Source: Thermococcus aggregans (GTDB lineage: Archaea > Methanobacteriota_B > Thermococci > Thermococcales > Thermococcaceae). Taken from it: 64,000 bases of DNA. Under the pieces are notes generated by a model. The model was not told the origin of the DNA, did not search any database, and saw nothing but the letters and a program-made list of their open reading frames with translations. Both the position numbers and the translations under genes were made by a program. Location of the stretch: contig NZ_CP099582.1 of assembly GCF_024022995.1 (NCBI RefSeq), forward strand, positions 1,054,001-1,118,000. Direction: 5' to 3'. Positions within the stretch are counted from its first letter, which is position 1. Each line of letters begins with the position of its first letter. Shown here one piece after another: positions 1-64,000 of this stretch.

Positions 1-1
1 C

Positions 2-637
2 TGCGTCTTTGAGTATATATACTTCGCCAGGCCTGACAGCATTATTGATGGTGTTAGCGTGTATAAAGCCAGGGTCAAAATGGGAGAAGGACTTGCCCGC
101 GAGAGCCCTGCGAACGCTGACGTCGTTATTCCTGTTCCGGACTCCGGTAGGGCTGCAGCTTTGGGCTTTTCTCAGATAAGTGGTATTCCATATGCCGAGG
201 GCTTAATAAAAAACCGCTACATTGGTAGAACCTTTATAATGCCCGGTCAATTTTACAGGGAGCTAAAAGTAAAGCTCAAACTTTCTCCTGTCAGAGAGGT
301 TATCGAGGGAAAACGTGTAGCCCTTGTTGACGATTCTATAGTCAGAGGGACTACAATGAAAAGGATAGTGGAACTCCTAAAGAAGGCTGGAGCAAAAGAA
401 GTGCATGTGAGGATAGCATCTCCACCAATAAGGCATCCCTGCTATATGGGGATAGACATTCCAACTAGGCATGAGTTAATAGCAGCTTTTGGCAGCGTTG
501 AAAATGTTAGAAGAGCCATAGGAGCAGATACGCTTGCTTATCTTAGTGTGGAAGGGTTAAAGAAAGCCGTTGGAAAGAAAGACCTCTGTTTAGCATGTCT
601 TACCGGCAATTATCCTGAATGGGCTTTCCGGTTCTAA
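2..637 (+). CDS. purF: Amidophosphoribosyltransferase, C-terminal part (runs in from left edge)
   Basis: Catalyses the first committed step of purine synthesis, PRPP plus glutamine to phosphoribosylamine, in the cytosol. The reading frame is open from base 2, so the N-terminal glutaminase domain lies outside the window. Visible are the PurF motif [11 protein letters not shown] at the edge, the PRPP-binding loop [13 protein letters not shown] (about bases 317-355), and the C-terminal cysteines of CYMGID and DLCLACLTG. These cysteines are characteristic of the Fe-S-type PurF subfamily. The gene ends about 145 bases before tRNA-Gln and faces the same way. Identity is secure; only the start is missing. 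Confidence 0.95.
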
Positions 638-747
638 GTTTTCTAATCTTTGCAACTGAAAACTTAAACTCCGATGTACCGGCTTTGTTAAGAGCAAATA
701 TTTTTTAGAATTACTCTACTCAGTAATGAACATTAAGGTGGGTAAGA

Positions 748-756
748 TTTATAAAT
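748..756 (+). promoter_or_regulatory. TATA box of tRNA-Gln
   Basis: TTTATAAAT, preceded by a purine-rich BRE-like stretch, sits about 27-35 bases upstream of the tRNA 5' end. This is the usual archaeal core promoter spacing for a stable RNA. Confidence 0.7.
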
Positions 757-782
757 GCCCTATTTAATTTAACATCGGGTAC

Positions 783-858
783 AGCCCCGTGGTGTAGCGG
801 CCAAGCATGCGGGACTCTGGATCCCGCGACCGGGGTTCGAATCCCCGCGGGGCTACCA
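783..858 (+). tRNA. tRNA-Gln (anticodon CTG)
   Basis: Acceptor AGCCCCG pairs with CGGGGCT. The anticodon stem CGGGA/TCCCG encloses loop CTCTGGA with anticodon CTG, reading CAG. The T arm is CGGGG-TTCGAAT-CCCCG. Discriminator A and an encoded CCA complete the 3' end. No intron is seen. Confidence 0.93.
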
Positions 859-936
859 TATCCCCGGGCTCCAGACCAAACTTCTCTTTTAAAAATCTTT
901 AAATTCAGGGAACTCCTATATTGCTGGGGTGAAAAA

Positions 937-1707
937 ATGTATACTGAAGAGAAACTTCTAAGCGAGATAAAGGAGCTTCTGGAGAATGATGAGCTCTACG
1001 CCCTCTATGAAGATACATACAGGAAATACAAATATTATTTCGATACAACCAACTACATAGTTCTCAACGTTTACCAGTTCAATGATCACGGCGCAATACA
1101 CGTTCTTTTGACCACAAGACGAGCCCTTGAGGTTTTGAAGATCCTTAAAAAGTTCGGGATTAAAACAACCGCTGAAAAGTTGGGCAAACCCTTTGAGTGG
1201 AGCAAATTTATAGTCTCCTTTGGAGCTCTCTTTCATGACATTGGGAACATGATCCACAGGGAGCCTCACTACCAGTTCAGTGTTATCCTTGCAGAACCTA
1301 TAATAGACGAGCTCGCCAAAAAATTCGAGAAAAACGACTGGTTGGTCTTAAAGGCGTTAACTCTAAACGCCATATATACTCATGATGAAAGCGTTCCCTG
1401 CACCACTATTGAGGGGAGCTGTGTAACGATAGCAGATGGATGCGATATGGAAGAAGGCAGGAGCAGATTAGCTTACAAGAAAGATAAAGTGGACATCCAT
1501 GCAGTTTCAGCCTTGGCGATTGATAAAGTTGAGATAAAAGAAGGAAACGAAGAAGTTCCAATCCTTGTTGAGGTGTGGATGAAGCACCTGGCGGGAATCT
1601 TTCAAGTTGATGAGATACTTACAAAGAAGGTTAAGAGCTCCCTTCTAAGCGGGAAGGTTAGGATTAAAATACACGCCGGGGAGGAGACTCTGGAAAAGGT
1701 GGTATAA
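937..1707 (+). CDS. HD-domain metal-dependent phosphohydrolase
   Basis: A 256-aa soluble protein of the HD superfamily, which hydrolyses phosphate esters using a metal held by His and Asp. The signature is visible as H51/H55 in NDHGAIHV, the HD pair H100-D101 in LFHDIGNMIHR, and a distal Asp (D167) in TIADGCD. The substrate cannot be read from sequence. A TATA-like CTTTTAAAAATC lies about 45 bases upstream of the ATG. The stop overlaps the first base of the next gene, so the two are probably cotranscribed. Confidence 0.85.
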   Translation: MYTEEKLLSEIKELLENDELYALYEDTYRKYKYYFDTTNYIVLNVYQFNDHGAIHVLLTTRRALEVLKILKKFGIKTTAEKLGKPFEWSKFIVSFGALFHDIGNMIHREPHYQFSVILAEPIIDELAKKFEKNDWLVLKALTLNAIYTHDESVPCTTIEGSCVTIADGCDMEEGRSRLAYKKDKVDIHAVSALAIDKVEIKEGNEEVPILVEVWMKHLAGIFQVDEILTKKVKSSLLSGKVRIKIHAGEETLEKVV

Positions 1708-2399
1708 TGTCTTCTCTTCTTTTAGCTTATGAGGACTTGAAATACCTTTTGAACAGGGGATATCGGAAAAAGTATGCCCTTGAGTTTGTCGCCAACCACT
1801 ACAAATTAACATCTAGAGAAAGGTACTTTCTGACGAGGTGTGTTTTTTCTGACAGAGAAATTGAAGAAAGAAAAGGAAAGGTCCTTCAGAAAGAAAATTT
1901 AAGGTACACTGTACTTGGAGTGGATGGTTTTAATGTTTTAATAACACTGGAATCTCTGATAGAGGGTAAGGCTATCCTCTGTGAAGACGGCTTTTTGAGA
2001 GATTTAAAACATCAGAAAGGTTACAAAATACACAAAAATACTCCAAAAGTGCTTGAGCTTATTGTGAGGTTTTTAAGGGACTTAGGAGTTAAGGAAGCCT
2101 GGTTCCTATACGATGCTCCGGTAAGCAGAAGCAAAGAAGTTGCCAAGTTAACAGAAGACCTTATGGAAAAATTTGGGGTTCATGGAGCGGCTCTTTTGTC
2201 AAAAGCGCCCGATTATGACTTAAGAGAGTTCGAAGTTGTTGCAAGTTCGGACATTGCGGTAATTAAGAAAGTCAGCTCGGTAGTTGATCTTCCCCAAATG
2301 ATAGGGGAGGCGAAGGGGTTAAGATGGGTTAGCTTTTTGGAGATCCTAAAAAACCCTGAGCTGTTGGACTCTTGTTTTGCCTTTCGGAGCAAATGTTAA
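1707..2399 (+). CDS. DUF434 family protein
   Basis: A 230-aa soluble protein recognised as DUF434, an archaeal family of unknown function. The N-terminal helical block (YRKKYALEFVANHYKLTSR, about residues 19-37) and the block LGVDGFNVLITLESLI are the conserved parts. The second block resembles the start of a PIN- or NYN-like alpha/beta fold with an early Asp, but that is inference. It overlaps the HD phosphohydrolase by one base and ends convergently with the leftward gene at 2396 (4-base overlap). Confidence 0.75.
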   Translation: MSSLLLAYEDLKYLLNRGYRKKYALEFVANHYKLTSRERYFLTRCVFSDREIEERKGKVLQKENLRYTVLGVDGFNVLITLESLIEGKAILCEDGFLRDLKHQKGYKIHKNTPKVLELIVRFLRDLGVKEAWFLYDAPVSRSKEVAKLTEDLMEKFGVHGAALLSKAPDYDLREFEVVASSDIAVIKKVSSVVDLPQMIGEAKGLRWVSFLEILKNPELLDSCFAFRSKC

Positions 2400-3190
2400 T
2401 TATTCCCATTGTTGGAGTTAATCTTCTTGAAATTTAGTGCATGGACAGATGTCGTTGGAGAGAGTCTTCTGATTGTGTACTCATAAGCTGCTGGCTCGAA
2501 CTCTGGATTCATGGCTTTAATTATTGTCATCTTTTCTTTGGATTCCTTTTCATAAAACTTAAATGATATGACAACGTCTGATAAGCTCAAAACCCATCCA
2601 ACGAAGTGTTTGGATACAAGTTCCTTGTTTAACAGGAGAATTGTGATGATGTTGTACTCATGATATAGTCGTGCAAGCTCTGCCAAATCGGAATTCAGAA
2701 GTTTTAGCGTTGGTTTTTCTTCGAAAAGCGTTGTGATGGCATCTAACGTATAAATAACTCTGATAATTGGTCTAGAACCGGCTATTGGGAATATCTGTTT
2801 TCTGTATATCTCCATTATTTTGGGATTTAATGTTTCCGCACTTGGGCTAGAGATTTGATAGATGTAATTTTCATAAGGGGGAATATTGTACCGCGAACCA
2901 AAAATATCTATAATTCTGAGATTGTCTGCTTCTGCTTCCTTTCTTATGTTGAGACCTACAAAAGTTGCTCTGCTCTCCAATTTTTGTGCGGGCAAAAGGT
3001 AGTTGTGGATCACTCCAAAGCAATTTTCATTTATCAGATTTTTCAAGATTTCAAATGCTAACGCCCACCCCAGAGACAACTCGTCATACATGATTGTGAA
3101 AACGCCACCTCTGGGAATTCCTCTAATCACGTCGTCTATTTCTTTTATATGGACTTTAAAAAATCGAAAAGAAGAAGGAGTTTTGTTCAT
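2396..3190 (-). CDS. RecA/KaiC-like protein lacking the P-loop
   Basis: A 264-aa protein whose opening IDDVIRGIPRGGVFTIM matches the entry to a KaiC/RadA core. At the Walker A position it has YDELSLGWALAFEIL, with no GxxxxGK[ST]. The Walker B equivalent RVIYTLDAITTLF also lacks the usual acidic residue position. The fold is therefore probably retained without ATP binding. It is the last gene of a leftward operon, 10 bases after the chemoreceptor stop. A role in receptor signalling or localisation is inferred from context only. It may be a divergent DUF257 relative. Confidence 0.6.
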   Translation of the reverse strand: MNKTPSSFRFFKVHIKEIDDVIRGIPRGGVFTIMYDELSLGWALAFEILKNLINENCFGVIHNYLLPAQKLESRATFVGLNIRKEAEADNLRIIDIFGSRYNIPPYENYIYQISSPSAETLNPKIMEIYRKQIFPIAGSRPIIRVIYTLDAITTLFEEKPTLKLLNSDLAELARLYHEYNIITILLLNKELVSKHFVGWVLSLSDVVISFKFYEKESKEKMTIIKAMNPEFEPAAYEYTIRRLSPTTSVHALNFKKINSNNGNN

Positions 3191-3200
3191 GTGAATCCCT

Positions 3201-4754
3201 CTACACTCTTATGAACTCCACAGATTCGCGAAGCTGTCTTACGATTCCGTGGAGCTCTTCGATGTTCCTCTTTACTTCCTCTAACGCTGAAGTCTGCTCT
3301 TCTGCGCTTGCACTAACCTCCTCTGCACTTGCAGTGGTTTCTTCTGCACTTGCTGCTAGTGTTTCAAGGGACTTCATGGCTTCATCAATCTGATCCCTTT
3401 CTTCTTGAACTTCCTTCATTAGTTCTTTAAGTTTAAATTCTACATCGTCTAGGAGGTCTCCTATGTTTACTAAGTAATTAACAGTCTCATTGAGGAAATC
3501 TACAGAGTCTTCAACTATTTGAACTCCCCTTCCTGTCTCTAGAACTGCCCTTTCTACTTTTTCAGTCATTTTCTGAATTATGTTGCGGATATCATCGGCG
3601 GCTTTTTTGCTTTCTTCTGCGAGGTTTCTTATTTCTTGGGCAACGACAGCAAATCCTCTTCCCGCCTCACCAGCCCTTGCAGCCTCAATAGCGGCGTTTA
3701 AGGCTAACAGGTTGGTCTGTTCTGAAATATTTGTTATGACGTTTGTAATTTCTCCTATGTTTTTGCTCATTTCATTTACTGCTTCAACAGCTTCCTTTAT
3801 AATGTTCATTGCTTGTTGTATGCTTTGTATTTGGTTTATTGCATTTTCTCCTTTTTCTTTTCCTTCTTTTGAAATCGAAATGACCTTCTGAGTTATCTCT
3901 GAGAATTCTTCCATAGTGGTTGCAGTCTTTTGACTAATTTCTGATGTCGAGCGCATTATCTCCATAACAGTGTTAATGTTCTCCTGCTGTCTTTGAGCTT
4001 CCATGCTAACTTGTTGAATTGCTTCAGCGACTTGGCTAACTGCTTCGGAAATTTCTCCGGATATTTTTGTTAGTTCGTTGGCTCTTTTTTCTAAGGTCGT
4101 TGCGAGGTCTCTTACAGTCTTAAGAAGTTGCTTTAATTGTGCAATAGTTTTTCTCATAGAGTTCAAAATCAGTTCTAAATCTCCCTTTGCGTGTGCAGTT
4201 AGTTCTTCTGTCAAATCTCCCTCGGAAATTTTCTCCATTCTTTCAACTATCAGGTCGAGAGTTTGAAGCACATCTTTGGATATTGCTTTGAATGCTTCTA
4301 ATAGTTTTCCTATCTCGTCCTGCTCTAAGTACTTCATCTTCGCAGTAAGTTTTTCTGCCTCTTCCAGCTTTCCTTGGCTAATAGCTTCTGCTATTTTTGT
4401 CATTTCTTTAATTGGGTCTAGAGCGGTATTCATGAACTTATATGCTATTGTTCCAGAAACCGCTGCAAGTACAATAGCTATCCCGGCACTCATCCACAGT
4501 GTCTTTTTAATGTTTGTCTCTGCGATGTTGACGGATTCTTGAATTAGTTGGGCAGCCTCGCCGGAAGTTTTGCTTGCAACAATGCCGAGAGTGTTCTCTA
4601 AATCTGATGCGAGGTTTTGTATTGCAAACTGCTGGATTAGTATAGTGGCAACAACTACTAATATTAAGGGAAGTGCGAGAGAGAGGAGGAGTTTCTTTTT
4701 AAACTCTATCGTCCTCCCTCCCGTTAGTTTGTTGTGGGATTTCAAACGTTTCAA
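3201..4754 (-). CDS. Methyl-accepting chemotaxis protein
   Basis: A 517-aa transmembrane chemoreceptor. Membrane segments are at about residues 21-43 and 85-107. They enclose only about 40 residues outside the membrane, too few for a classical ligand domain. A HAMP domain follows (about 108-160), then a second HAMP-like stretch, then a long coiled-coil signalling domain with the hairpin tip [20 protein letters not shown]. Ala/Glu/Ser-rich repeats near the C-terminus are candidate adaptation sites. Its ATG overlaps the upstream DUF257 stop by 4 bases. No cheA, cheW or archaellum genes are nearby in the window. Confidence 0.93.
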
Positions 4755-5398
4755 ACGAGTGAAATTTCCTTATTTATGAGCCCTTCCCAGGGACTTTTCT
4801 TGATAGTGAGCGTATTTTCACTTTTAATCTCTGCAATAACTGGCATTATGATGCTGAGGAGAGAAAGCGCTTCTACAGGCAAATCTTTTAAGGCATCTAT
4901 ATTCAGAAAAATTACGTCCCGAATGTCTCTGGTCTTGGTAACTATATACTCTCCCAGGTCGTGAATCTGTTCTACTAATTCTCTCTTCTCGAACAGGTTT
5001 AATAGGTACTCCAGTCCCACTTGAATGTTCAGTATAAACTCAGCGTCTGGGCTTGTATTTCTGAGAAACGCGGACACTGTTTCTCCATATAAGCTCCTAT
5101 GAACAGCATACGAAGAGATTGGTATCTTTCTGATTACATTTCCAATTTTTAGTTTTCCTCCTACCTTTATAACTGGTATCTCTTTGATTATTGAAGTTGT
5201 TACGCCGCTTAGTTCTGCTTGATATTTGTATATGCTCAACATATCTAGAAAGTCGGTAAGTAAAATCTCGAGATTTCCGTCGTAATTCTTCTTTATGTCT
5301 TCAAGCATTCTGAAAAGTATGGGCCCGGGATTGTGAGTGCTTTTGTATTCTAACAAAATTGCAGTTTTAGGTTTGAGGATATCCTCGAATTCTGACAT
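4751..5398 (-). CDS. DUF257 family protein
   Basis: A 215-aa soluble protein recognised as DUF257, a family known mainly from Pyrococcus and Thermococcus with no established function. It begins [20 protein letters not shown] and has alternating beta/alpha blocks, suggesting a RecA-like fold without a P-loop. It is the first gene of the operon DUF257, chemoreceptor, P-loop-less RecA-like protein, coupled to the receptor by an ATGA overlap. The start is supported by GGTGAT about 6 bases upstream. Confidence 0.7.
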
Positions 5399-5670
5399 TG
5401 TGGATCACCTGTTGAATTCTCAAATCCTCATAGACTCTCATAATTTATGTCGTATCGCTTCAGAGTTTTAAGCTTTTTATGTATATACATTCACATATAC
5501 ACAAAACATCATAAAACATTGTGTTATAAAATGTTGTTGGGAATTTATGTCATATTTGTCTTGGCTATAAAAATAAAAAAGTTGCAAAACTGCAAAAAAC
5601 GGAATTATTATGTTGGTATTATAACCTTAGAATAAAAACAAATTAACAAATTTGTCTTTGGAAATCAACA
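5399..5670. other. AT-rich intergenic region
   Basis: It holds the leftward promoter of the chemoreceptor operon: the minus strand reads ATAAATTA near 5442-5450. The rest is AT-rich DNA with imperfect short inverted repeats (AACAT and ATGTT arms near 5504-5538). An open frame at 5447-5635 lacks a ribosome binding site and has low-complexity composition, so it is not called as a gene. Confidence 0.5.
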
Positions 5671-6109
5671 TTATTCTGATATTTTAATCAGTTGATGGTC
5701 TTTCTGTAATAGCGCAATTACTTTTTTGAAAAACTTCGCATTCTCTAGGATTTTTTCCGTGCTTTCTTTGATTGTTGAATAGGGGACATTGAGGAGTCTT
5801 GACACTGCATAGGGTGGCAGTTTTGTGTAGAGTATCAGATATGCTGTCAATATTGTTCTTTTTATGTCGTGTTCTCTGTTAAGAGGAGTGTTTGTTAGGT
5901 CATTAAATGTGCTGTTACATGCTTTGCAGTAATATCTCTGGGCGCCATTTTTAAGTTTTCCGAACTTTACCACTTGAGGGCTACCACAATAGGGGCATTT
6001 AATTCTGCTATCCTCGCCGAAGACGAATTTTTCTTACGATTTTTATTATCTCCTCTTCTTCTAATTCTATGAGCCTTAGGAAAATGCTATTTTCCAATTT
6101 TTCACTCAT
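5671..6109 (-). pseudogene. Frameshifted zinc-ribbon/HTH protein (transposase-associated, InsA-like)
   Basis: A good ribosome binding site (AGGAGGTGAG, minus strand, about 6114-6123) precedes ATG at 6109. That frame codes 33 residues and stops at 6008. The continuation in another frame reads GEDSRIKCPYCG, then RYYCKACNSTF, then a helix-turn-helix-like C-terminus (PPYAVSRLLNVPYSTIKES). Removing one A from the A5 run at 6028-6032 (minus strand) fuses the parts into about 146 aa. The zinc ribbon plus HTH layout resembles IS1 InsA and other transposase N-termini. Frame decay is more likely than programmed +1 shifting. Confidence 0.6.
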
Positions 6110-6706
6110 TTTCCCTCACCTCCTATTGTCTATTATTCTAACTATGAACAAGACTATCTACAAGCAAGACTACGAGGAAAGAAAGTTTAAAAATTTACCT
6201 AATTTGTTATTATTAGTAACAATTTCATGTTTTTGGTGATAATAATGTTATATATTAATTGCCAAAAATATTTTAAAGTGTCCAGTTAACTCCATGATAA
6301 GTTGCCTTATTGTAGTAGCTGTGATCTCTCTCAACACGATTTCGTATTTATCTAACTTTTTGTTACTTTATTTCGGGTTAGGGGTTATAAATTTTTGGTT
6401 GTTGAGGGGTGGAGCATTAAGTTTTCCGTATTTTGATCTTAATAATAGGGTTTAACCGAAGTTATTTTGAACTCGTGAGTGTTCTTGCAGTTTTTGTAGA
6501 AGTAAGACTTTTAATTGGCCGTTGGGGATTATAGTTCAGGAACATAGGAGAAAGTATCAACTTGTAGCCAAAAATTGCTCTACTATAATTTGCTTATTTC
6601 ATTATATAATTTGTTTATTTCGTTATTCGTACCGTAAACTATTTAATAATGTTGGTATACGCTGATAGCAGGGTTAATACCCTTCTATTCCTGGAGGTGT
6701 GCAAAA
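6110..6706. other. AT-rich intergenic region, accessory-like
   Basis: About 600 AT-rich bases. They contain a weak small ORF (6294-6455) and the promoter and ribosome binding site of the gene at 6707 (TTTAATAA-like TATA near 6641-6648; GGAGGTGTG at 6692-6700). No RNA gene, terminal repeats or recognisable protein remnant is seen elsewhere in it. Confidence 0.5.
6294..6455 (+). CDS. Possible small membrane protein (53 aa)
   Basis: ATG at 6294 opens a 53-codon frame. Its first half is strongly hydrophobic (MISCLIVVAVISL, then NFLLLYFGLGVINFWLL), enough for one or two membrane segments. A TATA-like ATATTTTAA lies about 25 bases upstream, which would give an almost leaderless transcript, and there is no ribosome binding site. 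The AT-rich context makes a chance frame quite possible. Confidence 0.25.
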   Translation: MISCLIVVAVISLNTISYLSNFLLLYFGLGVINFWLLRGGALSFPYFDLNNRV

Positions 6707-6937
6707 ATGAATGGACTCTTTAGAGTCCAACTCTTAATTAAAAGGCATTATGATGAAGCTGAAGAAGGTCGTATCTATCCCTCTTTGCTCGTTGTAGCAG
6801 CTAATCCAGAAAGAGCCAAAGATATTGCCGTAGAATATTTTAAAGCAGAAGGCTTTAGCGAAAAAGAAATTGACATTTTGGATGTGAAAGAGCTTGATAT
6901 GGAGTCTGAGAGAGTTATTGGAGTTTACATAGGCTGA
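6707..6937 (+). CDS. Small hypothetical protein (76 aa)
   Basis: A charged soluble protein beginning MNGLFRVQLLIKRHYDEAEE, followed by a segment like a small alpha/beta domain (LLVVAANPERAKDIAVEYFKA). Strong GGAGGTG seven bases before the ATG and an upstream TATA support a real gene. No family is recognised with confidence. It stands alone between the AT-rich region and DUF432. Confidence 0.65.
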   Translation: MNGLFRVQLLIKRHYDEAEEGRIYPSLLVVAANPERAKDIAVEYFKAEGFSEKEIDILDVKELDMESERVIGVYIG

Positions 6938-7095
6938 AGAAACTACAACAAATCTTCTTTTGTTCCATTGCTTTTTGGGTGCATTTTCTGGCCTAATAAA
7001 CTCCTTAGCATTTATTTTCGAGTATTCCTCCCCAAACTAGGAGGTTAGATCTATGTTGAGCAAAGTTTATATCTTCTTAATTCCTATTTCTATTC

Positions 7096-7737
7096 ATGTT
7101 TGGAGAGCATGAGCTGAAAACTAAGTTCATCAAAGTTGGTGATAAAAAAATTCACCTTCTCGAGGAGAGTGAGAATCTAGTAAGATACCGGCGGGACGAT
7201 GTGGAGAGGATAATCAAAAATAACGGGGAAAAGCTTAGAGTCCTTCCAGCCCCGGCAACTGGCTACGGCGTAAGGCTTCTCATGGTAAAGTTCAAGGAGC
7301 CTCTTATAGTACCTCCCCACGATTCTCTAACAGGATTTATTGAGGCCCCGATAGAAATAGACGTTAAAGTCGGTGGGCTGAGCGTAGACCACTTCATAGT
7401 GGGCAGGGAGAAGTACGCCCTCTATGGCAGCCTGGAGGCGGGTGTAATCTGTCGCTATCACGTTAGTCCATTCTACGCGAAGGAGCCCGGCTCGATAGGA
7501 GTGGCGAAGCTCATTGTTTCAAACCCCTCCCCTGACTGGAAGTCCCTCGAGAGGGTCGTGATCCCGATAAGTGGAACTCCCATGTACTACGAGAGCACAA
7601 AAGCTTACTACCCTCTGCTGATTGTAACAATAAAAGACCACAGCCCCGAGGTCAACAACACCGGAAAGGCTCCCAGAGAGGGCCTAAACATGGTAGGAGA
7701 AGGGTTATCTCTTCCAAACTTCCTGATGAGGTGGTGA
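7096..7737 (+). CDS. DUF432 family protein
   Basis: A 213-aa protein recognised as DUF432, an archaeal family of unknown function. It looks beta-rich and soluble, without a signal peptide. There is no ribosome binding site. GTTTATAT at 7062-7069 lies about 27-33 bases upstream, so the mRNA is probably leaderless. Its last bases overlap the mscS leader, which suggests a role linked to the channel or to membrane tension; that is inference. The base composition is GC-richer than the flanking DNA. Confidence 0.7.
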   Translation: MFGEHELKTKFIKVGDKKIHLLEESENLVRYRRDDVERIIKNNGEKLRVLPAPATGYGVRLLMVKFKEPLIVPPHDSLTGFIEAPIEIDVKVGGLSVDHFIVGREKYALYGSLEAGVICRYHVSPFYAKEPGSIGVAKLIVSNPSPDWKSLERVVIPISGTPMYYESTKAYYPLLIVTIKDHSPEVNNTGKAPREGLNMVGEGLSLPNFLMRW

Positions 7738-7739
7738 GA

Positions 7740-8822
7740 ATGAACGCAACGGTAAACTCTACATCATTCTGGGAGCAGGGTCTTCTCGGGGAGAATCTAT
7801 TTCTTACCATGACATTGGGTGCGCTCGTAAAGGCTCTTTTAATCCTTGTGATAGGTCTTCTGATAGCAAAGCTTCTCAGGAGGTACCTCCTTAACCTGTC
7901 CAGAAGCACCAAGTACGTATGGATAATTAACGAAGACACCGCCTCAACGCTGCACAACTTAATAGTGGTTATAGCGGTTGTTTACAGCCTCGATGCCCTG
8001 GGAGTGCTCTCCTATGAAATCGCCGGGACGAGCATAAGCAACCTGTTAACCGCTTTTCTGGTGTTTTACTTCTCCTATCTTCTCGCCAAGAAGTCAAAGG
8101 ACTATATGATAATGAGTTCTTCCCGGCAGAAGCTCCCGGAAGTTCAGGTTAAGGCGAAGCTCTTCTACTATCTGATAGTCACGTTAGCATTTTTCATAGC
8201 CCTCAACATAGCGGGCCTCACCGGCAGGTTGACGACGCTTTTAGCTGCGGCGGGAATAACGGGTATTGTCCTCGGTTTTTCGGCACAAACTGTCGTTTCA
8301 AACTTCATCTCGGGTATATTCATGTACTTTGATAAGCCCCTCAAGATAGGCGACCCCGTGGAAGTTGCCGGCTATTCGGGGATTGTCCATGACATCAGAA
8401 TCCTCTCCACTAGAATAAGGACGTGGGATGGTCTTCTCGTGAGGATCCCAAACGAGAAGCTCTTCAACAGCGAGATAAAGAACCTCCAGAAGTACCCGGC
8501 GAGGAGGGTTGACATAATAGTGGGCATAGCCTACAAGGAAGACGCCCAGAGGGCTATAGATGTTATAAAGAAGACCCTCGACGAGATGCCATATGTCCTC
8601 GCGGAGCCCGAGCCGACGGTCTTCGTGGACAGCCTTGGCGACAGCAGCGTCAACATAGCCATTAGGGCATGGGCGCCGAGCGAGAAGTGGTTCGACGTGA
8701 GGACTCAGATAGTCCAGAGGGTAAAGAAGGCACTCAACGAGGCCGGAATCGAGATACCGTTCCCGCAGAGGGTCAACTGGTTTGCGGAGGAGTTGAGAGT
8801 AAAGGTAGAGAAAGAAAACTAA
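7740..8822 (+). CDS. mscS: Small-conductance mechanosensitive channel, MscS family
   Basis: A 360-aa membrane channel that opens under membrane tension to release solutes in osmotic downshock. Hydrophobic segments occupy about residues 20-45, 60-80, 95-115 and 140-200. The pore-lining helix and beta-domain entry are clear: GITGIVLGFSAQTVVSNFI, then GIFMYFDKPLKIGDPVEV. The soluble C-terminal vestibule follows. ATG at 7740 is chosen because GAGGTGGTGAG lies directly upstream. A GTG at 7731 is in frame but falls inside that site. Confidence 0.9.
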   Translation: MNATVNSTSFWEQGLLGENLFLTMTLGALVKALLILVIGLLIAKLLRRYLLNLSRSTKYVWIINEDTASTLHNLIVVIAVVYSLDALGVLSYEIAGTSISNLLTAFLVFYFSYLLAKKSKDYMIMSSSRQKLPEVQVKAKLFYYLIVTLAFFIALNIAGLTGRLTTLLAAAGITGIVLGFSAQTVVSNFISGIFMYFDKPLKIGDPVEVAGYSGIVHDIRILSTRIRTWDGLLVRIPNEKLFNSEIKNLQKYPARRVDIIVGIAYKEDAQRAIDVIKKTLDEMPYVLAEPEPTVFVDSLGDSSVNIAIRAWAPSEKWFDVRTQIVQRVKKALNEAGIEIPFPQRVNWFAEELRVKVEKEN

Positions 8823-8829
8823 GCTCTAC

Positions 8830-10155
8830 TCACTTCTTCTTTTCTATCAGCGCGTAGAAGAACCCTATCGTCCTGTGCCTGTGGGGCCAGGCCCTTATCG
8901 TCCCTTCTAGGAAGCCTGGGTCATAGAGCCCTTTAAGTGGGATAAGCTTCGCGTCTTTGTGCTTTTCAAGGAACCACTTTACAACCTCTTCATTTTCCTC
9001 AGGAAGCATCGAACACGTTGAGTAGAGAAGCCTTCCGCCGGGCTTCAGGAGTTTCCAAGCACTCTCGATGAGCTCTTTCTGGAGCTGAACAACCTTTGGA
9101 ATGTTCTTCTCGCGGAGGCGCCACCTTAGTTCGGGGTTCTTTGATATCGTCCCGTCGCTCGTGCAGGGCGCATCGAGGAGAATCTTATCGGCGATTTCTT
9201 CCCCTAGAATATCGGGGGCCTTCCTACCATCTGCTTTTATAGTCTCGGCAATCTCAATGCCAGTGCGCCTAAGAACTTCTTTCATGCGCTTAATCCTCGC
9301 CGGGTCAATGTCAAATGCATATATTTTCCCCTCGTTTTTCATCAGCTCCGCCATGTGGGAAGTCTTTCCACCGGGGGCAGCAGCTAGGTCAACCACCGTT
9401 TCTCCGGGTTTTGGATTAAGAATAATGGAAGCAACAGCTGATGCTTCTTCTTGAGGAATAGCCCATCCCTTATTGAAGAGCCACTCAGGGTTGAAGGGAT
9501 CGAGGATTCTGAGAACTGTATCAACCCTCTCGCTCCTCTCGACCTTGACTTTCTTTCTCTCAAGGTAGCTCTCAACTTCCTCAACGCTTGCCTTTAGGCG
9601 GTTAATGCGTATGCTCGTCGGAAGAGTCTCGTTGAGTGCCTTGAGAAGTTTCTCCGCTTCCTCGCCGAGGAGTTCCCTCATACGCCGTATGAACCATTCC
9701 GGAAACAGATAGTCCCACTTCAGCCTTTTCTCCTCGCTGTCAATTATGGGTACGTATTCGAGGATTTTCGGGAGGAGGTCATAGTAATAATAGCCCACAA
9801 AGGGGTGTGTTTTCTTTGATAAAAACTGAGCGAGACCTTTCAAATGCTGCCGTGTCTTTTCGCTTGGGTTTCTGAAAATAGCTATTTCAATGGCAACTCT
9901 CAGCGTAGCCCTTAACCAGGGGTCAAGAATTAAGGGCGAAACACCGACGAGCTCCTCGATTACCTCATCTATTAGTCCGAGCCTGCGCTGAATCGAGTAG
10001 AAAATCCCAGTTAGCTTGGAGTTTTCCCAGCCTTCAATTTTATACTTTGAGAACGCCTTCCTCTTGGCCTGCTGAGTCGGCTTTATTGCCTCGCTTAGTA
10101 GTACTGCCTCAATAAGTGCATAGAGTTGCCTGTCGCTTAACTTTAGCTTTCCCAT
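8830..10155 (-). CDS. RNA m5C methyltransferase, NOL1/NOP2/Sun family
   Basis: A 441-aa SAM-dependent cytosine-5 RNA methyltransferase. The N-terminal third is helical and NusB-like (about residues 1-150). The catalytic domain follows, with SAM loop DLAAAPGGKTSH, the motif IV cysteine in LLDAPCTSDGT and the catalytic cysteine in YSTCSMLPEENEE. The layout matches RsmB-like and archaeal tRNA m5C enzymes, so whether the target is rRNA or tRNA is open. The ATG at 10155 (MGKLKLSD) starts one base after the upstream gene stops. A longer frame from 10185 would overlap that gene and is less likely. Confidence 0.85.
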   Translation of the reverse strand: MGKLKLSDRQLYALIEAVLLSEAIKPTQQAKRKAFSKYKIEGWENSKLTGIFYSIQRRLGLIDEVIEELVGVSPLILDPWLRATLRVAIEIAIFRNPSEKTRQHLKGLAQFLSKKTHPFVGYYYYDLLPKILEYVPIIDSEEKRLKWDYLFPEWFIRRMRELLGEEAEKLLKALNETLPTSIRINRLKASVEEVESYLERKKVKVERSERVDTVLRILDPFNPEWLFNKGWAIPQEEASAVASIILNPKPGETVVDLAAAPGGKTSHMAELMKNEGKIYAFDIDPARIKRMKEVLRRTGIEIAETIKADGRKAPDILGEEIADKILLDAPCTSDGTISKNPELRWRLREKNIPKVVQLQKELIESAWKLLKPGGRLLYSTCSMLPEENEEVVKWFLEKHKDAKLIPLKGLYDPGFLEGTIRAWPHRHRTIGFFYALIEKKK

Positions 10156-10156
10156 C

Positions 10157-10765
10157 TCAATCCCTCTCAAAGCGGTAAATGTCAACTAAGATTCTTTCAA
10201 GCCTCTTTCGGTGAAAGAAGAACTGTGCGGGAATCTCAAACGAAAGGGTTAATCGGTGGGTAATTTTAAAGCCGTTATCCCTTACGAAGGCTTCAATGAA
10301 CCTCCTAACTTCTTCTTTGGCGAGGTGAATGGAATAGACAACATCGCTGATTTCAAAAGCCTTGAGCAGGAAAGGTCTGTCTGCCTTGGGGTTTTGGCTG
10401 CCGAAGGGAGGGTTCATTATCACGGTGTCGACTCTTACATCAAACTCCTCCACAGATGCTTCTATAAACTCAATATTCTTGATGTTTAGTGTTTCTGCAT
10501 TTTCCTTTGCTATCTCAAGAGCTTTTTTGTCTTTTTCAACTGCGTAGACCTTTTTAGCCCCCATTAAGCTGGCACCTATGCTTAAAACTCCAGTACCGGC
10601 TCCAAGATCGGCTATAATTTTTCCTTCAATGTCGCCCATTGAGTGTGCTAACCACAGCACTTCGGCGGCTACATTTCCCGGGGTTTTATACTGCTCAAAC
10701 TCGGGTTTAGGCTCTTCAAAACCCCTCAAATTTGAGAGTGTCATTGCAAGGTGCTTTTTCTTCAT
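10157..10765 (-). CDS. METTL5-like RNA/DNA methyltransferase
   Basis: A 202-aa Rossmann-fold methyltransferase with SAM loop DLGAGTGVLSIGA and the N6-adenine motif NPPFGSQNPKADRPF. The overall pattern follows METTL5, which in eukaryotes methylates an adenosine of small-subunit rRNA; an equivalent role here is inference. ATG 10765 is chosen because GGTGAT lies six bases upstream, whereas the longer frame from 10801 overlaps the preceding gene. It is followed after one base by the m5C methyltransferase, forming an RNA-modification pair. Confidence 0.8.
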   Translation of the reverse strand: MKKKHLAMTLSNLRGFEEPKPEFEQYKTPGNVAAEVLWLAHSMGDIEGKIIADLGAGTGVLSIGASLMGAKKVYAVEKDKKALEIAKENAETLNIKNIEFIEASVEEFDVRVDTVIMNPPFGSQNPKADRPFLLKAFEISDVVYSIHLAKEEVRRFIEAFVRDNGFKITHRLTLSFEIPAQFFFHRKRLERILVDIYRFERD

Positions 10766-10769
10766 TCTA

Positions 10770-11144
10770 TCACCTATAGCCCGCAATACGGAGAAGTTCA
10801 TCCAATGTCATGTTGAATTCAAGCCCTTCTATACCAAACATCGTGCCGGCAGTAGTCAATATAAACATTATCACAACTAACCCTATAATGAACCCAAACT
10901 CTGCAGTGAAGGCCACGAGAATAGCTTCCCTAAACCCCAGCTTCAGCAATTTTAAAACTCCAAAAAGCACCAAAACTCCAAGAAGGGAGTTTATTCCAAG
11001 AGAGACTGCAACGCCTAGGATAGCTATCGCTAAGATCGAGTAACTTCTCAGTTCTTTATAGGTGAAAACCTCTAAGGCTGTTTTCAGGAAGAGGTAGTAT
11101 AGGGTGATGAGGAGAATGTAAATCCCGGCATCTACAAAGTTCAT
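10770..11144 (-). CDS. Small integral membrane protein
   Basis: A 124-aa protein with about three to four hydrophobic segments (near residues 5-25, 35-60, 60-70 and 80-105) and a short acidic-amphipathic tail (GLEFNMTLDELLRIAGYR). No family is recognised. It is the first gene of a leftward run with the METTL5-like and m5C methyltransferases (4-base gap), although nothing in it suggests RNA modification. Confidence 0.65.
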   Translation of the reverse strand: MNFVDAGIYILLITLYYLFLKTALEVFTYKELRSYSILAIAILGVAVSLGINSLLGVLVLFGVLKLLKLGFREAILVAFTAEFGFIIGLVVIMFILTTAGTMFGIEGLEFNMTLDELLRIAGYR

Positions 11145-11167
11145 GATAGGAAATTAGGAAGCAGAGC

Positions 11168-12205
11168 TTATAAAGACTTTGGAAGCTTGAGGCTTATTCC
11201 CATAGGTTCGTCTTGAACCCTCTTACCCCCGGTGATTTCATCGAACTCGTAATCCTCCCTTAGTCCAAGAAGAATTTCAAGCTCTCTCGGAGTCAGCACA
11301 GGTTTTCTCCAGTTCTCAACGTCATCTATGGGCACTCTCGGGCAGGCAACCACTACATATGCATCGAAGTCAAAGCCTTCTAAAGCTTGGTAGCTTATGT
11401 GGTTCATCACTATTAGCTGAGCATCTTTTCCATGCTCTTTCAGGAGTTTCACAATTTTTCTGGCCTCCCCAAGTCTTAGCTGACCTTTTTTTGTACTCGT
11501 TATTACCCCGAACTTCTTTGCATCGTAGGCTTTGGCTATTTGAGCCCAGCGCTTTCTAATGAATCTTTCCGCTTCTTTGTCCACCCATATTGCATCTCCG
11601 CTGTAGGGGTTTATCGCCAAAGTAGGCTTCTTTGTGGCTAAAGCTACCCCAACGGGATGAAAGTATCCAGCCCCAATGAAAAGAACTCCTTCAGCTTCTA
11701 CTTTTGCCGCAGAGAAGTTGCACCCCAAAACTTGGCCGGGAAAAGATACTCTTCCGTCTCCTTTGCCTACTTTTACCTCGAACCCTTCCTTTTCGAGAAA
11801 CTCTTTTGCTTTGTTTAACTCTCTTATGTGCTGGACTGTCGTAACTAACGCTATTTTCTTCCCAAGCTTTTTAATCTCGCCGAGGTTTTTTGATAGTGCC
11901 TTAACTACGTCAACTTTTGCAAAAGCGGGAATGAAAATCATTGGGACTTCAAGGTTAAGGGCCATGTAGGAATGACCGAGATGAATCAGGGCATCGCATC
12001 CCAGCATTTTTGCCTCTCTATCAGCGGGGTCACAGGCACCGTAATTGATATCCCCACTTATTAAGCTCTCTATACCGTTTTTCTCAAGAAAATCTGCCAG
12101 ATACTGCGCCTCTTTCTTAAGCCCCTCGGGAGTTTGAATCAAGACCCTTTTTGCATTTAGCTCTCTCAGCTTTTCCAAAACCTCTCTCTCGTGAAGCTCA
12201 TGCAT
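11168..12205 (-). CDS. dph2: 2-(3-amino-3-carboxypropyl)histidine synthase (diphthamide synthesis)
   Basis: The radical-SAM-like [4Fe-4S] enzyme that adds the 3-amino-3-carboxypropyl group of SAM to the elongation factor 2 histidine, the first step of diphthamide formation. The 345 aa match the archaeal homodimeric Dph2. Three dispersed cluster cysteines are visible, in YGACDPADREA, GCNFSAAK and VACPRVPIDD. GGTGAG lies upstream of the ATG. The promoter region is divergent with the gene at 12290 and shares a near-symmetric CTTTTAAAGG. Confidence 0.93.
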   Translation of the reverse strand: MHELHEREVLEKLRELNAKRVLIQTPEGLKKEAQYLADFLEKNGIESLISGDINYGACDPADREAKMLGCDALIHLGHSYMALNLEVPMIFIPAFAKVDVVKALSKNLGEIKKLGKKIALVTTVQHIRELNKAKEFLEKEGFEVKVGKGDGRVSFPGQVLGCNFSAAKVEAEGVLFIGAGYFHPVGVALATKKPTLAINPYSGDAIWVDKEAERFIRKRWAQIAKAYDAKKFGVITSTKKGQLRLGEARKIVKLLKEHGKDAQLIVMNHISYQALEGFDFDAYVVVACPRVPIDDVENWRKPVLTPRELEILLGLREDYEFDEITGGKRVQDEPMGISLKLPKSL

Positions 12206-12260
12206 AGGCTCACCATTCCCTTCAAAAACGAAATTCTTTTAAAGGTTTAGTCCCAACAAT

Positions 12261-12277
12261 ACCTCGAACTTCGAGGT
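12261..12277. promoter_or_regulatory. Perfect palindrome, candidate PadR operator
   Basis: ACCTCGAACTTCGAGGT is a perfect inverted repeat with 8-base arms and a 1-base centre. It begins about 20 bases downstream of the TATA-like TCTTTTAAAG, where transcription of the membrane protein and padR unit should start. Binding here would block initiation. Autorepression by the PadR protein encoded in the same unit is inference. Confidence 0.6.
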
Positions 12278-12289
12278 ATGGTGATAGAA

Positions 12290-13390
12290 ATGAGAAAGAT
12301 AATGCTGTTTCTGGTACTCTTGATTATTAGCACTTCCATTGTCTCAGCTGAAAAGCCCTATGATGAGGTTGCTGAGGCAACTTTCGAGGCATTAAAGAGT
12401 GGTAACTACTCCATTTTGCAGCCTTACCTTGACGATGCAATGAGGACAGCTTTTAGTGAAGAGAAGTTCAAAGCCTTTAGAGATGATTTGATTTCAAAAT
12501 ACGGGGAACTTAAGAGTTACAGCTTCATTAAAGAGGGACAAGCTTCTGGATTTATCCTTACCTATTATAATTTCGAATTTGAGAGGGCAGAAGTTACATT
12601 AAGGCTCGTCTTCAGAGAGGTAAATGGCGAGTACAAGCTTTCTGGCATATGGATCGATGCAATAAATTCAAAGAAAGCTGGCATTCCACTAGGTGTTGCA
12701 GTCTTGTTTCCAGTTTTGGGGGGCTTTTTAGCTTTGTTGACATTCTACATACTGGGCTTTAGAAAAATAGGTGTTGCAGAGATTATCTTGGGTATTATAC
12801 TTGTTGCAATAACTCTTGGAATTCAGCCTTTAATCCAGAATGCTCCATTTTTGGCAATGAGCATAAGATCGAACTCCGATATAATTGCAAAAGGGACGGC
12901 CTTTGTGATCCTCACAGCAATATGGCTTGGCTTCGTTGCAGGATTTTTCCAGGAGAGCTTAAAGTATGGGCTCTCAAAGGGCAAATACCTTAACGAGGCA
13001 CTTTTCATCGGTATTGGCTTCGGAGTTGGTGAAGCAATATTAGTTCCCGCTTTACAGGCGATTCAGCTTTCTGCTTTGGGAGGAATTACTCCTCAGCTCA
13101 GCACTGCTTTTGTGTCCATGCTTGAGCGCTACTTGGCAACACTCTTCCACGCTGGAACAACCGTCGTTTTGGCATATTCATACAAGAACGGCTTTGGAAA
13201 GAAAGCCTTATTGAGTTTAAGCATCGTTCATGGTATTATTGATACCTTCGCTGCCTACTATCAATTCAAGCCCTCCGCAGTAGTTTTGGTCATAACATAT
13301 GTGCTCCTATTGGCGGTCTCACTTTTCCTGCTCCACTATGGACTGCCAAAAGTGAAGGAGGAGAGGGAGGAAGAGAGGATTGTTTGGTAA
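12290..13390 (+). CDS. DUF3887-domain membrane protein, YhfC/PrsW-like
   Basis: 366 aa. A signal-type hydrophobic N-terminus (IMLFLVLLIISTSIVSA) is followed by an extracytoplasmic DUF3887-like domain (about residues 25-130), then seven or so membrane helices. Within the helices, QESLKYG, GFGVGEAI, TLFHAGTTV and SIVHGIIDTF place conserved Glu and His residues as in YhfC/PrsW-type intramembrane metalloproteases. Protease activity is inferred. ATG 12290 has GGTGAT six bases upstream. The end overlaps padR by 11 bases. Confidence 0.7.
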   Translation: MRKIMLFLVLLIISTSIVSAEKPYDEVAEATFEALKSGNYSILQPYLDDAMRTAFSEEKFKAFRDDLISKYGELKSYSFIKEGQASGFILTYYNFEFERAEVTLRLVFREVNGEYKLSGIWIDAINSKKAGIPLGVAVLFPVLGGFLALLTFYILGFRKIGVAEIILGIILVAITLGIQPLIQNAPFLAMSIRSNSDIIAKGTAFVILTAIWLGFVAGFFQESLKYGLSKGKYLNEALFIGIGFGVGEAILVPALQAIQLSALGGITPQLSTAFVSMLERYLATLFHAGTTVVLAYSYKNGFGKKALLSLSIVHGIIDTFAAYYQFKPSAVVLVITYVLLLAVSLFLLHYGLPKVKEEREEERIVW

Positions 13391-13727
13391 CCCCAAAAAG
13401 AAGGCTTTGGAGAAATTCAGAAAAGAAATCAGAACGGGAATATATGCTTACTTGGTGCTCTCTTTCTTAGAAAAGGAGAAGACTCACGGCTATGCATTAA
13501 GAAAAACCTTTGAAGAACTTAGCAATGGAGAATTTATGCCCAGTGAGAGCACCCTATACAGAATCCTCAGAACCTTAGAAAAGTACGGGCTTATAAAAGG
13601 CGAATGGGAGGAAGTCAGAGGAAGGGTAAGAAAGTACTACGAGATAACTCAATCGGGAAAAGAAGTCCTTGAAGAGTTGAGAAAAGAGATCGAGCTCGTG
13701 AAGAAGGTGCTTGAAAACAGCTTTTGA
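13380..13727 (+). CDS. PadR family transcriptional regulator
   Basis: A 115-aa winged-helix repressor. The PadR signature is clear: KTHGYALRKTFEEL, then MPSESTLYRILRTLEKYGLI and GRVRKYYEITQSGKEVLEEL. The start is TTG at 13380, inside the preceding gene and preceded by GAGGGAGGAAG. It is cotranscribed with the DUF3887 membrane protein, a common arrangement in which PadR controls its membrane partner through an upstream palindrome, present here at 12261-12277. Confidence 0.88.
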   Translation: MFGNPKKKALEKFRKEIRTGIYAYLVLSFLEKEKTHGYALRKTFEELSNGEFMPSESTLYRILRTLEKYGLIKGEWEEVRGRVRKYYEITQSGKEVLEELRKEIELVKKVLENSF

Positions 13728-13780
13728 ATTTTCTTTCATAAAATCTCTTTTAAACTTTCTATTATTCTTTGGTGGGTCAA

Positions 13781-13846
13781 ATGCTGAGAAAGCTTTTCAG
13801 CCAGTGGAAGGCAAAATGTCTGTTTGTTAGAGCGATAGAAAAGTGA
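13781..13846 (+). CDS. Possible 21-aa basic peptide
   Basis: ATG at 13781 opens MLRKLFSQWKAKCLFVRAIEK then stop. GGTGGG lies four bases upstream and TTTTAAACT about 30 bases upstream, so promoter, ribosome binding site and start are properly spaced. The peptide is basic and amphipathic. No family is recognised, and chance is not excluded for so short a frame. Confidence 0.3.
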   Translation: MLRKLFSQWKAKCLFVRAIEK

Positions 13847-13889
13847 CGGCTTGAAAGGAAGAAAAACAAATTTGAGGTTAAGAGGAAGC

Positions 13890-13940
13890 TCAGCTAGTCG
13901 GTCCTTTCATCATTCTATCAGCGACGGGTTTGGTCATCAC
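13890..13940 (-). ncRNA. C/D box guide sRNA overlapping the hisS 3' end
   Basis: Read on the minus strand: box C GTGATGA (13934-13940), 12-nt guide, D' CTGA (13918-13921), 4-nt spacer, C' ATGATGA (13907-13913), 13-nt guide, D CTGA (13890-13893). All four boxes match consensus. The D guide complements 11 bases of the window's 23S (60328-60338), and the D' guide complements 10 (61803-61812). By the N+5 rule the predicted 2'-O-methyl sites are U60331 and G61806. Box C contains the hisS stop codon. Confidence 0.88.
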
Positions 13941-15241
13941 AGCATCTTTTTCACTTCTTCCACGACATTCTCTATGGGAACCTTCGTCTGTTCTCCGCTT
14001 TCCATGTTCCTTATCGTAACTTTTCCTTCAGCGAGATCTCTCTTTCCGAGGATTATAACGACTTTTACTTCTATGCTGTTGGCGTAGTTAAGTGCCTTGC
14101 TCAATTTTCTTCCCTGAAGATCGTACTCTGCTTTGATCTTTGCTTTTCTCAACATCTGAGTTACTTCTATTGCCTTTTTCTTTATTTCGAGGTCATCCCC
14201 TATGTAAGCAACAAACACATCGCTGCCGACTTTAAATTCCGGTAAAAGACCCTTGCTCTCAAGTATTGGGATTAATCTCTCTATGCCAATTGCAAAGCCC
14301 GTTGCAGGTGTGGGCTTTCCACCGAAGACCTCAATCAACTTATCGTACCTTCCTCCGCCGCCTATTGAGCCAATGCCAAGCTCATTGGGGGCAATCGCTT
14401 CGAAGACTATGCTCGTATAGTAGTCAAACCCTCTGGCTATTCCAAAGTCTATCAGTGCGTAGTCCTCAACGCCATAAGCTTTTAGCAGTTCAAAAAGTTC
14501 TTCAATCGTTTTCAGCTCTTCTCTTGCGGTCTCACTTTCAAAAAGCTCATAGGCTTTTGGTAGAACATCATCGGGCTTACCCTTCAGTTCTATTAAAGCA
14601 AAGACTTTCTCTATTCCCTCCTCACTAAGTCCAAAGTTTTTAAGGCTCTCTATAAATTCCTCTCGCGTTATCTTGTCCTTCTTATCGATAAGTCTCATAA
14701 GTCCAACATCGTCTTTCACACCGAGCATTTTTGCAAATTCGTCCAAAAGGACTCTATCTCCTATGTTAACTGTGAACTCCTTCAAGCCGGTGTTGAGGTA
14801 GCTTTCTATAAAAAGAGCGATGACTTCAGCATCTGCTTCTATGTTTTGCGATCCAATGAGCTCAACTCCCGCCTGCCAGAACTCCCTTAGCCTTCCGCTC
14901 TGTGGCTCTTCGTAGCGGAACATGTTTGCTATGTAATACCACCTTATTGGTTTTGGAGCATTTTGAAAAGAGTTCACAAAAAGTCTTGCAACGCTTGAAG
15001 TTAAATCTGGCCTAAGGGCGATGTATCTTCCTCCTTTGTCTTCAAAAGCGTATAACTGTTCAACGACTTCTTCCCCACTCCTCAGCTCAAAGAGCTTCGT
15101 GTACTCAAAGGTTGGCGTCAGTATTTCCTTGAATCCATAAATCTCAAAAACTTCTCTTATTTTCTCAAATACGTATCTTCTTTTCACCATATCCTCGGGA
15201 AGTAAATCTCTCGTCCCTTTAACACGCTGGATTCTATCCAT
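13937..15241 (-). CDS. hisS: Histidyl-tRNA synthetase
   Basis: A 434-aa class II synthetase charging tRNA-His. Motif 1 region is LPEDMVKRRYVFEKI. Motif 2 is RYEEPQSGRLREFWQAG. The HisRS-specific blocks are RGFDYYTSIVFEA and GGGRYDKLIEVFGG, and motif 3 is GFAIGIERL. A C-terminal anticodon-binding domain follows (about residues 330-434). ATG 15241 (MDRIQRVKG) is preferred because GGTGAG lies just upstream. An in-frame GTG at 15250 sits inside that site. The stop codon lies within box C of a guide sRNA. Confidence 0.95.
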   Translation of the reverse strand: MDRIQRVKGTRDLLPEDMVKRRYVFEKIREVFEIYGFKEILTPTFEYTKLFELRSGEEVVEQLYAFEDKGGRYIALRPDLTSSVARLFVNSFQNAPKPIRWYYIANMFRYEEPQSGRLREFWQAGVELIGSQNIEADAEVIALFIESYLNTGLKEFTVNIGDRVLLDEFAKMLGVKDDVGLMRLIDKKDKITREEFIESLKNFGLSEEGIEKVFALIELKGKPDDVLPKAYELFESETAREELKTIEELFELLKAYGVEDYALIDFGIARGFDYYTSIVFEAIAPNELGIGSIGGGGRYDKLIEVFGGKPTPATGFAIGIERLIPILESKGLLPEFKVGSDVFVAYIGDDLEIKKKAIEVTQMLRKAKIKAEYDLQGRKLSKALNYANSIEVKVVIILGKRDLAEGKVTIRNMESGEQTKVPIENVVEEVKKML

Positions 15242-15275
15242 CTCTCTCACCTACCAATTAAGGATAGAGGGGAAG

Positions 15276-15890
15276 TTAAAAAGTTGTTGATGCCATAAGC
15301 TTTAGGAATATGCCTCCAACGCCTTCTACCATCATTTGGGCTCCAATTGCCATGGTAAAGAGACCTATTATTCTGATAAACACACCGAGCGTCGTTTTGC
15401 TTATGTTTTCAACTGCATAGAGGGTTATTATCATTATGAGGGCTGTTGTCAATATGGCTATTACGATGGCTAGGGCAGAGACTTCTATGCCATATTCTGC
15501 TGTTAGAGTTATTGCAGTTGTAATTGCTGCTGGACCTGCTATTAAGGGCGTAGCGACCGGGACAGCGGCTAAAGCCAAGATATTCTTCTCCTTCTTTAGG
15601 GTTACCATACCACCGCCTTCAAGCGCTTCAAGACCTATCTTGAAGAGCACAAAGCCTCCGGCAACCCTTAGGGCGTTTAAATCTATGTGAAATATATCCT
15701 GCAGTATTATCTTCCCAGCCAGAGCGAATAGAATTAATAGGAAGAATCCTATGAGGTTAGCCCTCACTATGAGCTGTTTTATATCTTCTATGTGGAAGTC
15801 TTCCCTAAGTAGGCTAACCAGAAGTATTTTATCGCTTGGGTCAATCATAATTATCATAAGCAATGCAGAGCTGAGGACTTCTCCTATCAT
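15276..15890 (-). CDS. MarC family integral membrane protein
   Basis: A 204-aa protein with six predicted membrane segments. The MarC/NAAT pattern is visible in the N-terminal [14 protein letters not shown], in [20 protein letters not shown], and in [20 protein letters not shown]. Members have been described as amino-acid or unknown-substrate transporters, so the substrate is open. A leftward TATA (TTATAAAG region, 15920-15929) lies about 30 bases upstream of the ATG. Confidence 0.85.
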
Positions 15891-15935
15891 ACGCCTCGAA
15901 AAGTTTTCAAGGAATGTTCCTTATAAAGTTATGCG

Positions 15936-15984
15936 ATGATGAGACCGGCACTGAATGATCGATGATTGACACTCGGTTGTCTGA
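15936..15984 (+). ncRNA. Candidate C/D box sRNA upstream of tRNA-Tyr
   Basis: Plus strand: box C ATGATGA (15936-15942), an internal CTGA (15951-15954), a C'-like TCGATGA (15959-15965), a 15-nt guide, and D CTGA (15981-15984). A terminal stem is suggested by ATGC just before the C region and GCAT just after box D. The D' spacer is only 8 nt, so the molecule may be single-guide. I found no strong rRNA match. It lies just upstream of the tRNA-Tyr promoter. Confidence 0.5.
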
Positions 15985-15998
15985 GCATCATAGAAAAG

Positions 15999-16006
15999 TT
16001 TATAAA
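15999..16006 (+). promoter_or_regulatory. TATA box of tRNA-Tyr
   Basis: TTTATAAA, preceded by AGAAAAG, lies about 43-50 bases upstream of the mature tRNA. This allows a short 5' leader that RNase P would remove. Confidence 0.65.
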
Positions 16007-16048
16007 CTCCCCCAAGATGAGTAGTGATTGAGGGCTGGGCTGTAGGGT

Positions 16049-16126
16049 CCCGCGGTAGCCTAGCCTGGGAGTGGCGGCGGACTGTAGATCCGCAGGTCCC
16101 CGGTTCAAATCCGGGCCGCGGGACCA
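16049..16126 (+). tRNA. tRNA-Tyr (anticodon GTA)
   Basis: Acceptor CCCGCGG pairs with CCGCGGG, giving the C1-G72 pair that is the archaeal TyrRS identity element. Anticodon stem GCGGA/TCCGC encloses CTGTAGA with anticodon GTA. The T arm CCCGG-TTCAAAT-CCGGG, discriminator A and encoded CCA follow. No intron is seen. Confidence 0.92.
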
Positions 16127-16136
16127 CCAAAAGTTT

Positions 16137-16325
16137 CTAAGGTCTTTGAGAATGCTTGAGATTCTGGAGTTCAACCATTAAACGTTCTACGTCTTGGAGG
16201 ATTTCTTTTAAGTTTTGTTCGATGTAGTTTATCCGCTCCTCAAGGGTTTCTAGGCTTTCAAGTCTAGCTTCAATGAACTCAACCCTTTTTTCTAACTCCA
16301 GCACCTTACTCTCTAAGTCTTCCAT
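16137..16325 (-). CDS. Small coiled-coil protein (62 aa)
   Basis: A 62-residue protein that is almost entirely heptad repeats (LESKVLELEKRVEFIEARLE and onward), rich in Glu, Leu and Arg, so probably an oligomeric coiled coil. GGGGAGAA lies seven bases upstream of the ATG. No family or partner can be named. It faces the transglutaminase-like gene divergently. Confidence 0.6.
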   Translation of the reverse strand: MEDLESKVLELEKRVEFIEARLESLETLEERINYIEQNLKEILQDVERLMVELQNLKHSQRP

Positions 16326-16390
16326 TGGTTCTCCCCTTTAAGAATTCCCTTCAATCCTATTCAACCTTGCGGAAAAATAATAAAGCAATT

Positions 16391-16409
16391 CATGCTATCC
16401 GATAGCATG
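16391..16409. promoter_or_regulatory. Perfect 19-bp palindrome over the start region
   Basis: CATGCTATCCGATAGCATG has perfect 9-base arms and a 1-base centre. The TATA-like AAAATAATAAAG (about 16373-16382) places transcription start within or at the end of it. The palindrome supplies both candidate start codons. A repressor operator is the simplest reading; the regulator is not identified. Confidence 0.5.
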
Positions 16410-17438
16410 TATTCGAGGATCATTGCAATATTCCTTGTAATTATCTCCATTGCCAGCGGGTGTGTTTCATCCCCTAAAGTATTGCCGAGTTCATCACTAA
16501 CTCCAACTGAAACGTGTGAAGAGATTGATTACTACTTTCTGGACTCTGCTATAGAATACGCAATAACTCCTGAGGAAATAACGGCTCTTCTTCCGATTGC
16601 GAATAATCTAAAAGGAGAGAGCATAAAGGAAGATGTTTGGAGAATCCTTGAGTGGGAAGACGGGAATATAAAGTACGATTTTGAGAAAGCATCTCTCCCG
16701 CCGGCAAGAATAACAACCTATCCGACAGGAAAAGTTGAGATAAACGGAGGGTCAAAAATACAGCGCCCTTCGGAAACTATAAGCACTGGAAAAGGAATAT
16801 GCACTGACTACACGGTTTTAACACTTGCACTGCTGTTTGCAATGAACTACAGTGAAGCCTATGCCCTTGAAATAAATTTTGAAAACGACAAAATCGGCCA
16901 TGCTACAGCTCTGGTAAAGATTAATGGAAAATTCTTTGTTTTGGATCAAAAGCCTCCTGTTATGGATTTGGGAAGTTACTACTTACACTGGAAGAATGTT
17001 GAAGGAAAAGTAATTTCAAATGCTACCCTCTACAGAGTTTTGTGGAGTAATGGAACAAACGTCGAAAAAATTGGAATCCTATATCCTTCAGATTTTCTAA
17101 AAGAGGATTACACTTTCACAAAGTTTGATGCAAACAGGCTGGCACTTGGACTAATAAAAATGATGGAGAGCGAATTTCCAAACCTGAAAAAAGATGAAAA
17201 CTTAAAGAATGATAGGCTCATGGGTTATTCATCCGGAAAAAGGTGGTTAATGACTTTTCCAAATTTTGCTATGTACTATAATCCAGAGTTCCACGAACAG
17301 TTTGTTAGCTACATTTACTCTCGCTTAACAAGCACTCCCGAGGTTTTGACGGATCTAAGTGAGTACGAGTACTTCTGGGTAACTGTAGAAGCTAAAGAGG
17401 ACGACCTTGAGATAGAACTTGTCCTAGCGAGGAGATAA
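16407..17438 (+). CDS. Transglutaminase-like lipoprotein
   Basis: 343 aa. The N-terminus MYSRIIAIFLVIISIASGC is a signal peptide ending in a lipobox-like ASGC, so the protein is probably lipid-anchored outside the cell. The papain-like transglutaminase triad is visible: Cys in GKGICTDYTVLT, His in IGHATALV, Asp in FVLDQKPPV. It may act as a peptidase or be inactive as a cross-linker; the substrate is unknown. ATG 16407 is preferred because the inferred transcription start is at about 16403-16408, making it leaderless. ATG 16392 is the alternative. Confidence 0.75.
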   Translation: MYSRIIAIFLVIISIASGCVSSPKVLPSSSLTPTETCEEIDYYFLDSAIEYAITPEEITALLPIANNLKGESIKEDVWRILEWEDGNIKYDFEKASLPPARITTYPTGKVEINGGSKIQRPSETISTGKGICTDYTVLTLALLFAMNYSEAYALEINFENDKIGHATALVKINGKFFVLDQKPPVMDLGSYYLHWKNVEGKVISNATLYRVLWSNGTNVEKIGILYPSDFLKEDYTFTKFDANRLALGLIKMMESEFPNLKKDENLKNDRLMGYSSGKRWLMTFPNFAMYYNPEFHEQFVSYIYSRLTSTPEVLTDLSEYEYFWVTVEAKEDDLEIELVLARR

Positions 17439-17486
17439 TCAAAAATCTTTTAACCTTTTGAATCAAGTTAAACTATGGTGTTTAAA

Positions 17487-17942
17487 ATGAAGACCTTCCT
17501 AACCGAGCAGCAGATCAGGATACTGCGTTTGAGAGCTAAGGGATTAAAGCAAAGTGAGATTGCCGAGATTTTAGGCACCAGCAGGGCGAACATAAGTATC
17601 CTTGAAAAGCGTGCATTGGAGAAAATTGAAAAAGCCAAAAACACTCTTCTGCTTTGGGAGCAAATAAATTCTAAAGTTGCCATTGAGGTTAAAAAAGGTG
17701 ATGATATATTTATGGTTCCGGATAGGCTTTTTAAGAAAGCTGACGAAGTTGGAGTGAAAGTCCCTTACACCACTGCGGAAATTATAGCATTTCTTGTTGA
17801 TAATGCCCCGATAGAAGATAGGATAGCAAAGAAAGACTTTGTTCTGTTCTTGGACACTCAAGATAAGCTCAGGGTAAGTGAGCACCTACTGAAGGAGCTC
17901 GATAAGATAGGGGAGAATCAGGGAAGTGAAAACTCCGTTTAG
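17487..17942 (+). CDS. Tfx family DNA-binding protein
   Basis: A 151-aa archaeal regulator. The N-terminal helix-turn-helix (FLTEQQIRILRLRAKGLKQS, then EIAEILGTSRANISILEKRA) has the Tfx/LuxR-like pattern. The Tfx-specific C-terminal domain follows. Tfx of Methanothermobacter binds near molybdenum-enzyme genes; the target here is unknown. ATG 17487 has GGTG upstream. The 3' end overlaps the converging LrgB gene by 57 bases. Confidence 0.85.
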   Translation: MKTFLTEQQIRILRLRAKGLKQSEIAEILGTSRANISILEKRALEKIEKAKNTLLLWEQINSKVAIEVKKGDDIFMVPDRLFKKADEVGVKVPYTTAEIIAFLVDNAPIEDRIAKKDFVLFLDTQDKLRVSEHLLKELDKIGENQGSENSV

Positions 17943-18560
17943 TGCCATTGCAAGACCGCTGACGGCACCTGAGAGCTCGTCATTTAATATTATCCTAGCA
18001 GTTCCCAATCCGTGGGAGGCAACTCCCATTGCAAGTCCCCTTGCCACTCTGTCCCTTACCTTAAAAGCGTCCAGCATCTCAATCCCCACGGCGTTTCCGA
18101 GTATTCCGGTTAATATAACCAAGACTGCCGTTAAGGTTGGTATGCCCCCTATTTTCTCACTAACACCAATGGCTATTGCAGTTGTAATGCTCTTCGGGGC
18201 TATGCTTAAGAGGACTTCCTTGCTGCCTCCTAAAAGCTTTGCAACATAAAATGCGCTTAAAATTGCCAGTGTTCCACCAAAGACTATCCCTGCAAAAATT
18301 TGCTTTGAATACGCCTTTATTATCTCTTTCTGCTTGTATAGTGGAACTGCTAAACTCACAACTGCCGGCCCCAAAAAGAAACTTAAAATTCTCGCACTCT
18401 CCATGTAGGTCTCGTACTCAATTCCGGTTAAACGTAGGATAAGGGCTATTCCAATTATTGAAAGCATGACGGGGTTTAAGTAGAAGGCTCTTTTCTTCTC
18501 GTAAAGCTTTGAAAAGAGATAAAAAATCGCTACCGTTAGAAAAATTCCGATAGAGTTCAC
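17886..18560 (-). CDS. LrgB/CidB family membrane protein
   Basis: A 224-aa polytopic protein with the LrgB pattern LLGGSKEVLLSIAPKSITTA, then GIPTLTAVLVILTGILGNAV and GVASHGLGTARI. In bacteria LrgAB/CidAB influence murein hydrolase activity and pyruvate or glycolate transport. Archaea lack murein, so a small organic acid transport role is more plausible, by inference. The start overlaps the LrgA stop by 4 bases. Confidence 0.85.
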   Translation of the reverse strand: MNSIGIFLTVAIFYLFSKLYEKKRAFYLNPVMLSIIGIALILRLTGIEYETYMESARILSFFLGPAVVSLAVPLYKQKEIIKAYSKQIFAGIVFGGTLAILSAFYVAKLLGGSKEVLLSIAPKSITTAIAIGVSEKIGGIPTLTAVLVILTGILGNAVGIEMLDAFKVRDRVARGLAMGVASHGLGTARIILNDELSGAVSGLAMALNGVFTSLILPYLIELLQ

Positions 18561-18904
18561 TGCTCGCCACCACCCAGTAGCTCGACAAATTTAGCCGTTA
18601 AAACCAACGTCAGGGCAAAGCTTATGACCAGAGCTCCAAAAATCGGCACTGCCTGGCTTTTTATGAGTCCCCAATAAGATATAATGCCCACTCCCGGAGG
18701 AATAAACATCACGCTCATGTTCCTTATAAAGAATTCAGCTTCTTTCTCGATGTCTTCTACATTTATAACATTAAATAGGAGTGCAAAGGTCAACAAGACC
18801 ATTCCAATAACGTTTCCGGGTATTGGAAGACTAAATATCTCACTCAGGGTTTCTCCAATAAAAAGAAAACCGAATATTATGGCAAGCCCCTTGTACATAG
18901 GCAT
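18557..18904 (-). CDS. LrgA/CidA family membrane protein
   Basis: A 115-aa protein with four hydrophobic segments and the LrgA signature PIPGNVIGMVLL, then NMSVMFIPPGVGIISYWGLI. It is the first gene of a two-gene operon with LrgB (4-base overlap) and presumably works with it in the membrane. Confidence 0.87.
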   Translation of the reverse strand: MPMYKGLAIIFGFLFIGETLSEIFSLPIPGNVIGMVLLTFALLFNVINVEDIEKEAEFFIRNMSVMFIPPGVGIISYWGLIKSQAVPIFGALVISFALTLVLTAKFVELLGGGEQ

Positions 18905-18944
18905 CAGAAAAACTAAGAACTGGAAAGATTAAAAAGCTAACGAA

Positions 18945-19340
18945 TCACTCGAAAACTGCTATTGCCTCTATCTCTACCTTGACTCCCTTTGGAAGTTTTC
19001 CTACTTGCACTACTGCCCTTGCTGGCTTTGAGTGCCCAAAATACTCTTCGTACACCTTGTTGAATTCTTCAAAGTCTTTTATGTCATCTAAGTAAACGTT
19101 GACCTTTACTACATCGTCTACTGTTGCTCCAGCTGCTTCTAAAATTGCTATTAAGTTTTCTATTGCTTGTCTTGCTTGTTCAGTTATGTCGCCTTTAACA
19201 ATTTCTCCTGTTTTTGGGTCTATGGGAATCTGGCCGGAAATGAAAAGTATCTTGTCGGGGTTTTCTACAAGGATAGCCTGGCTGTAAGGCCCTATTGGTT
19301 TTGGAGCATCTTCAGTATGAATTACGCTCTTCTTCACCAT
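18945..19340 (-). CDS. ridA: RidA family enamine/imine deaminase
   Basis: A 131-aa RidA (YjgF/YER057c) protein that hydrolyses reactive 2-aminoacrylate-type enamines from PLP enzymes. Conserved blocks are [38 protein letters not shown], and the substrate Arg in [28 protein letters not shown] upstream favours the ATG at 19340. The protein is trimeric and cytosolic in characterised members. Confidence 0.93.
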
Positions 19341-19407
19341 CACAAATCACCTCCATGTTTTATTATACGCTTGTTATTAAAAAACTTTTCGGAAAAAGAA
19401 GGAGGAA

Positions 19408-19460
19408 TCAGCGAAGCGAAGAGTCCTCATCGTCCCCTCGGGTGTCCTCGGCCTCATCAT
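19408..19460 (-). ncRNA. C/D box guide sRNA downstream of DUF2666
   Basis: Minus strand: box C ATGATGA (19454-19460), 12-nt guide, D' variant CCGA, GGGG spacer, C' variant ACGATGA, 15-nt guide, D CTGA (19408-19411). Total 53 nt, as usual for archaeal C/D sRNAs. The D guide contains TCTTCGCTTC, which complements 23S 61016-61025. The N+5 rule predicts methylation of G61019. Box C begins 12 bases after the DUF2666 stop, so the RNA may be processed from that 3' end. Confidence 0.75.
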
Positions 19461-19472
19461 CTTCAAATTTCT

Positions 19473-20264
19473 TCAAACCTTTTCGAGGTACTTTTCAAGG
19501 GACTTTGAGGGGATGTCGATCGAAAGCCCCATCTTCTGAAGGGCAGTTCTTAGGGCGTAAAGTTTTCCATGTTCTGCGAATTCTTTTGGTGCATAACGTT
19601 CTATTGGGATATTGGTGAGCTTCTCTACGAGCGCTTTTATATCGCTCTCACTTTTAGCCTTTTTGATGTCTCCAAACCATTCTTCTATTCCTTTAAGGTC
19701 AATCCCAGCATATACGGGAATCTTTGAGACAGTGGTTTCGTTTATACTTGCCAGGATTCTTGCAATATCTGCCACTGGGGTTTTGTCATCTATTATCAGC
19801 CTTTTCACAACTATCCAGCTTCCGTGTTTGGCAGTGAAGTTTATGTGCTCCTCTTGGTACATAGGTGTGGTTCTCAACTCAGTTATTGGGTCTTCTGGGA
19901 AGTTAACGGGGAATTTCTTTGAAAGTGCTTCCCTTGTTAGGAGCGCTTTTGCAACATCCAGAAGGAGTTTTTTCAGCTTTTTATCTTCTTCAAATATCAT
20001 CGTATTGAGTTTTCTTGAAGTTCCAGGAGATTTTAATGTTTTTAAGACCTCCCAAACTTCTTTCTCTCCTATTTCCTCAGCTAGACTCATTATTTCTTCA
20101 ACATTCATGACTTCCGTTAGGTATTCGGGAATTTTCAGATTAACTGTGTTTGAGACACTTGCGAGGAAGTGTGCTATCTGAGGCTCTTCCATTGTCAACA
20201 GCTTGTCTCCAACTTTCCAGTTTTTGTGGTTTGCTGTGAAGAGTATGTGATCCTCAATTTTCAT
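19473..20264 (-). CDS. DUF2666 family protein with tandem domain
   Basis: 263 aa, recognised as DUF2666, an archaeal family of unknown function. The protein is an internal duplication. ILFTANHKNWKVGDKLLTME (near residue 7) and INFTAKHGSWIVVKRLIIDD (near residue 140) start two copies, each followed by a helical block with a SVxxTVxxKIPxY-type pattern. It looks soluble and cytosolic. A guide sRNA lies directly after its stop. Confidence 0.72.
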   Translation of the reverse strand: MKIEDHILFTANHKNWKVGDKLLTMEEPQIAHFLASVSNTVNLKIPEYLTEVMNVEEIMSLAEEIGEKEVWEVLKTLKSPGTSRKLNTMIFEEDKKLKKLLLDVAKALLTREALSKKFPVNFPEDPITELRTTPMYQEEHINFTAKHGSWIVVKRLIIDDKTPVADIARILASINETTVSKIPVYAGIDLKGIEEWFGDIKKAKSESDIKALVEKLTNIPIERYAPKEFAEHGKLYALRTALQKMGLSIDIPSKSLEKYLEKV

Positions 20265-20339
20265 TTTTCATCACCTTCTATTTCTTGGGATCCCTATTAT
20301 TTTAGCTTTTCTAAACTTGCTGACCTTCTTTAAAAAAAG

Positions 20340-20347
20340 TTTATAAG
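20340..20347 (+). promoter_or_regulatory. TATA box of lonB
   Basis: TTTATAAG within AAAAAAAGTTTATAAGC lies about 40-47 bases before the TTG start. It leaves a short leader that contains the GGTGAG ribosome binding site at 20375-20380. Confidence 0.65.
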
Positions 20348-20386
20348 CTTATTCAAGCAACCGTAGTTTGAGAGAGGTGAGGTATT

Positions 20387-23300
20387 TTGAGAGAGGAATT
20401 CAATAATATTGAAGCGGGACGCTCATATGGTGAAGAGCTTGAATTGGGAATTGATTTTCAAACTACTGAGGAAATTAAAGTTCCTGAAAAGTTAATAGAC
20501 CAAGTCATTGGTCAGGATCATGCAGTTGAAGTAATAAAAACCGCAGCAAAGCAAAAAAGACACGTACTGTTAATAGGCGAGCCTGGTACAGGTAAGTCTA
20601 TGCTAGGTCAGGCTATGGCAGAGCTCCTCCCCACTGAAAATCTTGAGGATATTTTAGTCTTTCCAAATCCTGAAGATGAAAATATGCCCAAGATAAAGAC
20701 CGTACCAGCGTGCCAGGGCAGACAGATAGTAGAACGCTACAGGCAAAAAGCAAAGGAGCAAGAGAACATAAAGTCATACCTCCTACTGTTTGTGCTTTTT
20801 GTGGTCATGCTTGCGGTTCTCATGGACCGCTCAGCCCAGACTTTGCTCTTTGGAGTTTTCGTGCTAATTGTGTCACTAATGGCAATCTCAAACATGAGGC
20901 TCAGAAACCAAGCGTTGGTACCAAAGCTTTTGGTTGACAATTGTGGCAGGAAAAAAGCCCCATTCGTAGATGCAACGGGGGCACATGCGGGAGCACTCCT
21001 TGGAGACGTTAGACACGACCCGTTTCAGTGTTTTAGTGGTAAGGAGAGCGTTATAGTTGAAAAAGACGGTGAGAGAAGGGCAGTTACACTGAAGGAGTTC
21101 GTTGAGAACGCTCTCAAAGAACCGTCAGGAGAAGGGGTAGATGGTGAAGTCAAAGTTGCCTACAGGGACTTTAGAAATGATAACGTTAAAATACTCACAA
21201 AGGACGGTTTCGTGAAGCTCCTCTATGCCAACAGAAGGGAAGGAAAGCAAAAACTCAGAAGAATAGTGAACCTTGAGAAGGATTACTGGCTTGCGGTAAC
21301 TCCCGAGCACAAGGTATACACAGTAAAGGGTCTCAAAGAAATGGGTGAGCTGACCAAAGATGACGAGATAATAAGAGTCCCTGTTATCATCCTCGACCGG
21401 TTTGATGTAGCTCGCACATACAATGAGGAGGAGAAGCTCAAAGATTACATCCGCTGGAAGGAGTATTATGAGAAAACCGGCAACGGGTATAAGAGGGCCG
21501 CTAAGGAGCTCGGCATTAAGGAGAGCACGCTCCGCTGGTGGACTCAAGGAGCCAAGCCAAAATCCTTGAAAATGATCGAAGAACTTGAAAAACTTGGTCT
21601 CCTACCTCTGAAGAGCGACGATAAACGGCTCGAAGAGATAGCCAAAGTTATGGGCGTCCTTTTCAGCGATGGAAACATTGACAAGAACCTTAACACTCTA
21701 AGCTTTGTTTCAAGTGAGAGAGAAGCTGTCGAAGAATTCGTGAGAATCCTTGGAAATATCTTTGGAAGAGTTGAATATGAGATCAAGGAGAACCGTAGGG
21801 CTATGGGAGAGAGTATTCTCTTCAGGACGTGGGACAGAAGGGTTATACGGTTCTTCGTTGCCCTTGGTGCCCCCGTTGGCAACAAGACAAAGGTTAAACT
21901 TGAGCTTCCATGGTGGATTAAGCTTAAGCCGTCACTTTTCCTTGCCTTCATAGATGGGCTCTACAGCGGCGACGGCAGCGTACCAAGGTTTGCCCGCTAT
22001 AGGGAGGGCATCAAATTTAATGGAACTCTTGAAATAGCTCAGCTTACGGATGAGCTTGAAAAGAAGCTTCAATTTTTTGAAGAAGTAGCATGGCATTTGG
22101 GCCTCTTTGGAATCGAGGCGAAGGTTAGAGTTGACAAAGCCAATGGTAAATACAAGGTGAGGCTTGTATTCTCGCAGTCTATAGACAACGTGCTTAACTT
22201 CCTTGAGTTCGTGCCGATAAGCCTCTCCCCATCTAAGAGGGAGAGATTCCTCGGGGAAGTCGAGAAGTATCTCAGTGCTGTTCCCGATTCAAGCCTTGCA
22301 GAGAAGCTCAAAGAATTCAGGGAACGCTTTGAGAGGATTAAGAAGAAAGAGAGAAGGAACTTCATTGAAACTTGGGAAGAAGTGGAGATTACATACAACG
22401 TGACAACAGAGACAGGGAATTTACTTACAAACGGCCTACTCGTCAAAAATTCCGGTGGTCTCGGAACTCCAGCTCACGAGCGTGTCGAGCCTGGAATGAT
22501 TCACAGGGCACACAAGGGAGTCCTCTTCATAGATGAGATAGCCACCCTTAGTTTAAAGATGCAGCAGAGCCTGCTCACCGCTATGCAGGAAAAGAAGTTT
22601 CCGATAACAGGACAGAGCGAGCTTTCAAGCGGTGCCATGGTTAGGACAGAGCCTGTTCCGTGTGATTTCATCTTAGTTGCTGCAGGAAACCTGGATACCG
22701 TTGATAAAATGCACCCCGCTTTGCGTTCGAGAATAAGGGGTTACGGTTACGAGGTCTACATGAGAACCACAATGCCAGACACCATCGAGAACAGGAGAAA
22801 GCTTGTGCGCTTTGTTGCTCAAGAGGTAGTGAAAGACGGTAAAATACCGCACTTCACCAGGGATGCCGTTGAAGAGATAATTAGAGAGGCCCAAAAGAGA
22901 GCAGGCAGAAAAGGTCATCTAACATTGAGACTTAGAGACCTTGGAGGTGTAATAAGGGCTGCTGGGGACATAGCAGTAAGAGAAGGAGCTAAATATGTGA
23001 CCAGGGAACACGTATTAAAGGCATTACAGCTTGCTAGACCTCTTGAAAAGCAGTTGGCAGATTGGTATATAGAGAGAAAGAAAGAGTACCAGGTAATCAA
23101 AACTGAAGGTGGAGAAATAGGAAGGGTAAACGGTCTCGCTGTCATAGGGGAACAGAGCGGTATTGTACTGCCTATTGAAGCCGTCGTTGCACCTGCAGCA
23201 AGCAGGGAGGAAGGTAAGATAATTGTAACTGGTAAGCTTGGAGAGATAGCAAAGGAGGCCGTCCAAAACGTTTCGGCTATAATAAAGCGCTACAAGGGAG

Positions 23301-23704
23301 AGGACATAAGTCGCTACGACATTCACGTTCAGTTCCTTCAAACATACGAAGGGGTTGAGGGCGATTCAGCAAGCATAAGCGTCGCTACTGCAGTGATTTC
23401 AGCTCTCGAAGAAATCCCTGTGAAGCAAAGCGTTGCTATGACAGGTTCATTAAGCGTTAGGGGAGAAGTCTTGCCAGTTGGTGGAGTTACTCCCAAGATA
23501 GAAGCTGCAATAGAAGCGGGAATAAAGCAGGTTATAATTCCAAAAGCAAACGAAAAGGACGTTTTCTTAAGCCCAGACAAGGCTGAAAAGATCGAAATAA
23601 TTCCAGTCGAGACAATTGATGAGGTTCTCCAGATAGCCCTCGAAGACTCAGAGAAGAAAGACGACCTAATAAAAAGGATTAGGGAAGCATTACCATTTGC
23701 TTAA
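20387..23704 (+). CDS. lonB: Archaeal membrane-anchored Lon protease (LonB), intein-interrupted
   Basis: An ATP-dependent protease of protein quality control; archaeal LonB is tethered to the inner membrane face. The precursor is 1105 aa, of which 474 are an intein, leaving 631. Walker [10 protein letters not shown] is at about residues 64-72. Two membrane segments are inserted in the AAA+ domain at about residues 125-170. Walker B is GVLFIDEI. The Ser-Lys dyad is S994 in EGDSASIS and K1037 in [10 protein letters not shown] (precursor numbering). The start is TTG at 20387 with AGAGAGGTGAGG upstream. The 3' end overlaps the converging gene by 4 bases. Confidence 0.95.
21029..22450 (+). mobile_element. 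Intein in LonB (474 aa) with LAGLIDADG endonuclease
   Basis: Splices out of LonB between HDPFQ and [10 protein letters not shown], just before Walker B. The first residue is Cys ([10 protein letters not shown]), block B has TPEH, and the C-terminal residue is Asn followed by Ser. Two LAGLIDADG helices ([12 protein letters not shown] and [13 protein letters not shown]) indicate a homing endonuclease that could make the element mobile. The penultimate residue is Lys (LLVKN) instead of the usual His, which may slow Asn cyclisation. Confidence 0.93.
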
Positions 23705-24057
23705 TCTTCAAGAACCTCTGACAGCCCTGCACATTCTATTATCTTTTTTGCTATCTCCTTTCCAAGTTCAATATCGGTAAGCTCCTTTACTATTATCTTT
23801 CCGCTGGGATATATGCTCGTTTCATAGCCATCTATTACTGCTATTGCCATCATCTTAGGGATAACGGTCTTTACTTGATACCCTTTTTCCTTTAGGCACT
23901 CTGCAGTCTTGTTTAAATCGACTGTTATTTCTTTATCCCATGAATAAGGCTGCACTATTACGCCTTTCATCGTTGTACATGGCTTTGAGATAATCATCCT
24001 CTCACCGATTTCTATTTTTGGAGAAATACTTTTATGGCTTTCTACAAGTCTTGGCAT
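23701..24057 (-). CDS. Hypothetical protein, possibly a single TBP-like half
   Basis: 118 aa, soluble and conserved-looking, with no firm family. [20 protein letters not shown] followed by a long helix resembles one half-repeat of the TATA-binding protein fold (strand, SGK turn, strand, helix). This is a pattern impression only. It converges on lonB with a 4-base overlap and has its own start region near 24057. Nucleic-acid binding is a guess. Confidence 0.6.
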
Positions 24058-24092
24058 TGAAAAAATTAAAAGCCAAATGTAGAACTTAAATC

Positions 24093-25139
24093 ATGCTGCT
24101 CGAGATACTCCTTGCAATAATCTTCCTCTGGGATTGGTACTTTTTCGCTGGTTATCTAACCAGACTTATGGATATGTATAAAACCCGGGAATGGGTTCCC
24201 TTTGTGAGCATACTGATTCCTGCCTACAATGAGGGGCAAACCATAACAGAATCTATAAAATCAGCTCTCTCTCAGGATTATCCTGCCTTTGAAGTTATTG
24301 TGATTGACGATGGCAGTGAAGATGATACGTTTGAAAAGGCTTCCTCCATAAATGATCCAAGGCTGAGAGTTTTTAGGAAAGCTCATGAGGGAAAAGCAAA
24401 AGCCCTTAACTTCGGATTATCAAAGGCGAAAGGTGAAGTGATAGTTACCACCGATGCAGACTCCTTGCTCTCGCCAGACGCCTTGAGACATCTTGTGGAG
24501 GGGTTTTATTCTCCAGAGGTTGTAGGCGTTGGAGGCCAAGTTAGGGTTTTGGGGAACTCTTTTTTAGAAAGAGCTCAAGACGTTGAACATCTTAGGATTG
24601 CAATGTTTAGGCGTGCCAAGGAACTCGAAGATTTAAGCGTTGCTCCGGGCCCTATTTCAGCCTTTAGGCGGGAAGCTTTGGAGAAAATCGGTGGATTTGT
24701 CGAGAGTGAGGTTGAGGATTACGCTACAACAAAAGAGCTCAAGAAAATTGGAAAAGTTGTTTACGCTCCCAGGGCTAAGGTTTACACAAGAATGCCGAAA
24801 ACACTTGGAGACCTTTGGAGGCAGAGAAAAAGGTGGTTTTTGGGTGATTTAAAGCATCTCGGTGGCGGATTAGAAAAGGAGCTGTTCTTCCTCCTCTTGG
24901 GCGATTTCATTGCACTTCTTGATATAATGGTTCCAGTGGCATTGCTTTTAAGTGGAAAGTTGGGTTTATTTTCGTTCTTCTTGGGTTATGAAATACTGAC
25001 ATTCCTCATCCCTACCGTTGTAGAGGGGGGATCTCTTTTGAATGCCCTTCTTTTCCCAATCTTCCTATGGTTTTGGGCGGTTTTTTACTTAGTTCTGCAC
25101 ATTTACGGCTATTTGTTGAAGATATATCGTAACCTTTAA
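24093..25139 (+). CDS. Family 2 glycosyltransferase, membrane-bound
   Basis: 348 aa. An N-terminal membrane anchor (about 1-20) is followed by a GT-A domain: VSILIPAYNEGQTITESIKS, the nucleotide-sugar aspartates in VIVIDDGSEDDT, DxD in TTDADS, and an acceptor-site VEDYATT plus RQRKRWFLGD resembling the Q/RxxRW motif of processive enzymes. Two or three C-terminal membrane helices follow. It is probably a polysaccharide or glycolipid synthase; donor and acceptor are unknown. Confidence 0.85.
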   Translation: MLLEILLAIIFLWDWYFFAGYLTRLMDMYKTREWVPFVSILIPAYNEGQTITESIKSALSQDYPAFEVIVIDDGSEDDTFEKASSINDPRLRVFRKAHEGKAKALNFGLSKAKGEVIVTTDADSLLSPDALRHLVEGFYSPEVVGVGGQVRVLGNSFLERAQDVEHLRIAMFRRAKELEDLSVAPGPISAFRREALEKIGGFVESEVEDYATTKELKKIGKVVYAPRAKVYTRMPKTLGDLWRQRKRWFLGDLKHLGGGLEKELFFLLLGDFIALLDIMVPVALLLSGKLGLFSFFLGYEILTFLIPTVVEGGSLLNALLFPIFLWFWAVFYLVLHIYGYLLKIYRNL

Positions 25140-25150
25140 GAACGGAAGTT

Positions 25151-25176
25151 CTATATAGACTATATACTCTATATAG
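25151..25176. promoter_or_regulatory. Paired CTATATAG palindromes before the phosphate transporter
   Basis: CTATATAG occurs at 25151-25158 and again at 25169-25176, 18 bases apart, with ACTATATACT between. The region serves as the promoter of the transporter at 25198. The repeats may be TATA-like elements, an operator, or both. Confidence 0.4.
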
Positions 25177-25197
25177 TAAATTTGGAAGGAAGGGGAA

Positions 25198-26118
25198 ATG
25201 GACTGGATTTTATTTTCGGCTCTTTTTATGGCATGGGCTATAGGGGTAAATGATAGTGCAAAAGTCGTTGGTACTGCTGTAGGCTCTGGGTTATTGGGGT
25301 TTAAGAAGGCTGTTTTTGTTATTGGGGTATTTACAACTATGGGAGCCGTTTTTGGTGGGGGCGGCGTTTCTGGAACTATCAGCGAACTTGCCAAAGGGCT
25401 GGACGCTAATTCAATAGGGATAATCCTTTTTAGTGCTGCAGTGGCCGTTACTCTAGCGAGCATAAGAGGTTTTCCGATTTCTACAACCCAGTCAATCGTC
25501 GGGGGATTAGCTGGAGCGGCTCTTGCATTTAATTTGATAGTAAAGTGGGAAATATTTTTCAGAATAGTGCTTGCGTGGGTTTTGTCCCCGTTGTTAGCTG
25601 CTTTTTTAGCAATCATGGTTTATGAGGTCTATGCAAAGCTCTTCAATAAAGTAAAACAAATTCAGCTTCTTGAGACAATGTACAAGTGCCTTGTCTTTAT
25701 AGCAGTTGCATTCTCTGCTTTCAATCTGGGAGCAAATGAACTATCTAATGTGGTTGGTTTAATGGAAGCAGTGGGGGTTGATGGCCCATTTAAGCTTGTT
25801 CTTTCCTTGACTCTGGGGTTTGGGGCACTAACTTTTAGCCATGAAGTGATTATGAGTGTTGGTAAAAGGCTGACTCCCCTTGATCCTCTTTCGGCATTTT
25901 CATCACAGTTTGCTTCAGCTATGGCAGTAACTACCGCGAACCTTCTTGGTCTTCCAGTCAGCTCGGGTCAAGCGGTTATTGGAGGAGTGGCTGGGCTTGG
26001 CTACCATTTGGATAACCCTGTCAATTGGAGCCTAATTCGGAGCATAGTATTGAGCTGGGTTTTTGCCCCATTGATTTCTGGAATTCTAACGTTCCTGCTT
26101 TTGAGCTTGCTTCCGTAG
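25198..26118 (+). CDS. Inorganic phosphate transporter, PiT family
   Basis: A 306-aa polytopic carrier. The duplicated PiT signature is visible: GVNDSAKVVGTAVGSGLLGF in the N-terminal half and LGANELSNVVGLMEAVG in the C-terminal half, with FPISTTQSIVGG and LPVSSGQAVIGG as the paired loops. It couples phosphate uptake to a cation in characterised members. No PhoU-like gene is adjacent. GGAAGGAAGGGG lies before the ATG. Confidence 0.9.
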   Translation: MDWILFSALFMAWAIGVNDSAKVVGTAVGSGLLGFKKAVFVIGVFTTMGAVFGGGGVSGTISELAKGLDANSIGIILFSAAVAVTLASIRGFPISTTQSIVGGLAGAALAFNLIVKWEIFFRIVLAWVLSPLLAAFLAIMVYEVYAKLFNKVKQIQLLETMYKCLVFIAVAFSAFNLGANELSNVVGLMEAVGVDGPFKLVLSLTLGFGALTFSHEVIMSVGKRLTPLDPLSAFSSQFASAMAVTTANLLGLPVSSGQAVIGGVAGLGYHLDNPVNWSLIRSIVLSWVFAPLISGILTFLLLSLLP

Positions 26119-26158
26119 GTTTTTAAACTCAAAATTTGAAATCTTGGTGGTGGAGAAA

Positions 26159-27898
26159 ATGAGTGAGTTTAGATTTGAAATAAAAGCGCGAGATGCTGCG
26201 GGAAGGATAGGAAAGATTGAAGTTAACGGGAAAAAACTAGAAACCCCGGCAATAATGCCCGTTGTAAACCCCAAACAGCTTATAGTAACTCCCAAAGAAC
26301 TCAAGGAAATGGGCTTTGACATTATAATTACGAACTCCTACATAATCTACAAAGATGAAAAACTCAGGAAGGAAGCCCTTGAAAAAGGTATCCATAGACT
26401 TTTGGACTACGACGGCATAATTGAGGTTGACTCGGGAAGTTTTCAGCTCATGAGATACGGAGGAATCGACGTCACCAATAGGGAGATCATAGAGTTTCAG
26501 CACAAAATAGGCGTTGACATAGGGACGTTCCTTGATATTCCCACAGTTCCGGACGCTCCAAGGGAAAAAGCTGAGGAAGACCTTAAGATAACTCTTGAGA
26601 GGGCAAAAGAAGCTGAAAGCATAAAGAGCATAGCAATGAACGCTGCGGTTCAGGGTTCCACTTATCCGGACTTAAGGACATACGCGGCAAAGAAGTTAAG
26701 CGAGATGAACTTTGAGATTCACCCTATTGGTGCCGTGGTGCCTTTAATGGAAAGCTACCGCTACAAGGACTTGGTTGATGTTGTAATAGCGTCCAAGCTT
26801 GGCCTCAGACCCGACAGACCGGTTCACCTCTTTGGTGCAGGTCATCCAATGATCTTCGCTCTAGCGGTTGCCATGGGGATAGACCTGTTTGACTCAGCCA
26901 GCTACGCCCTCTACGCCAAGGACGACCGCTACATGACGCCTGAAGGAACTAAGAGGCTCGAAGAACTTGAGTATTTCCCTTGCTCATGTCCTGTCTGTTC
27001 CCGTCACACTCCTCAAGAGCTTAGGGAAATGCCGAAGGAAGAGAGGACAAGGCTACTGGCTCTCCACAATCTGTGGGTCATTAGAGAAGAGCTGAACAGA
27101 GTTAAACAAGCAATAAAAGAAGGGACACTATGGCAGCTCGTAGACGAGCGTGCGAGGTCTCATCCAAAAATGTTCGCCGCTTATAAGAGGTTGCTTGAAT
27201 ACAAGGATTACTTAGAAGAGAACGAGCCAGTTACAAAGGCTTCGGCATTTTTCAAGGTCAGCGAAGAAATTATGGGAACTCCCGTGGTTTTAAGGGCAAA
27301 AGAGCGGGCTGAAAGAGTTAAAAAGAAGTTCTCTGAGGTTGTTAGCCACCAAATCTTTGGAGAGATTCCGAAGTATCTAAGCTTAACGTTCCCCTTTGCC
27401 CAGAGCGAGGGAGAGGAGGACTTCACAATAGAGAAGCCTTCAAAGGAGGAAGCAAAGCTCTACATCCAGGCTGTTGCCGAGTATCAGTTTGGTGAAGGTG
27501 CTAGTGAGGCTTTTAAAGATGTTTTCGTGGATTTATCAAGGAAAACAGGTATGCCAAGGCAGATAAAAGCGGGCGGTAAGCATATAGCGACCTTCAGGGC
27601 GGAGGACGGTCTTTTGACCCTTGGCATTGAGGGTGCCAAAAGGCTCCACAAGATTCTGCCGTATCCAAGGATGAGAGTGGTGGTTAATAGCGATGCTGAG
27701 CCTTTTGCAAGGAAGGGGAAGAACGTTTTCGCAAAATTCGTGATTGATGCAGACGAGAACATAAGACCCTATGATGAAGTTTTAGTTGTGAATAAGGACG
27801 ACGAGCTCTTGGCAACCGGTCAGACCTTATTGAACGGCAGGGAGCTTAAGATATTCAAGCAAGGGCTGGCAGTAAAAGTTAGAAGGGGGGTTGAGTAA
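26159..27898 (+). CDS. tgtA: tRNA-guanine(15) transglycosylase (archaeosine)
   Basis: Exchanges guanine 15 of tRNA for preQ0 on the path to archaeosine. 579 aa. The TIM-barrel catalytic domain has DSGSFQLMRYGG and DIPTVPDAPREK, and zinc ligands in CSCPVCSRHTPQELREM. C-terminal domains end in a PUA fold (about residues 500-579: MRVVVNSDAEPFARKGKNVF onward). ATG 26159 has GGTGGTGG upstream; an earlier TTG falls in that site. Length fits full archaeal TgtA without a split. Confidence 0.95.
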   Translation: MSEFRFEIKARDAAGRIGKIEVNGKKLETPAIMPVVNPKQLIVTPKELKEMGFDIIITNSYIIYKDEKLRKEALEKGIHRLLDYDGIIEVDSGSFQLMRYGGIDVTNREIIEFQHKIGVDIGTFLDIPTVPDAPREKAEEDLKITLERAKEAESIKSIAMNAAVQGSTYPDLRTYAAKKLSEMNFEIHPIGAVVPLMESYRYKDLVDVVIASKLGLRPDRPVHLFGAGHPMIFALAVAMGIDLFDSASYALYAKDDRYMTPEGTKRLEELEYFPCSCPVCSRHTPQELREMPKEERTRLLALHNLWVIREELNRVKQAIKEGTLWQLVDERARSHPKMFAAYKRLLEYKDYLEENEPVTKASAFFKVSEEIMGTPVVLRAKERAERVKKKFSEVVSHQIFGEIPKYLSLTFPFAQSEGEEDFTIEKPSKEEAKLYIQAVAEYQFGEGASEAFKDVFVDLSRKTGMPRQIKAGGKHIATFRAEDGLLTLGIEGAKRLHKILPYPRMRVVVNSDAEPFARKGKNVFAKFVIDADENIRPYDEVLVVNKDDELLATGQTLLNGRELKIFKQGLAVKVRRGVE

Positions 27899-29221
27899 TC
27901 ATTCAAGTGGAGACCTTCCATACTTTACAAAGACTCTCAGCTCCTTATTTTTCTTCTTTAAGTAGTTCATGAGAGCCTCAAGTTCTACCTTAAAGGCTCT
28001 TTGCTCAATTTTGACTCCTTCATGGGCTTTCTGGAGGGGCCGTATGTAGCCGTTGCTTTCGTGCCACAGCAATTTTGCTATTAACTCGTCGCTGATTGAG
28101 ATGTTGGATTGTAGGAGGTATATTACCCCTCCTTTCATCGTCCTTATATAAGCTGAAGGAACTCCACTCTCTATAAATCTCTGGATGGTGGGGAAGTATT
28201 TTCTCAGAACTCTGGGCAGGCGGTGAGCTATCTTTTTCTTTTCTTCAGCAATTTCTGGGTCATAGATCACGCAGTACCCTGGGGCTTCCTCTCCGTAAGT
28301 TCTAAGTAAGTACGCATCGATGAATGGGACATCAAGAAGGCTTACGCCAAGCTTTGATGTGATCTTCCTGTTGTAAAAGCTCTTTGCGAGGTATATCAAC
28401 TCTCTTTGAAGAAGCTTTTCGAGCGAGTGAAGGTACTCCAAATATCCAAGAACAACATGGATTGTATTCTTTGCCTCCTCAAGAGTCAGAGTTTTCGGCT
28501 CAACGTATTCGTCCAGCTCTTCGGCGATTTTTATTATTTCACTCCTCGGGACTTCAGCTTTCAGGGCATCCCTCAGCCTCTTCAGCGCACCATCGTAGTT
28601 TACGACCTCCTTGCCTTCCATTGCTTTGTAGAACTCCGAATACTCTTCCATAACATCGTCTGTAAGTATGACCCCGTTGTAAAGCTCTCTCTCCTCATTG
28701 AGGCGCTTTTCTAAGTTGATATAATGCTCATCGAGCCTTTCAATGAAATCTTTAATGAGTTCTTCTACTTTACTCTCTTTTAATGTTTCGAGCAAAGTTG
28801 TTATGCCCTTAACGCTCTCTGGATACACAGGAGGTCTTGTTAAAGAGCCCGTGAGCGTTCCATCCATTAAAATCATGTGCTCGTCGCTCCCAACCAATGC
28901 ACCAAGCTTGTTTTCGAGCGTCTCCATCTGAAGCCTTATAATTTGATCAGAGATGCCATGGTTATACGTCATAGCGTTTGTATAAACTAAACGGGCGCTT
29001 TTGCCGTTTCCAAAAGCAAAAGATGAGACAGTGTAGATTATTGTCCCGCTCAGCCTTGCCTTTCCCTGGCTTCCATCAACTGCGTAAGCTTTGCTCTCCT
29101 TTTTTTCTGGGAGGGGCTTCCACTCTATCTTGCCCTTTAGAGCTTTTTCTGCATTTTGAAGTTCCTTTATAAGCATCTCGAAGATTCTATCGGCTTGATC
29201 TTTTGAAATAAGTCGGTACAT
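27899..29221 (-). CDS. nurA: 5'-3' nuclease NurA
   Basis: The nuclease that degrades the 5' strand during archaeal double-strand break resection, working with the HerA hexamer. 440 aa. The metal-binding aspartates are visible in [14 protein letters not shown] (about residue 50) and [13 protein letters not shown] (about residue 120). The RNase H-like core is followed by a long helical insertion. It is the last gene of the herA-mre11-rad50-nurA operon, starting directly after the rad50 stop. Confidence 0.93.
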
Positions 29222-31876
29222 TCAGCTCACCTCGACTTCCTCTACTCTCGAAACACCGTTCTCAAGCCGGACTCTTACAACCCTATCTGCAGCGTCCTTA
29301 AGCTCCTCATCGTGGGATACTATTATTACCTGTGGAATTCTCTTCAGATAGCGCTCCATGATATCAACTAACCTTCTCCTCCTTTCCTCATCAAGATACG
29401 GCGTTGGCTCATCCATTATGAGGAGAGGTATCTCCCCTGCAAGATAGAGGGACAAAGCAAGCCTAAATGCCAGGCCAAGGGCTATCCTCTCGCCGCCGCT
29501 GAGAAATGATAGGTCCCTCTCCTTGCCGTCGTATATAACTCCGAGGACAACTTTATTTTCTTTGGCTTTGACCGTTATGCCGGAATACTTCTCCTCCGTA
29601 AGCTCTTCAAATATCTCGCTCGCATATTCACCAACTTTTGCCAGGGCATCTTCCTTAAGGATGTTCTTAAACTTCCTGACCTTTTCTCTAAGTTCTTGAA
29701 CTCTTTCTCTGGCTTTTCTTAGCTCTTCAAGTTCTTTTTTCTTGTTTTTGACGTTGTCTTTTTCTTCTTGGAGTCTTTCCAAGGTCTTGCTCAGCTCCTC
29801 CTTTCTCCTCTCTAGGTTGTTAAGCTCTGTTTCTGCCCTTGTTAGTGCTTCTCTCTTCTCAACATACTCCTTTTTGAGCCTGTCGTGTTCTTCTTTGTTG
29901 TACTTTTCCTCGAGCTTTGTTATTGTTTCACTTAAGGATGACAGCTGTTCCCCAAGTTGCTTCCTCTTGGATTCGAGACTACTTAGCTCTTTTTCCTCTT
30001 CATGGAGGCGCTCTTTCTCTTTTTCAAGATCCTCCTTAACGTTCAAAAGTCCTAAGTATTCTTCATAGATGGGTCTCAGCTTTTCAAGCTCTGCCTTAAG
30101 AGCGTCTTCGTTTTCAAACCCAAGCTCCTTGAATTTTTTCTCGTATTCTTGGAGCTCTCTTCTGGCGTTTTCTATTCTCTTCTTTATGATCTCCCTCTTT
30201 TTCTCTAAAATTGGCTTCTTCTTGAGCTCATCCAAAATGCCCTTAAGGATTCCTTCGAGCTGATTTTTCTCCGTTGAGAGCTTTTCATATTCTTTTGCTT
30301 TTTCTTCGAGCTCCTTCAGATTAAATTGGGCTAGTTTCTCTTCGTTTTCCTTAATCTGCTTTAGAACTTCTTCGTTTGCTATTACAATGCTTTCTTTTTT
30401 TAGAATGCTCTCAATTTCTTTGAGCTCTGTCCTGAGGTCTTTTTCTTTCCTTTCGAGTTCTTCCAGCTTTGTCCTATACTCCTCGATTTCCACTTTGTAT
30501 TTTTCTATGAGCTCTTTTCTGTGTTCATCCGTAAGCTCAGAACCGCAAACGGGACATTTCCCTTTAGCTTTCATGAGTTCCGAGATTGCCTTATCTTTTT
30601 CCCGAGAAAGGCTTTTCAGCTTTCCTTTCTCCTCTCCAATCTTTTCAAGCTCCTCACGAATTTCTTCTCTTCTTTTCTTTGCCTCTTCTATTTTATCTTT
30701 GAGGGCTTTAATTTTCTCTTCGCTGAGGGTTAACCTTTTCCTAAGGGACTCTATTGTCTTCTTAATTCCAATTGCTTCTTCATATTTTTCTGCATACTCC
30801 TTTAGGGTCTCAAGAGCCTCTGCAATTTTTTCCAACTTTTCCTCAATTTCCTTAAGTTCTTCTTCCTTCCCTATGAGCTCCTTAATTCTCTCTTCTATCT
30901 GGGAGAGCGTTCCTTCGTAACCTTTAAGCTCTTTTTCAATCTTGGACTTTACTTCGCTGTACTCTTTCTGGAACCTTTCGAGTTCTTTGTACCTCTCTGC
31001 CTTAGGCTTAATTTTTTCAAACCTTTCAGACTTCTTTTTCAGTTCTTCTATCTTCGTTTTTCTTTCGTTTATTGAGTTGTTGAGAGAGTTTATCCTTGTC
31101 CTTACACCTTCGAGAATCTTTTCAATTTTACTTTTTTCTTCTTTTGCTTTGTTAAGTTCCTCTACCAGCTTATCGAGTTCAGAAAGTCTCTTTTCTATTT
31201 TTTCAGCTTCTTTTCTCAGCTCTGGAATCCTTGGTGTAAGCTCGTTTATCTGCTTAATGGTTTCGCTCAGGTTTTTTCGGGTCTCCTCTATCATCTCATC
31301 TATGTTCTTCATTGCCGTGAGGTATTCTTCAATCGCATTTATCCTTGAATCTATGGCCTTTCTGACCTCAAGAAGGTTGTTGTAAGCATTTTCGTATTTA
31401 TCTAACCCAAGAACTTTTCTAACGACTTTTTCCCTGCTCTCATCGCTCTCTAAGATCGCGTCAATCTCGCCCTGCCTTATGTATATCGCGTTAACAAAGA
31501 CGTCGTAGGGGATCAGTTTTTCTATCCATTTTCTCACGTATTGCTGACCTGCCTCAGTTGCATAATGCCACCCATCGCCCTCTTGGTATTTAACAAAAGC
31601 TATGCCTTTAGTTATGTTTCTATGGAGCTGGTACTTCACATTGTCCTTTTCAAAAAATATTGTTATCTCGGTGCTTTTTCCGTTTACTCTCAGAATGTCC
31701 TCTTTTTTTAGGTCTTTGGGTTTTGTGGGCCAGTAGAGACCCACAAGTATCGCGTCAAGGAGGGAACTTTTTCCAGAACCGTTTTGCCCTATTATCAGGT
31801 TTATTCCGGGCGTAAAAGTTACCTTCGTGAACTCATGTGAGCGGAAATCTCTCACAATTATCTTTTCAATCATCAT
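29222..31876 (-). CDS. rad50: DNA double-strand break repair ATPase Rad50
   Basis: An SMC-like ATPase that tethers DNA ends and controls Mre11. 884 aa. Walker A is GQNGSGKSSLLDAI (about residues 30-43). A long antiparallel coiled coil (about 180-720) is interrupted by the zinc hook CPVCGSEL. The ABC signature LSGGERIALGLAFRL and Walker B LLIMDEPTPYLDEE follow. A Met-Met start leaves 31876 or 31873 possible; GGGTGA lies upstream of both. It is flanked by mre11 (6 bases) and nurA (abutting). Confidence 0.96.
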   Translation of the reverse strand: MMIEKIIVRDFRSHEFTKVTFTPGINLIIGQNGSGKSSLLDAILVGLYWPTKPKDLKKEDILRVNGKSTEITIFFEKDNVKYQLHRNITKGIAFVKYQEGDGWHYATEAGQQYVRKWIEKLIPYDVFVNAIYIRQGEIDAILESDESREKVVRKVLGLDKYENAYNNLLEVRKAIDSRINAIEEYLTAMKNIDEMIEETRKNLSETIKQINELTPRIPELRKEAEKIEKRLSELDKLVEELNKAKEEKSKIEKILEGVRTRINSLNNSINERKTKIEELKKKSERFEKIKPKAERYKELERFQKEYSEVKSKIEKELKGYEGTLSQIEERIKELIGKEEELKEIEEKLEKIAEALETLKEYAEKYEEAIGIKKTIESLRKRLTLSEEKIKALKDKIEEAKKRREEIREELEKIGEEKGKLKSLSREKDKAISELMKAKGKCPVCGSELTDEHRKELIEKYKVEIEEYRTKLEELERKEKDLRTELKEIESILKKESIVIANEEVLKQIKENEEKLAQFNLKELEEKAKEYEKLSTEKNQLEGILKGILDELKKKPILEKKREIIKKRIENARRELQEYEKKFKELGFENEDALKAELEKLRPIYEEYLGLLNVKEDLEKEKERLHEEEKELSSLESKRKQLGEQLSSLSETITKLEEKYNKEEHDRLKKEYVEKREALTRAETELNNLERRKEELSKTLERLQEEKDNVKNKKKELEELRKARERVQELREKVRKFKNILKEDALAKVGEYASEIFEELTEEKYSGITVKAKENKVVLGVIYDGKERDLSFLSGGERIALGLAFRLALSLYLAGEIPLLIMDEPTPYLDEERRRRLVDIMERYLKRIPQVIIVSHDEELKDAADRVVRVRLENGVSRVEEVEVS

Positions 31877-31882
31877 GCTTTT

Positions 31883-33187
31883 TCACCCTTTCAGCCATGA
31901 TAATAAATCGGCCTTCTTCTTTGGTTGCAACTTCTGAACTTTCTTACTTTCTTCTTTTTTGGTCTTATGTTTGGATTCTTCTTTTTTCGGCTTGTAAGTC
32001 TCTTCTTTTCCGTTATCCTCTTTTTCAAGGGAACCTTTTAGAAGAAGCTCTATTACCTCATCGACTGCCTCAAATTCTTTCTCACCTACGAGTTCAAGTA
32101 TTTTGAGCTCTAAGGGATTAAAGAACTTCTTCGCATCTGCCCCCTCTACAGATCCTCTAGAAGGCCTTTTGAATTTCGTCCTTATATGGAGATACTTAAC
32201 ATTGAAGATTTCGTGGAGGAAAGATACATCAAAGGGTCTTTCCCATTCGATGTCCACTCTCACAAAAGCTTCTCCCGGAATTTTTGTGCTCAACTTTTTG
32301 AGCTCCTTTTTTGCAGAGACCTCGTCGGCTTTAATCTTAATATCGTAAAATGGTCTAACGTCGAGCTTCACGAATCTCGGCTTGAAGTCTTCCACTATCA
32401 GAAAGCCCTTATCTTCTCCAGCTTGTGGAACGAAGGCATCTCCTTTCCACCTGTATCTCATTTCGTAATCGCCAAAGTCCCATCTCTCTAGGGAGCCGGG
32501 ATAAGCGACGATGCCAAGTCCCTTGTTGGTCTGCCATCTTTTGTGTATATGCCCCATTGCATAGTAGAGAAAGCCTTCTGGCAGGTCTTCTAAGGTTATC
32601 TCGAAGTAATCCCTTTGTGTTTCCAGTCTTAGGCTATCCATCATCTCCTTTATCCCTTGATGAAGCATGAGTACTGCATCTCCGCTTGGTCTGAAGTAAT
32701 CGCTCAACTTGTTCCTCTCGAACCACGCGGCACTCATGAACTTCATTCCGTAAATCTCAAGGGTCTTATTGCCCTTTTCAAAAACTCCTTTGGTGATTAG
32801 TTTCCCGTTAACTTTCTCCGTGGTCTGATACTCGTTCTCTTTTTTCTCCTCGCTGAATCCGAGGACGTGCATTAATCTCAAAGACTCCAGAAGATTATAA
32901 GCTGAAATTCTCTTTTGGGTTCTGTCGTGGTTCCCTTCAATTGCAAAAACAGGAATCCCCTCTTTTTTTGGAATGGAAAGGATGTCTATTGCTTCTTTTA
33001 TCGTCTGGGGGCTTGGATTGCTTCGATGGAATAAATCTCCAGCAATTAGTATAAAATCGACTTTCTCTTCAACAGCCTTCTTTATTGCAACCTCGAAGGC
33101 TTTTTTAAACTCCTCAGCCCTGTAAGGCAACCTGTACTGCTCAAACCCAAGGTGCACGTCAGCAATATGGGCAAACTTAAAGGTCAT
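31883..33187 (-). CDS. mre11: DNA double-strand break repair nuclease Mre11
   Basis: A manganese-dependent exo/endonuclease and partner of Rad50. 434 aa. All phosphoesterase motifs are present: [40 protein letters not shown]. The C-terminal 60 residues are low-complexity and Lys/Glu-rich ([20 protein letters not shown]), a flexible tail. The start overlaps the herA stop by 11 bases, so translation is likely coupled. Confidence 0.96.
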
Positions 33188-34910
33188 ATTCTATCCCCTC
33201 ATCCTCATAAACCTGCTGGATTTCCTTTTCTCGCTTTTCCTCTTCAGCTCTTTTACGCCACCTTGATACAATCCCTATGTCCTCTCCACCGTAATCTCCG
33301 CCCTTTTCCTTAAAGTTGTATATCTTCACCAGTGTGGGGAGAGCTATTGCCTGACCTACTATTACGGCCTCTCCCTTTCCAAGCGATGCAATATCGGCTA
33401 ATAAGTCAGAACTCAGTTGCTCGCTCGCCTTTAGAACATAATCCTGGTCTTTTGGATTTACTATCCTCAGGATGATCTTGGTGTTTGTCTGGCTTAAGAC
33501 GTCTTCGTTGAGCTTGTTTGGCCTTTGGGACACTATTCCCAGCCCAACTCCGAATTTTCTACCCTCCCTAGCAATCCTGCTCAAAATTCTCACGGCATCG
33601 TTGTGTTCTCCCTGCGGGGCGAATATGTGAGCTTCCTCCACTACTACAAGTATCGGCTCAGCAAGTGCTTTGCTTTTGTTCTCAATGCTCCTCATGATTT
33701 CCTCGAGCTCTTTAATCTCCTCTTCGAGTTTTGACGTTTTTACAGCCTTGCTTTCTCTGAGGTCTTCTTTTATGCGTTCGAGCTTCTTTCTGGCCTTTTC
33801 ATAGTCCACTCTTGCTTCGAATATCCCTTGTAGAAGTTTTCCAACGACGACTTTCATCTGGCCTTCATCTAAAGGCCCAAGGTCAATGATATTAGCCTTT
33901 CCAGGTTCTATTTGAGATATTAAATCCTCGCTCGTCAGTAGGCTTCCGTAGTTCCTTAAAAACCTCCTAATCCTTAAAACAACTCCTCTCAATGTTTCTA
34001 TTCTATCCGACTTGAGCTCTTCCGTGAAGTAGCCCTTCTTCCCTTCATCCCAGTACTGAGCCTCTTTATTCCTTATCCAGTCGTTTATTGTTTCCATGAG
34101 CTTTTCAATTATCTCCCTTCCTCCCAAGTTGGGGTTCTCATGTTTGACAGTTTCCCACGCTTTAGCTAGGAACTCCCTCTGGATGGTGGCATTTTTTGCA
34201 ACTTCTATCAGATCTGCCAGCTCCTCGCTATCCATTTCCTCCGGCCTTATCTTGGCCTCAATTATCTTGACGTACTTTTTCCCTGTGTTGGGGAGCTTTA
34301 GCTTTACGTAGTCTCCGTGAGGGTCTAAGACAACTACTGTTCCCCTAAGCTTTTCAACGATTTGACTTACCATCACGGCAACAGTATTTGATTTACCCGC
34401 TCCCGTAACAGCTAGAACTGCAAAATGCCTTGATACAAGTTCGTCGACATTCAAATAAATTGGCACGCTCTCTCTTAGAAGAAGAGTTCCAACTTCTATA
34501 TACCCCTCTCCAGGGTTGTATATCGCCTTAAGGACTTCGTCGCTTAGCCTGTAAACAGTTTTCCCGTTGGGAATCGGGACTCTGTTTGGTAAAACTTCAA
34601 TCTTCTCGCCGTTAAACTTGAGCTTGCCGAGCACTCTCACGCTCGCAATTACCTCTTCGTTGTCCTCAATGCTCTCTCCATACTGCTCTAGGTCGAGCTG
34701 GAGGGATTGATATGTGCTTTTTCCACTCATAAGAAGCCAGTTTATGTTTTGAAGCTTCCTGATAGTGCCAATAACCCATTCTCCATTTCTATTCTGAGCG
34801 ACGACGAACTCTCCAAATTGTAAGTTTACATCTGGATGAGCGGAAAAATCATACCCTACAACACTCGCCTCGCCTTTGACTATACCTACGGCATCTTCCG
34901 CTATCTTCAT
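33177..34910 (-). CDS. herA: Bipolar DNA helicase HerA
   Basis: A FtsK-like hexameric helicase/translocase that drives NurA in 5'-end resection. 577 aa. An N-terminal HAS-barrel domain (about 1-140) precedes the ATPase core, with Walker [15 protein letters not shown] (about residue 165) and Walker [17 protein letters not shown]. The arginine-finger region includes [20 protein letters not shown]. It is the first gene of the repair operon. A minus-strand TATA lies at 34949-34956. Confidence 0.95.
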
Positions 34911-35123
34911 TGTACCACCTTCATTTGATCAATTAACTTCGAGCTGGTTATAAACTTAATCTTTTAAATACTATTGGGACAGCTTTGACTCTACTTTTTC
35001 CTTTGAAAGCCTTATCTTTAAGGACGGAAAGGATATCAGCCGTGGGAGTCATCAGATTTTTGTTTATTTTTGACCGTTAGTGGCTTGTATGTTGACCACT
35101 CTATTATTAATTGGTGATGTGTA

Positions 35124-35234
35124 ATGTTTAGCTTTGAGAGTTTGAGAAGGTTTTGGGAGAAGGAGAGGAAGCCTGAAGTTCAGAGAGAGTGCGCGAGATA
35201 CGAGGCAACAAACTTCCAGAAAATTGTACTCTGA
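35124..35234 (+). CDS. Possible 36-aa protein or gene remnant
   Basis: ATG 35124 with GGTGAT seven bases upstream opens MFSFESLRRFWEKERKPEVQ and continues to a stop at 35232. Charged and helical, no family recognised. It could be the first codons of a lost larger gene, because the flanks look degraded and AT-rich. Confidence 0.3.
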   Translation: MFSFESLRRFWEKERKPEVQRECARYEATNFQKIVL

Positions 35235-35359
35235 AAATAACGTTCACTTTAGCCGTAATTGGGGTCTCTTGACTTTACCTTTTCCTTTTCGATTTCCTTT
35301 CGAACGATCTGAAAATTTTAATCTGCCGTTTTTGTTGTATGAAAAAACATAGATAGAGA

Positions 35360-35412
35360 TCAGACAGGAATCCGGTCATCATCTTGCCCTCAGGATCGGA
35401 AGCGCTCATCAC
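35360..35412 (-). ncRNA. C/D box guide sRNA in the herA-amylase gap
   Basis: Minus strand: box C GTGATGA (35406-35412), 12-nt guide, D' CTGA, 7-nt spacer, C' ATGATGA, 12-nt guide, D CTGA (35360-35363). All boxes match consensus. The D guide complements CAGGAATCCG of the window's 23S (61260-61269); the N+5 rule points to G61263. A leftward TATA-like ATTTTAAAA near 35437-35446 fits a start just before box C. No good target is seen for the D' guide. Confidence 0.82.
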
Positions 35413-35475
35413 TTCTTTTTAATATTCGCCCTGATTTTTTTAAAATTTTCCAAAAACTATTTTAGCCCCAAGTAT

Positions 35476-35492
35476 AATCACCCTTGGTGATA
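35476..35492. promoter_or_regulatory. TGM-like operator of the amylase gene
   Basis: AATCACCCTTGGTGATA matches the Thermococcales glycolytic motif TATCAC-N5-GTGATA at 11 of 12 defined bases. It lies downstream of the TATA-like CTATTTTAG (about 35457-35465), the position from which the TrmBL1/Tgr regulator represses sugar-catabolic genes. Its right half doubles as the GGTGAT ribosome binding site, which weakens the statistical case. Confidence 0.5.
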
Positions 35493-35495
35493 CAA

Positions 35496-36740
35496 ATGCG
35501 AGCTGAGAACTTGAGAAAGCTCGTTATATATGAAGTCTTTCCTAGGAACCACACGGAAGAGGGAACTTTAAAGGCACTGGCAGAGGATTTGGAAAGAATT
35601 AAATCCCTTGGTGTGGACTTCATTTGGCTAATGCCAATATATCCTATCGGGGAAGAAGGCAGAAAAGGTTCTCTTGGGTCTCCCTATGCCATAAAGGATT
35701 ATAGGGCTATAAATCCTGAGCTGGGCACTTTTGAGGATTTTAAAGAATTGGTAGAAAAAGCCCACAGGCTTGGACTCCGCGTTATGATAGACATTGTGTA
35801 CAATCACACTTCACGGGACTCAAAGCTTCTAAGGGAGCATCCTGAGTGGTTTTACACCGTTGAAGGAAAGCCTTCGAGAAAAGTTCCAGACTGGAGCGAC
35901 GTCTACGATCTTGACTACTCGAATAGGGAACTGTGGGACTATCAGATAGAAACTCTGAAGTTCTGGGCTAAGTACGTAGATGGATTTAGGTGTGATGTTG
36001 CTCCTCTTGTACCACTGGAATTCTGGGAAAAAGCCAGGGAAGAAGTTTCTAAGGTTAATCCCAATCTCGTATGGTTGGCCGAAACCGTGCATCCTTCATT
36101 CCTTAAGTGGATGCGGGAGAGAGGATTTAGAGCCCATTCAGATGTTGAAATGCATCGGGTATTTGATATCACCTACGACTACGATGGAAGGGAAATACTG
36201 GAAAGATACCTGCAGGGGGAGAGTAACTTATCAACTTACATTGGCTACCTCTACGTTCAGGACACGCTGTATCCGGAGGATTACGTTAAGCTTAGATTTT
36301 TGGAGAATCATGATTTGCCTAGAGCGGCTGAAATATTTAGGGACGAATTTCGCCTAAAGAACTGGACGGCATTCATGTTTATGCTCAAAGGGGCAACGTT
36401 GATATATGCGGGGCAGGAGTATGCCATTAAAAAGCAGCCAAATCTCTTTGAAAAAGACCCTATTCCTTGGGAAGAAGGAGACGAATCCTTTTTGGCTTTT
36501 ATTAAGAGGCTAATCGAAATTAAAAAGTCCCTCGATTGCAACACCCAAAAAGTGTACTTGGCAAAGGACGGAATCGCAGTTGTAAAATGCAAAAATGCCG
36601 TGGGAATTTTCAATCTGGAAGGCAAAATTGGAGAAATAAATATTGACGTTAAGGGGAGGGATCTTTTGAGCGGCAGAAAAGTTGAAAGTAAAGCAGGAAA
36701 GCTGGAAGCCTCTTTTGAGCCAATGATAATCTCCCTTTAA
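35496..36740 (+). CDS. GH13 alpha-amylase family glycosidase
   Basis: 414 aa, no signal peptide, so a cytoplasmic alpha-glucan or maltooligosaccharide enzyme. The (beta/alpha)8 regions are visible: DIVYNHTS (region I), GFRCDVAPLVP with the nucleophile Asp (II), WLAETVH with the acid Glu (III), and FLENHDLPR (IV). The short C-terminus suggests a small beta domain. ATG 35496 follows GGTGAT; an earlier in-frame TTG lies within the operator. Exact substrate specificity cannot be read. Confidence 0.88.
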   Translation: MRAENLRKLVIYEVFPRNHTEEGTLKALAEDLERIKSLGVDFIWLMPIYPIGEEGRKGSLGSPYAIKDYRAINPELGTFEDFKELVEKAHRLGLRVMIDIVYNHTSRDSKLLREHPEWFYTVEGKPSRKVPDWSDVYDLDYSNRELWDYQIETLKFWAKYVDGFRCDVAPLVPLEFWEKAREEVSKVNPNLVWLAETVHPSFLKWMRERGFRAHSDVEMHRVFDITYDYDGREILERYLQGESNLSTYIGYLYVQDTLYPEDYVKLRFLENHDLPRAAEIFRDEFRLKNWTAFMFMLKGATLIYAGQEYAIKKQPNLFEKDPIPWEEGDESFLAFIKRLIEIKKSLDCNTQKVYLAKDGIAVVKCKNAVGIFNLEGKIGEINIDVKGRDLLSGRKVESKAGKLEASFEPMIISL

Positions 36741-36792
36741 TTTTCTCCTTTTAAATCAATAAGGTTAAAAACTATCGAGCGAATGTTTTAAT

Positions 36793-37302
36793 ATGAGCCT
36801 GTCTTCGAGAGATAGTTCCTTTCCAAGAAAAATCCCTCTAAGCTTTGTTACTATCAGACCTGCTGCCCTCTTTGATCTAAGTGAGATCATGCGCATTGAA
36901 AGACAGTCCTTTAGAGAGCAGTATCCGAGAGGCTTGTTTCTGATGTTTCTTGAGACAAATCCAGAAACATTTCTTGTGGCTGAATACAACGGGAAGGTAG
37001 TGGGCTATGTTATGGGCTATTTAAGGCCCGACGGGGAAGGGCATATAATGAGCATTGCAGTCGATCCGCTTTATAGGGGAAACGGGATAGGCAAGGCTTT
37101 GATGGAGGCCGTTATAGACAGGTTAATAAAGCGTGGTGCTAGGTATATAGGACTTGAAGTTAGGGTCAGCAATGAGAGGGCAATAAAGCTCTACGAAAAG
37201 CTGGGCTTTAAGAAGATGAAAATCATAAAAGGCTACTATTCCGATGGCGAAGACGCATACTACATGGTCCTCACACCAGATGAATGGGGTGGCAGGAGTT
37301 GA
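36793..37302 (+). CDS. rimI: Ribosomal-protein/N-terminal acetyltransferase, RimI/Ard1-like
   Basis: A 169-aa GNAT enzyme transferring acetyl from acetyl-CoA to protein N-termini. The acetyl-CoA loop is VDPLYRGNGIGKALM (about residues 93-107), and the C-terminal LEVRVSNERAIKLYEKLGFKK is typical of RimI/Ard1. A roughly 20-residue N-terminal extension precedes VTIRPA. It overlaps the start of endA, suggesting cotranscription. Confidence 0.85.
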   Translation: MSLSSRDSSFPRKIPLSFVTIRPAALFDLSEIMRIERQSFREQYPRGLFLMFLETNPETFLVAEYNGKVVGYVMGYLRPDGEGHIMSIAVDPLYRGNGIGKALMEAVIDRLIKRGARYIGLEVRVSNERAIKLYEKLGFKKMKIIKGYYSDGEDAYYMVLTPDEWGGRS

Positions 37303-37811
37303 GCGAGTTTAAATTTTACCTGAGCGGAGATAGGGTTTTCAGCACAATGGAGAGTGCGATAAACAAGCTATACAACAAGAGGCATTACGGAGAAGTTATA
37401 AACGGGAGGCTCTTCCTATCATTGGTCGAGGCCGCTTACCTTCTGGACAAAGGCTGGATCAAAGTGTTTGACAATGACAGAGAGCTCAGTGTTGAGGATA
37501 TTTTTGAAATCGGAAGGAAAAAAGATGAGCAGTTCGACTTAAAGTTTCTGGTTTACAAGGATCTTAGGGATAGGGGTTATACAGTAAAGACCGCCCTTAA
37601 GTACGGCTCCCACTTTAGAGTGTATCGCAAAGGAATGGAGGAGCACGCTGATTGGTTAATATGGGTGGTTAGCGAGTCTCAAAAGCTGTATCCAAACGAT
37701 TTAACGGCCAGAGTTAGGGTTGCCCATGGGGTTAGGAAAAAGATGGTTTTGGCAGTAGTTGATGATGACAACGATGTTGTCTATTATAAAGTTGAGCGGA
37801 TAAAGTTTTAG
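37299..37811 (+). CDS. endA: tRNA-splicing endonuclease
   Basis: Cleaves bulge-helix-bulge motifs in pre-tRNA and pre-rRNA. About 170 aa, the size of the homodimeric archaeal EndA. The catalytic triad is visible as Tyr in HFRVYRKG, His in EEHADWLIWV, and Lys in AHGVRKKMVLAVV. TTG 37299 is chosen since GGTGG lies seven bases before it and it overlaps the rimI stop. ATG 37284 is in frame but lacks a ribosome binding site. The rRNA operon here carries its presumed substrates. Confidence 0.9.
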   Translation: MSEFKFYLSGDRVFSTMESAINKLYNKRHYGEVINGRLFLSLVEAAYLLDKGWIKVFDNDRELSVEDIFEIGRKKDEQFDLKFLVYKDLRDRGYTVKTALKYGSHFRVYRKGMEEHADWLIWVVSESQKLYPNDLTARVRVAHGVRKKMVLAVVDDDNDVVYYKVERIKF

Positions 37812-37892
37812 ACACGTTAATTTTACTTGGATGGGTTAAATTAAAACAAATCTTTTAAATTTCGAATTCTTATTATCTCTGGGGGGCGGTTT

Positions 37893-38657
37893 ATGAAAAA
37901 GCTGATTCCGTTAGCTCTTATCTTAGTGTTAATTTTTCTGGCTTACTTGCTCCCAACACCCGAAGAAGAGTATTCTCCGCTAAACCCTTCTTCGATAGTT
38001 GGTTATGCCTATCTAACTTCTAACGAGCAGCTAACGATTGAAGTAGTGTGGTGTCTCAACGACTCAGAAAAAGTCCTTATAAAGTTTGAAGATGTCAAAA
38101 AAGAGCTTATTCCAGGAGATGCAGAACTAGAAGTGGGTGAGATGTATGGCGAGCTAAAGCTTGAGCCAAAAGGAGATCTGGAGGGGATACTGTTGGCTAT
38201 TCCCGAAAACTCGAAAAGAACAGCCCAATCCAAAGTTAACGTGAAGGTTGAATTTGGAGAAAGTTACCCGCTAGAAATTACTGAAAATGCTACGACTTCC
38301 ACAGCACTGTTTGTGAACGGGAGCTACATAATCCCCTACAAAGTAGAAATCATAAACCCCACAAACGAAACAATTGAACTCAAGGATGTATTTTTCCCAG
38401 TTAAAGGCGTTAAGATTCTTAGCTTTGGATTTTATAATGGGAGCATCTTTGAAGTTCCTTCAGAAGTTACTGAGCTTCCAAAAACTCTGCCTCCTAACTC
38501 AAAAAGGACGTTGGTGATCTACATTGAGATAGGAGAAGAAATTGACGGCCTAGTGTTTAAGCCGAAGGTAATTATAGAAGCAAAAGGGGAGAAATTCCCA
38601 CTCTCAGTCCCCGAGATGGCATTTGTAAGAGCGATATGTAGAAAAGAAAAAGATTAG
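37893..38657 (+). CDS. Membrane-anchored extracytoplasmic protein, unknown
   Basis: 254 aa. An N-terminal hydrophobic anchor (LIPLALILVLIFLAYLL) is followed by an acidic, beta-rich domain with several N-glycosylation-type NxS/T sites (NDS, NAT, NGS, NET). This is the usual look of an archaeal surface protein. No family is recognised. GGGGGCGG precedes the ATG and a TATA-like CTTTTAAAT lies upstream, so it is probably monocistronic. Confidence 0.7.
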   Translation: MKKLIPLALILVLIFLAYLLPTPEEEYSPLNPSSIVGYAYLTSNEQLTIEVVWCLNDSEKVLIKFEDVKKELIPGDAELEVGEMYGELKLEPKGDLEGILLAIPENSKRTAQSKVNVKVEFGESYPLEITENATTSTALFVNGSYIIPYKVEIINPTNETIELKDVFFPVKGVKILSFGFYNGSIFEVPSEVTELPKTLPPNSKRTLVIYIEIGEEIDGLVFKPKVIIEAKGEKFPLSVPEMAFVRAICRKEKD

Positions 38658-38658
38658 A

Positions 38659-39843
38659 TCACTTCAAGAAGCCGGTCTTCTTTCCGAGATCCTCGAAGGC
38701 GTCGATTACATACTGCAGGTCTTCCTTGGTGTGGGCTGCTGAAGGCTCAAGCCTTATCCTTGCCGTACCGAGAGGAACTGTTGGGTAAACTATAGCCTGG
38801 GCAAAGATGTTGTACTCATCGTAAAGTCTTCTTGAGAACTCTTGGGCAAGCTTTTCGTCATAGAGCATTACCGGTGTAATCGGGTGCTTAGTGTTTCCTA
38901 AGTCGTAACCAAGGTCTCTAAGACCCTTTTGGAGGAAATGAGTGTTGTCCCAAAGCTTCTTAACGAGCTCATCACTCTTCTGGAGTATTTCAACGGAGGC
39001 TATTGCGGCTGCAACATCAGGTGGATTCAAGGCGGAGGAGAACAAGAACGGTCTTCCTCTTTGTCTTAGATAGTCTATAGCTTCCTCGGGACCAGCTACA
39101 TATCCACCAATGACACCAAACGCCTTGCTTAGGGTTCCCATTTCAAAATCTACCCTATTATGCAGCTTGAAGTGATCTACTATACCCCTTCCGTGTTCCC
39201 CTAAAACGCCCTCACCATGGGCGTCATCAACATACACCATTGCATCGTATTGCTCTGCCAGCTCAGCGATCTCTGGGAGTGGGGCGAGGTCACCGTCCAT
39301 GCTAAATACGCCATCTGTGACAATGAGCTTCTTTTTCTTGTCTTTGACTTCTTCAAGCTTCTTCTTGAGGTCTTCCATGTCGAGGTGCTTGTAAATAACT
39401 TTTGGCGCACCGCTCAAGCGCATACCATCAATAATGCTTGCGTGGTTTAATTCTTCACTGACAAAAACCCCATCTTCACCCTTCTTTATGAGGGTGCTTA
39501 TTGCCCCAAGATTTGCGTTGTAACCGCTCTGGAAGAGAATAGCGGCTTCCCTCTTCTTAAACTTTGCAAGCTTCTCCTCAAGCTCCACGTGAAGCTCCAT
39601 TGTTCCAGCTATAGTTCTAACGGCCCCGGCTCCAACACCGTAGTCAAGAATAGCCCTTATCGCTGCCTCCTTAATTTTTGGATGCGCTGCCAAACCAAGA
39701 TAGTTGTTAGAGCACATGTTTAGAACTTTCTTTCCATCAACAACCACCCAGGGGCCTTGAGCACTTTGGAGAACTCTAATCTTAACATAGAGGCCTTTTT
39801 CTTTGAGCTCATTAAGTTCTTCGGTAATCCAGTCAAGCTTTGC
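38659..39843 (-). CDS. kbl: 2-amino-3-ketobutyrate CoA ligase / alpha-oxoamine synthase
   Basis: A 394-aa PLP enzyme of the alpha-oxoamine synthase family. Motifs: [55 protein letters not shown], and the PLP-lysine in [14 protein letters not shown]. Glycine C-acetyltransferase (threonine catabolism) is the usual archaeal assignment, but a 7-keto-8-aminopelargonate or serine palmitoyltransferase-like activity cannot be excluded. ATG 39843 has GGTGGT upstream. The promoter TATA (39881-39889, minus) is abutted by the inserted IS element. Confidence 0.85.
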
Positions 39844-39896
39844 CATGGGTACCACCAAGTATAATGTTGACGTTTCATGCCTATAAAAGTTTTTCA

Positions 39897-39903
39897 TAGA
39901 ATC
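39897..39903. repeat. Target site duplication, left copy
   Basis: TAGAATC directly precedes the left inverted repeat and is repeated exactly at 40835-40841 after the right one. Confidence 0.85.
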
Positions 39904-40834
39904 ACCCTAGTTCCCATCGGATCGTTAGAGTTATAAGTTCTTAAATTTTTGGTTGATTGGTGGTTGTTATGAACTTTCAGGAAGAAATCCTGCTCATAAA
40001 ATCTGAAATTTACCCAATAATCAGAAAACACTATCCAAAAAACACTCACAGAGAAGTGATCAGCCTCTACGACCTGATAACATTCGCAATACTGGCACAC
40101 TTACACTTTAACGGAGTTTACAAGCACGCTTACAGAGTTCTAATTGAAGAAATGAAACTGTTCCCAAAAATCAGGTACAACAAACTGACAGAACGCTTAA
40201 ACAGGCACGAGAAACTCCTGCTCCTAGCTCAGGAAGAATTGTTCAGAAAACACGCTAGAGAATACGTCAGGATAATCGACTCAAAACCCGTCCCAACAAA
40301 AGAGCTGGCGAGAAAAAACAGAAAGGAGAAGAGATGCTCTTCAGAAATCATAACTGAAAAACCTGCTGTTGGTTTTATCCCTTCTAAAAAAAGTTCTATT
40401 ACGGGTACAAACTGACGTGTTATTCTGATGGGAATTTGCTGGCTTTATTGTCCGTTGATCCGGCGAGTAAGCATGATGTCACGGTGGTTTGGGAGAATTT
40501 CGGGTGGATTGTTGAAAAGTTCACCGGTTGTTTCCTGTTTTTGGATAAGGGTTACGTGAGTGGGGAACTTCATGAGGAGTTCCGGCGGTTTGGGGTTGTT
40601 TACACGCCAGTGAAGCGGGAGAATCAGATTAGTAATCTGGAGGAGAAGAAGTTTTACAAGTACTTGTCTGATTTCAGGAGGAGGGTTGAGACTCTGTTTT
40701 CTAAGCTGGATGCTTTCCTGTTAAGACCTAGTTGGACTGTTAGTTTGAGGGGTTTGATTGTCAGGATTTTGGGAGCAATTCTGGCTGTGAATCTGGATAG
40801 ATTATACAACTTCACGGGTGGTGGGAACTAGGGT
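39904..40834 (+). mobile_element. IS982-family insertion sequence (931 bp)
   Basis: Ends are the 13-base inverted repeats ACCCTAGTTCCCA (39904-39916) and its complement (40822-40834), flanked by 7-bp direct repeats TAGAATC. The single transposase frame is broken at an A7 run. Intact ends and a perfect duplication point to recent insertion. It lies between kbl and rfcS, next to the kbl promoter. Confidence 0.9.
39969..40831 (+). pseudogene. IS982-family transposase, frameshifted
   Basis: The first frame (ATG 39969, GGTGGT upstream) reads to GFIPSKKSSITGTN then stops at 40415. The second continues FYYGYKLTCYSDGNLLALLS to 40831. A one-base shift at the A7 run (40386-40392) joins them into about 287 aa. 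DDE-type acidic residues remain in RIIDSKPVP, LLSVDPASKHD and RRRVETLFSKL. Either a lost A has inactivated it, or -1 slippage on the A run still yields some enzyme. Confidence 0.82.
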
Positions 40835-40841
40835 TAGAATC
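40835..40841. repeat. Target site duplication, right copy
   Basis: TAGAATC, identical to 39897-39903, follows the right inverted repeat of the IS element. Confidence 0.85.
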
Positions 40842-40894
40842 TTAACGGGGAAGAGAATAAGTCAGTAACCTGCGCCTTTTGATGAAGTTTTGCG

Positions 40895-40914
40895 GGGGCT
40901 CCTTAAGGAGCTCC
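40895..40914. promoter_or_regulatory. Hairpin-forming inverted repeat upstream of rfcS
   Basis: GGGGCTCC-TTAA-GGAGCTCC has 8-base arms with one G-T wobble. It lies just before the TTTAAATATT core promoter (about 40921-40930) of rfcS. It could be an operator or a structure at the end of an older transcript. Confidence 0.35.
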
Positions 40915-40974
40915 AAAGAGTTTAAATATTCTGGTGATTATAAAGGATTTAGGTTATGATAATAGGTGGTTGCA

Positions 40975-43900
40975 ATGGCTGAGGAAGCAAAAGAGGTTAA
41001 GGAAGTTAAAATCCTTGAAAAACCGTGGGTTGAGAAGTATAGACCTGAGAGGCTTGATGACATCGTAGGGCAGGATCACATAGTAAAGAGACTTAAGCAT
41101 TACGTTAAGACGGGTTCAATGCCACATCTTCTCTTCGCAGGGCCGCCCGGCGTCGGGAAGTGCCTCACGGGAGATGCGAAGGTCATTGTTAACGGTGAGC
41201 TAACAACCATCGGGGAGCTTGTGGAGAGAATAAGCAAAGGCAGGTTTGGTATCACCCCGGTTGATGGTCTGAGGGTTTTTGGCGTTGACGAGGACGGCAA
41301 ACTTATGGAGTTGCCCGTTGAGTACGTTTATAAGGACAGGACAGATGAGCTCGTCAGGATAAGGACGAGGCTCGGCAGGGAGCTTAAGGTCACCCCATAT
41401 CACCCGCTTCTTGTGAATAGAAAAGACGGAAGGATAGAGTGGGTTAAGGCGGAGGAGCTTAAGCCCGGAGATAGGCTTGCCGTTCCGCGCTTTCTTCCGG
41501 CGGTTCTCGATGAAGATCCCTTAGCTGAGTGGCTCGGCTACTTCATCGGCGATGGTCACGCCGATGCTCAGGGCAACATCATAACCTTCACGAACACGGA
41601 CGAGAGGCTCAGAAAGCGCTTCATGAAGCTCACTGAGAAGCTTTTCTCTGATGCGAGGATTAAGGAGAGAATCCACGAGAATCGCGCGCCTGATGTTTAT
41701 GTGAACTCGAAGATGGCCAAAGAGCTCGTTAAAAGCCTTGATCTCGCCGGCAAAAAGGCGGAGATGGTTTACATACCCGCGCAGGCATGGAAAGGTCTTC
41801 GCTCTTTCCTGAGGGCATACTTTGACTGCGACGCGGGCGTTGAGCACAATGGGATAGTCCTCTCAACCGCGAGCAGGGAAATGGCGGAGCAGGTCTCTTA
41901 TGCCTTGGCAGGGCTTGGAGTGGTCGCCAAAGTGAGGAGCAAAGCTGTCAAGGGGCGCACCTACTACTACGTCGTTATCTCGGGCTCCGAGAACATATCG
42001 CGCTTCCTCTCCGAGGTTGGCTTCTCGGTTGAAGAGAAAAAGAGGAAGGCAGAAGCCCTCGTCAAGAAGCCAAACCCCAATGTTGGCTCGCTCTACGCCG
42101 ATAGGGAGCTGATTTCCTACGTCAGGGACAGGCTTAAGCTGAACTTCTCGGACGACAAGGCCCGGTGGAGCCCGGAGAAGGCTAAGAGGATAGCCTGGGA
42201 GCTCATGAAGGAAATTTACCACAGCCTCGACGAGCTGGAGAAGCTTGAGAAGGCCCTGTCGAGGAGCATCTTCATAGACTGGAACGAGGTCGCTAGGAGA
42301 AGGAAGGAAATCGCGGAGGCGACGGGAATAAGGGCCGACAGACTTCTTGAGTACATCAAAGGCAAGAGGAAACCCAGCTTGAGGAACTACCTCAAGATTG
42401 CCAAAGCACTGGGCATTGAGCTTGAGGAAACGATAGAGGTCATGCGCACCTTCGTGAGGAAGTACTCCAGCTACGCCGAGATTGGGAGACTTATCGGGAC
42501 ATGGAACTCAAGCGTCAGAATAGTCCTTGAGAGCAACACCGAGAAGATAGAGGTTCTTGAGGAGATTAGAAAGGCCGAGCTAAAGCTTTTGAGGGAGATA
42601 CTCAACGACGAAAAGCTCAAGAGGGGCGTCGCTTACCTCATCTTCCTCGCCCAGAACGAGCTCTTCTGGGACGAGATAGTCGAGGTTGAGAAGCTTAAGG
42701 GCGACTTCGTAATCTACGACCTTCACGTTCCTAACTATCACAATTTCATCGGCGGTAACCTTCCGACGGTTCTCCACAACACAACAGCCGCACTGGCCCT
42801 TTCACGGGAGCTATTTGGCGAAAACTGGCGTCACAACTTCTTAGAGTTGAACGCCTCGGTCTCCAAGGATACTCCAATACTTGTGAGAATCAACGGTCGG
42901 GTTATGAGGACAACCTTTGCCGAGCTTGATAAGCTTTACTTCGACGAAAGCGATGGCGATGTCGCCTACAAAGATGCACCCAACCTTGAGGTTCTCACGG
43001 TTGACGAAAACTACCGCGTTAGATGGGCTCGTGTAAGCAAGATAATCCGCCACCGCGTCCCCGTTATACTCCGCGTTCACCTCGAAGGCGGCGGAAAGCT
43101 CGAACTGACCGGGAACCACTCGGTCATGGTGCTCACCGAGAACGGACTTGAAACAGTAAAGGCTAGCGAGTTGAACGAAGGATCAATTCTTCTCAGCTTT
43201 ACCGCAAACCTTGAAGGCCTTCTCGATGTCCTTGACCTGAGTGGGTACAGGATTAAGGAGAGCGCGAGGACGAGAACCTTTGATGGGCTTCCCGTCAGTG
43301 AGGAGCTCTCCTACATGCTCGGCCTTTACGCCGCTGAAGGTGCCGTAGGCTTCAGGGGCAACACCTCCGGTCAGGTCATCTACACCCTCGGAAATCACGA
43401 AGACGAGCTGATAAACCGCGTTAGGGCATTTGCCGAGAACCTTGGGGTGAGCTTCTACGAGAACGACGTTGGTTCCGCCTTCGACCGCTCAAGGAAGAGC
43501 GCGCACCAGCTCAGGTTCCTCAACACTCAGTTGGCCAAGTTCTTCGAGGAGAGCTTCTACGACGGGAGCGGCAGGAGGGCAATGAACAAGAGGATTCCGG
43601 GCTTCGTCTTCGAGTTCCCGGTTCAGGAGAGGATAGCATTCCTTAGAGGACTCGCCGACGGCGACGGAAGTGGAGAGTGGGGCGAAGTAGTCAGGGTTTC
43701 CTCAGTTTCAAGGGATTTACTCATAGACACCGTCTGGCTCGCGAGGGTTTCGGGTATAGAGGCAAGCCTCTTCGAGAGGGAGGTGAGGCTCATCTGGAAG
43801 GGTGGAATGAAGTGGAGCAAGGCTGAGCTCCTCCCGGCTGGGCCAATAGTTAAGATGCTCATGGCGATAGAGAACGCCATCGAGGGCAACTGGCGCTACG

Positions 43901-46725
43901 AGTTCAGGCACCAGCTCTACGAGGGCAAAAAACGTGTCAGAAAGGCGACTTTGAGGAAGGTCATAGAGATGGTAAACGAGGAGAAGCTGGATGGGAAGGG
44001 CAAGAGAATCCTCGAAACGCTGAAGAAGCTCGTCAACACGGATTTGCACGCCCTTTTGGTTAGGAAGGTTGAGCTCATTGAGTACAATGACTTCGTCTAC
44101 GACGTTAGCGTTCCAGGCAACGAGATGTTTTTTGCTGGAGAACTCCCAGTTCTGCTCCATAACTCTGATGAGCGCGGAATAAACGTGATTAGGGAGAAGG
44201 TGAAGGAATTTGCAAGGACAAAACCGATAGGAGGAACGAGCTTTAAGATAATCTTCCTCGACGAGGCGGACGCTCTAACCCAGGACGCCCAGCAGGCCCT
44301 GAGAAGAACTATGGAGATGTTCTCGAACAACGTTAGATTTATCCTGAGCTGCGTCACTGGGGACACAAAAATCTACACACCTGACGAGAGAGAGGTTAGG
44401 ATAAGGGACTTTATGAAGCACTTCGAAGAGGGCCTCCTCAAGGAGGTGGGCAACAGGGTCGGAAGGGACACCGTTATCGCGGCCGTCGCGTTTAACTCAA
44501 GGATAGTCGGCCACCCGGTCTTCAGGCTGACCCTTGAGAGCGGAAGGGTAATTGAGGCAACCGGAGACCACATGTTCCTGACTCCAGCGGGCTGGGTTCA
44601 AACGTACGACCTTAGAGAGGGTTCGGAAGTTCTCGTCAGGCCGACGCTTGAGGGCACTCCCTACGAGCCGGATCCGAGGCCGATAATAAACCTCCACGAG
44701 TTCTACCGCTTCCTTGAGGAAATTGAGCGTGAACACGGACTCAAACCGCTCGGTGAGGCGAAGACCTTCCGCGAGCTCTTAACGAGGGACAAGGAGAGAG
44801 TTCTCGCGAGGGTTCTTGAGCTCAAAGCGGAGATGGAGAACGGGCTGACGGAAAGGGAAGCTGAAATCCTGAGCGAGATTCCAGGGGACTGGATTTCAAG
44901 AAGGAAGCTCCAAGAGAAGGTTGACCTCTCAAGGGTGAGGCTCAACCAGCTCCTCCAGAGTCTTGAGGAGAAGGGCTACGTCGAGAGGAGGATTGAGGGC
45001 AAAAAGCAGTTCGTCAGAAAGGTACGTGAGGGCAAACCTCTAAGGAATGCCATGGACGTGAAAAGGGTTATCGAGGAAGAGTTCGGGGTTTATGTAAGCT
45101 ACACCACTGTCAGAAAGCTCCTCAACGGAGAGATAAGCGGAGTAGCTTACAACATCCTACGAGAGGTTAAGGAGAAGTGGCTCGTCCGCTACGACGACGA
45201 AAAAGCTGGAGTCCTTGCGAGGGTTCTCGGTTTCCTCCTCGGCGACGGTCACCTGGCGAAGAGAGGAGTAAGAATTTGGTTCAACTCAAGCAAGGAGGAG
45301 CTCGAAGCGCTCGCTGAAGACCTGAAGAGGCTTGGTCTTAAGCCTTCAGAGATAATCGAGCGCGAGACCAGCTCGGAAATCCGCGGAAGAAAGGTCGAGG
45401 GCAAAATACACATGCTCTACGTGGACAGCTCGGCATTTCGCGCCCTCATGCGCTTCTGGGGAGTCGAAGTCGGTAACAAGACCGTGAAGGGTTACGTTGT
45501 TCCAGAGTGGATTAAGAGGGGCAACCTATTCGTCAAGAGGGAGTTCCTGCGCGGCCTCTTTGGAGCTGATGGAACAAAGCCGAGCGGGGAGCGCTACAAC
45601 TTCAACGGCGTCAAGCTTGAGATGTATGCCTCAGTGGAGAGTCTCAAAAGAACCACCGAGTTCTTCAACGAAGTTGCCGAGCTCCTCAGGGAGTTCGAAG
45701 TTGATTCAAGGATTGTGGTCTCCCCCGCCGGGAGGAAGGACAGGTTTGTTGTCTGCCTCGTCGTTACACCAAACGACGCCAACTACCTCCGCTTCCTCAC
45801 AAGGGTCGGCTATGCCTACGCCAAGGACAGTTACGCGAGGCTCGTTGGCGAGTACCTTAGAATCAAGCTGACCTACAAGGAGCTAATCCTCCCGGAGATT
45901 GCGGAGAGGGCAATAGAGCTGGCGAGAGCGACCAACCCGACCCAGGCCGCTAGGGTTCTCGGCGTTAAGAGGGACTTCGTCGTAAACAGGCTCAGGGGCA
46001 TTCCATTAGGTCTCACGAGGGACTTTATGACGTTCGAGAAGTTTGTGAGGGAGAGAGTTTTCGAGGGCTACGTTGTTGAGAGGATTATTAAGAAGGAAAA
46101 GCTCGGCTACCTCGACGTCTATGACGTGACGTGCGCGAGGGATCACAGCTTTCTCTCCAACGGACTCGTAAGCCACAACTGCAATTACTCCTCAAAGATA
46201 ATCGAACCCATACAATCGAGATGTGCAATATTCCGCTTTAGGCCGCTAAAAGATGAGGATGTTGCAAAGAGATTGAAATACATAGCTGAAACCGAGGGGC
46301 TTGAGCTGACCGAGGAGGGTCTTCAAGCGATACTCTATGTGGCTGAGGGAGATTTAAGGAGAGCAATAAACGTTCTGCAGGCGGCAGCGGCCCTTGATAC
46401 CAAGATAACAGATGAGAACGTGTTTTTAGTTGCAAGCAGGGCTAGGCCAGAAGACGTTAGGGAAATGATGCTCCTAGCGTTGGAAGGGAACTTCCTCAAG
46501 GCTAGGGAGAAGCTCAGAGAAATTCTTCTTAAACAAGGATTGAGCGGAGAGGATGTCCTTATACAGATGCACAAAGAGGTGTTTAACCTTCCAATAAGCG
46601 AACCAAAGAAGGTTGCCTTAGCAGATAAAATCGGAGAGTACAATTTCAGGCTTGTTGAAGGAGCAAATGAAATGATTCAGCTTGAAGCGTTGCTCGCCCA
46701 GTTTACCCTGCTTGGCAAGGATTAG
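40975..46725 (+). CDS. rfcS: Replication factor C small subunit with three inteins
   Basis: The clamp-loader ATPase subunit that, with RfcL, loads PCNA. The precursor is about 1916 aa; removing inteins of 540, 436 and 610 aa leaves about 330, the normal RfcS size. Extein motifs are [11 protein letters not shown] + [11 protein letters not shown] (Walker A), LELNA + [22 protein letters not shown] (Walker B), FILS + [15 protein letters not shown] (sensor 1 and the SRC arginine finger). ATG 40975 follows AGGTGG; the in-frame GTG 40966 is less likely. It is followed 10 bases later by rfcL. Confidence 0.96.
41161..42780 (+). mobile_element. RfcS intein 1 (540 aa), in Walker A
   Basis: Inserted between GPPGVGK and TTAALA. 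It starts Cys ([10 protein letters not shown]), has block B TPYH, and ends VLHN followed by Thr. LAGLIDADG-type helices [11 protein letters not shown] and [12 protein letters not shown] are present. The second has a Cys and a degenerate glycine pattern but keeps its aspartates. A long charged helical insert follows. Visibly GC-richer than the host gene. Confidence 0.95.
42856..44163 (+). mobile_element. RfcS intein 2 (436 aa)
   Basis: Inserted in the extein sequence [12 protein letters not shown]. It starts Ser ([10 protein letters not shown]), has block B TGNH, and ends LLHN before Ser. Helices [12 protein letters not shown] (with Glu in place of Asp) and [12 protein letters not shown] form the two LAGLIDADG motifs. 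The use of Ser at both junctions is consistent with oxygen-ester splicing chemistry. Confidence 0.93.
44350..46179 (+). mobile_element. RfcS intein 3 (610 aa), near sensor 1
   Basis: Inserted between RFILS and CNYSSKII. It starts Cys ([10 protein letters not shown]), has block B TGDH, and ends VSHN before Cys. Helices [12 protein letters not shown] and [12 protein letters not shown] are strong LAGLIDADG motifs, so the endonuclease is probably active. Between block B and the endonuclease lies a winged-helix-like segment ([20 protein letters not shown]) and a second HTH, probably DNA recognition. Confidence 0.95.
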
Positions 46726-46735
46726 GTGAGCCCAA

Positions 46736-48184
46736 ATGCTGCCATGGGTTGAAAAATACAGGCCAAAAAGGCTTGTGGATATAGTAAATCAGGAGAAGGC
46801 ATTGGAAAAGGTTAAGGCATGGATTGAAAGCTGGTTTCATGGAATCCCCAAGAAAAAAGCCCTCCTCCTTGCCGGTCCCCCCGGTAGCGGAAAGACCACG
46901 ACCGTCTATGCACTGGCCAATGAGTATAAGTTTGAAGTAATTGAACTCAACGCAAGTGATGAGAGAACTTTCGGGAAAATAGAGCGCTATCTTAACGCTG
47001 CATATACAATGGATGTCTTTGGAAGGAGAAGAAAGCTGATCTTCCTTGATGAAGCCGATAACATAGAGCCTTCGGGAGCAAAGGAGATAGCAAAGCTCAT
47101 AGACAAAGCAAGGAACCCCATAATAATGTCAGCCAACAAGTACTGGGAAGTACCTTTGGAAATAAGAAATAAAGCGGAAATCGTGGAATACAAGCGTTTA
47201 GGCCAGAGGGATATTTTAAAGGCGCTCTTTAGGATTGTAAAATCAGAGGGTGTTTTTGTTCCTAAGGAAGTTCTAGTGGAAATTGCAAAAAGGGCTAGAG
47301 GAGACTTGAGAGCTGCAATAAATGATCTCCAAAATCTCGTAAGTGGTGGGACGGAAGATGCCGAGCTTGTTCTGGCGTATAGAGATGTTGAAAAATCTAT
47401 CTTTGAAGCCCTTGGAATGATATTTGCTTCAGACAATGCAAAAAGGGCAAAAATGGCCCTTATGAACCTTGACAACACCCCAGACGAGGTTCTTCTTTGG
47501 ATTGAGGAAAACATTCCCTATGTGTACTACAAGCCAGAGGATATTGCGAGGGCGTATGAGGCCATAAGCAGGGCTGATATATACTTGGGGAGGGCAACAA
47601 GAACAGGAAACTACGGGCTGTGGAAGTATGCAATAGACATGATGACTGCAGGAGTTGCTGTTTCGGGAGTAAAGAAAAAGGGATTTATACGCTTTTATCC
47701 CCCAAAAACTCTTAAAATGCTTCGAGATACTAAGGAAGAGCGCTCTATCAGGGAGTCTATAGTTAGGAAAATAATGAAGGAGATGCACATGAGCAAGCTT
47801 GAGGCCATTGAAACAATGCAGATATTCCGAGCTATCTTTGCCAACAACTTAGATGTTGCCGCCCATATAGCGGTTTTCTTGGATCTTGGCGACAAGGAGA
47901 TTGAGTTTCTTACCGGGGATAAAGAAAAGGCAGCAAAGATCAAAGGGAAGATGCTATCTATCCATAGAAAACTAAAGGAAACGAAAACAGAGCTTGAAGT
48001 GAGAATTGAAGAAGCTGAAGCTGTGGAAGAGGCTGCAGAAGAGGAAGAAGTTGAAGAGGAACTTGAGGAGGAAGAAACCGAGGAAAAAGAGGAAGAAGTC
48101 AAAGAGGAAGAGCAGCCCGCAAAGGAGGAAAAAGGAAAGAAGCCCAAACAGGCCACCCTATTTGACTTCATAAAGAAGAAGTGA
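46736..48184 (+). CDS. rfcL: Replication factor C large subunit
   Basis: The clamp-loader large subunit, partner of RfcS. 482 aa. Walker [19 protein letters not shown], Walker [11 protein letters not shown], then the helical collar. A long Glu-rich linker (about residues 420-470) leads to a C-terminal PIP box, [11 protein letters not shown], which binds PCNA. Ten bases separate it from rfcS, with AGGTGAG before the ATG, so the two are one operon. No intein here. Confidence 0.96.
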
Positions 48185-48186
48185 GC

Positions 48187-50056
<1,870 letters not shown>

Positions 50057-50073
50057 TTATGTTTAAATGTTTT

Positions 50074-50997
50074 TCATTTCCAATACGGTTCCCTCATGAG
50101 AACAGCCTTCTTGAAAATTTCGATAAGTTCTTCATCGGAGGCGTTGTTCCTAATTGGGGTTACGATGTCTATTAAATCATTTTTCCTCAAGAGACAGGTT
50201 TTTAAATGGCCCGTTGAGGTGAGCCTTATCCTATTACAATTTGCGCAGAAAACTGTGTTGTGCATCGACCTAACGACTTCAACTTCAGCAATCCCGTATT
50301 CCGTTGGAATAAAATATTTTCTCCTTCTATGCATCTTTCTCTCCCTTATCTCTACTGCAAGTTCCTCAAACTTCTCCTCCAGAGGTTTTAAGGGGTAAAA
50401 GTATTTTTTGAAAAACCATGAATTTTCCATTTCTCTTGGCACTTCAATCTCAATAAGCTGGAGAATAGCCTTTTTCTGAGCGGCATAATTTATCATGTCC
50501 CATATTTCATCATCATTAAGACCTCTCATAACAACCATGTTTAGCTTAACTGGATGGAAAAGTTTGATTGCTTTCTCAATTCCCTCAAGAACTTGAGGAA
50601 GGACGTCAAATCCTGTAATCTCTTTATACTTTTTCCTGTCAAGGGTATCTAGGCTTATGTTTACTCTGTCAAGCCCGGCTTCTTTTAAAGGCTCTGCCAG
50701 TGTCTTCATTGTCGTTCCGTTGGTGGTCATGGAGAGGTCTTCAACATAGGGCCTTATTCTTCTCACTATCTCCACTATATCCTTTCGAATCGTTGGTTCT
50801 CCCCCGGTTAGCTTGACTTTTTTTATGCCGAGCTTTGATGCTATCCGAACTATTCTTTCTATTTCTTCCGGCGTCATCTCTCGAAAGCTGAAGTCTTGTC
50901 CTTCTCTGTGACAATAGAAGCATTTTAAGTTGCACTCGCTTGTGAGAGAAATTCTCAGGTTTGTTACAGGTCTTCCAAAGCGATCTACTAAAACCAT
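50074..50997 (-). CDS. moaA: GTP 3',8-cyclase (molybdenum/tungsten cofactor)
   Basis: A radical SAM enzyme starting molybdopterin synthesis, used for tungsten enzymes in these organisms. 307 aa. The radical SAM cluster is in [12 protein letters not shown], and the second [4Fe-4S] cluster that holds GTP is in [30 protein letters not shown] is the GGE motif. The C-terminal Gly-Gly tail of bacterial MoaA is replaced here by REPYWK. A 17-base gap separates it from DUF835. Confidence 0.92.
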
Positions 50998-51125
50998 ACT
51001 CTCCCCTCTGCTAATTAAAACGTTAATGCTTTAAAAAAAGGTTTTGGGTAAACAATTATGTTAATCTCAAAGACTGCGAAAAGTAAAAGAACAATGAGGA
51101 GTATATATTCCTTGGGGGATAGCAA

Positions 51126-51884
51126 GTGGAAACAAATAAAATTCGTGAGCTTGTTAAAGAAGCTGAGGCTCTTCACAAAGATTTTCAGAAGTGTTTTCTT
51201 CGTGCTTACTCGCTCTCATCATCTTGGAATTTTGAAGAGTTAAAAAATATCCTATCCGAGCTTTATGAAATCGTTGAAAAGAAATTTGAGGTAGCATTTC
51301 GGATAGCAAACATGTCTCCCCTTTTGGGGGAAGATTTTGAGCGGCTCGCAAAAGAGCTTCAAAAAAACGAGCATCAGATGAAATTTCGTTTGGAAGAGCT
51401 TTTCCTTCTGGTTGAAAGTCCAAAAGTTAGCTTTACTGAAAAAGCCAGGATAAATGCGTCTATTCAAAGGCTGTTGCAGTTCTACAGGGTGTATGACTAT
51501 TCCATAACTCAAACAATTCAAAAGCTGATAGGGGAGCTTGAGGGGCTTATGTTTATAAGTGAAGAGAAGAAACTACCCCCAGCCAATGTTGTTGGTAAAA
51601 TAAAAAGAATAGAGGATTTGGATGAAAAACTAGGACTCTTAATTTCATTCATTCACTACCTCTACAACAGTCCCTCGTGGGTGCATAAAGTTGAAGAAGC
51701 CTTGAGAGATTGGCATTCAAAGGGGTTGCTGTGGGTTGAAGTGAGAAATGTAGAAAGTAACAGTGGAGTCGAGAGAGAGCATGCCGCTAAAATCCTTGAA
51801 GGCTTGACGCTCATTGGTGTTGTGGAAAAACGGGAAAGAGGTGGTGAATATGTCTACAAACTCAGAGGTTTCGGTGAGGATTAG
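51126..51884 (+). CDS. Hypothetical helical protein with winged-helix C-terminus
   Basis: 252 aa. The first 190 residues are long amphipathic helices. The last 60 ([20 protein letters not shown], then [20 protein letters not shown]) look like a winged helix. The start is GTG with GGGGGAT upstream. The 3' end overlaps the FAU-1 start by 35 bases, so the two are translationally linked. A nucleic-acid-related role beside an RNA-binding protein is inference; no family is recognised. Confidence 0.65.
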
Positions 51885-53265
51885 AGGGATATACAGCACT
51901 GCCTTGACAAAGCTGCTCCTTGACGAGGGCTTTAAGATAAGCCAGCCAAGTCCAAAGATCGCTGAAAGGCTAGGCATTGAAAAAGTCTATGACGAGTTCG
52001 ATGTGGATATACAAGATAAAAAAGACTCCCATGGTGTTATACTAGTTGGAACAAAAGTGGAAGAAGTCAAAAAGGTTTTTGAAGAGAAGTTTTTGGATGT
52101 TTTCTTTAGAAAGATGCCTTACCAGCTTTATGGAATATACAAAGGTATTGTTGTTAAAAAGGATGAAAGGTATGTGTATGTGGATATAGGGAGTGCAATA
52201 GGAACACTGCTAATTGAAGAATTCCCTGATGCTGTTGAAGGAGACGAAGTGCTTGTTCAGGTCAAAAAGAACAACCTCCTCCCCCATTTGAGCGTCTTAC
52301 TTACTATACCCGGCGATTATGCAGTGCTTATCCCAAAACCCGTTGGGACACAGAGGCATGTGAAAATCTCAAGGAAAATTAGGGATCAGTCAGAGAGGGA
52401 AAGGCTTAGGATACTTGGACTAAGTGTTGATCTTGGTGAATGGGGAGTTTTGTGGAGAACTGCAGCTGCATATAAAGAATGGAATGTTCTTAGAGATGAG
52501 CTAATAAAGCTTTCAAAGATTGCCGAAAAGCTGAAAGAGGTAGAAAAATACTCTGCTCCTGTCCAAATAGTCGAGGGCAGAGATATCTATGAAGTTGAAT
52601 TTGGTGGCGCGGCAAAGGCAAAGCTTGATGACATAAGAAATGCTGCAACTCCCACAATAGAGGGACATCACAAGTTTAAGGCATATGATCCCGAATTTGG
52701 ATTTGCCGTTGAAATTGCGGAGGGAATTTTAAGTAAAATCCCCTCTCAGAGAAGAAAAGTTAGCGAAGGCTTTTTAGAGGCGTTAACTAATAACAAAGGG
52801 CCAAAGAAAGGATGGCTTTTTAGACTTGAACACGTCAAGCCAGATGGCCAAATAATCAAAATAGGCCCAGGAGAAGTTGTTGAGGTTTCCTTAAATCCGC
52901 TAAAGGTGAAGATTAGAAGAAATCTGAAGCCCGGTAGATTCTACGATGGCTTGGACTTACCAATAGAGGCCGGCGATTACTCAATAACAGAGATTGAAGA
53001 AGGAAAATGGTGGTTTAAACACAGCTATTACGATAGAGAGGGCAATTTGAAGGGAGAGTACTACAACATATGCACTCCTGTTGAGATATACCCGGATAGG
53101 GCAAGATACGTTGATTTAGAGCTTGATATCGTAAAGTGGCCCGATGGAAAGAAGGAGATTATAGACAAAGATGAGCTCAAGAGGCACTACGAGGATGGAG
53201 TTATAAGCGAAAAGCTATACAAGGCTATAGTAAGACTAACTCAGGAGCTTTTTGAGAAGATTTAA
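51850..53265 (+). CDS. Probable ribonuclease FAU-1 (AU-rich RNA-binding, DUF402)
   Basis: 471 aa, matching the Pyrococcus FAU-1 family, which binds AU-rich RNA and has RNase E/G-like architecture. An S1-like strand set ([20 protein letters not shown]) is followed by an RNase G-like core and a C-terminal DUF402 domain (about 330-471, with [20 protein letters not shown]). ATG 51850 has GAGGTGGTGA upstream. It converges on radB with a 41-base overlap of coding ends. A role in 5S or mRNA processing is known for the family only in outline. Confidence 0.88.
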
Positions 53266-53926
53266 TTTTTTCCACATCCTCTATCCCTTTATCCGTTATT
53301 TTAAAGTAAACAATGCCCCCCTCTGGTTTGAGCCTATGCCGTTCTAAAACTGCGATTCTAAAACCATTTCTTAGCTTTTCCAATCTGAGGATGTCCTTGC
53401 ATTTATATCCCAGCGTATGCTCTGCTATTGGTTTTAGGACGTTGTGCTTTGAGTCAAAATAAACCTGATTTATGATAATGACCCCTAGATTATACTTCCT
53501 CGCAAGCCAAAGCAGGATCTGGAGTTGTTTTCCGAGATCTGTAGTAACTGCACTTTTGTTTTCCTCTATCCTGTAATGGTTGGTTATTGAGTCCACAACA
53601 ATCAGGGAGAATTTTTCGTTTACGATCTTTTTAAGACTTGAAATTGTTTTCTTCTGCTCTTTGAAATCGAACGATTCAAACACTAGAAATTTCTGTAGTG
53701 TTCTTTCTTTATCCAATCCTCTTGTCTCTGCCATAGTGGCCAATCTCTCGGGAGAGAACCCTCCTTCAGTATCTATATACGCGACTTTTCCGTCATTTAA
53801 AAGACCCACTTGCATTGCTAAGGTGGTTTTTCCGGTAGCAAATGCGCCATATATCTGGGTTAATACTCCTCTACCTATTCCCCCACCAAGTAATTCGTCT
53901 AAGCTCTTACTGCCGGTGGTCAGCAT
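53225..53926 (-). CDS. radB: DNA repair and recombination protein RadB
   Basis: An archaeal RecA paralogue that assists RadA. 233 aa, lacking the N-terminal helix-hairpin-helix domain of RadA. Walker A is [15 protein letters not shown] (about residues 27-41), and Walker B lies in [17 protein letters not shown] 53926 ([13 protein letters not shown]) follows GGTGTGG. The coding end overlaps the converging FAU-1 end. Confidence 0.93.
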
Positions 53927-53937
53927 TATCCACACCG

Positions 53938-54576
53938 CTATACTTCAAAGGGCTTTTCAACTTCAGGAACTTTTACAAGAACCCATATTCTTCTCTCTCT
54001 GAGTTCTTTAATGAGCTCCTCAGCATTCCCCTCGCTGTAAACCCCGTAGTGCATCGGTATTACTATTTTCGGCCGAATTACTTCAACTATGTTTGCTGCT
54101 TCCCTCACGTTCGCGGTGGATCTTCCGCTTATTGGCACGAAGAGGATATCTATCTTTCCCCGGAAATTCTTGAAAATTGGGCTGTAATATGTATCCCCAG
54201 GATGGAAAAGTGTCTTTCGTTCATTGGAAATAGTGTATCCCAACGGGTACTGACTTGAGGGATGCTCCACGAATATTGCCCTCACTTTAACCCCGTTCTC
54301 AAGCTCTATCTCCTGACCTCCCTCTATTTCCATGACTTTAGTTATTCCATCGCTTATTGCCATAAGATAAACGGGCTTTGGTCCTATAACGGTAGCGTCC
54401 CTAAGTCTCGCCAGAAGGGGTGTTTTGCCGTAGTGGTCGATGTGTTCATGGGTAACTAATATGTAGTCGATGCCATCTATGGCATCATCGTTGACATATT
54501 CATAGGGATCTATCAGAATTTTCACGCCATTTATTTCAATCCAAAAACACGCATGACCATACCAAATAATCTTCAT
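53938..54576 (-). CDS. Metallo-beta-lactamase fold metal-dependent hydrolase
   Basis: A 212-aa cytosolic hydrolase of the UPF0173-like branch. Metal ligands: [30 protein letters not shown], and IPMHYG. The substrate is unknown. It ends 12 bases before radB and faces the same way, so they may be cotranscribed. Confidence 0.85.
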
Positions 54577-54677
54577 GGGCGTAGCCTCCGGGAATAATAG
54601 ATTGAAACTCCACTTAAATCTTTCCCATCAAACGTTGGTTTTATAAAGGAATTATCATTATTTCGATTTGAAGGCAT

Positions 54678-55031
54678 ATGAAGGGATTAATAGTCAAAGA
54701 ACCATTTGCTTCATGGATTGTGGAAGGGAAGAAAGAATGGGAGATTAGAAAAAGCTCCACCAAGATTAGAGGAGAAGTTTACATTATAAACAGAGGTTTT
54801 GCAATAGGAAAAGCTGAACTTGTAGATGTTTTGGGTCCCTTCACACCCGAGGAATTAAAAGATTATAAGGAAAAGCACATGGCCGAGTATGACTTCTTGA
54901 AGGAATATTCAAACGGCAAAAAGCTCTACGCGTGGGTCTTTAAAAATCCGGTAAAATTTGAGAAACCCTTGGAAGTTATAATGCCCAAAGGTGCTCAGAT
55001 ATGGGTTAACATTAGGGGGTTTAAAGAGTGA
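54678..55031 (+). CDS. ASCH domain protein
   Basis: 117 aa, a single ASCH (PUA-like) domain: GLIVKEPFASWIVEGKKEWE, IRKSSTKIRGEVYI, IGKAELVDVLGPF, and a C-terminal MPKGAQIWVNI. ASCH proteins bind RNA or modified nucleosides; the specific role is unknown. A TTTATAAAG TATA lies about 37 bases upstream. Its end overlaps the DUF1614 start by 4 bases. Confidence 0.82.
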   Translation: MKGLIVKEPFASWIVEGKKEWEIRKSSTKIRGEVYIINRGFAIGKAELVDVLGPFTPEELKDYKEKHMAEYDFLKEYSNGKKLYAWVFKNPVKFEKPLEVIMPKGAQIWVNIRGFKE

Positions 55032-55726
55032 GGAAATACTTTTTTCTCCCTCTGACATTGCCCTTCTTGATTCTCTTAGTCCTTCTGCTGCCGCTCATCT
55101 TCATACTCTTTGCGAGTACAATAACTCTGGCATTTCAAAAGCTGGGCCTTCCCCTTCCGGTTGCTTTTACGTTGTTCTGGGCGTCATTAATAGGAAGCTT
55201 CATCAACATTCCGATTAAGGAAATTAGAAGCTATGGGCCGATTGTCAGGGTTGCCAAAGTGTCGTTTTTTGGCATCACTTATCCCGTTCCATATGTTGAC
55301 TGGGGTGAGCAAAAAACGGTAATCAGTGTTAACGTTGGAGGGGCCCTTGTTCCAATTAGCGTGGTCTCTTATGAGATATTGAGGCTTATAATTCTTGAGC
55401 AGAATGACCTTTTGATTAGAGTGGCTATCGCCATTCTTATCTCAACGATAATCAGCAAGGCTTTTTCAAGACCTGTGAAAGGATTAGGCATAGCAATCCC
55501 GACTTTTATTCCTCCATTGGTTGCTGCTCTCTTAGCTCTTACTATAGGAGCTCCAAATAGGCCTCTAGTGGCATATACGAGCGGTACAATGGGCGTTCTC
55601 ATAGGGGCTGATCTGTTGAACTGGGACAAACTTAAGGATCTCGGAGCGCCAATGGTTAGCATAGGTGGTGCTGGCACTTTTGATGGTATTTTTCTTGCTG
55701 GAATCATAGCGGTCTTGCTGGTATGA
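55028..55726 (+). CDS. DUF1614 integral membrane protein
   Basis: 232 aa with six or so hydrophobic segments. The N-terminal double helix and SLIGSFINIPIKEI match DUF1614, an uncharacterised family. The start is GTG, overlapping the ASCH stop as GTGA. A conserved core (VNVGGALVPISVVSYEIL, then FIPPLVAALLALTIGAPNRP) suggests a transporter-like fold; the function is unknown. Confidence 0.75.
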   Translation: MRKYFFLPLTLPFLILLVLLLPLIFILFASTITLAFQKLGLPLPVAFTLFWASLIGSFINIPIKEIRSYGPIVRVAKVSFFGITYPVPYVDWGEQKTVISVNVGGALVPISVVSYEILRLIILEQNDLLIRVAIAILISTIISKAFSRPVKGLGIAIPTFIPPLVAALLALTIGAPNRPLVAYTSGTMGVLIGADLLNWDKLKDLGAPMVSIGGAGTFDGIFLAGIIAVLLV

Positions 55727-55771
55727 AAAAGATATTAAACGTTAGCCCTATTCTCTTTGGAGGTGATAGTG

Positions 55772-56626
55772 ATGAAAATAGTGCTGGGGAATGGAGCGTA
55801 TCACATGGCGGAAGAAGTCAAGATGAAAGCGGGCAACTATAACAAAGAGGTATTAGACGTTGAGATAAAGAAGTTCCCCGATGGAGAAAAGTACGTGAGG
55901 GTTCTCGGAGAGGGGAAAGAAGCCATTGTTGTTCAGTCTACCTTTAACCCCCAAGATGAGCGCCTTATTGAGCTTCTCCTCCTAGGAGATGCCCTCAGAG
56001 AGAGGGGATTTGAACATCTTAAGGCAGTTGTGCCGTATTTGGCTTATTCAAGGCAGGACAGAGTAACTAAAGATGGAGAACCAATAAGCGTTAGAGCAGT
56101 TATGAAGGCGCTTGGTCTTTACTATGATGAACTCTACGTCTTTGACCTCCATAACCCCGAAACCCTGAAATACTTCCCTGGGAAGAGTGTTAACTTAAGC
56201 CCTGCCAGGGCTATAGCCGAGTACTTCAAGGAGAAGCTTGGTGATGGATTGGTTTTAGCTCCGGATAAGGGTGCGTTGGAGAGGGCAAAAGCCGTTGCAG
56301 AGCTTCTCAACTTGGAGTTTAGCTACTTCGAAAAGAAGCGTATCTCTCCAAGGGAAGTTCAGATGACTCCAGTGGAAGTTGATGTGAAAGGAAAGAATGT
56401 GCTTATAGTTGATGACATCATAAGTACTGGAGGAACAATGATAAAGGCAGCCAATATACTTAGGGAAATGGGGGCTGGAAAAATATTTGTTGTTGCAACC
56501 CACGGAGTCTTTGCTGAGGGGGCAATTGAAAGAGTTAGCAAGGTAGTTGATGAACTCGCTGTGACCAATACTATCCCAACTCCAGTTTCGAAAATAAGCG
56601 TTGTTGAGGATATTCTGGCGCTTTAA
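55772..56626 (+). CDS. prs: Ribose-phosphate pyrophosphokinase
   Basis: Makes PRPP from ribose 5-phosphate and ATP, feeding purine (purF at the left edge), pyrimidine and His/Trp synthesis. 284 aa. The ATP flap is [11 protein letters not shown], the metal site VFDLHNPE, and the PRPP loop [12 protein letters not shown]. The N-terminus [15 protein letters not shown] is archaeal. ATG 55772 is chosen; GGAGGTGATAG lies upstream and also contains alternative TTG/GTG codons. Confidence 0.93.
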
Positions 56627-56770
56627 AGGTCTTCAAATGCTTTTCTCATTATTTATTTTGGACGATCTCAAGACTGTCTCAATGGGTGGTGCCCTTTTGT
56701 TGCTTCATGGTTGGGAGTGGGGAATTCTAGTACTGTGTGTTTAATTGCAAAATTTTTTGACATGCAAATG

Positions 56771-56779
56771 TTTAAAATA
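56771..56779 (+). promoter_or_regulatory. Probable rRNA operon TATA box
   Basis: TTTAAAATA preceded by CAAATG. Transcription would begin near 56803, about 320 bases upstream of mature 16S, so the transcript would include the structured leader. Confidence 0.5.
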
Positions 56780-56879
56780 TGGCAAAGTTAAACTCTTTTT
56801 TAACAGCTTCTTTTCTAAAAATACGGCTTCTCAAGGTTTTGCAAAAATTTTTCATTGTGGGGGTCTTGAGCTATAGGGT

Positions 56880-57000
56880 GGAGCGCCCGAACAGGGCGCA
56901 ACGAAACCCGAGCGCCAAGACGGCGGCGTCGGGGGGACAGGGTGCAAAGCACCCATGATGAACCCCGCCCTCCAGCTCGGGTCACAACAATGTGCGCTCC
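56880..57000 (+). ncRNA. Structured GC-rich leader RNA with H/ACA-like features
   Basis: GGAGCGC (56880-56886) pairs with GCGCTCC (56994-57000). Inside, ACCCGAGC (56906-56913) pairs with GCTCGGGT (56975-56982), followed one base later by ACA (56984-56986). The upper part has GGGG/CCCC, an ATGATGAA internal loop that could form a kink turn, and GGGTGC-AAA-GCACCC. That order (stem, pocket, upper stem with K-turn, ACA) is the archaeal H/ACA layout. SRP RNA and RNase P RNA signatures are absent. Confidence 0.4.
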
Positions 57001-57034
57001 CGAGGAAACGCCGAAAGGCGGACCCCTCGGGGGT

Positions 57035-57074
57035 AAGGCAGGCCCAACACCCCGACCAAACCCCGGATGGGTTT
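57035..57074 (+). other. 16S rRNA processing stem, 5' arm
   Basis: AAGGCAGGCCCAACACCCC (57035-57053) and CCCCGGATGGGTTT (57061-57074) are exact complements of 58639-58657 and 58618-58631. With the unpaired bases between them they form the long helix around 16S that the splicing endonuclease cuts as a bulge-helix-bulge. Confidence 0.85.
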
Positions 57075-57122
57075 TATGGTACTCCCCTTTGAGGGGAGTC
57101 CCACCGGCCGTACTCCTATAGC

Positions 57123-58608
<1,486 letters not shown>

Positions 58609-58617
58609 TATCGCCGG

Positions 58618-58657
58618 AAACCCATCCGGGGGGCTTAAGGGGTGTTGGGCCTGCCTT
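58618..58657 (+). other. 16S rRNA processing stem, 3' arm
   Basis: AAACCCATCCGGGG (58618-58631) and GGGGTGTTGGGCCTGCCTT (58639-58657) complement the leader arms at 57061-57074 and 57035-57053. Together they close the 16S precursor helix before tRNA-Ala. Confidence 0.85.
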
Positions 58658-58662
58658 CTCGT

Positions 58663-58739
58663 GGGCCGGTAGCTCAGCCTGGGAGAGCGCCGGCTTTGCA
58701 AGCCGGAGGCCCCGGGTTCAAATCCCGGCCGGTCCACCA
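58663..58739 (+). tRNA. tRNA-Ala (anticodon TGC) in the 16S-23S spacer
   Basis: Acceptor GGGCCGG pairs with CCGGTCC, including the G3-U70 pair that defines alanine identity. Anticodon stem CCGGC/GCCGG encloses TTTGCAA with anticodon TGC. The T arm, discriminator A and encoded CCA follow. Position between 16S and 23S is the standard euryarchaeal arrangement. Confidence 0.95.
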
Positions 58740-58810
58740 CGAAAAGGTGCACATCCCGAGCAAACGCTCGGGGTGGAAGGGTCCTAGACCCCCGAATAGG
58801 GGGTCACGAT

Positions 58811-58837
58811 GAGGACCGTGCATAGGCGGATTTGGCC
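58811..58837 (+). other. 23S rRNA processing stem, 5' arm
   Basis: Complementary to 61914-61940 over 27 bases with a single mismatch. A second helix (ATGTCCAGCCCCC, about 58845-58857, with GGGGGCTGGACAT, about 61896-61908) continues it toward the mature 23S ends as a bulge-helix-bulge substrate. Confidence 0.82.
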
Positions 58838-58865
58838 CAAAAAATGTCCAGCCCCCAAGTAGGGG

Positions 58866-61889
<3,024 letters not shown>

Positions 61890-61913
61890 CGAAAGGGGGC
61901 TGGACATTTGATA

Positions 61914-61940
61914 GGCCAAATCCACCTATGCACGGTCCTC
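61914..61940 (+). other. 23S rRNA processing stem, 3' arm
   Basis: GGCCAAATCCACCTATG and the following CACGGTCCTC complement 58811-58837, closing the 23S precursor helix. The operon transcript therefore extends at least to here. Confidence 0.82.
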
Positions 61941-62018
61941 AAAATAATCTTTTCCTGCTTTTCTGAACATCGATAAATTCAAGAACCTTAATTTGTATGA
62001 ATATTCTTGGTGGTAGTG

Positions 62019-62501
62019 GTGAAATTGTTAGTGCTAGATTTGGATGGCACATTATGGGATCATCAAGATGCTTCTCGGCTTGTTCCTCCATTTCAGAGGA
62101 ATGGAAATGAGATAATCGATGCATACGGAAATAAGCTAAGATTATTTGATGGTGTGTTGGAGTTTCTGGAATGGGCAAAGGACAGGTTTATTTTGAGCAT
62201 AGCAAGCTGGAACGTTAAGGAACTTGTGAGGCCAATTCTGGAGGAGTTTGGTATTTGGGAATATTTCCTCTTTCCAAAAATAGAATATCACCCAAACAAA
62301 GCAGATATGATACTTCGAACGTTGAAGCAGCTTAAAAGTGCAGGATATGAAGTGTCGGAAATTATTTATGTCGATGATAGAACAATTCACCTTGGAGATA
62401 TAAAAAAGAGGATTCCAAATCTCAGATTTATACACATGTGGGTTGATGTAAAGAGCTTTGAGGAGCTTAGAGAGCTCTTAGAAGATTGTGAGGTGATATA
62501 A
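62019..62501 (+). CDS. Magnesium-dependent phosphatase MDP-1 (HAD superfamily)
   Basis: 160 aa. The HAD catalytic motif LLVLDLDGTLWDH opens the protein, ILSIASWNVKEL is motif II, and the acidic motif IYVDDRTIHLGDIK is motif III. MDP-1 enzymes dephosphorylate protein phosphotyrosine or sugar phosphates in characterised cases; the substrate here is unknown. GTG 62019 is chosen because GGTGG lies about six bases before it; earlier in-frame TTG/GTG codons overlap that site. It ends directly before DUF366. Confidence 0.85.
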   Translation: MKLLVLDLDGTLWDHQDASRLVPPFQRNGNEIIDAYGNKLRLFDGVLEFLEWAKDRFILSIASWNVKELVRPILEEFGIWEYFLFPKIEYHPNKADMILRTLKQLKSAGYEVSEIIYVDDRTIHLGDIKKRIPNLRFIHMWVDVKSFEELRELLEDCEVI

Positions 62502-63068
62502 ATGGAACTTTTGGTTATAGGAGATAGAAGGATAGACTACGACGGCTCGGCAATAAAAAGCCACTGGGCTTACAGAAACTTTGGGATTCTGGGAAATTCC
62601 ATAGTGGTTTTTAGAGGCAGATGTGACGTAAAAATTGAAGAAATGATTGATATTGAAGATCTCCGGCAGAAAAAGGAAATTAAAAGCGACGACATGGTTC
62701 ATTATATAGTAGAGGTTTTTGATTATCCAAGCACTCTCATGGCATCTGCTCTTCAAAAACTCTTCATAGCAAAGCTTTGTGAACTGTTGGGAGAATACAA
62801 CATAAAAACTTCCAGAAAGGGAGATGACATTTACGTAAATGGCAAGAAGCTCAGCATCTCAATAGCCACGGTTTCACCAGTTAGCGTAAAAATACATATT
62901 GGAATAAACGTTGAGGCAAAAGGTATCCCGAAAGGGGTCGATGCAATTGGACTTAAAGAGCTTGGAATACTTGATATTGCAGAGTTCATGGAAAAGAGCG
63001 GAAAGGCTCTAGCTGAAGAGTTCACTAAAGTGAAGAAAGACAGCCTCAAGGTGAGGTGGGCCGAATAA
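62502..63068 (+). CDS. DUF366 family protein
   Basis: 188 aa, recognised as DUF366, found in archaea and some thermophilic bacteria and of unknown function. Conserved blocks: DGSAIKSHWAYRNFGILG, GDSI-type turn, SDDMVHYIVEVFD, and SISIATVSPVSVKIHIGINV. The fold looks class II synthetase/lipoate-ligase-like (a strand-rich core), which is inference. ATG follows the MDP-1 stop without a gap; GAGGTGAT lies inside that gene end. Confidence 0.75.
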   Translation: MELLVIGDRRIDYDGSAIKSHWAYRNFGILGNSIVVFRGRCDVKIEEMIDIEDLRQKKEIKSDDMVHYIVEVFDYPSTLMASALQKLFIAKLCELLGEYNIKTSRKGDDIYVNGKKLSISIATVSPVSVKIHIGINVEAKGIPKGVDAIGLKELGILDIAEFMEKSGKALAEEFTKVKKDSLKVRWAE

Positions 63069-63683
63069 CTAGACTACTGGATAAAGGAAAGCAGCCACTA
63101 ATGGAACCGCTAAATTGTCGTCGAGAAATTTCTGGTATTCTGCGAGGGTTAATATCCCACTCCATATCAGTTTTATTGCAAAGGACTTTTCCGGAAGAAC
63201 TGAAGATGCTATTAAAAAGGCTGTCAAAAAGTATCCTAGACTACCGCTCCAGTGTTTTTTAAGTTTCACGTTGTATCCATTTTTCCTGAAGTAATAAAAC
63301 CTCAAAATACCAGTAATGCCATCACTTATTGCCATAACTAGCAATACCGCAGTGGCATACTCTTTTGGGAGAAAAGCAACTACGAAGGAAGCAGAAAGGG
63401 CAAAGAATACCTCCCCGTAATTTCTATTTATTTGGTACCAGGGGAGTTCCTCTCTCTTTAGATGGGGTATTAATTGAGCCAACGCAAAGGCAAAAGCAGC
63501 TGGAGCGAAGACCTCCCTTGGAATTTTTTCAGTATAGTAAAGTATTATTGCGGGTGTAATGCTGAAGTGGATTATCTTTCTATTAACCCAAGCGTATTCC
63601 TCTCCGAGCATTTTTGTAAATCCTATCGCAATTATGATAATCCCGGCTGCAATGCCGGCATAGGGTAACCATGTAGGGAACAT
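63069..63683 (-). CDS. DGK1/VTE5/SEC59-type membrane lipid kinase
   Basis: 204 aa with six or seven membrane segments. Motifs of the CTP-dependent dolichol/diacylglycerol/phytol kinase family are seen: WVNRKIIHFS near the start, [16 protein letters not shown] with an acidic site, and KKHWSGSLGYFLTAF. In archaea the substrate could be geranylgeraniol, dolichol or archaeol precursors; it is not determined. ATG 63683 follows GGTGA. The end abuts the converging DUF366 stop. Confidence 0.75.
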   Translation of the reverse strand: MFPTWLPYAGIAAGIIIIAIGFTKMLGEEYAWVNRKIIHFSITPAIILYYTEKIPREVFAPAAFAFALAQLIPHLKREELPWYQINRNYGEVFFALSASFVVAFLPKEYATAVLLVMAISDGITGILRFYYFRKNGYNVKLKKHWSGSLGYFLTAFLIASSVLPEKSFAIKLIWSGILTLAEYQKFLDDNLAVPLVAAFLYPVV

Positions 63684-63826
63684 TGATTTCACCAAGGATT
63701 AAATATTGAATGGGGCTAAATATACTTTTTTGTCCGAACCTTGTAAAATAATGTTAAAGACTTTTGGCCTTTCAGCTAGCCAAAGCTTAAAAAGTGTTTC
63801 TCATACTTACCTGCGGGTGGGGATGA

Positions 63827-64000
63827 ATGGTTCATTGGGCTGATTATATGGCTGAAAAAATCATCAAAGAGAGAGGAGAGAAAGAAGAGTATGTGGTGGA
63901 AAGCGGAATAACGCCGAGTGGTTACGTTCATATAGGGAACTTTAGGGAGCTTTTTACGGCTTATATTGTCGGACACGCGTTGAGAGATAAAGGAAAGAAG
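63827..64000 (+). CDS. lysS: Lysyl-tRNA synthetase, class I (runs off right edge)
   Basis: 58 codons of an archaeal class I Lys[22 protein letters not shown] matches the family start, and the HIGH-type ATP motif reads [19 protein letters not shown] 63827 is chosen because the earlier ATG at 63823 is out of frame and stops at once; GGGTGGGGATGA lies upstream. A CTTAAAAA TATA sits about 40 bases upstream. The rest of the gene is outside the window. Confidence 0.92.

Follow-up and report, generated by a model that had tools for sequence, protein, structure and literature searches.

The window, a 64,000-nt stretch of the Thermococcus aggregans genome, carries on its minus strand the histidyl-tRNA synthetase gene hisS, whose 3' end is overlapped by a short sequence with the organisation of a C/D box sRNA. 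It also includes the 23S rRNA gene with the sites to which the sRNA guides are complementary (Table 1). On the minus strand the sRNA reads GUGAUGA-CCAAACCCGUCG-CUGA-UAGA-AUGAUGA-AAGGACCGACUAG-CUGA, corresponding to box C, D' guide, box D', spacer, box C', D guide and box D.

This arrangement is that of archaeal dual-guide RNAs: a box C of the RUGAUGA type, a CUGA box D, internal C' and D' boxes with archaeal spacing, and rRNA-complementary guides of about 10-12 nt located 5' of boxes D and D', with the target nucleotide at the fifth position from the box. The four consensus boxes of the original prediction are indeed present, in canonical spacing, and do not appear in shuffled sequences. The mature RNA probably extends a few nucleotides beyond the core on both sides. 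The flanks (UGCU and GCUU) allow at most a G-U pair followed by a C-C mismatch as a terminal stem; a strong terminal stem is not universal among C/D box sRNAs. It is very likely that the sequence at 13940-13890 is an archaeal dual-guide C/D box sRNA, a guide RNA as such.

Table 1. Coordinates of the sRNA elements, of hisS and of the 23S sites in the window (g1 is the genus of the window; WC, Watson-Crick pairs)
Feature	Position	Strand	Description	Basis
hisS (histidyl-tRNA synthetase) ORF	13937..15250	-	437 aa from GTG	identity from the original prediction and the sequence
C/D box sRNA core, box C to box D	13890..13940	-		parsed boxes and guides, orthologue alignment
Box C	13934..13940	-	GTGATGA (GUGAUGA), holds the hisS stop	sequence
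D' guide	13922..13933	-	CCAAACCCGTCG (RNA CCAAACCCGUCG)	pairing to 23S
Box D'	13918..13921	-	CTGA (CUGA)	sequence
Spacer	13914..13917	-	TAGA (UAGA)	sequence
Box C'	13907..13913	-	ATGATGA (AUGAUGA)	sequence
D guide	13894..13906	-	AAGGACCGACTAG (RNA AAGGACCGACUAG)	pairing to 23S; kept in most orthologues
Box D	13890..13893	-	CTGA (CUGA)	sequence
23S rRNA gene	58863-61889			window
Predicted D guide target on 23S	60328..60338	+	11 WC; 12 with one G-U
Probable D' guide target in g1	61803..61812	+	10 WC; G61806 at the fifth position from the box
Alternative D' target (near site)	60373..60382	+	up to 10 WC with g3, g4 and g5 orthologue guides

Orthologues and genomic context

Genera of the Thermococcaceae are designated here by labels, to which names have been attached by inference: g1, to which the window belongs, would be the litoralis/sibiricus group, g3 would be Pyrococcus and g5 the barophilus group; g4 would be Thermococcus proper and include T. 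kodakarensis (G024, whose rRNA coordinates match those given in PMC9014305). BLAST identified orthologues of the sRNA in 53 of the 94 genomes of the family. A profile built from 27 of these BLAST-found orthologues, in whose alignment the UGAUGA of box C is unchanged, matched 71 of the 94, of which about 58 strongly (at least 45 bits). It added five further g5 genomes, where the sRNA is located at hisS. Most complete genomes of the Thermococcaceae carry an orthologue. The boxes and the pairing between guides and targets are conserved, the D pairing being weak or lost in a few Thermococcus genomes. The weak profile hits in g2 and g6 seem to represent a different sRNA with only the first half in common. 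A second C/D-like family (L106, L107, L104, L103), with the D' guide GUGAAUCCAAUG or a near variant, was observed among the weak profile matches of g1, g2 and g6.

The hisS frame, also on the minus strand, has its last nucleotide at 13937, which places its TGA stop codon (13939-13937) inside box C, in agreement with the original prediction. Read in the hisS frame, box C is a tandem TGA TGA (UGA UGA). The hisS transcript is probably the source of the sRNA, which would be carried in its 3' end by co-transcription. About 20 nt beyond box D lies a T-rich stretch (TTTGTTTTTCTT, 13861-13872, minus strand), a plausible terminator; if it acts as such, the hisS transcript would end with the sRNA. By analogy, L7Ae, Nop5 and fibrillarin would bind the C/D and C'/D' motifs and shield the sRNA while nucleases trim the flanks. 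The sequence itself shows the boxes, their phase, the complementarity, the conservation and the overlap with the stop codon; expression, protein binding and methylation are inferences.

The original prediction stressed the fusion with hisS and suggested possible competition between mRNA and guide RNA. That either is special finds no support. In archaea, 25 percent of C/D sRNA genes overlap the 3' end of an ORF and almost half of these have the stop codon in box C; the flanking sequence is dispensable for maturation and the reported effect on the upstream host gene is neutral or slight, at most slightly negative (PMC7994747). Given these frequencies and effects, the hisS fusion appears ordinary. 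Nothing but the geometry of the overlap speaks for competition between the hisS mRNA 3' end and the sRNA. Moreover, the sRNA gene is found at the hisS stop codon in g1 and g5 only, which makes hisS-specific regulation unlikely. Elsewhere it occupies other places, often the 3' end of guaA. At the Thermococcus locus L016 it is antisense to the 3' end of an amidotransferase ORF resembling the GMP synthase A subunit, and at several other Thermococcus and Pyrococcus loci the sequence ends with the same amidotransferase peptide. At the Pyrococcus-type locus L031 the gene is free-standing, approximately 1 kb from a GMP synthase A-like gene. Regulation or competition at hisS was thus rejected as the main function, the sRNA being conserved away from hisS.

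Convergent to hisS, a small basic ORF of 36-38 aa (13778-13894, plus strand) is conserved in g1 (MLRKLFNQWKAKCPFVRAIEKWRLERKKNKFEVRKRVS in L007), with substitutions mostly at third codon positions. It is broken by a TGA in the window (TGG elsewhere), and L005 also includes an internal stop. In most g1 genomes, its TAG stop falls opposite the 3' end of the D guide, on the complementary strand. It matched no Pfam family above cut-off.

Two readings other than a guide RNA were considered. C/D motifs are short and weakly structured, and the sequence might be a chance motif within an intergenic spacer. However, the strict four-box motif occurs only twice in the window, as the sRNA at 13940-13890 and as sR5 (35360-35412), which Rfam recognises, and was absent when the full window was shuffled 60 times by a first-order Markov model and scanned on both strands. 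Shuffled guides seldom reproduced the complementarity to 16S and 23S: in-phase runs of at least 10 pairs were obtained with 9 of 600 shuffled D' guides, and runs of at least 11 pairs with 2 of 600 shuffled D guides. Orthologues are found throughout the family, a conservation that already contradicts a chance origin, which can be regarded as next to impossible. Alternatively, no guide RNA might be released, and the sequence could act within the hisS 3' UTR as an L7Ae-binding k-turn that controls hisS. The stop codon inside box C would fit such a role, and K-turns have been discussed as possible cis-elements in T. kodakarensis (PMC4247193). Yet genomes in which the gene does not adjoin hisS conserve the guides and boxes too, and both guides match rRNA in phase; a purely cis-acting k-turn is accordingly very improbable.

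Target sites on the 23S rRNA

As had been claimed, the guides of the sRNA are complementary to 11 and 10 contiguous nucleotides of the 23S rRNA encoded in the window, and both matches are in phase. The fifth position upstream of box D faces U60331 (23S U1469; E. coli U1344 by alignment), whose 2'-O-methylation the D guide would direct. The predicted target is well supported, since the D site (GUUAGUCGGUCC) is invariant in the 23S of all genomes examined and the guide is kept in nearly all orthologues. Four Thermococcus genomes (G023, G024, G030 and G040) have an altered D guide that pairs poorly with this site. At loci L099, L101 and L102 (G024, G040 and G030), the D guide reads GAUGGACCAG, which fits the invariant D site badly.

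The situation of the D' guide is more complex. Its predicted target, G61806 (23S G2944; E. coli G2828 by alignment), lies on the 3' side of a hairpin in domain VI, hereafter the distal site. The original prediction overlooked a second in-phase match in the window, with 8 Watson-Crick pairs at 60374-60381. At this near site the target nucleotide would be G60376 (23S G1514; position 1387 in E. coli), which is 45 nt away from that of the D guide. The two matches reflect an octamer, ACGGGUUU, present in two separate 23S hairpins, in domains III and VI.

The 23S targets were compared across genera by alignment of the 23S loci. The near site (GAAACGGGUUUA) is invariant in the genomes examined save for one base in G004. 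The distal site is GACGGGUUUG in g1, g5 and g2, and GACCCGUUUG in most g4 members; in g3 and part of g4 it is GACCCGGUUG or a variant. In Pyrococcus and Thermococcus the distal hairpin appears in flipped form, UCGGG/CCCGU instead of ACCCG/CGGGU, which removes the distal D' target in these two genera. Because the 5' strand changes too (ACCCG to UCGGG), the flip is compensated.

The guides differ between genera. The D' guide is CAAACCCGUCG in all 10 g1 orthologues parsed (two with one further change, another with position 1 changed) and UAAACCCGUUG or near variants in g3, g4 and g5. One g1 genome, G078, carries a D' guide mismatch beside the target position, for both the near and the distal sites. 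The guides of Pyrococcus, Thermococcus and the barophilus-like group pair with the near site (G60376). In computed duplexes, the guide of the window gives -18.5 kcal/mol with the distal and -11.6 kcal/mol with the near site, the g5 guide -14.8 and -14.2 kcal/mol, and the Pyrococcus/Thermococcus-type guide about -4 kcal/mol with its own distal site and -15.5 kcal/mol with the near site. The distal duplex is thus clearly favoured in g1, which makes the originally proposed D' target reasonable for that genus. The usual D' target of the family is G60376, and the reading of G61806 applies to g1 only: it has the best complementarity there, whereas three other genera pair with G60376. In g1, G61806 is the most likely site of D'-guided methylation and probably the main target; the guide may also touch G60376.

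Other candidate guides were sought. No other AAACCCGUUNCNGA occurs in the genome of the window that could serve as a second guide for the near site. The single AAACCCGUUNCNGA match elsewhere in the genus, L130, was rejected as such a guide since it is without C/D boxes. For a conserved separate distal-site guide in Pyrococcus or Thermococcus, the search pattern was too degenerate to be informative; exact AAACGGGTCNCTGA was found in a handful of genomes only.

These differences could be explained by a switch of target of the D' guide within the Thermococcaceae. The ancestral guide would probably have aimed at G60376, since two separate 23S hairpins carry the octamer ACGGGUUU. The g5 guide, which fits both sites about equally (with G-U pairs at the ends of one), would represent a two-site intermediate; two U-to-C changes would then have directed the g1 guide to the distal hairpin, while the compensated flip removed the distal site in Pyrococcus and Thermococcus. 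We give this scenario an even chance. Its direction is a matter of parsimony because the 23S tree left the order of the genera unresolved. Selection for the distal match is suggested rather than shown; a perfect distal match is by itself weak evidence of selection, because the shared octamer leaves only two flanking matches needed.

The main alternative is that, in g1, the same sRNA still methylates G60376 through its D' guide, which only happens to match 61803-61812. Pairing with G60376 is seen in all other genera, the near site is invariant, and 8 in-phase Watson-Crick pairs persist in the window. In addition, the two targets of an archaeal dual guide usually lie no more than about 100 nt apart (PMC7994747), a distance that G60376 respects. 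However, each end of the near duplex loses pairing through the two U-to-C changes, which persist throughout g1, and the distal duplex is stronger by approximately 7 kcal/mol. Continued use of G60376 is for these reasons rather unlikely, though it deserves consideration, and G61806 is retained as the probable main D' target in g1.

If true, retargeting of the D' guide would provide a step-by-step example of how a methylation guide changes its target, along a testable path. It predicts genus-specific methylation, G60376 versus G61806. For P. furiosus, RiboMeth-seq data have reportedly been deposited (PMC7758197).

Comparison with known guide RNAs

What is fresh about this locus is that the D' target has probably changed between genera; the sRNA is otherwise ordinary in kind and place. 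A literature search by guide sequence returned nothing relevant. The sRNA adds one more annotated guide RNA to a genome where Rfam misses it. The covariance search that had been proposed gave a divided answer: the Pyrococcus orthologue L023 (G004) scores 50.9 bits against Rfam RF00095 (snoPyro_CD), above the gathering score, whereas the copy of the window reaches 25.3 bits for a cut-off of 45. Since Rfam calls the G004 orthologue, the sRNA already belongs to a known family in Pyrococcus. L023 exhibits the same boxes and D guide core; the copy of the window differs by its D' guide, its genomic neighbours and its score below cut-off.

Rfam calls elsewhere in the window include an H/ACA guide, Pab19 (56883-56986), just upstream of the 16S rRNA, and a C/D sRNA, sR45 (19406-19464). 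Both sR45 (RF01274) and sR5 (RF01304) are of the same class and architecture as the hisS-associated sRNA and share its genome. Their guides are different and, unlike it, both reach the Rfam gathering score.

A close parallel in genomic organisation is with the archaeal C/D sRNAs that overlap ORF 3' ends (Tripp et al. 2017, reviewed in PMC7994747). As in these, a stop codon, here the UGA of hisS, is embedded in box C, and the sRNA of the window is likewise presumably without a separate promoter. There is no difference in kind, hisS being merely the host gene.

Follow-up and report, generated by a model that had tools for sequence, protein, structure and literature searches.

An sR5 orthologue upstream of herA in Thermococcus aggregans with two predicted methylation targets in 23S rRNA

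Between herA and a divergently oriented alpha-amylase-type gene (35496-36740, plus strand) of Thermococcus aggregans lies a short stretch bearing the four boxes of a guide RNA, and the locus raises the question of what this RNA is and what each of its two guides addresses. The first-pass annotation of the window (the whole stretch of 64,000 nt analyzed here) proposed a box C/D sRNA with a D guide directed at 23S rRNA and a D′ guide without an evident rRNA target. The first part of this proposal was right, and the RNA belongs to a known Rfam family, sR5; the second part was wrong, as detailed below. With a probability of roughly 0.93, we read the locus as an orthologue of the Pyrococcus/Thermococcus sR5, a box C/D sRNA that appears to have its own promoter and has two predicted Gm sites in 23S rRNA (61263 and 61230).

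The sRNA spanned 35360..35412 on the minus strand from C box to D box, as assigned by Rfam RF01304, alignment, and orthologues. Read from 35412 to 35360, the sequence was GTGATGA-GCGCTTCCGATC-CTGA-GGGCAAG-ATGATGA-CCGGATTCCTGT-CTGA. Specifically, the C box GTGATGA (35406..35412) was followed by the 12-nt D′ guide GCGCTTCCGATC (35394..35405), the D′ box CTGA (35390..35393), the C′ box ATGATGA (35376..35382), the 12-nt D guide CCGGATTCCTGT (35364..35375), and the D box CTGA (35360..35363), all on the minus strand and as described in the first pass. The boxes conformed to the RUGAUGA (C/C′) and CUGA (D/D′) motifs of archaeal box C/D sRNAs. With relaxed spacing, the four-box architecture occurred at two places in the window versus none in 60 windows simulated under a first-order Markov model of the window. 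The covariance model of RF01304 matched over its full length (1-53) with a score of 50.6 bits (E 1.2e-8), the cut-off being 40. The secondary structure of the lone RNA was unremarkable (z 0.58), which is expected because C/D sRNAs fold with protein. Positions 35360-35412 are therefore an ordinary gene of an already catalogued RNA family and no new find.

The D guide paired with TCAGGAATCCGC at 61260..61269 of the plus strand through 10 Watson-Crick pairs (−17.3 kcal/mol), so that the earlier assignment of these 10 bases of 23S, with a predicted Gm at 61263, was borne out. This nucleotide is position 2401 of the 23S and aligned to A2309 of E. coli; the target aligned to about 2306-2315 of the E. 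coli 23S, a region that we take to be helix 84 in domain V. Against all rRNA, the match alone is not significant, being equaled by 22 of 150 shuffled guides. Its significance comes instead from the conservation of both guide and site: the site was unchanged in 30/30 rRNA loci examined, and the guide core CGGATTCCT was identical in the aligned sR5 copies from all six genera (g1-g6). The D guide and 23S target common to RF01304 were thus both found here, with core and target identical.

The D′ guide formed 11 consecutive pairs, including two G-U pairs, with 61227..61237 of the plus strand. At −18.4 kcal/mol, the stability of this duplex equaled the level of the D duplex, and position 5 of both guides, which have the length of about 12 nt typical of such RNAs, was Watson-Crick paired in T. 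aggregans. The predicted Gm is 61230, position 2368 of the 23S and aligned to E. coli G2276. A match this good to the whole rRNA was not rare in itself, being reached by 25 of 150 shuffles. A distance of 33 nt separates this site from the D site, and a match within 100 nt of the latter was reached by just 12 of 2000 shuffled guides. Both targets (61227-61237 and 61260-61269) were thus located within 100 nt of each other in one rRNA, the arrangement of a double guide, and the second guide very probably has a 23S target near that of the first, as judged from complementarity and distance and, more strongly, from the comparison of genera.

The D′ guides differed by genus, being GCGCTTCCGATC in g1, GCGCCATCGATG in most g2 genomes, GCACTCTCGAAC in g3, and GTGCCCTTGATC in most g6 genomes. 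The rRNA strands matching them included TATCGGGGGCGC, TATCGGAGGCGC, TATCGAGGGTGC, and TATCAGGGGCGC, and nearly all guides paired in one register with their own rRNA. In this fixed register, pairing was better than that of shuffled guides in 10 of 12 guide/target combinations (p ~0.00005-0.0016), all 10 belonging to g1, g2, g3, and g6. Across ten distinct guide-target rows, a set that leaves out the guides of G032 (13 nt) and G016 (11 nt), 90% of cells were paired versus 36-52% in slid registers, and one of 500 letter shuffles reached the observed pairing or covariation score. Only two pairs had changed on both sides, and variation of the target strand is driven partly by constraints of the rRNA helix. 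The predicted methylation pair itself changed across genera from C-G to U-A or U-G, with U-A in place of C-G in g6. The guides of g2 left a mismatch at position 6-7 of the duplex or, in G032, gave an apparent bulge (p 0.025). In g5 (G016), the D guide was kept and the D′ guide gave no pairing at the homologous site (score 5, p 0.30). The predicted D′ pairing with homologous rRNA is therefore kept in four genera, with compensating changes, and g5 is the exception. We regard it as an even bet that the D′ guide tracks lineage-specific changes in a 23S helix strand (around E. coli 2276) while the D guide stays fixed, and that the D′ guide of one genus lost its function or was redirected. If so, sR5 would illustrate guide-target co-evolution cleanly, on a small scale, inside a known family, and the frozen D guide set against the drifting D′ guide could offer a modest test of the pairing that a guide needs.

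Upstream of the sRNA, a TATA-like element, TTTTAAAA, was located on the minus strand at 35438..35445 (35445-35438 as read), with its center about 29 nt from the C box, confirming that the RNA has such an element of its own. By eye, most relatives had a similar A/T-rich element about 25-45 nt upstream of sR5. The gene downstream (34910-33177, minus strand) was named herA in the first pass, which fits the adjacent mre11/rad50-like reading frames. In g1, g3, and g6, sR5 preceded a co-oriented herA, with a gap of about 65-90 nt in relatives and about 450 nt in the window and the sister genome G001. Inside this extra DNA was a repeat of about 230 bp (35049-35276), which left sR5 untouched, recurred as four partial copies elsewhere in the genome, and was common at the herA site only to G001 among the relatives compared. 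Since sR5 and a herA-proximal TATA-like element, AAGTTTATAACC, are intact on both sides of the insert, independent transcription is favored, and sR5 appears to have its own promoter, independent of herA.

Several further features of this region were observed. The repeat contained an ATG and an ORF of 36 codons (35124-35234, plus strand), perhaps the truncated 5′ end of a gene, and 20-nt direct repeats were present at 34985-35004 and 35269-35288. A further C/D half-motif, within the extra DNA before herA (minus strand CTGATGACTCCCACGGCTGA, near 35035-35055) was rejected, as it was not kept in G001. In most g3 genomes (loci L021, L023, L025, L026, and L027), the C box of sR5 was immediately preceded by a palindrome, GGGGTGGCCACCCC with the core GGGTGGCCACCC, perhaps serving as an operator or as a terminal stem; the other genera were without it.

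Three other readings were weighed. In one, only the D guide would be functional, and the D′ complementarity would be due to chance or would help placement, in the manner of a chaperone, without methylation. The G-U pairs in T. aggregans, the mismatch in g2, and the failure in g5 agree with this, as does the insignificance of the D′ match against whole rRNA. We nevertheless consider it unlikely, given how seldom shuffled guides matched so near the D target, and given that differing guides pair with one and the same site in four genera while the predicted methylation pair changes from C-G to U-A or U-G. The D′ guide could alternatively be directed at a tRNA or another RNA, tRNAs being targets of some archaeal C/D sRNAs (PMC7994747), and the first-pass annotation had suggested a tRNA target or an orphan guide, and a search of the guide complement against all tRNAs and rRNAs of the genome. 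Neither suggestion found support: the guide pairs with 23S at a distance of 33 nt from the D target, genomic 11-mer complements of the D′ guide with at most one mismatch overlapped no tRNA, and the three tRNAs of the window paired poorly with it. We give a target outside rRNA very little credence.

Similarly far-fetched, in our estimation, is a cis element in the herA leader (a k-turn, bound by L7Ae) rather than a free sRNA. The co-oriented position ahead of herA in three genera would suit such an element, and T. kodakarensis has k-turn leaders that may be regulatory (PMC4247193). Yet both guides match rRNA, a TATA-like element intervenes between sR5 and herA, roughly 350 bp of extra DNA separates the two with sR5 intact, and in G018 (genus g2) sR5 is far from the nearest herA homologue. 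A free guide RNA with two predicted 23S targets thus remains the preferred reading.

The sR5 model scored over its cut-off in 28 of the 61 genomes searched, all 28 of them Thermococcaceae, and all six Thermococcaceae genera sampled had orthologues in which the D guide core was the same. A few other archaea gave weak matches to the model near E 5e-4, while a DNA pattern scan of genomes returned mostly Thermococcus MAGs and one chance bacterial match. Loss of the boxes within conserved flanks, which the first pass had named as telling against an sRNA, was looked for, and the boxes were kept in close relatives with a syntenic herA locus. Three genomes of g1 that are at least 95% complete (G009, G010, and G012) were without sR5 and also without an orthologous HerA, which looks like absence of the locus as opposed to box decay inside conserved flanks. 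Several g1 genomes lack sR5, and the predicted marks would therefore be dispensable in that clade. The best HerA match in these three genomes was 48-49% identical to the HerA of the window, which suggests replacement of the herA locus in the clade. G005 was likewise without sR5, and at the threshold applied HerA found no match there. In the genomes without sR5, sequences closely resembling the D guide were examined, and none had the four-box layout. Finally, a MAG (G006, 79% complete) had herA with a different upstream sequence at a contig end, which may reflect a rearrangement or an assembly effect.

In archaeal box C/D sRNAs, L7Ae binds the C/D and C′/D′ motifs, Nop5 and fibrillarin assemble, and 2′-O-methylation falls on the rRNA base that pairs with the fifth guide nucleotide upstream of the D or D′ box. 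The genome has fibrillarin and Nop5-type genes next to each other, as well as genes of the L7Ae family; the guide particle can therefore be made. We infer that sR5 would be transcribed and loaded with L7Ae, Nop5, and fibrillarin, upon which the D guide would present G61263 and the D′ guide G61230, both in domain V of 23S, for 2′-O-methylation. The predicted sites are 33 nt apart, and one particle could therefore hold both segments. On present sequence evidence, the best reading of sR5 is a box C/D sRNA of the ordinary 'double guide' kind.

Other guide RNAs were noted in the window. A second box C/D sRNA (13888-13944, minus strand) was sR14-like, at 25.1 bits versus an Rfam cut-off of 38, and had matching sequence in relatives. 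Its C box overlapped the area of the stop codon in a histidyl-tRNA-synthetase-like gene (13937-15250, minus strand), its D′ guide paired over 10 bp with 23S 61803-61812 (predicted Gm 61806), and its D guide paired with 23S 60327-60338 (predicted Um 60331). Additionally, two known guide RNAs were present: sR45 (C/D) at 19406-19464 (minus strand) and Pab19 (H/ACA) at 56883-56986 (plus strand), just before the 16S gene.

Apart from the D′ target, the result is a routine annotation of a catalogued family; with it, a supposed orphan guide is removed and two testable predicted Gm sites are placed in domain V of 23S. We presume that sR5 was among the sRNAs detected in P. abyssi. For Pyrococcus, 46 sRNAs have been reported, and Northern blots verified them in P. 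abyssi (Gaspin et al. 2000, as reviewed in PMC7994747). Double guides, with targets within 100 nt and G-U pairs allowed, accounted for 262 of 489 archaeal sRNAs (PMC4644070), and the T. aggregans RNA resembles them in having two predicted rRNA targets separated by less than 100 nt and in tolerating G-U pairs. With snoPyro_CD (RF00095) and sR12 (RF01147), it shares the general box C/D layout but falls below their cut-offs (at 35360-35412, 32.5 bits versus 45 and 22.8 bits versus 38, respectively). With sR5 of Pyrococcus (RF01304), in contrast, it shares the boxes, the D guide core, and the D target, and differs in a D′-C′ spacer that is 4 nt longer and in its D′ guide, which is GCGCTTCCGATC where most g2 genomes have GCGCCATCGATG.
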